Shown here: positions 1-22,952 of the stretch, in pieces
Layout: the number at the start of each line of letters is the position of its first letter
Numbering within the stretch: the stretch's first letter is position 1
IMG/VR virus record: IMGVR_UViG_3300031601_000038
Location: 1-22,952 of that record
Source: a virus
Direction: 5' to 3' (one strand)
DNA length: 22,952 bases
Made by a program: the position numbers and the translations under genes
Notes under the pieces: generated by a model
What the model was told of the DNA's origin: nothing
What the model saw: the letters and a program-made list of their open reading frames with translations, nothing else
Database searches by the model: none

Positions 1-969
1 TTGCAAAGCAGGTGTAATAAAACCACCCAGCGTTGCTCCCAGCCTCTTCAACTGGTCATTGAAGTTGGACACGGCGCCAATCATTGTGCCCATCATGGCT
101 TCGTTTGCGCCACCATATTTCCTCTGTATTGTTTCCAGCAACGCCCACTGCATCTTGGCACGGTCAACAACCTGACCCTGTGCGTTGATAGCGGCGCCAG
201 CGAATTCCCGCACCTCCTCCTTAGTAATATCGAAGGTGTTGCGGAGCCGACGGAATTCTCCGTGCATTGCGTCAACGAAAGCACGCGAAGCAGAAGCAAT
301 GTCCACACCATCCTGGTTGATAGCAGCAGCCAAGTCACCCATCGGATGGATGAGCGAGGTCACATCATAACCAGCAACCGTAAGCACACGACCTGCTTCC
401 AAAACTTCTGTCAAGCTATATCTGATGAGGGGGGCTTGGTCACGAAGATATTCAACCATCTTGCCAGCAGTTTCCATCGAGCCAGTCATCTTCTCAAAAG
501 CCCGCCTCGTAGAATCAATCAGCGTAGCTTCATCAGATAGCTTCTTGATAGCCATGACACCAACGCCAGTGGCAACAGCAGCCTGCATCATCATTTCACG
601 CATGGGAATAGCAGCCATCGTGAACTTCCACATCATCAGCGATGCGCGGTCAAAGCGAGTGGCTAGCATATCGAGAGATTTGTTGCCTGTGGTGAGGGAC
701 ATGGCGGCACGGCGAAAGCCACGCTCCATGCGGCCAATCTGCTTCTCCAACTCTTCAAATGTCTTACCGGCGAACATACCACTGCGGGTAGTTTGGTTGA
801 GGCCTTGAGCCATCTTGTTGGTTGCTTGTTTATTTCTGGCAGCAGCATTGGATACCTTATTTACAGCACCACCAGTTTTCCCAAACGCACCTTGAAGTTG
901 TTTCAAGGCAGCCTCTAGGTTAGCTTTTTGAACAGTAAACTTGGTGATTACGGTATCTTCAAACGCCAT
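1..969 (-). CDS. Tape measure protein, N-terminal part (runs off left edge)
   Basis: An open frame of 323 codons runs without a stop from ATG at 969 to the window edge, so only the N-terminus is seen. It starts MAFEDTVITKFTVQKANLE and continues with Ala, Lys, Gln and Met-rich helical sequence, including NKQATNKMAQGLNQTTRSG near residues 45-65. This is the usual look of a phage tape measure protein, which sets tail length and fills the tail tube. Its place directly after the tail assembly chaperone frameshift pair is the classical siphovirus order and is the strongest support. The start lies 9 nt after the stop of the chaperone extension, with a weak GGTGG upstream. No transmembrane or hydrolase domain is visible in this part. 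Confidence 0.85.
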   Translation of the reverse strand, partial: MAFEDTVITKFTVQKANLEAALKQLQGAFGKTGGAVNKVSNAAARNKQATNKMAQGLNQTTRSGMFAGKTFEELEKQIGRMERGFRRAAMSLTTGNKSLDMLATRFDRASLMMWKFTMAAIPMREMMMQAAVATGVGVMAIKKLSDEATLIDSTRRAFEKMTGSMETAGKMVEYLRDQAPLIRYSLTEVLEAGRVLTVAGYDVTSLIHPMGDLAAAINQDGVDIASASRAFVDAMHGEFRRLRNTFDITKEEVREFAGAAINAQGQVVDRAKMQWALLETIQRKYGGANEAMMGTMIGAVSNFNDQLKRLGATLGGFITPALQ

Positions 970-978
970 TGGCACCAC

Positions 979-1431
979 CTACCACTTGTACTTCTCGTTC
1001 ATTTCTTCCTGTGTAAGCATTACTTTGTGTTTGCCCATCTTCTCAACCCACTTGTGCTCCATTGCGCTTATTTCTTCATCTGTCTTTTCACTTTTTGGCA
1101 ACACTGCTGTCATGAAGCCTGCGGGTGTCGAATACGAACCATCACTTGATTGGAAATTTACGCCGCCGTCTTCTGGCGCAGCGTCCTCCATATGACGTTC
1201 AACAACACCCTGCTTATCTGTATAAATACTGCCGCAGATAAAACACTCCCTCGGTTGCACTTGCGACTTATCAACGCAATCAGGGCATATGTTTTGCGAC
1301 TTATTCTTTATTCTGTGATAAGCCAGCAACTCCTTGCACTGAGCGGGCGACAGCGACAACTGAGATGGCAAAACGCCCAAATGCTCAATGCAAGCGTCGC
1401 ATAGTTCATATATTAGAGGCTGGCTTAGAAA
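979..1431 (-). CDS. Tail assembly chaperone T-like extension, reached by -1 frameshift
   Basis: This 150-codon frame has no convincing start of its own. It continues the chaperone G-like gene after a -1 slip at the GGGTTTT heptamer, giving a predicted 317-residue fusion (complement 1931..1431 joined to 1431..979). Phage tail assembly chaperones of the lambda G/GT type bind the tape measure and recruit tail tube subunits, and are absent from the mature virion. The extension is Cys-rich: LCDACIEHLG, then CPDC and CFIC pairs, which look like one or two zinc-binding knuckles. The C-terminal part is acidic and helical. Gene order (tail tube, G, GT, tape measure) supports the role. The zinc-like cysteines are unusual but do not contradict it. 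Confidence 0.8.
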   Translation of the reverse strand, partial: FLSQPLIYELCDACIEHLGVLPSQLSLSPAQCKELLAYHRIKNKSQNICPDCVDKSQVQPRECFICGSIYTDKQGVVERHMEDAAPEDGGVNFQSSDGSYSTPAGFMTAVLPKSEKTDEEISAMEHKWVEKMGKHKVMLTQEEMNEKYKW

Positions 1432-1931
1432 AAACCCTCCAAGCCTTGTGCCAAATCCTCCATGTGGGAGACCTTCTGGCACTCTTCTAGGATAGCCTGA
1501 TATAGCGCACTGTCAGATGCTTTCAGCGCTGCTAAAGCAGCATTATCAAGTTGTGGCAGAACGACAGCGGACTGCACCACCGCATCACCCATAGCCTCAA
1601 CAAACGCCGCCTTGTCTCCATCTGCACCCATAGCAGCCAACCCAGCAGTTGAAAGTTTGTAGAGTGTGTTCATGTCTGCTGGCGCAATCTTGAACCACCT
1701 ATCAGTACCAGGCACCTCGAAATCCACCGCATTCTCAACGCGGTCTTTTTCCCACTGCTTGACATCATCTACGGTGGCATACTGCTTTTGCGGCTGGGCG
1801 TCCTCACTATCATCCTGTATTACTCTGGCTGCTTCGTTTATTGCTTCTTCGTCCGTTACGAGTTCTCCATCTACAAGAGCCTCAAACTTCACGCCATCAT
1901 CTTCTGTGCTTTCCACGTCTTCACTCATCAT
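1425..1931 (-). CDS. Tail assembly chaperone G-like protein
   Basis: A 168-residue acidic protein whose reading frame ends just after a GGGTTTT slippery heptamer. It has a low-complexity acidic N-terminus (ESTEDDG) and an Ala-rich helical second half (ALAALKASDSALYQAILEE). It lies between the tail tube region and the tape measure gene, the conserved site of lambda G-like chaperones. Most ribosomes should make this short form and a minority the longer GT form. The stop of the preceding gene overlaps its start. ATG at 1931 or 1928 may be used; GGAGCAGG lies just upstream and its spacing slightly favours 1928. Function is inferred from position and frameshift architecture rather than sequence similarity. 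Confidence 0.8.
   Translation of the reverse strand: MMSEDVESTEDDGVKFEALVDGELVTDEEAINEAARVIQDDSEDAQPQKQYATVDDVKQWEKDRVENAVDFEVPGTDRWFKIAPADMNTLYKLSTAGLAAMGADGDKAAFVEAMGDAVVQSAVVLPQLDNAALAALKASDSALYQAILEECQKVSHMEDLAQGLEGFF
1431..1437 (-). other. Programmed -1 ribosomal frameshift site GGGTTTT
   Basis: The heptamer is in the correct phase for the X-XXY-YYZ rule: zero-frame codons GGT TTT are preceded by G. A slip of one base back opens the 979-1431 frame exactly. The zero-frame stop TAA follows one codon later, at 1427-1425, so the short product ends here. Confidence 0.85.
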
Positions 1932-2421
1932 CCTGCTCCTTCACCGTTATTGTTGGGACCTCATCGAATACTAACGTCACTTTCTCCTGCATAGGATTGT
2001 CCATGACATACTCAACATCATCAATCTCTGCGTTACCAACCAACTCAAATCCCGTATTGACAATATGCACACCTACTGTTTCTCCAGTGCGATGGATAAA
2101 CCGTGGCGCAACGCCATCCACCAACTTCTCGAAATAGAGAACAGGCTTTATCCCATCGGGCCAATTATTCATAGAAAGAGATATAGACTGGAAAATCTTC
2201 GTCAAATCAACATCATCAACAGTAAAGAGTTCCACATCTTCTTTTGCTGTATGGCGATGAACTTGCAACAGCCACTCAGCTTTTGCAGCTTCCGTATTTA
2301 CCAACGAAGATATTTTCCCTTTCCACAACATTAGGTCAGCGTGAGTAAATCCTTCTTCCATACGCTCAACCTGCTCGTCCATCTCTTCCATCTCGGAAAC
2401 ACCATTTGTATCTTCAGACAT
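1921..2421 (-). CDS. Hypothetical tail-region protein
   Basis: A 166-residue acidic protein that I do not recognise. The N-terminal 25 residues are rich in Glu and Met (EMEEMDEQVERMEEG), followed by a mixed alpha/beta body. The segment KEDVELFTVDDVDL near residue 60 echoes the KEDVKVVNVDGGDV of the neighbouring tail tube gene, so the two may be distant paralogues. TGETVGVHIVNTGFE and DEVPTITVKE look like beta strands. It sits between tail tube and chaperone genes, where siphoviruses often carry a tail tube accessory or decoration protein. A promoter lies just upstream, the start has AGGAAG close by, and its stop overlaps the next gene. Confidence 0.6.
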   Translation of the reverse strand: MSEDTNGVSEMEEMDEQVERMEEGFTHADLMLWKGKISSLVNTEAAKAEWLLQVHRHTAKEDVELFTVDDVDLTKIFQSISLSMNNWPDGIKPVLYFEKLVDGVAPRFIHRTGETVGVHIVNTGFELVGNAEIDDVEYVMDNPMQEKVTLVFDEVPTITVKEQDDE

Positions 2422-2441
2422 CTTCCTACCCCCCGTCTTGT

Positions 2442-2469
2442 ATTATAGTACATGCGGTTTAGCACTCAA
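2442..2469 (-). promoter_or_regulatory. Sigma-70-like promoter in the tail operon
   Basis: TTGAGT (2469-2464) and a perfect TATAAT (2447-2442) are separated by 16 bp. It lies in the 87-bp gap upstream of the gene starting at 2421 and would add transcription of the chaperone and tape measure genes. The -35 matches consensus at four of six positions. Confidence 0.55.
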
Positions 2470-2489
2470 CGTGTTCAAAAAGAACACGT
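2469..2489 (-). repeat. Perfect 8-bp inverted repeat, possible operator or mRNA hairpin
   Basis: ACGTGTTC and GAACACGT flank five bases, 20 bp past the tail tube stop and touching the -35 of the next promoter. No T-run follows on the minus strand, so it does not look like an ordinary intrinsic terminator. The palindrome could bind a dimeric regulator or protect the upstream mRNA. Confidence 0.45.
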
Positions 2490-2508
2490 ATTTGCGCTTA
2501 ACTACCGA

Positions 2509-2901
2509 TTATGAGAATGTCATAGTTGGCGCAGTCAGTCCTGCGCTAACTACCGTACATTCCTCTGTCATAGGATTGTCACCAGTCAGTGGCGCACCAG
2601 TAATCATCCCAGAACCTACGAAGTTAAACGTAGTACAGGAAATCGACACAACAATTACACCCGCGCTAATGCACGATGCTATGAACTTAGGGGTTGCATT
2701 GAGCAAGCTAGTAACGCGCAGGCTCCAATCGAGTGTACCAAATTCCCTTGCTTTCCACGTATCCTGTGCTGCTCCCACATCTATTTCATCAGCAGTAACA
2801 TCCAGCGTGAAATTCTGGAACAAAGCCAGGACATCACCGCCATCAACGTTTACAACTTTTACATCTTCTTTGGCTGTCCAACGCCCAGTAATTGCAGCCA
2901 T
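2509..2901 (-). CDS. Tail tube-like protein
   Basis: A 130-residue Thr, Val and Ala-rich, beta-type protein starting MAAITGRWTAKEDVKVVNVDG. Size, composition and the N-terminal motif fit small phage major tail proteins, which stack as hexameric rings to build the tail tube, and the gene precedes the chaperone and tape measure genes. A strong GAGGAGG lies 7 nt before ATG 2901. The first 43 nt overlap the end of the glycosyltransferase gene upstream. The first nine codons are nearly duplicated at 19824. No Ig-like domain is added. The tail tube role is inferred from gene order and general character, not from a diagnostic motif. Confidence 0.6.
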   Translation of the reverse strand: MAAITGRWTAKEDVKVVNVDGGDVLALFQNFTLDVTADEIDVGAAQDTWKAREFGTLDWSLRVTSLLNATPKFIASCISAGVIVVSISCTTFNFVGSGMITGAPLTGDNPMTEECTVVSAGLTAPTMTFS

Positions 2902-3686
2902 TTAGATTCCTCCTCATGGGCGAAGCGCAACATATCACTCCTGCCCTGGTCTTGTATTGCACTAGGAGCTTGCTGCAAGCTAGCGCTCCTGCCATGCTCA
3001 AAGGCAACGGGGCTACACCACGAATCCCACCCCGTATACCAAGCTCTCATGCAATACTGCGAATCAGAACTATAGAGGAAGTATGTTTCATCCAGCAAGC
3101 CTATATCTTTTATCATATCTACCCTCAGCGCAACGACTGCGAACGTTACCCAAGGGCACCAATGTGGCTTAGTATAATTTGCAGTATCATGTGTAAAATG
3201 CGTAGCGCATAAACCTTCCTTTGACACAATTGATATGTTTTCTGTTACAGGATACAACACCGGCCAAAGACGTAACGTTTGTTGCGGTGTAACTTGTCCA
3301 CCAGAGTGAATAACTTCACCATTGGGCATGACTAATCTTGCACCAATTATACCACATGTTTCCATCGACGCAAGGGGTTCTGCCAGTTTTTTGTCCCATT
3401 TTTCTGGACATCTTACATCAGGATTGACAATGAAGATAAATTCGTCAACACCTTTGTCCAAAAGGTGACGCAGCCCTTGGTTGATTCCTGCTGAATATCC
3501 CACGTTTTCTTCATTGCGGTGAACAGGGATTCCCACATCATCAAGCAACTTAACGGTGTCATCCGTGCTGGCGTTGTCAATGACGTGTGCTATAATAGGA
3601 AGCGAGACGTTATCAACCAAACTGTTCCACTTGCCATGCCGAATCTCTTTGGCTGAGTTGAACGTAAGGTAAACGAGACCATTCAT
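2859..3686 (-). CDS. Family 2 (GT-A) glycosyltransferase
   Basis: A 275-residue enzyme expected to move a sugar from an NDP-sugar to an acceptor. The N-terminal Rossmann-like half shows IIAHVIDNASTDDTVKLL (GT2 motif DNASTD, about residues 38-43), then NVGYSAGINQGL and FIFIVNPDVRC, where NPDV takes the place of the metal-binding DXD. Later come GARLVMPNGEVIHSGG and GLLDETYFLYSSDSQYCMRAW, the acceptor-side motif common in rhamnosyltransferase-like GT2 proteins. No membrane segment is visible, so it should be cytoplasmic. Its ATG overlaps the stop of the upstream small gene (ATGA) and its end overlaps the tail tube gene. This coupling suggests it acts during virion assembly, perhaps on a tail protein. 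The acceptor is unknown. Confidence 0.88.
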   Translation of the reverse strand: MNGLVYLTFNSAKEIRHGKWNSLVDNVSLPIIAHVIDNASTDDTVKLLDDVGIPVHRNEENVGYSAGINQGLRHLLDKGVDEFIFIVNPDVRCPEKWDKKLAEPLASMETCGIIGARLVMPNGEVIHSGGQVTPQQTLRLWPVLYPVTENISIVSKEGLCATHFTHDTANYTKPHWCPWVTFAVVALRVDMIKDIGLLDETYFLYSSDSQYCMRAWYTGWDSWCSPVAFEHGRSASLQQAPSAIQDQGRSDMLRFAHEEESKWLQLLGVGQPKKM

Positions 3687-3853
3687 CCCTCAAGCAACAC
3701 CCGCCCCTCAGCATCTTGCTTCTGAATCTTCAGCGTTTTCTTCACGCCATTGACCTCAACCGAGATTTCATCCAAACCATGTGTGCCCCCAATCAGGGCA
3801 AGCATCGTCAGTTCATCGTCATCTGGCATGTGGTCAAGCACTAGGTTGCGCAT
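3683..3853 (-). CDS. Small hypothetical protein between two glycosyltransferases
   Basis: A 56-codon frame starts MRNLVLDHMPDDDELTML and ends GRVLLEG. GGAGG lies 9 nt before ATG 3853. The start lies inside the end of the family 9 glycosyltransferase gene, and its stop overlaps the next ATG (ATGA), so translation appears coupled through all three genes. The protein is acidic, with two short beta-like stretches (EISVEVNGVKKTLKIQ). The function is unknown. The tight overlap on both sides argues that it is real. Confidence 0.65.
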   Translation of the reverse strand: MRNLVLDHMPDDDELTMLALIGGTHGLDEISVEVNGVKKTLKIQKQDAEGRVLLEG

Positions 3854-4931
3854 CGTTATGCACCTCCATCATTTTGGCTACAATGTCATCTGGCCTCAAC
3901 TTCAGCATTGCTTCACACCATCTGCCTTCACAAGGTGGTATCCCTTCGATAGTATTGCATGGGCAACAATCCATCTGCCCTTGTAAATACGAAACAGATG
4001 GATAATATTGTGTACGTTTAGCTCCATCTGTGCGCCCGAATATAGCTAACGTTGGAATGTCCAACGCTCCAGCAATGTGCATAGCAGCAGTATCTACTGT
4101 GAGCACTGCGTCCATACAATCCATAAAAGCTATGAACATTCCCAGCGTCGTTAGGTTTCCACACATATCGTGCATGTGTTCTGGTGGCCCAACTTTGGTA
4201 TTATCGTCACCTACGAAAGTGAGGCGGTCATTGGGGGCACCGAGAACATACACATCACATCCGTATTCTTCTACGAGTCCCACTCCGATAATGCCAATAA
4301 ACTGAGTAGGCAACGAGCGATAGTGGTCTGCCGAACCTGCTTGTAATGCGATAGCAGTTCTCCCTGGCGTAACGTATGTCTCCACCAGAACATCACGCAT
4401 TGCATTATCAACTATCAAATCTGCCCCTCTTTGAGGCGGGGCTATCTGTAGGTATTCAGCGAACGTATCAGACAATTCCCGCTCAATACTTTGCCTATCC
4501 AATTCTGCCACATTCACCCAAGCATCATAATACTCACCAATATCCTGGCGTATCGGATAATCCCAAAGGTGGTCAAACCACGGGAACATAAGCGGCGAAT
4601 CCGATTGCGCAGAAACAACGCCAATTTCCACATCTGGATACTTGTACTTGAAATCTTCTAAGCAAGGATTGAGTGAGATTATATCACCTATCCCGCCTGG
4701 AAAAAACAGCAGCAACCTTTTTGTTTTGCCTGGCACAAACGGGCGCAAAGGCATTTCATCGAACTTAGCAAGCGGGTCAAGCAGCGCCAACTTTTCTGCG
4801 ATAATTTGTGTGGCTAGATAGGGAACTCCTTCATCAAGGATGCCAAAAGCACCTATCACTCCGCCTCTTGGAACTGGTGTTGCAAACGACTGCGACGTTA
4901 CCATCTTGAACAATGGCCTGTGTGGAACCAT
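3834..4931 (-). CDS. Family 9 (heptosyltransferase-like) glycosyltransferase
   Basis: A GT-B enzyme of about 365 residues. The N-terminal domain carries KRLLLFFPGGIGDIISLNPCLEDF (near residues 70-93 of the protein), the family 9 signature in which GGIGD is the first glycine-rich loop. The C-terminal domain shows TAIALQAGSADHYRSLP, then AVLTVDTAAMHIAGALDIPTLAIFGRTD, matching the nucleotide-sugar-binding motif (DTA.MH.A..L..P...lFG) of heptosyltransferases. CCPC and CEGRWC near the end resemble the Cys cluster seen in some members. AGGAGG lies 5 nt before ATG 4931, which overlaps the upstream stop. About 65 residues precede the GT fold and are not typical. In a phage the acceptor is more likely a virion protein or glycan than LPS, but this is inference. 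Confidence 0.88.
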   Translation of the reverse strand: MVPHRPLFKMVTSQSFATPVPRGGVIGAFGILDEGVPYLATQIIAEKLALLDPLAKFDEMPLRPFVPGKTKRLLLFFPGGIGDIISLNPCLEDFKYKYPDVEIGVVSAQSDSPLMFPWFDHLWDYPIRQDIGEYYDAWVNVAELDRQSIERELSDTFAEYLQIAPPQRGADLIVDNAMRDVLVETYVTPGRTAIALQAGSADHYRSLPTQFIGIIGVGLVEEYGCDVYVLGAPNDRLTFVGDDNTKVGPPEHMHDMCGNLTTLGMFIAFMDCMDAVLTVDTAAMHIAGALDIPTLAIFGRTDGAKRTQYYPSVSYLQGQMDCCPCNTIEGIPPCEGRWCEAMLKLRPDDIVAKMMEVHNDAQPSA

Positions 4932-5497
4932 CACTTCCTCCTAAATCCTATGTTTTGTAACAGCCCTGTTTGGAAGTAACCGAGCAACGTCCGATAACTA
5001 CTGGCAAGCCACTTGCCGAATGGCCGAGGCACCATTGCCCTTTGTTTTGCTCCCGTTTTTGTCTGGACCGTACTTGTCCACCCAGTTCTCAGAAGTTTGG
5101 GCAGCGGACCCTCTGGCGTTGTTCCGTAAGGGTCCATCTTAGCATCTGTAACCAAGTTGAATGTGGTGGAACCGCCTTCAAACGACAAGTCAATATGCGA
5201 CTGTTTATACATACCACCGCCAGACCTGCCACCTAAAAACTCCTGCGGGTTTACTATCTTTGGGTCAAAACCACCATGCGGCCCATACATCCCGTGTCCT
5301 TCTCTAGCAAAATACGCTTGCTGCTTCTTCAAACTCTGTGTGCCCATCAGTAATTGCCGATACAAAGCCATGCGAACTGCCTTCGTGATGTCTGCGGTAA
5401 CAGCAGCGCCAAAGGGATTTGGTGAGCGCAACTTGCGAATCCGTTGCCCATATTCATTTGCTAATCTCTGCCAATCTGAAAGGTCGATAGTAATCAT
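4931..5497 (-). CDS. Tail completion / head-tail joining protein (HK97 gp10-like position)
   Basis: A basic 188-residue protein: MITIDLSDWQRLANEYGQR, a helical N-terminus, then Gly-rich segments (GHGMYGPHGGFDP, GGRSGGGMY) and the C-terminal GPLPKLLRTGWTS and ASSYRTLLGYFQTGLLQNIGFRRK. Proteins of this size and charge just before the tail terminator gene in siphoviruses are often HK97 gp10-like. I see no diagnostic motif, so the role is inferred from position and character. The stop overlaps the start of the family 9 glycosyltransferase. The Shine-Dalgarno is weak. Confidence 0.5.
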   Translation of the reverse strand: MITIDLSDWQRLANEYGQRIRKLRSPNPFGAAVTADITKAVRMALYRQLLMGTQSLKKQQAYFAREGHGMYGPHGGFDPKIVNPQEFLGGRSGGGMYKQSHIDLSFEGGSTTFNLVTDAKMDPYGTTPEGPLPKLLRTGWTSTVQTKTGAKQRAMVPRPFGKWLASSYRTLLGYFQTGLLQNIGFRRK

Positions 5498-5503
5498 AAC
5501 GCA

Positions 5504-6019
5504 TCAACCCCAAACAGCTTTAGCGGCAAATCTGGTAGAAGCCATAGCGTAACGAGGATGCAGTGTTGTGAAAAGATGAGATATATCTGTATCCCCATCA
5601 TTTCCAAGCCAGTCAACTGTTGTCAGATGAGATAGCCCTATTTTAGTAGATGCTGCGATATTGTCAACTATCTTGCAAATCATTGCCTGCGCTTCTTCTT
5701 TTGGCCTCTCGTCATTATCCACCCGCACCACTACATAAATGTGGCAGATGAAAGCACAGATATATTGGTTCCCCTCTATTGTTGGAGCCTGAGGCCATGC
5801 ACCACCCATACGCTCAAGGTATACAGCTGGAAAATCACCAGTAGGGTCATCATCAAACGGCATCGGCGGCGGCCCCTCAACCTTTTGCTTCAACGTCAAC
5901 GCATAAACTGCACCAGCACCAGGGGTTTCCGTAGCCGAATGGTTTGTGTAGAACCTTAAGCCCGCTGTTGCTGTTGGACTACCGATAATCTGATTTGTTA
6001 CCTCGTACAACGATGCCAT
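5504..6019 (-). CDS. Tail terminator-like / minor tail protein
   Basis: A 171-residue protein with YICAFICHIYVVVRVDNDERPKEEAQAMICKIVDNI near residues 86-121. This is the strand then amphipathic helix pattern found in small phage tail terminator proteins. The C-terminus FAAKAVWG is short and apolar. GAGGTG precedes ATG 6019. Its place between two head-tail joining genes and before the tail tube fits a tail terminator, which caps the tail and binds the connector. Only position and secondary-structure impression support this. Confidence 0.5.
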   Translation of the reverse strand: MASLYEVTNQIIGSPTATAGLRFYTNHSATETPGAGAVYALTLKQKVEGPPPMPFDDDPTGDFPAVYLERMGGAWPQAPTIEGNQYICAFICHIYVVVRVDNDERPKEEAQAMICKIVDNIAASTKIGLSHLTTVDWLGNDGDTDISHLFTTLHPRYAMASTRFAAKAVWG

Positions 6020-6029
6020 TCACACACCT

Positions 6030-6365
6030 CTACTGTATGGGCGCACGCTCAATTTTCATCTGATAATGGTCGGCTACCCAGTTGGTAGGATTTTTGAACA
6101 AGCGAGGCGGCTCCGCCACAACCCACACAACGCTAGTTTCATCATCCGTAATTTTATCTCCATATTCAATATCTGCGCCAGAGCCTATGAATAGCAAGTC
6201 ATCCTGCGTCCCCACAGGCCCCATAAATCCCCACTCTATACCAGAAATAGCGGGTGCAAACAAGCATGGTTCATTGGTCAGCACCGCAACTGGTGTGGTA
6301 TACGTCTCGTGGTCGGTCCACGGTATTCTTGTTGAACTGCATGTGTCTGGCGTTGGAGGCTGCAT
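6030..6365 (-). CDS. Head closure-like small structural protein
   Basis: A 111-residue protein rich in Pro, Trp and Asp, with beta-type sequence (EWGFMGPVGTQDDLLFIGSG, ETSVVWVVAEPPRLFK). Phage head-closure or stopper proteins are of this size, mainly beta, and sit directly after the connector adaptor gene, as here. AGAGGAG lies 9 nt before ATG 6365 and includes the end of the previous gene. No specific family motif is seen. Confidence 0.45.
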   Translation of the reverse strand: MQPPTPDTCSSTRIPWTDHETYTTPVAVLTNEPCLFAPAISGIEWGFMGPVGTQDDLLFIGSGADIEYGDKITDDETSVVWVVAEPPRLFKNPTNWVADHYQMKIERAPIQ

Positions 6366-6370
6366 CCAGT

Positions 6371-7051
6371 CTAGCTCCTCTGCGCAATATAGCTGTCAGC
6401 AAGCCGAAGTATCACATTGCCTAATTCACTTTTTGCATGGGCGGCCATTACTAGTGCGGCTTTCCCATCAACGGTATAATTTCCCGCCTTCCAACCACCA
6501 GTTAGAATTCTCTTGTTGGCAACCGATTGCATTGCTGTGTAAAACACCAAGTCCTCAAATAACTGGTCTGCAACAGTATCCAAATCCGCCAGTGATTTAG
6601 CAGTGGCGTAATATACAGCAACTTTATTGCCTGCTGTGCCTGGCTCAGGTATTAGATAAATTTCATCATTGATTATCTTCCAACTTCCGCCAAAAAACCT
6701 GTGCAATTGCGCCAACTGCCTATAGTGGATAAACAATTGCGAAGAATCATCAGCGGGCATGTTCTGTAACAATATCTCCGTGTACAAATCCTCCATAGAA
6801 GAAGACCAGTCAGGATTCCACGCAACGTCAATTATCCACAAAGCCGCAGAAGGCTTCGTGTAGTTTGGCTGGTCCTTCACAGTAGTCAATGAAGTTGTGC
6901 TTGTAGTCATTGTCAAGCTGGGGCGATAACTAGAATATCTGTTTACAGCAGATGTAATTAGCGTAGCCAAATTTACATCGCTAACATCTGTCGAAGAAAT
7001 ACCCCGCGCACGAACTGTGGCAATCAGTGTAGACTGGTCAAATGCACTCAT
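6371..7051 (-). CDS. Head-tail connector/adaptor-like protein
   Basis: About 226 residues starting MSAFDQSTLIATVRARG. It is largely helical: an N-terminal LATLITSAVNRYSSYRPS, a Ser/Thr-rich link, a beta patch with WKIINDEIYLIPEPG, and C-terminal helices with QLFEDLVFYTAMQSVANKR and AKSELGNVILRL. The order helix, LIPEP strand, helix recalls adaptor proteins that bind the portal ring. I chose ATG 7051 over 7069 because it overlaps the upstream glycosyltransferase stop (ATGA) and has GGAG at suitable spacing. The assignment is from fold impression and gene order. Confidence 0.5.
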   Translation of the reverse strand: MSAFDQSTLIATVRARGISSTDVSDVNLATLITSAVNRYSSYRPSLTMTTSTTSLTTVKDQPNYTKPSAALWIIDVAWNPDWSSSMEDLYTEILLQNMPADDSSQLFIHYRQLAQLHRFFGGSWKIINDEIYLIPEPGTAGNKVAVYYATAKSLADLDTVADQLFEDLVFYTAMQSVANKRILTGGWKAGNYTVDGKAALVMAAHAKSELGNVILRLADSYIAQRS

Positions 7052-8067
7052 GGTCTCATCTCCGCCCAAGTCTCAATGACCGCTTTGGTAAATTGCACCG
7101 CCATGTTGTGAATGGTAAAACCACTATAATTTCCCCGCACCTTCATATCACCATCGTAAGCCTGCTTCATCAACGCAACTAAATGCCCAATATTCGGTTC
7201 TGCCCACTTTGCGTTTTCCGACAACATACCCTTAGCCCGCACCATCTTCAAAACGTTCAACCCGTAGATGCCATTGTCATCTATGTAATCTGCAGGCCCA
7301 GACCAGTTAGTGGTAATTACTGGAGTTCCACAAGCAGCAGATTCTAGTTGCGGGATTCCCATTCCCTCGCCCCTGCTAGGTTGGACCAAGCAATCCATGT
7401 CATGGTAAAACTCGACAAGACGTTCCTTCTCCCAATCCTCATCAATCACACTAATCCTTGTGTCGTTTATCTCTGGCAACCATCTAGTATTTCTAGTCTT
7501 GATTGTCAGCGTTACATCATTACCGTTGGGAAAAGCAGCCACAAAAGCACGCACCAGCAAGTCAACGCCTTTTCTTTTCGACATCACACCAACGGAACCA
7601 AACTTAAACGTGTCTTCTTGATTTCTCGGTCTCCCCACAATCCGCTTGAATACATTCTCGTCATATCCAAAAGGAATAATCCGTATCCTTCGGTTATATT
7701 TGCCAAATATTCTGGCGCAATGCGTTGACGGAACCCAAACTTGGTCAGCCCTGCCAATATTACCGCGCCAAGTTTCTGGCACGCTATCTGTCTCAAACAT
7801 TGTGTAGATAATCTTATGCTTTGTCTGCAGCGATTGCAGTAGCGGTGGAAATCCAAACAGGACACCCAGCCATCGCAATTTTGGCACAGATACAATCATG
7901 TCCTTAATGTCTTGTGCTATGTAATCCGGCACGTTGTTTGCCGCCGCCAAAAGCTCAAGCACTATCCTTTTGTCTTCACGCAATCTCCGCACTAATTCTA
8001 TTGCACCCTGCGCGTATCCTGTGTATTTAGCAACAGGAATCCTCATTCTCAAAGGAACTCTATTCAC
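7048..8067 (-). CDS. Family 4 (GT-B) glycosyltransferase
   Basis: A 339-residue cytoplasmic enzyme. The N-terminal domain has YTMFETDSVPETWRGNI and VWVPSTHCARIF; the C-terminal domain has FKFGSVGVMSKRKGVDLLVRAF and the catalytic EX7E motif RGEGMGIPQLESAACGTPVI (near residues 233-252), all standard for GT4 retaining transferases. The FET/VP.TW form is shared with GT4 proteins that modify surface glycans or glycoproteins. The start is GTG 8067 with GTGAGG 4-5 nt upstream. It is the first gene after the endonuclease insertion and is coupled to the connector gene downstream. With the family 2 and 9 enzymes it makes a set of three, so a multi-sugar modification is likely. The acceptor is unknown. 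Confidence 0.9.
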   Translation of the reverse strand: MNRVPLRMRIPVAKYTGYAQGAIELVRRLREDKRIVLELLAAANNVPDYIAQDIKDMIVSVPKLRWLGVLFGFPPLLQSLQTKHKIIYTMFETDSVPETWRGNIGRADQVWVPSTHCARIFGKYNRRIRIIPFGYDENVFKRIVGRPRNQEDTFKFGSVGVMSKRKGVDLLVRAFVAAFPNGNDVTLTIKTRNTRWLPEINDTRISVIDEDWEKERLVEFYHDMDCLVQPSRGEGMGIPQLESAACGTPVITTNWSGPADYIDDNGIYGLNVLKMVRAKGMLSENAKWAEPNIGHLVALMKQAYDGDMKVRGNYSGFTIHNMAVQFTKAVIETWAEMRP

Positions 8068-8109
8068 AAAACCTCACCATTCTCCATAATTGTTACTACT
8101 TGCCAATAC

Positions 8110-8137
8110 ATTATACCACACGCACAAAAAAAGGCAA
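8110..8137 (-). promoter_or_regulatory. Extended -10 promoter for the glycosyltransferase/tail block
   Basis: A perfect TATAAT (8115-8110) is preceded directly by TGG, forming an extended -10. A poorer -35, TTGCCT (8137-8132), lies 16 bp upstream within the downstream arm of the terminator hairpin. It gives the genes from 8067 leftward their own transcription after the terminator. Confidence 0.6.
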
Positions 8138-8156
8138 GGGCTGCGACACCCTTGCC
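8126..8156 (-). terminator. Intrinsic terminator after the endonuclease gene
   Basis: GGCAAGGG and CCCTTGCC form an 8-bp stem with an 8-nt loop, followed by seven T on the minus strand. It lies about 30 bp past the endonuclease stop. Confidence 0.88.
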
Positions 8157-8185
8157 ATACGAAAAAATCAATAGACACATTACGC

Positions 8186-9754
8186 CTATTTAGTTCTTAA
8201 TTCTATACCATTCTGCACAAACCGATTTGATAGCGTGGGATGTGTAATCCCAACCAGCTTTGACACCTTTCTCAAACTCATACCACCAGCGTATAATGTA
8301 ACAGCCTCAGTAAAATCAAACTCTGTCCGATGTCTCTCTGATGCCCGCGCTTGCCAATCAACATCAATATCATAATACTGACAATGCCTTTTCACCGTAG
8401 CACGGTGAACGCCTAATTTCTCAGCAATATGTTCCTGCCCTAAACTCTTATCCGCAAGCAGTTCCCTAATCTTATTCTCAGGGATAGCATACTGTAGCCG
8501 CTCAGTTGCCATGCATTGCTTGTAAAGTTCGTGCTTTCTGTCCAGGTACACAGTGGCACCTTCGTACAAAAGTGATGCTACCTCCTGCGCCATACGCACA
8601 CCGCCAAAAGCAACCCTGAATTTATGTTCTTTCTCTTGCCGCACTGTAGCGTTTGTTTCGATATGATTATGGTGGATAAAATCTAAAAATCCTTGTGGCA
8701 TTTCAGCATTTCCAGCAGTTAGATAAATAGCCCATTGTGGTTTGCCATTGCTTGATGCGATATATGTTCCAATTGTTCCATCTCCGTCTACTACGCCACG
8801 CCAGAAATGGCGCATCAACTCATCAGCAATACCTACCGGAGGCTTCAGGACGAGAGATTTAGCAGGCACAACACCCCACTTAGCCAATGATGCACACATA
8901 TATTTCCTGCCAACCTTCAATGTAGCCGATTCAACAGGCTTGTCAAACGACATCGACTGCCGTCTGACAACTGGGTGATTTGACGATAAAAAATCACGAA
9001 ACTTGCGAACATGTTCAACATCACGATAGGCCAAGCCTAGTGTCAAAATACCATTACACACATTACCGTCAGCATAAATAAACCCCAACCAATATGCTGA
9101 ATCTTCGTCGTTAATTTCATCAAACGCAGTTTTATCACATTTATATCGAATAGGTATACGTTCTGCGCCTACATTCCGCACATATTTCCAACACGTCATT
9201 ACGCTATAACCAGTTGTGGATGCAACTTGCGTGTAACCCATCCCTCCTCGATAAAGTTGCACTATTTCCGCCTTAGCATCTTCAGAAATTGAAGGCTGCT
9301 CAGGCGGCCTTCGTCTTTCTATGCCGCATCTCTTAAGCACGGAAAGCCCTACGCCCTCAGAATAGCCATATTTTCCAGCAGCAACCCTTGCGCTTGCGCC
9401 TCCTTGATACGCCGCAACAATCTTAGTTTCAATGTCACTTGGGCACCGCGAAGGATGCGTATGTACAATTTCAACCCCTGCCGCACGCAAATATTTCCTG
9501 CAAGTGGCAACTTGATAACCTGTTTCTCTGCTGACTTCGACCACACTACCCTTTTCTTTGTACAACTCTATTATCCGCTCACGGTCTTCCACTGGAATGC
9601 CGCGCGACTGAAACTCAAGCCCAACCGCCCTCACGTACTTGTGACATGTTGGCTCACTGTACCCCGTTATTATAGCAACTTCAGGACACGTAAGACCATC
9701 ATTACATAACTGAATCATCTTTTCACGAGACGCCTGCGATACCGGAGAACCCAT
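8186..9754 (-). CDS. Free-standing LAGLIDADG homing endonuclease with HTH arrays
   Basis: A 522-residue protein. The core has two LAGLIDADG motifs, YWLGFIYADGNV (222-232) and FWRGVVDGDGTIG (317-329); each supplies one acidic catalytic residue, and having both in one chain suggests a monomeric enzyme with a long asymmetric DNA site. Around it are repeated HTH units: four before the core (near 12-45, 57-92, 107-143, 160-196, with recurring TGYS..TC.KYVR) and two after (GQEHIAEKLGVHRATVKRH, SLRKVSKLVGITHPTLSNRF). GGAGG lies 7 nt before ATG 9754. It has its own promoter and terminator and no flanking intron or intein signs, so it looks like a mobile gene inserted after the capsid gene. The target site is unknown. 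Confidence 0.9.
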   Translation of the reverse strand: MGSPVSQASREKMIQLCNDGLTCPEVAIITGYSEPTCHKYVRAVGLEFQSRGIPVEDRERIIELYKEKGSVVEVSRETGYQVATCRKYLRAAGVEIVHTHPSRCPSDIETKIVAAYQGGASARVAAGKYGYSEGVGLSVLKRCGIERRRPPEQPSISEDAKAEIVQLYRGGMGYTQVASTTGYSVMTCWKYVRNVGAERIPIRYKCDKTAFDEINDEDSAYWLGFIYADGNVCNGILTLGLAYRDVEHVRKFRDFLSSNHPVVRRQSMSFDKPVESATLKVGRKYMCASLAKWGVVPAKSLVLKPPVGIADELMRHFWRGVVDGDGTIGTYIASSNGKPQWAIYLTAGNAEMPQGFLDFIHHNHIETNATVRQEKEHKFRVAFGGVRMAQEVASLLYEGATVYLDRKHELYKQCMATERLQYAIPENKIRELLADKSLGQEHIAEKLGVHRATVKRHCQYYDIDVDWQARASERHRTEFDFTEAVTLYAGGMSLRKVSKLVGITHPTLSNRFVQNGIELRTK

Positions 9755-9788
9755 TACTTACCTCCATAGCTTTATACATCTACACCAC

Positions 9789-9817
9789 ATTATAACACGC
9801 AAGCAAACAATTGTCAA
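9789..9817 (-). promoter_or_regulatory. Consensus sigma-70 promoter for the endonuclease gene
   Basis: TTGACA (9817-9812) and TATAAT (9794-9789) with a 17-bp spacer match consensus at every position. It lies between the capsid terminator and the endonuclease start, giving a leader of roughly 30 nt. Confidence 0.88.
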
Positions 9818-9826
9818 GCACTAAGC

Positions 9827-9860
9827 AAAAAAAAGAGGCGAGGGGCGTTCCCCTCGCCTC
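9827..9860 (-). terminator. Strong intrinsic terminator after the capsid gene
   Basis: An 11-bp perfect stem (GAGGCGAGGGG with CCCCTCGCCTC), a 4-nt loop and eight T on the minus strand lie 21 bp past the capsid stop. It isolates head gene transcription from the mobile endonuclease gene. Confidence 0.95.
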
Positions 9861-9880
9861 TATACTCATTCAGCAACGGT

Positions 9881-12409
9881 CTAATCAAATGGCTCTGTAC
9901 CAGTCTCACCCTGCGCAATCTCAAGCAACGCGAAGGCATCACCCTGCAAGCAGGCCATTGCATTCCGAGAACTGACGGACCGCAACAGGCGATTTTCAGC
10001 GGCTTCGCTCTGGAGGGGACTGTAGTATAATGGTATATATGGGGCAAACACGGCTCCGGCGTGCTTCCAGTCGTCTGGTTTGAAGCCGAAGAGCAGAGTA
10101 TTATCCGTAAACCAGCTAGCCAAGTAAACGGTATAGTTTGGAGCGAATGTACCCATCCGTTTAAGGCCGAGGCCAAAACCACTATCTACTGGATTGGCTT
10201 CCGTGGTCCAGTCCTGCTTCATGCTCGCCAACATCCCGACTGCGAGGGTGTCACCGATAATCCAGTTTGCACCCGTATAGACCTTGGCACCAATATCTGC
10301 ACTGGTGCGGTTGACCCACATGGACAGACCTTGATTGTACCATTCACCCTGAGAATTCCAATCGGTTGGCTTGGCTGTGCCATAAGTGTTTGTGGCAGCA
10401 GTTGCGCCAGCCCTCATGGTCTCCAAAAACTGCTCGTTGAGTTCTCTTGCAATTTCATTGACCGCTTCGTTGAGAAGCTCCTGTTGGGCGTCAAGCCCGT
10501 GTTGGGCTTTCAGGTCCTGTATGAGAACCGATGTAATGTTGTAATAGATGGATTTCTCAGTTGCGGTAATGTCCACTGTGTCGAAATCCATTGCAATCTG
10601 ACTTTTCTCTGCGGCTTCTTCGTGATCCGCCCAAGTTGAGTCAAATGCACCAGAATCGTCCATATCCGACCCTGAATTATCTCCGCTAGCATATTCAAAG
10701 TCGAGGTAGTAGATAGTCCCCGTCTTCTGCTTGAGTGGCTGCACGCTCTGAATCTCATAAGGGATGAGTCTCGGAAAAAGCGAACGCACGAGCGGGAGAA
10801 TATAAGGCTGCATGGTGCCAAGCGCAGTGCTCGTGGTGACAGCATCCTGCACGAAGCCCTGTTTCGTGCAGGCGTAGAAATACTGCGGATAAGCATCCCT
10901 ATAGTTGTTGAGGATAGTGTTCATATTGTATGCGGGGTTAGACGGCACTGTCAGCCCCGTATCCTCGATACCCTCCATCAAGTCACGGAATACACCGTCC
11001 ACGGTTTCGGGCCGGTCACGGCCTTCAACACTACCACTAAAGCTAGGCAGCCAGAACTTCTTCTGCTCATCCTGCTTACTAGTGACTCTACCCTGACCAG
11101 CGTATTTATCCTGCGTGGTGAGTGCGCTCAACTTCGGCGTCACTTCGGTGAGAGCTTCGGCGACCTGCTCGATGGTCTCACAACTATCAAAGTGCTTCCG
11201 CATCAGGAAAGCGACATCTTCGTTGCCTTCACTGAGCTTGGCGAGAGCGGTAGCTTTGGCGTCTGCGAGAGCCTGAGCTTTGTTGACAGCCTCGTGGGCA
11301 GCCATAACCTGGTCGGTAATAACACTCTGCGTCTGCGCCAACAGCTTCTCCCCTACCTGCTTGGCGATAGCATCCGTGTCTACCTGATATTCCTTCGGCT
11401 CAACGGCTACTTCAACCACTGCGGCTTCGACCACAGGCGGCGCAACCGGCGTCACAGCCTCCGGCGTCACAGCATCTTCCACAATCTCATCTGCAACTTC
11501 AGTTTTATCAGCCATTATAATGGCCTCCTCTTTCTCTGGTTGTTCGTCTTCATTGTCTTTTGTAAAGCTGACGGTTTGGGTTTGTGCCGCACCTCTGTCA
11601 ACCACATCGCATCCATCCCAGACATAGTTGCGGATTTCATTGTACTCCTTACCGTCGGAACTATCATCTGCTTTTATAACTTTACTGTCACCATAACCGA
11701 TTATAGACCATTCCGTCTGTACGCCGTGTTCCCACAAGGTTTGTATGTCTTTCCCTGCGCTAGTCGGAAGGATTGCTCCCTCAAGATAGACATTACCCTT
11801 TTGGATAAACACAGCATCATAACGTACACATATATTACTAGGATTGCCACCAGAGAAAAATCCTGGGTGTCCGTCTTGTCCGGTAAATCGTCCAGCCTTC
11901 ATCATGCGATTTACACGCGACAGGTTATCCTCGAATTCTTTGCGCGGATAAAACCGTCTGTTCTTGTTGATTTTATCGGACTGTGCGACAATTGCGCGAA
12001 ACCTCATCGAACCATCACTAGGCGTCTCTTCGAGGTCTTCGACAATTTCAGCCCTGCCAATGAATGTATCCTCGATGCGTTCCCTACCGTCACTCTTCAT
12101 TTCATCAACGCGAGCTTCCGCAAGCGTGAGTAGGGATACATCATCGCTTTCCAAAATCTGAAAAAGGACATCTTCTGCTTCTGCGACATCAGTAGTGTTA
12201 GCGATAGCTTCGGCGACTACTGCTTCATTATCAACGCTATCGGTTTTGCGCTGCATCTTTGCACCGCACTTAGCACACTTCATAGCTGTACAAGGAACAC
12301 CAGTATCATGTTCCTTTTCATAGCCGCATTCTGGACAAACACAAATCCCGCCGTTGCCAGCACCTGGATTTGGCGAAGCGGCTTCATCTACGTTTTCAGC
12401 ATCTGGCAT
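9881..12409 (-). CDS. Prohead protease - scaffold - major capsid protein fusion
   Basis: An 842-residue protein with four parts. Residues 24-52 hold a zinc ribbon (CVCPEC ... CAKCGAKM). Residues 115-285 look like a T4 gp21-type prohead protease: [19 protein letters not shown], then [11 protein letters not shown] with His181 and TEWSIIGYG with Ser235 as the likely catalytic pair. Residues 300-450 are Ala, Val and Glu-rich, coiled-coil-like and scaffold-like. From about 460 a HK97-fold capsid protein follows ([51 protein letters not shown]). It is expected to cleave itself into parts during maturation. Its promoter, structured leader and strong terminator make it a self-contained unit. An internal Shine-Dalgarno and ATG at residue 299 could also give scaffold-capsid alone. 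Confidence 0.85.
11513..11529 (-). promoter_or_regulatory. Internal ribosome binding site and ATG inside the protease-capsid gene
   Basis: AGGAGG (11529-11524) lies 8 nt before an in-frame ATG (11515-11513; residue 299, [14 protein letters not shown]), exactly where the protease domain ends and the scaffold begins. Initiation here would give a 544-residue scaffold-capsid protein without protease, so capsid subunits could exceed protease copies. Confidence 0.65.
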
Positions 12410-12506
12410 AAAGTGTCTCCCCTTACGTTTGAGGTTCCTGTTTCAGCAGACCTAACATCCGTATCGGTCCTCCGCAGGCTTAGATTCGGGTGAACACCAC
12501 CCTATC
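12410..12506 (-). ncRNA. Structured leader RNA module, copy 1 (capsid gene 5' UTR)
   Basis: About 97 nt directly before the capsid fusion ATG match a plus-strand module at 20937-21034 at about three quarters of positions by hand alignment. Visible elements are: hairpin 1, GGGTGG/TCACCC with loop TGT; an outer CCTG/CAGG pairing around hairpin 2, GGACC/GGTCT; then CCTC/GGGG, whose 3' arm belongs to the Shine-Dalgarno. Between the copies, hairpin 1 changes C-G to U-A and A-U to G-C, and hairpin 2 changes A-U to G-C and U-A to C-G, so pairing is kept. The block GAAACAGGAACCTCAA is unchanged. A role in translation control of the capsid gene is inferred. The family is not identified with certainty. 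Confidence 0.7.
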
Positions 12507-12516
12507 TATTATTTTC

Positions 12517-12545
12517 TTATCAAGAACAGAAACAAACTATGTCAA
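12517..12545 (-). promoter_or_regulatory. Promoter for the capsid leader and fusion gene
   Basis: A perfect TTGACA (12545-12540) is followed after 17 bp by TGATAA (or GATAAG at 18 bp), a weak -10. It lies just past the upstream stop codon and would start an mRNA near 12510, at the 5' edge of the structured leader. Confidence 0.55.
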
Positions 12546-12553
12546 AAAAATAA

Positions 12554-14275
12554 TTACAAAACAGTGGCAACACTCCATCCATCTGCACCACGGTTGTATT
12601 CTTTTGACCATATCCAGTATGTATCTGTGTCAAAACTATCACATAATGGAATCATTGTCAAGGGGTTGTCCTCACTTTTGTAAAGAATTTTTCGCAATTC
12701 TTCCCGCCTCTCCTCCATCGGCAATGAAGTTATGTCTTCTCCGTCGAGATATGCGATGTCATAACAGTGTGCAATTGTTGGTATATCCATCAGATTATCA
12801 CTAAGCATGTGTGCGCCAGGCATTGGTTCCCCATCTTTTTCTGCGGAGATTACACACTCTATAATGCAAGGCATTTCTAACTGTGCAACTGCCTCGCAAA
12901 TGCTTGGGAATTCATGCGCTCGATTGCGCCCTCCATTACCGATGAATATAGATGTGTTGTGTTTTCCTCGATGTATTTGTGCGTCTACTCCCTCTGGTAT
13001 TGCGCAAACAACATTGTCTTCTAGTGCTGACAGAACATCTTCTTCCGATTCCCATGTTACGCTATCAGATATTTCTGTGGGCGGCAGCGGCTGCCCTATT
13101 CTGATAGCTTCAGTATAGAGGAACCAGAATGGCCTAATCATATCATCAAGTATTTCACTCTCGTATCTTACTAAATGGTGTCCATGCAAATACCTCAAGC
13201 CATCAGCCAAGTCAATAGTAGTTTGCGGTAGCACTGCGAGGCCATCAGGAAAAGCAATATTGCCGATGGTTTCCAATCTGTCTTTCAGCAGCGTATTCTT
13301 GCAATTGCGGTCATTTATTTGCAGCACATCAAAAATCTGCATTACTTCATCAGCCCAGATAGCGAGAAAAATTGCGCTCTGCGGCTCCTCCATTTCTGCC
13401 AATACATCAACTGCATCAATAAATTCGGTTTCCCGTTCCCCGTCCTGATTGTAGATGACAATGTTGTCTTCTGTTTTGTGTATCTGATAGATTGCATAGT
13501 CTTTGGGAATTGGTTGTGCAATAACAGGGAATTTATAGGCACCCTGCTTGCGAAAATAACCGATTGGAATGTGTTCACCTATGGTCATATCGGTTTGTGG
13601 ATACTCTACACAAGGCTGGTCTTTGCGAATCAGCCACAACTCATAAGCGGGTATCCGTGAGCGACCCTCAATATCATCGCTCCCAATGATGTTGAAATCT
13701 ATGTCTGCGTCTTCCAAAGCTGCTATAGCATCAGGGTGCTTTGCAACAATTGCAGCAATACCATCATCCTCGTACAATATGCTGCCAGTAATTGATGCAG
13801 CCTCATCTGACAACTGAATAACTGCGGGCAATTCATCCCACACAGGATTATGTGCTTCGTTCTTGTCCCAATCCTCTGTGCTAATGTGTGGCTGTCCAAC
13901 TAGTGCCAATAGTCTTGCAGCAAATTTGTGCAATTCTTCAGATTTCAATTCATGGGCGGCGTCATGCACCTTCAACGCTTCAGAAAGCGAAGGCAGCAAT
14001 GACGTTGCAGCATCCTTCGTGCCTGCGTGGAATTCTCCATTGTGGCTGGCGCAATGAGCATTGGCCTGCTTTGTGCCCTCGGCATTTCCCCAGCCATTGC
14101 TGAAACGATAGCGTATTGAGACGGGCTTGCTCTTGTCCTTCCACCAACAGACCACGCGCTCAATTGGTTTATCGTTCACCTTTCCGCTTTTTACGGTAGC
14201 GCAGCGGTCACTTCCAGAAGAACTTGCGATACGGCAAGTGTGCATTCCAGCGAGGGGATCGCTTACTTTTCTCAT
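12554..14275 (-). CDS. Protein with two tandem degenerate ATP-dependent DNA ligase-like domains
   Basis: A 573-residue protein between portal and capsid genes. Residues 1-90 are Cys/His-rich (HTCRI, VVCWW, NAHCASHNGEFHAG). Residues 250-340 and 415-532 each follow the adenylation core of ATP-dependent ligases: DYAIYQIHKTEDNIVIYNQDGE ... EFIDAVDVLAEM ... MQIFDVLQINDRN, and GVDAQIHRGKHNTSIFIGN ... EFPSICEAVAQL ... AHCYDIAYLDGEDITSLPMEE. The second has the very typical motif IIIa followed by EERREELRKIL. Where ligases have KxDGxR, these read PKDYAI and IPEGVD, so the AMP-accepting lysine is missing in both, and the DGE motif is lost. Motifs IV and V are not visible. An inactive, structural or binding role is inferred. 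ATGA overlap with the portal gene and GGAGG 9 nt upstream support the start. Confidence 0.7.
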   Translation of the reverse strand: MRKVSDPLAGMHTCRIASSSGSDRCATVKSGKVNDKPIERVVCWWKDKSKPVSIRYRFSNGWGNAEGTKQANAHCASHNGEFHAGTKDAATSLLPSLSEALKVHDAAHELKSEELHKFAARLLALVGQPHISTEDWDKNEAHNPVWDELPAVIQLSDEAASITGSILYEDDGIAAIVAKHPDAIAALEDADIDFNIIGSDDIEGRSRIPAYELWLIRKDQPCVEYPQTDMTIGEHIPIGYFRKQGAYKFPVIAQPIPKDYAIYQIHKTEDNIVIYNQDGERETEFIDAVDVLAEMEEPQSAIFLAIWADEVMQIFDVLQINDRNCKNTLLKDRLETIGNIAFPDGLAVLPQTTIDLADGLRYLHGHHLVRYESEILDDMIRPFWFLYTEAIRIGQPLPPTEISDSVTWESEEDVLSALEDNVVCAIPEGVDAQIHRGKHNTSIFIGNGGRNRAHEFPSICEAVAQLEMPCIIECVISAEKDGEPMPGAHMLSDNLMDIPTIAHCYDIAYLDGEDITSLPMEERREELRKILYKSEDNPLTMIPLCDSFDTDTYWIWSKEYNRGADGWSVATVL

Positions 14276-15747
14276 TGATTGTTACCTCCATTAGTTGGCG
14301 GTTCAGCAACTATGTTTGCGGCCCACAACGCTATGTCCTCATCTGACAGTTGCAGAATCTTCTTGCCAATGATTTCCTCAGGAACACCCATCTTATGCCA
14401 CCCAGATGCAGCTTGTGCGTTGTTGACTGTAATCTTGGCAACGGCTTCGGCAGTCTTCGATACTATTTTTGGATACACCAGTTGGTAAGAAGCCTTACTT
14501 GGGTCAATCCCACTAAGCAACATCTGCACTCCGAATATTTGTCGAGCACCCTTTTCATGCGTCTGTTGTGCGCGACAGCCAAGCCATGTAAACGCTTCCT
14601 TTGTTTCCTCTGGTGTCTTATCAACAAAAGACCTCTGGCCCACCCTCATATTCAAGTAGGACATCGGAACACCCAACCCAGCCAACACACGGTTCAGACT
14701 CCATGAAATATCATTGATGTTCTCTAATGCAGCGGTTCCCGAACGAAGGTTATCAACACCACCCTCAATAATTTTACCATCCCTAGTGTAAATCGAGGCG
14801 ACATAGAAATCGGTATCAACATCTACTGGGTTCTCTTGGAAGTTCACGGAAAAGCGGGTATTAGTGCTGTCGTATGGAGTGATAACATCCTTCTCCATGT
14901 TTTCCCGATATTTCTTAAACTTTTCCTCAACTGCTTTAGGGTCCGCATCGATTGGAATAGGTATTTTGTGAATGCGTGTATCCCACGCCCTTGTCAGCCG
15001 TGCAATAGCCAAACTATCTTCTTGAGCTTGCAATCTTTTCCATTGAGGAATTACGGGGGCCATGTGGGGTTCCGCATATTTGCCGCCAGGATTGTTGCCA
15101 AATTGCCAGTGAACAATCTGATAAGCATACCACGCGGCTACGGCAGTACCTATATCATCTCTTTGCACATAAGCAGGTGCCTCTGCACTTTGTGGCATTT
15201 TCATATATACGTCAGGGTCTCCAGAAGCCAAGCGGCCAAACTTATCCGTATTGATTTCTATTTGCCACGGCTGTGGAAACTGCTTTATCCGTGAAATTGG
15301 TTGCAGCCTGTCATCACCATGCGGAACTAACTCTGCGAAATGGTTGCCCGCTTTCACAGCCATGCGGATAATGTTCCATGTCTGTTCCATCAACCCCGTC
15401 TCATCAGCAGTGGCTTGCATCAGCGCTAGTGCTTTCTTTTGCAACGGGCTTACTTCATCATCTTTATCTTTGACAAGCTCTATCTTGAAGCCCCAAAAGT
15501 TTTCCTCTGGAAAATAGCAAGCAGCACTGGCGATAATATCAAGACCCCTAGCAATCAGTCCATCCCCCGTATCCATACTGTCGAGGTCTTTGAACACAGA
15601 AGTCCTTGCGTGCGTTCTCCCCCACGGCACCTTCAACTCCATAGCGTTGCGACCAATGACGCCTGTACCGGCAGGAACAATCTTTGGCTTTTCTTTTCCA
15701 ATCAATCTAGCCCAAGCATCTCTGGTTCGCGTCAATAAGTTAGCCAT
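14272..15747 (-). CDS. Portal protein
   Basis: A 491-residue protein immediately after the terminase. Portal features are WNIIRMAVKAGNHFAELV (the early helix and strand of the clip/stem entry), QIVHWQFGNNPGGKYAEP (the portal IvHwr-type motif), the stem-like AIARLTRAWDTRIHKIPIP, and LENINDISWSLNRVLAGLGVPMSYL, the crown-side helix with the LGVP motif. It forms the dodecameric DNA channel at one capsid vertex and docks the terminase. ATG 15747 follows the TerL stop by 6 nt with a weak GGGTG. Its own stop overlaps the next gene. Length is normal for the family. Confidence 0.9.
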   Translation of the reverse strand: MANLLTRTRDAWARLIGKEKPKIVPAGTGVIGRNAMELKVPWGRTHARTSVFKDLDSMDTGDGLIARGLDIIASAACYFPEENFWGFKIELVKDKDDEVSPLQKKALALMQATADETGLMEQTWNIIRMAVKAGNHFAELVPHGDDRLQPISRIKQFPQPWQIEINTDKFGRLASGDPDVYMKMPQSAEAPAYVQRDDIGTAVAAWYAYQIVHWQFGNNPGGKYAEPHMAPVIPQWKRLQAQEDSLAIARLTRAWDTRIHKIPIPIDADPKAVEEKFKKYRENMEKDVITPYDSTNTRFSVNFQENPVDVDTDFYVASIYTRDGKIIEGGVDNLRSGTAALENINDISWSLNRVLAGLGVPMSYLNMRVGQRSFVDKTPEETKEAFTWLGCRAQQTHEKGARQIFGVQMLLSGIDPSKASYQLVYPKIVSKTAEAVAKITVNNAQAASGWHKMGVPEEIIGKKILQLSDEDIALWAANIVAEPPTNGGNNQ

Positions 15748-15753
15748 ATAGCA

Positions 15754-17322
15754 TCACCCAATTCGTCGCCTGCGTCGTGCTATTGCAACAGGCACATCTC
15801 CTAGTTGGCGAGACGGGTCTGCCGCAGACGACGCAAGCCATAACGCCATAATCATGTCTGTTGTCTTTGTTTCATAAGGAAAGCCCAACATTTCCTCAAT
15901 TAAATCACATATGTCACAACTATGCAATGGGTCTGTGTGGTCTCCAGCGAATGGAAAGTCCCATTGTTCTGCCCGCATCTGCGCAACAAGCCCAGGAAGG
16001 CCGATTTCTGGGTTCCATTTTTGCGAGCCTGTAAAAAAACCTTCCAACGGAAGTTGAATATCTTGAGCATACTTGAATTCTGCTATTACTCTAATAAGAC
16101 TGAGCATGGCTTCCTGTGTTGCATTATTTTCTACACAAATATTTGCGAAAGCATGTCGGAGGTGCATTTCCACCACAGTTTCTGCCACAAATTCTGAAGT
16201 CTCTCTCATCCGATGAGCTTCCAATATTACTTTGCGGTCATCTGCCATAACACCAATTGCGAAGATGGATGAAAAACTTCCAGTGTTTTTTAGCGAAGCG
16301 GCTGGGTCAAGCCCACAGTATCGAGCCACAATCGGCACCCTAGATTGCCCCATGTGTAGGTCTTCAGCCTTACAAGCATCAACTACGGCTTGCGTCCACC
16401 AAGTACGTTGCTGGCGCAACCCTTTCAAAAGGAATTGCTGGTCAAAAGCCTCGTCTCCAATTTCCTTGCGCCTTTTCTCCAGTGCTTCCAACGGCCAACG
16501 TTCAGGCCATAATGATTCTCCAGCGTCGTTAATGGCGGGGTTCTTCCACGCAAACCACATCTCGTTACCGACTAAATCCTCAATCAAATCATCTGGCGAC
16601 CACGCTGAACCGATATAAAGATGGCTCTGCCCACCGATATTTAACCAATCAGCATAGAACAACCGTTTTACCTTCGGCAGGCGCGCTGGCTCCATTATTG
16701 TCTCTTTGGGACCAATAATGTCATCAAAGAGAATAAGGTCAGTACGTCCACCTGTAGCAGTAGCCGTTACGCCATATCCCTCAAGGCTAGCATCTTTTAT
16801 TCCCAGATTTGCTTCTTCGTCTTTGAGAACGTCTATGGCAGTGCCAGACCATTTACCGTTGGGGTCAGGTACTAAATTAGGAAACACTCCATGCAATTCA
16901 TCATTAGCTCTTATGTTCTTTTCAACTTGCGTTATGAACTTGACAGCATTAGTATCATTGTTTGAGACGATTTTAATCCTAAGGCTAGGATTGACGCCAA
17001 AAACAAAAAGCACCAAACAAAGCATTGTTTCGGTTTTGCCGTGCTCTCTCGGCCCCTCAATAACACCATTTGTGATTTGCTCACCATCTCGGAGTGTGGG
17101 TTTGACTTCCTCGCCATCTACATAAACCGTCTTGCCCTCCAACAACGGCAATACCATAGACAACGCCAACATGTACCACTCTTTGTGGTGTTTACCAACC
17201 TTCCAGGGCTTCCCCTTCTCATCCTTCATCACATACTCTGCGAAGCGAACGATGTCTTCCCGCTTCTCGCGCAAGTCAGCGTATCTGATAGCATCTTGTA
17301 TTGTGTTGCCTAAAACACCCAT
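15754..17322 (-). CDS. terL: Terminase large subunit
   Basis: A 522-residue DNA packaging motor and nuclease. The N-terminal ATPase has Walker A GPREHGKT (near residue 91) with a downstream motif IKIVSNND, and Walker B LILFDD (near 197-202). The C-terminal RuvC-like nuclease has GLDPAASLKNTGSFSS (first Asp near 339), ICVENNATQ and the final acidic motif TKTTDMIMALWLA. All key residues are present. The basic tail (ARRRRRIG) is normal. ATG 17322 has GAGG 7 nt upstream and overlaps the stop of the gene before it. An in-frame TTG at 17325 is possible but less likely. It pairs with the upstream small-subunit candidate and the downstream portal. Confidence 0.95.
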   Translation of the reverse strand: MGVLGNTIQDAIRYADLREKREDIVRFAEYVMKDEKGKPWKVGKHHKEWYMLALSMVLPLLEGKTVYVDGEEVKPTLRDGEQITNGVIEGPREHGKTETMLCLVLFVFGVNPSLRIKIVSNNDTNAVKFITQVEKNIRANDELHGVFPNLVPDPNGKWSGTAIDVLKDEEANLGIKDASLEGYGVTATATGGRTDLILFDDIIGPKETIMEPARLPKVKRLFYADWLNIGGQSHLYIGSAWSPDDLIEDLVGNEMWFAWKNPAINDAGESLWPERWPLEALEKRRKEIGDEAFDQQFLLKGLRQQRTWWTQAVVDACKAEDLHMGQSRVPIVARYCGLDPAASLKNTGSFSSIFAIGVMADDRKVILEAHRMRETSEFVAETVVEMHLRHAFANICVENNATQEAMLSLIRVIAEFKYAQDIQLPLEGFFTGSQKWNPEIGLPGLVAQMRAEQWDFPFAGDHTDPLHSCDICDLIEEMLGFPYETKTTDMIMALWLASSAADPSRQLGDVPVAIARRRRRIG

Positions 17323-17879
17323 CAATTATCCTCAACCGTAAATTCGGCGTCAATAGTTTCTGCCCCTGGCGCAGGCAACCCCATAGACGTAGCCATCTCA
17401 TTCATTCTCTTCAGCATTGTGGCTATTTCTTTGCGTTGCTCTGTAGTACCTTCCTGCATTATCTGGATGAAAACATTCTGTTGGCGAGGCATCATACCAC
17501 TCAGGTCTCCGGTCAACTCACTCATAAGACGAACTGCCTTGAGATAGGTTTCCGTTAGCTTTGCGGCTTTCAGCCATTGCCCATCGTTTCCTAGTTCACT
17601 CACTCCATCCCGCAACATCCCAGCTATGTTGTCAACCTCGGTGAGGACAAACGATTTCTTAGAGCGAAGTGTGCCAGCAAGCATTTCTTGTGCGCGTTCA
17701 ACAGCAAGCTGCGCGATAGCGTCTTTGTTTTCACGAATGAACACTTTGACATCGTGTTCTGTACAATTCAGGACATCATCATCCTTCAATGTGTTGACAA
17801 TATCTACACAACTTGTACCCATTGCACACATTTCTAACACTTTTGTGGCTGTTGAGCTGCCACTTGCTAGCAAAAGCAT
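17322..17879 (-). CDS. Terminase small subunit candidate
   Basis: A 185-residue mostly helical protein directly before terL, with start and stop overlaps on both sides. The N-terminal half (VLEMCAMGTSCVDIVNTLKDDDVLN, then HDVKVFIRENKDAI) reads like a small HTH. A central helical oligomerisation segment follows (LTEVDNIAGMLRDGVSELGNDGQWLKAAKLTETYLKAVRLMSELTG), typical of small terminase subunits that bind the packaging site and regulate TerL. ATG 17879 is preferred over GTG 17882 because GAGGAG then has 6-nt spacing. No family-specific motif is evident, so the call rests on position and architecture. Confidence 0.65.
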   Translation of the reverse strand: MLLLASGSSTATKVLEMCAMGTSCVDIVNTLKDDDVLNCTEHDVKVFIRENKDAIAQLAVERAQEMLAGTLRSKKSFVLTEVDNIAGMLRDGVSELGNDGQWLKAAKLTETYLKAVRLMSELTGDLSGMMPRQQNVFIQIMQEGTTEQRKEIATMLKRMNEMATSMGLPAPGAETIDAEFTVEDN

Positions 17880-18484
17880 CACAAACTCCTCAATTTGTCC
17901 AAAGTCTTCTCAATCCATTCAGGTTGTCCAAATCTGCGCAACATTGATTGGGTGCCGATATACCCCACATTGCCATCTAATCCATCAGCAGGCACAATAT
18001 ACATCGTGCCATCATCACTATCCATGTGGTAGTAATCTACACCATCAATAGGCCGAAGCCTTACTTGGTGCCCCTTGCTGAGCGGGGAGAGGGCGAACAC
18101 CTTTATCTTCACGGTGCCGACAACTAGCTCAGGCTCTCCTTGGCGACAGAAACGGTCAACAACAACGTCAACCCCCGCATCCCAATAGAACTGTGCGGCC
18201 CTGCCAACCACAGGGCGATGTTCATAGGTGTTTGGCTTCCTGTTGGCAATAGCGGTTTTCCTGCGAGCCTCTTTCCGCTTGATTGTCTTGCAGTCATCAC
18301 AATAGCGAGTACGATACGAATCCAGCACCTTACCGCAAATAGCACACACTGGTTCAATCTCATACTGATTGGCTAAGACACGAACCCACTCCCTGGTTAC
18401 GCCAATGCCTCTGCCAATCTGCGCGAAATTCTTCCCCTCATCATACAGAGCCTGCAATTCTTCTTTTGTTGCCACAGCAGACAT
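17879..18484 (-). CDS. HTH and zinc-knuckle protein of unknown function
   Basis: A 201-residue protein, first gene of the virion operon. Residues 5-42 form a HTH-like unit (EELQALYDEGKNFAQIGRGIGVTREWVRVLANQY). A zinc knuckle CAICGK ... YCDDC follows (47-66), then a very basic stretch (KRKEARRK). The C-terminal half begins GRAAQFYWDAGVDVVVDRFC and continues with VGTVKIKVFALSP, a pattern faintly like PD-(D/E)XK nucleases, but no clear catalytic set is visible. GGAGAG precedes ATG 18484 and a promoter lies about 50 bp upstream. It could be a DNA-binding packaging or regulatory factor. I do not recognise it. Confidence 0.65.
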   Translation of the reverse strand: MSAVATKEELQALYDEGKNFAQIGRGIGVTREWVRVLANQYEIEPVCAICGKVLDSYRTRYCDDCKTIKRKEARRKTAIANRKPNTYEHRPVVGRAAQFYWDAGVDVVVDRFCRQGEPELVVGTVKIKVFALSPLSKGHQVRLRPIDGVDYYHMDSDDGTMYIVPADGLDGNVGYIGTQSMLRRFGQPEWIEKTLDKLRSL

Positions 18485-18535
18485 AATATCTCTCCAGTTG
18501 TGTAGTATTGCGGAATTGTTTCAACAACTGTATGT

Positions 18536-18563
18536 ATTTTACCACACTATGTTCATTTGTCAA
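18536..18563 (-). promoter_or_regulatory. Promoter of the virion gene operon
   Basis: TTGACA (18563-18558) and TAAAAT (18541-18536) are 16 bp apart. It lies between a terminator and the first gene of the packaging block, so it is the likely main start for terminase and portal transcription. Confidence 0.75.
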
Positions 18564-18579
18564 GCGTTCTCCCCCAAAC

Positions 18580-18602
18580 AAAAAAACCACCCAGAAGGGT
18601 GG
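18580..18602 (-). terminator. Intrinsic terminator of the small-gene block
   Basis: CCACCC/GGGTGG, a 6-bp stem with a 4-nt loop, is followed by seven T on the minus strand. It ends transcription of the small-protein block just before the virion operon promoter. Confidence 0.88.
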
Positions 18603-18631
18603 CTTTAAGAAACGTTGGATGTGGATGCTGG

Positions 18632-18994
18632 TTACCTCCTCCTGGGTTTCTGCTCCTCCAGTGTGGCAACCAACCTATCAATACACTCCCGCAACTCTGG
18701 CTTGCCAGCCAAGAATTCTTGCGCATCTTCCCTACTGACAATATTCTTGATGATTTTCAATTGCGCAGAAGCTAGAATCCTTTGCACATGGGTAGATGAC
18801 ACAGCATTAATAACATCCCAACGCTCCGTCACGCAGAAGCCAATTTCAGCGTGTCCCTTACCCATTACGGCATATTGTACCCAAACCTCTATTTCATGTT
18901 CAGATAAATTGTTGAGAATATCCTGCTGCCAGATACCGACAGTCTCAACTAAGTCTTCTAGGGCTTGGAGCATTTCTGGAGTTACTGCTTCCAT
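18632..18994 (-). CDS. Sigma-70 region 4-like small protein
   Basis: A 120-residue helical protein. LSEHEIEVWVQYAVMGKGHAEIGFCV ... STHVQRILASAQLKI (residues 30-79) follows the pattern of sigma region 4 / LuxR-type HTH (L....vf......g.s..EIA......S...V...l..A..kl), but with about ten extra residues (TERWDVINAV) in the turn. Such proteins in phages often activate late transcription. As the last gene before the virion operon promoter it is well placed for that, though this is inference. CAGGAG lies 9 nt before ATG 18994, directly after the previous stop. A terminator follows. Confidence 0.6.
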   Translation of the reverse strand: MEAVTPEMLQALEDLVETVGIWQQDILNNLSEHEIEVWVQYAVMGKGHAEIGFCVTERWDVINAVSSTHVQRILASAQLKIIKNIVSREDAQEFLAGKPELRECIDRLVATLEEQKPRRR

Positions 18995-19402
18995 TCAATT
19001 ATTCTCCTGCTTTGGATACAACTTGCCCCAAGCCTTTGCTATTTCATCTACAAATGCGATAACTTCTGCTTTAGGCAAACACATTCCAGATGTCATTCCG
19101 TGCGAAGAATCTGGAGATGATACGGAATAGCCCCATCCATCGTCACATTCATGTAATACAACATGACAACCGTAGGCATTAAAACTGGTATCGTGTTGCC
19201 ATCCATCAGGATACCGACAATCATCAACTGCGTATACACCCCTCATTTTGATGGTAAGGTAGTTGTCATCACCTTGACAAAACGTTGTCACACCATTAGT
19301 GACATCGCGCGCCCTCATTGGACCACCAACAAAATCCCACCCTATACTTTCTGCTGAATACCTAACACCATCCATTTCTACATATTTCTCTGTGATTGCC
19401 AA
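18995..19402 (-). CDS. Hypothetical protein, paralogue of the gene upstream
   Basis: About 135 residues with an N-terminal VRYSAESIGWDFVGG and a C-terminal helix (KAEVIAFVDEIAKAWGKLYP). Cysteines and His are scattered. I place the start at TTG 19402 (GGAG 8-9 nt upstream). GTG at 19411 is an alternative but overlaps the previous stop and leaves no spacing for its Shine-Dalgarno. The sequence GGAGTGAGTCGGTTGGCA at this start recurs almost exactly at 19696-19679, and both proteins then carry a RYSA motif, so they are probably paralogues. The function is unknown. Confidence 0.55.
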   Translation of the reverse strand: MAITEKYVEMDGVRYSAESIGWDFVGGPMRARDVTNGVTTFCQGDDNYLTIKMRGVYAVDDCRYPDGWQHDTSFNAYGCHVVLHECDDGWGYSVSSPDSSHGMTSGMCLPKAEVIAFVDEIAKAWGKLYPKQENN

Positions 19403-19407
19403 CCGAC

Positions 19408-19824
19408 TCACTCCAATCCATCTGTTGTTTTATTACGTTCCATTTCCTCTTTGAAGCCCTGCCCCATTGCTATTGAAATTGCGTTGAGCTTTTTACATGT
19501 ACGCGCAAATTCACGACCGAATTCCCGTGATTGTTCAAACTGGTCCTGTTCTACAACAGGGCGCATATCTTCAATCTCTATCGTTATATTTCTATAGTCA
19601 TCTATTGTTGTTTTTAGACCAGTTGCCGAATACCGCTTGTCTCCTATTATTACCTCAATATTTCCTGAAACCGTGTGTGCCAATCGACTCACTCCTCCAT
19701 AGATAGGGCGGGGGGCGGAATTGAACGGGTAGCCACTCGGAGGAATGGACCCTGTTGTACCACCCCCCCCCACCCGATAACCGAATTGAGACTTGTCTGT
19801 CCATCGTCCAGTAATTGCAGCCAT
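19408..19824 (-). CDS. Hypothetical protein with tail-tube-like first codons; start uncertain
   Basis: An open frame of 138 codons. ATG 19824 opens with MAAITGRWT, also the first nine residues of the tail tube gene at 2901, and sits only 6 nt after a consensus -10, so it would be leaderless. Next is a low-complexity Gly/Pro/Ser stretch containing a G9 tract. The conserved part starts near residue 45 (SRLAHTVSGNIEVIIGDKRYSATGL), where GGAGG precedes GTG 19692 or TTG 19683 and resembles the downstream paralogue. The C-terminal half is helical and charged. The shorter forms of 91-94 residues may be the true gene, with the 5' part a transplanted gene start. The function is unknown. Confidence 0.5.
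   Translation of the reverse strand: MAAITGRWTDKSQFGYRVGGGGTTGSIPPSGYPFNSAPRPIYGGVSRLAHTVSGNIEVIIGDKRYSATGLKTTIDDYRNITIEIEDMRPVVEQDQFEQSREFGREFARTCKKLNAISIAMGQGFKEEMERNKTTDGLE
19763..19771 (-). repeat. G9 homopolymer tract inside an open frame
   Basis: Nine G in a row on the minus strand lie in the Gly-rich part of the frame starting at 19824. Tracts of this length slip during replication or transcription and could switch the upstream 20 codons in or out of frame with the conserved part. Confidence 0.8.
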
Positions 19825-19830
19825 GTTACA

Positions 19831-19859
19831 ATTATATCAGGTCTTCAACTGAATGTCAA
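19831..19859 (-). promoter_or_regulatory. Consensus promoter giving a leaderless transcript
   Basis: TTGACA (19859-19854) and TATAAT (19836-19831) with a 17-bp spacer match consensus perfectly. ATG 19824 begins 7 bp past the -10, at the expected first transcribed base. Confidence 0.85.
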
Positions 19860-19862
19860 TAG

Positions 19863-20204
19863 TTATTTGAGTTCGGTTGATTTACGCACCAACCCATCCA
19901 AAGCACCGCGCATTACATCAATTGCTTCAGTCATGCTGGGCGTGGTCCACGCACCAGTTACAAATACATCACCCATGTTGTAAGTTATTTCTGCCATCCA
20001 GCCATCGGCCTGTCTATACAACGACATGCGACCATCTAAACCTGGTTGCGAACCAAGTCTCAATTTTTCAGGTGGAACAGTTAGGTTTTCCATACACGCT
20101 TGGCATTGAAATGCCCCGCGCCTAGTGTGCGAAGCACATTCCGACCAATAACACTGTCCTTCATCATCCCATACCCATGTGTCACAATTACATGTGTTTC
20201 TCAT
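19863..20204 (-). CDS. Cys-rich hypothetical protein with possible zinc site
   Basis: 113 residues. The N-terminus is Cys-rich: CNCDTWVWDD, CYWSECASH and CQACMENL (residues 5-40), enough for one or two zinc sites. The rest is a beta/alpha part (RMSLYRQADGWMAEITYNMGDVFVTGAW) and a C-terminal helix. GGAGGAAG lies 6-7 nt before ATG 20204 and overlaps the end of the preceding gene. It is probably translated with its neighbours in the leftward small-gene block. The family is not recognised. Confidence 0.65.
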   Translation of the reverse strand: MRNTCNCDTWVWDDEGQCYWSECASHTRRGAFQCQACMENLTVPPEKLRLGSQPGLDGRMSLYRQADGWMAEITYNMGDVFVTGAWTTPSMTEAIDVMRGALDGLVRKSTELK

Positions 20205-20220
20205 TCTTCTTCCTCCGTTT

Positions 20221-20427
20221 TCATCTCTCCTGATGTCGGGGTTCTGGCCTTACTGGTTCTGACAATGGCGCCAGCGGCAAGTCCTTGAAGCGCTTGCGAT
20301 TCACCAATCCGCACGTACATTCACCACTACCATCGTACTTATCTACCCATACATGACAACGTGGGCAATATAAGCCCCCCTGCCACGGCACAATCAGTAT
20401 TGGTCCTTCTGTCTGATTAGGATTCAA
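20221..20427 (-). CDS. Small zinc-ribbon protein
   Basis: 68 residues starting at TTG 20427. GGGAGG lies 8 nt upstream and the TTG overlaps the stop of the membrane protein gene (TTGA). ATG at 20460 or 20505 has no Shine-Dalgarno. CPRCHVWVDKYDGSGECTCG forms a single zinc ribbon (about residues 22-41), followed by a basic KRFK and a Pro-rich tail. Such small ribbons in phages often act as nucleic-acid-binding or adaptor modules. The role here is unknown. Confidence 0.65.
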   Translation of the reverse strand: MNPNQTEGPILIVPWQGGLYCPRCHVWVDKYDGSGECTCGLVNRKRFKDLPLAPLSEPVRPEPRHQER

Positions 20428-20630
20428 TCGGAAAACCTCCCGCCTGTCCAGAAACTCCATGCGTACATAGTGAGCAACGTGGCGATGGCGCACAAAACCG
20501 CACATTCAATGTATTGCCGGCTAGCAAAATACTCCCAGCCCGCATACGCAAAAACACAGGCGACAGCTATCACGAACGCAAAATGCAATGCGTCAACGAC
20601 TGGCGGAGATTGTAGGCCTCGTTTCTTCAC
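20424..20630 (-). CDS. Small two-helix membrane protein
   Basis: 68 residues from GTG 20630: a basic MKKRG start, a first hydrophobic helix near residues 14-32 (LHFAFVIAVACVFAYAGW), a short loop and a second near 42-61 (ECAVLCAIATLLTMYAWSFW). Size and two-helix topology would suit a holin, but there is no endolysin gene beside it, so a membrane-modifying early protein is just as likely. GTG overlaps the stop of a 30-codon frame (GTGA), implying coupling. It also sits 7 bp past a consensus -10, so a leaderless mRNA can start on it. Confidence 0.65.
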   Translation of the reverse strand: MKKRGLQSPPVVDALHFAFVIAVACVFAYAGWEYFASRQYIECAVLCAIATLLTMYAWSFWTGGRFSD

Positions 20631-20719
20631 GATAGCATTATACCACCGCCGCCCCGTCGTGTCAATAGGAAAAACGAAAAAACCTGCTCCGAAGAACAGG
20701 ACTTTTCCGCAAAGGCCAT
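20627..20719 (-). CDS. 30-residue leader peptide across a terminator hairpin
   Basis: ATG 20719 has GAAGG 6 nt upstream (and GGAGG further up). The frame (MAFAEKSCSSEQVFSFFLL, ending GGGGIMLS) runs through an intrinsic terminator and ends with TGA overlapping the GTG of the membrane protein. Ribosomes on it would disrupt the terminator hairpin, as in attenuators. It is short and has no homologue known to me, so the layout is the only evidence. Confidence 0.45.
   Translation of the reverse strand: MAFAEKSCSSEQVFSFFLLTRRGGGGIMLS
20637..20665 (-). promoter_or_regulatory. Consensus promoter immediately before the membrane protein gene
   Basis: TTGACA (20665-20660) and TATAAT (20642-20637) with a 17-bp spacer match consensus perfectly. 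The GTG start lies 7 bp past the -10, at the expected transcription start. Confidence 0.88.
20677..20700 (-). terminator. Intrinsic terminator between two leftward promoters
   Basis: CCTGTTC/GAGCAGG, a 7-bp stem with a UUCG loop and one G-U pair, is followed by six T. It lies about 50-75 nt into the transcript from the upstream promoter and inside the 30-codon leader frame. Confidence 0.88.
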
Positions 20720-20756
20720 TGCGAGCCTTCCACCTCCACAGTAGTGGATTGTCATC

Positions 20757-20785
20757 AGTATAGCATATATTGCGCCCCGTGTCAA
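20757..20785 (-). promoter_or_regulatory. Leftward near-consensus promoter of the divergent pair
   Basis: TTGACA (20785-20780) and TATACT (20762-20757) have a 17-bp spacer. The -35 boxes of this promoter and the rightward one are only 9 bp apart, so a protein bound between them would affect both. Confidence 0.85.
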
Positions 20786-20794
20786 ACTTTTTTC

Positions 20795-20823
20795 TTGACA
20801 AGCATCTGCGGATGTGCTATTAT
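20795..20823 (+). promoter_or_regulatory. Rightward near-consensus promoter of the divergent pair
   Basis: TTGACA (20795-20800) and TATTAT (20818-20823) have a 17-bp spacer. The predicted start near 20830 would place the structured RNA at the very 5' end of the transcript. Confidence 0.85.
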
Positions 20824-20829
20824 GATGTC

Positions 20830-21034
20830 ACGGGGTATGAAGCTGGCGCCTTTCCAACCTATTAGCCACCCGCAATAGTCCTTGACGGTGAGCGGCGATG
20901 AACGTCCGGTGGTAAAGACGCGGATGCCTTTTCAATGATAGGGCAGTGTCTGCCCGAATCCAAAGCCTGTGGAGAATCGAGAAAGACGTTAGATTCGTCG
21001 AAACAGGAACCTCAAGCGCAGAGGAGACACCATT
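20830..21034 (+). ncRNA. Structured RNA: HEARO/omega RNA-like 5' part plus leader module copy 2
   Basis: About 205 nt without a convincing gene. The 3' half (20937-21034) matches the capsid leader: hairpin GGGCAG/CTGCCC with loop TGT (20941-20955), outer CCTGT/ACAGG pairing, hairpin GAATC/GATTC (20974-20996), and CCTC/GAGG, whose 3' arm is part of the Shine-Dalgarno. The 5' half has CTATT/AATAG (20859-20878) just after UUUCCAAC, CCACC/GGTGG (20866-20870 with 20908-20912), and GACG/CGTC. UUCCAAC before a hairpin and GCGGAUGCC (20920-20928) resemble what I recall of IscB omega RNA (HEARO). No IscB gene follows. It could instead be a leader regulating the small downstream genes. Confidence 0.6.
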
Positions 21035-21103
21035 ATGCCCAAACAACACAAGGAGGTCTTCCGTTATGGAAGCCAACGAAGAGATGCTTCTGCAGTTGAT
21101 TGA
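21035..21103 (+). CDS. 22-codon upstream frame at the end of the structured RNA
   Basis: ATG 21035 occupies the same place after the RNA module as the capsid ATG does in the other copy, with GGAG 8 nt upstream. It encodes MPKQHKEVFRYGSQRRDASA plus two residues and overlaps the start of the 138-residue gene in another frame. It may be a regulatory uORF or a leftover gene start. Confidence 0.35.
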   Translation: MPKQHKEVFRYGSQRRDASAVD

Positions 21104-21482
21104 CTGGATGAATAAGACAGTCGGCCCCAACTCATTCACCTATGAAGGGTTTGACATACCTGGGGGATGGTGTCGCGCACAGTGTAAGCTATGGACGTTC
21201 ACGAACTGCTATTCCATAGTGGGTGTGTGCAAAGACGGAGCAGCACCACACTACCTTGGCTGTACAGCCACATCCCGCAAGCCCCGTGCTGGTGAGGATT
21301 GGACGCGTGGCAACGACCTGCCCGACGGCCCATTCTGCCAAGAGACATTTGACGCGATAGTGCGGGCGATAGTCAAGTACGAGGCAGTGCGGGTAGCTGG
21401 AACGGTGTCGGATGTTCGTATTGAATCCCGCGCACTAACTGCCGATGAGATTCAGCAGTCTTACGAAGCAGCCGACAAGTAG
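21066..21482 (+). CDS. Hypothetical phage protein
   Basis: 138 residues: an N-terminal helix (EEMLLQLIDWMNKTVG), a central Cys/Trp-containing part (GGWCRAQCKLWTFTNCYS), then a conserved-looking RKPRAGEDWTRGNDLPDGPF and the helix CQETFDAIVRAIVKYEAVR. ATG 21066 is chosen because AAGGAGG lies 9 nt upstream. The open frame extends further up to 20946, but that part is the structured RNA. The product is probably soluble, and I do not know its function. It is the first sizeable gene of the rightward island, ahead of the tRNA. Confidence 0.7.
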   Translation: MEANEEMLLQLIDWMNKTVGPNSFTYEGFDIPGGWCRAQCKLWTFTNCYSIVGVCKDGAAPHYLGCTATSRKPRAGEDWTRGNDLPDGPFCQETFDAIVRAIVKYEAVRVAGTVSDVRIESRALTADEIQQSYEAADK

Positions 21483-21486
21483 TATT

Positions 21487-21540
21487 GAGCGCACATAAAC
21501 CGTAACTGAGGTTGGGCACCCCACTGTCCCTTGTGTGCTC
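21487..21540 (+). other. Hairpin between the rightward gene and the tRNA
   Basis: GAGCGCACA pairs with TGTGTGCTC (9 bp, one G-U) around a 36-nt loop that can fold a smaller TGGG/CCCA stem. It lies between a stop codon and the tRNA. No T-run follows, so a processing signal or mRNA-end structure is likelier than a terminator. Confidence 0.45.
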
Positions 21541-21550
21541 GGAACTACTT

Positions 21551-21625
21551 GGTGGTATAGCTTAGTGGTAGAGCAGTCGGCTCATAACCGACAGGTCACT
21601 GGTTCAAATCCAGTTGCCACCTCCA
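21551..21625 (+). tRNA. tRNA with CAT anticodon (elongator Met or Ile2)
   Basis: A full cloverleaf can be drawn: acceptor GGTGGTA/TGCCACC (one G-U), D stem GCTT/GAGC, anticodon stem GTCGG/CCGAC with loop CTCATAA, T stem ACTGG/CCAGT with TTCAAAT, and an encoded CCA. The G1-C72 pair and lack of three G-C pairs in the anticodon stem exclude initiator tRNA. The discriminator base is T rather than the usual A. Lysidine-modified Ile2 cannot be separated from Met by eye. Confidence 0.92.
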
Positions 21626-21659
21626 AGCATACGTCAGCAAATACGAAGGAGCGATGATG

Positions 21660-21863
21660 ATGAATCTGAGTAAAGTAACACGAAGGCACCTAGAGCGGGC
21701 ATTCAGGTGTCTATCAAAACAAGCATCGGATGCGGCGGTAGCAAGTTGTGGGCCAGACGAGATGGCCGGTGATAGAGACTCTGTTATGATAGCTATACTT
21801 GATGAGACACAAGACCGCAGTTGGGATTATGAGCAACCTGCCAGCCACGCCTGCCATGCGTAG
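21660..21863 (+). CDS. Small hypothetical protein after the tRNA
   Basis: 67 residues from ATG 21660 (MNLSKVTRRHLERAFRCLSK). Three ATGs occur in a row; the third has the best 8-nt spacing from AAGGAG. The N-terminal half is basic and helical, and the rest is Asp/Glu-rich (GPDEMAGDRDSVMIAILDE). No family is recognised. A strong hairpin follows the stop. Confidence 0.5.
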   Translation: MNLSKVTRRHLERAFRCLSKQASDAAVASCGPDEMAGDRDSVMIAILDETQDRSWDYEQPASHACHA

Positions 21864-21873
21864 GACGTGATCT

Positions 21874-21907
21874 TTGGTCGTTCGAGTGTCCAACCTGGAG
21901 CGACCAA
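21874..21907 (+). other. 10-bp hairpin after a small rightward gene
   Basis: TTGGTCGTTC pairs with GAGCGACCAA (one G-U) around a 14-nt loop. No T-run follows. It may mark an mRNA end or belong to an unrecognised RNA that includes the tRNA-like sequence just downstream. Confidence 0.4.
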
Positions 21908-21928
21908 TGCATATTTAGCCGATACACA

Positions 21929-21970
21929 GGAATGTAGCTCAGGGTAGAGCGTCGGAAAAGCCGAAGGCCG
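21929..21970 (+). pseudogene. tRNA 5'-half fragment
   Basis: GGAATGT then AGCTCAGGGTAGAGC has the spacing of a tRNA acceptor strand and a good D-arm (GCTC/GAGC). It continues into TCGG-AAAAG-CCGA, an anticodon-like stem with a 5-base loop instead of seven. No T-arm or ACATTCC acceptor complement follows; a coding frame does. It looks like a broken tRNA gene, possibly a recombination scar or attachment remnant. Confidence 0.55.
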
Positions 21971-21978
21971 TTGGTAGT

Positions 21979-22320
21979 GTGTTTACGGAAGCGTTCCGCA
22001 CGCGATGCTTGAGGTACTACTTCGACCACGAGTTCTACTTCTCGTATTACACTCATTGTTGCAAAATATGCTGCTGCGCTAACTGTCGATACAGAAACAG
22101 ACAAGAATGTGCTGAGAACAAAAAAGACTATTGCTGTCCGCTTTGGGCAACCGACCAAGAAGCGCAGAATGAAATCTGCGGAAAACCCAACCCCACATGC
22201 CCTGAGTGTGGCGGCGAAATGCAACGATACCTGCGCACACACGATGGCATAACCTTACTACTGTGGGAGTGCGATGACTGCAAAGCCTGTCCAATCTATC
22301 TCAGGGAGAGGGTCCGGTGA
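21979..22320 (+). CDS. Cys-rich zinc-binding hypothetical protein
   Basis: 113 residues, start taken as GTG 21979; no strong Shine-Dalgarno is seen, so the start is uncertain. The first half has CCKICCCANCRY ... CAENKKDYCCPLW (residues 27-54), like small Cys-rich phage proteins that bind one zinc. The second half has CPECGGEMQRY ... LLWECDDCKACP, a normal CPxCG/CxxC zinc ribbon. Two zinc domains in so short a protein and a basic end (YLRERVR) suggest nucleic acid binding. It lies directly after the tRNA fragment and is convergent with the next leftward gene. Confidence 0.6.
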   Translation: MFTEAFRTRCLRYYFDHEFYFSYYTHCCKICCCANCRYRNRQECAENKKDYCCPLWATDQEAQNEICGKPNPTCPECGGEMQRYLRTHDGITLLLWECDDCKACPIYLRERVR

Positions 22321-22347
22321 CTAGCCAAAAGACGATAGCGCATCAAC

Positions 22348-22827
22348 CTAAGCATCATCCAACTTCCTCTTAGCTTGTCTCCGCTGGATAGCGGGGATGT
22401 CTATTTCTCTGCGAACCTCAACAAAACCTCTGTGTAAATCATCGGCAATCTTTTCTATTTCTTTTCCTAAAGCTGTGGCCTTGCGCTTCCCTTCCAGAAA
22501 CTCCAACATCCCCGCAACATACCCACGCAACTCACGCAAGTTCCCAACCAAATATGCCTTCATATACTCGTCTATGTACTGGTCTGGCTCATCAGGTTCA
22601 TTATCTGGCAAGCGCGCATCAGCCCGCCTCCGCAACTGCTGCTGGACATCAGGATGGTAGGTGCGCAGGTCTATTCTTTCTCCATCAACATGAATAACAT
22701 CTCCACGTGCATCATCAACAATTCCACGCGATTTTTCTGGAGATAACGCCTCAACAACCTCGTCAATTATCCCCAACGCATCGACCTCAGGGTCCAGCAG
22801 CGGCTCTGTCATCAGGTCACTCATCAT
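22348..22827 (-). CDS. Hypothetical protein with coiled-coil-like C-terminus
   Basis: 159 residues, acidic in the N-terminal half (EPLLDPEVDALGIIDEVVEAL) and helical and charged in the C-terminal half (NLRELRGYVAGMLEFLEGK, then EIEKIADDLHRGFVEVRREI). A short QQQLRRRADARLPDNEPDEPD link joins them. Its start overlaps the end of the gene to the right, so both belong to one leftward unit that ends here, 28 bp from a convergent gene. No terminator is seen. The function is unknown. Confidence 0.6.
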   Translation of the reverse strand: MMSDLMTEPLLDPEVDALGIIDEVVEALSPEKSRGIVDDARGDVIHVDGERIDLRTYHPDVQQQLRRRADARLPDNEPDEPDQYIDEYMKAYLVGNLRELRGYVAGMLEFLEGKRKATALGKEIEKIADDLHRGFVEVRREIDIPAIQRRQAKRKLDDA

Positions 22828-22952
22828 TAGCCTCCATAGCGTCTAGTATGTCTTCTGGCGATGCGTCCTCGACAAAAAGCTCCGACGGAACTCCGTGCCC
22901 AGTTTCCACGTCTCCCCCGTAGTTATGACCGCCAGCGACCACGACCACCACA
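22817..22952 (-). CDS. C-terminus of a hypothetical protein (cut by right edge)
   Basis: Only the last 44 residues are visible, starting VVVVVAGGHNYGGDVETGHG and ending DAMEANDE before TGA 22819-22817. The hydrophobic Val run followed by Gly/Asn is compatible with a core strand and loop, and the tail is acidic. The stop overlaps the ATG of the next gene. Too little is present to suggest a function. Confidence 0.55.
   Translation of the reverse strand, partial: VVVVVAGGHNYGGDVETGHGVPSELFVEDASPEDILDAMEANDE

Follow-up and report, generated by a model that had tools for sequence, protein, structure and literature searches.

Two copies of a TnpB-type guide-RNA-like scaffold in a phage genome, one of them immediately upstream of the major capsid gene

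Introduction

TnpB is the transposon ancestor of CRISPR-Cas12, and its RNAs are known as guides encoded together with their nuclease, in which the guide lies 3' of the scaffold. The phage record IMGVR_UViG_3300031601_000038 of IMG/VR, of which we examined positions 1-22,952 (hereafter the window), contains a 205-nt stretch behind a promoter that a first-pass annotation described as a possible orphan transposon-type guide-RNA scaffold without a nuclease, possibly acting as a leader, and tentatively assigned to the HEARO/IscB omega RNAs. Which family does this RNA belong to, and what use could a phage make of it? The description as an orphan scaffold, with a possible role as a leader, was supported by the analysis reported here; the family is most probably TnpB-type (RAGATH-18/reRNA-like) and not IscB/HEARO.

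Results

Two copies of the module keep the same fold

The window contains the module twice, downstream of the promoter (copy 1) and, on the opposite strand, in the leader of the major capsid gene (copy 2). Coordinates of both copies and of the neighboring features are shown in Table 1. The copies were found independently as an inverted repeat (20963-21039 against 12405-12481), and blastn, measured on the same capsid leader in sister contig L040, gave 76% identity over 104 nt with an E value of 6e-10; the module is thus common to the capsid leader, as the first-pass annotation had claimed. The same annotation regarded the capsid copy as a reduced derivative, and the comparison shows an equivalent copy. 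Homology between the copies is limited by the P1 hairpin on the 5' side and by the boundary between scaffold and guide on the 3' side. Outside the scaffold they have nothing in common, and the repeat search shows no shared left end of the kind that a non-autonomous IS200/IS605 or IS607 element would have.

Table 1. Features of the window related to the two copies of the module.
Feature	Position	Strand	Basis
Copy 1, TnpB-type guide-RNA-like scaffold, ~97 nt	20938..21034	+	RAGATH-18 match 20966-21009; pattern relatives at tnpB 3' ends; fold kept relative to copy 2
Copy 1 P1 hairpin, GGGCAG-TGT-CTGCCC	20941..20955	+	Two double compensatory changes relative to copy 2
Copy 1 kink-turn hairpin, CCTGTGGAG...GAAACAGG, RAGATH-18 core	20966..21007	+	cmscan alignment; two double compensatory changes in the inner stem
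Copy 1 P3 hairpin CCTC/GAGG, GGAG tail (Shine-Dalgarno-like, 21021-21026), pseudoknot strand AGACAC	21010..21030	+	Sequence, pair table, pseudoknot search
Copy 2, leader of the major capsid gene	12410..12505	-	Inverted repeat, structural alignment
Copy 2 P1 hairpin, GGGTGG-TGT-TCACCC	12488..12502	-	Structural alignment of the copies
Copy 2 kink-turn hairpin, CCTGCGGAG...GAAACAGG	12437..12478	-	
Copy 2 P3 hairpin CCTC/GGGG, GGGGAG Shine-Dalgarno (12422-12417), pseudoknot strand GACAC	12413..12434	-	
Sigma70-type promoter, TTGACA-17-TATTAT	20795..20823	+	11/12 in consensus scan
Predicted transcribed leader 5' of copy 1, the earlier "HEARO-like" part	20830..20937	+	No excess folding, no Rfam match
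22-codon ORF directly 3' of copy 1	21035..21103	+	Read from sequence
138-aa protein gene, own AAGGAGG (Shine-Dalgarno, 21050-21056)	21066..21482	+	
Major capsid protein, T4 gp23-like	9881..12409	-	Pfam PF07068, E 2e-34

The structural alignment of the two copies comprises 18 pairs: six in P1, four in the outer and four in the inner stem of the kink-turn hairpin, and four in P3. Despite 23 differences over 99 aligned positions, the copies keep every stem pair (18/18). Substitutions affect 10 of the 36 paired positions: in four pairs both partners changed, in two only one, and the chance of keeping all 18 pairs is P ~1e-5 for random substitutions and 0.012 if only transitions are considered. The RNA of copy 2 is more stable than its shuffles (z = -2.1); the 205-nt RNA at copy 1, taken whole, is not. 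In copy 1 the P1 loop (GTGTCT, 20946-20951) is complementary to the AGACAC of the tail (21025-21030), and copy 2 shows a weaker 6-nt pairing which includes G-U pairs (GGTGTT/GACACT); the P1-loop x tail pseudoknot was borderline in a permutation test over eight RNAs (p ~0.05). The module is a real structured RNA, which would be kept under selection for its fold.

The module resembles the guide RNAs encoded at tnpB 3' ends

The best Rfam match of copy 1 was RAGATH-18 (RF03064), with E values of 3e-4 on a 301-nt stretch and 0.023 on the whole window and a score of 31.2 bits, under the gathering threshold of 44.9 bits. RNAs of bona fide tnpB loci in L009 also score just 35-38.7 bits, and copy 2 was not found by the RAGATH-18 model. 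The kink-turn residues of the family, GGAG and GAA within CCUG...CAGG, are present in the module. RAGATH-18 is the scaffold core of the reRNA guide RNAs of IS607 TnpB; 64% of RAGATH-18 RNAs adjoin an IS607 tnpB and about a third, unexplained, lie elsewhere (PMC11061315). With these reRNAs (RF03064; PMC11061315) the window module shares the kink-turn core (CCUGNGGAG...GAAACAGGAA), a 3' flank ahead of the guide position and a 5' hairpin loop that may pair with this flank, the counterpart of which in the ISFba1 reRNA is PK2 (PMC11061315). It differs from them in its score below gathering, in a hairpin of ~44-46 nt instead of 71-73 nt, in one short 3' hairpin instead of two, in the lack of an adjoining tnpB and in its placement in message leaders. 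Compact hairpins of 41-46 nt are also found in the bona fide tnpB loci L009 and L015, and the TnpB of L015 shows the same hairpin length and reading frame as the window.

A pattern built from the two window copies, CCTGNGGAG-N16..46-GAAACAGGAACC, was found in 39 viral (phage) loci. An upstream frame with a TnpB zinc-ribbon signature is present in 29 of the 39, and 28 of these frames end at or overlap the module; in L003 the nearest zinc-ribbon frame stops ~1 kb before the module. Two further loci, L009 and L015, are located within or at tnpB frames, and L001, L005, L024 and L037 have no tnpB beside the module. L022 is a cut-off duplicate of a tnpB-type locus, L011 is the sister contig of the window, and the match in L023, located in coding sequence, looks like chance. 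The RNA core overlaps the last tnpB codons, which typically read NACG(G)...KQEP, and in both window copies the module can still be read as ACG...KQEP, the reading of many TnpB C-termini. Among plasmids, the module best matched the 3' end of an annotated haloarchaeal transposase gene (E 7e-3). Stricter patterns run on IMG/VR gave only the sister contig, or nothing, or the sister contig together with L097 and L098, which are unrelated-looking matches in coding sequence.

As the search pattern was drawn from the window copies, part of the core identity among the relatives it collected is built in; no such circularity affects the Rfam match, the location at tnpB ends, the reading frame or the plasmid match. 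The module probably descends from an overlapping tnpB 3' end and now stands without the tnpB gene, and we consider it likely to be a TnpB guide-RNA-type scaffold. It shares the core, the ACG...KQEP frame and the GGAG tail with the TnpB omega RNAs at tnpB 3' ends of actinobacterial and other phages, but it lacks a tnpB, and the guide position is occupied by a start codon and coding sequence.

The HEARO model (RF02033), with which the first-pass annotation proposed to search, gave no match at the gathering score, none on the 301-nt stretch at E<=5, and none in the window or in the whole record, the latter search being run without a positive control. The annotation was right that no IscB gene lies in the window, where 0 of 10 proteins tested showed RuvC or HNH. 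It expected relatives beside iscB genes; the pattern relatives adjoin tnpB and none adjoins iscB, which together with the lack of a HEARO match refutes that assignment on the annotation's own terms.

As a separate observation, a 564-aa TnpB frame in L068:1539-3233 (G006) holds two guide-RNA-like modules: the first is internal (~2139) and the second lies at the end of the frame (3045), which looks like an in-frame insertion or duplication of a scaffold.

Copy 1 lies behind a near-consensus promoter and before a short ORF

The promoter upstream of copy 1 is near-consensus, as first annotated, and it is kept in L072, a syntenic relative in which the gene behind this promoter is unrelated and has an ordinary leader. 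On account of its agreement with the consensus and this conservation, a transcript start near 20830 is likely. This places the predicted start ~108 nt upstream of the unit 20938-21034, and not 15-20 nt before the scaffold as previously supposed. On the opposite strand, two near-perfect sigma70 promoters (12/12 and 11/12; 20637-20665 and 20757-20785) diverge from the promoter of copy 1.

The two strings TTTCCAAC and GCGGATGCC, reported in the stretch 5' of the module, are present in the sequence. This part of the RNA (20830-20936) folds no better than its shuffles (z = +0.78), and the 108-nt stretch (20830-20937) has no homologue among the other loci compared. Positions 20828-20850, proposed earlier as a guide, have no significant match in phages or plasmids, and they are not where a guide is expected, because the guide of a TnpB RNA follows the scaffold at its 3' end.

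An ORF start was described just 3' of the module. There is indeed an ATG at 21035, which opens an ORF of just 22 codons. The 138-aa gene begins only at 21066, does not adjoin copy 1 and has its own Shine-Dalgarno sequence, 27 nt further. Its protein showed no Pfam match. Homologues of this gene in other, often large, phages have no module upstream, and a tie between the module and this gene family was therefore rejected.

Copy 2 provides the Shine-Dalgarno sequence of the capsid gene

The tail of copy 2, GGGGAG, is the Shine-Dalgarno sequence of the capsid gene; the capsid start lies 8 nt further, and the tail runs into the ATG at 12409. No sigma70-type promoter was found upstream of copy 2 in the scan. 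L041 and L072 show no module at the capsid start, and their ATG follows the stop codon of the gene before it by only a few bases, so that either the lineage leading to the window and L040 gained copy 2 or L041 and L072 lost it. Broader searches with capsid, terminase and portal gave four relatives only.

Other features of this region were observed. The N-terminal half of the capsid protein has a weak match to the S77 prohead protease (PF03420, E 2e-4, below cut-off) and the protein is possibly a protease-capsid fusion. Right after the capsid gene, the 522-aa product of 8186-9754 (-) contains several HTH repeats and, by motif reading, a LAGLIDADG-like homing endonuclease region (e.g. YWLGFIYADG). 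Its gene is preceded by its own promoter-like sequence and a terminator-like stretch, and L040 and L072 have little or nothing there. Between portal and capsid, 12554-14275 (-) encodes a 573-aa protein with a match to the ATP-dependent DNA ligase domain (PF01068, E 1e-6).

A solo module is also found in korA leaders of bacteria

Scanned with the pattern, bacterial genomes yielded a single locus. It belongs to Melghirimyces profundicolus and lies in the leader of a gene for a 2-oxoacid oxidoreductase, korA-like by reading of the protein. This korA copy has no Rfam match. The same fold, with no adjoining tnpB, is conserved in the korA leaders of L085 and, with some divergence, of L086, L087 and L093 (Thermoactinomycetaceae); L089 shows a diverged, looser form and the fold is missing in L091. 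A GACGC/GCGTC pseudoknot is proposed for the RNAs of L085-L087. Since the fold is common to several Thermoactinomycetaceae, the solo scaffold persists vertically in bacteria too. The Melghirimyces TnpB was rejected as the partner of its korA module: it is located on another contig and has another scaffold.

Partner proteins and guide targets

A six-frame search with PF07282 gave no tnpB over cut-off beside the module or in G000-G003 (the window, the sister contig and two short relatives), and no TnpB with the window scaffold was found in the window, G001, G002, G003 or G023, a 70-kb relative of the window phage. G023 encodes two TnpBs, which were rejected as partners: the RNAs adjoining them represent another scaffold, without the kink-turn core. 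These two proteins (L079:11233-12339 and L081:6851-7972) are similar (368 and 373 aa) and have short omega RNAs; upstream of the first lies one more short copy of this omega RNA type.

If copy 1 is a TnpB guide RNA, its putative guide is the first ~20 nt of the 22-codon ORF; the guide region 21030-21064 has no significant match in phages or plasmids. The putative guide of copy 2 is capsid coding sequence. Target searches in the sister and relative contigs gave nothing beyond 11-nt chance matches. A solo TnpB-type module, near a tRNA-like sequence, was also found in a 204-kb jumbo phage (L005/G005; IMGVR_UViG_3300028845_000223, 33588-37704), whose sole detected TnpB (zinc ribbon, 121.6 kb) lies 87 kb from the module. 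This case is only suggestive, because that TnpB may well have its own RNA.

Discussion

The most likely use of the two copies is that of a structured 5'-leader element. Most weight is given to it because the fold is kept, both copies are so placed that they would form the 5' part of messages, and the tail of the capsid copy is the ribosome binding site. A compact scaffold, formed by P1, a linker, the kink-turn hairpin, P3 and the GGAG tail, would derive from a tnpB 3' end whose gene has since been lost from its side, and each copy would form the transcribed 5' leader of a phage message. In the capsid message the conserved GGAG tail of the scaffold would serve as the Shine-Dalgarno sequence, enclosed between P3 and the possible P1-loop x tail pseudoknot, and the fold itself, or a bound protein of the TnpB family, may control ribosome access or processing of the message. 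We give this explanation, taken whole and for both copies, a probability of roughly 45%. Control of the ribosome binding site fits copy 2 better than copy 1, since copy 1 is not adjacent to a real gene start and the gene downstream has its own Shine-Dalgarno sequence 27 nt further. The broader proposal, that a nuclease-less TnpB scaffold has been domesticated as a 5'-leader regulator in the capsid message, with its GGAG tail as ribosome binding site, and independently in the korA leaders of Thermoactinomycetaceae, is tentative and on balance somewhat doubtful.

A rather doubtful alternative, although the best placed of those considered, is that the copies are solo guides acting in trans. A TnpB, or a nuclease-dead TldR, supplied by the host or encoded in phage sequence outside the available part, would bind the scaffolds and trim them out of messages, and the ~20 nt behind them would then guide either homing of the allele that bears the module or regulation. 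The homology between the copies, which stops at the P1 hairpin and at the scaffold/guide boundary, is what such guides would show. The jumbo phage with its distant TnpB, the two TnpBs of G023 and the third or so of RAGATH-18 RNAs that are not beside an IS607 tnpB (PMC11061315) point the same way, and nuclease-dead TnpB homologues with guide RNAs are known from phages (PMC13418256). The guide RNAs of these TldRs are, like the window module, phage-borne, of TnpB origin and located beside non-transposon genes (PMC13418256); the window differs in that no tldR gene and no target were found. Against guides in trans, neither a TnpB with the window scaffold nor a target was found in the sequences listed above, a result that covers an incomplete phage genome and does not extend to the host, and the guide of copy 2 would be capsid coding sequence.

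It is unlikely that the copies are decayed right ends of tnpB elements, functionless and located before genes by chance. The lack of tnpB and of a target agrees with such leftovers, as does the presence/absence polymorphism at the capsid start, where L041 and L072 have no module. Against decay stand the conservation of every stem pair (18 of 18), four of them through double compensatory changes, at 23% divergence, and the persistence of a similar solo module at korA across several bacterial species.

An unrelated riboswitch-like kink-turn leader RNA that converged on the RAGATH-18 motif would suit the position before genes, including the korA leaders of Thermoactinomycetaceae. The shared order of P1, linker, kink turn, P3 and GGAG, the TnpB reading frame and the best database matches at tnpB ends make this convergence improbable.

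Solitary CRISPR repeats act as decoys for Cas proteins, and the module could similarly mimic a scaffold and sequester a TnpB-like nuclease of the host. A scaffold without a cognate nuclease and the near-consensus promoter of copy 1 would suit a decoy; placement in the leaders of coding messages is not needed for it, and no anti-phage role of a TnpB with the window scaffold is known in the host, which leaves a decoy quite improbable.

A HEARO/IscB omega RNA (RF02033), also a transposon guide RNA and sharing two short strings with the locus, is extremely improbable: the module has neither a covariance-model match nor an iscB, the part bearing the strings folds no better than shuffles, the relatives lie at tnpB, and the guide would be on the opposite side.

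Solo RAGATH-18 RNAs were already known. As far as we found, their placement in a leader, with the tail as ribosome binding site, has not been described, and a literature search on stand-alone omega RNAs gave nothing directly on point. The two nuclease-less copies suggest either the re-use of a guide-RNA scaffold as a leader or its service by a nuclease from elsewhere, and they provide a concrete sequence pair with which use as a leader and use as a guide in trans can be tested against each other. If a nuclease-less copy is indeed selected for its fold in the leader of a capsid gene, TnpB scaffolds would have a second life, as leader regulators or as guides in trans.
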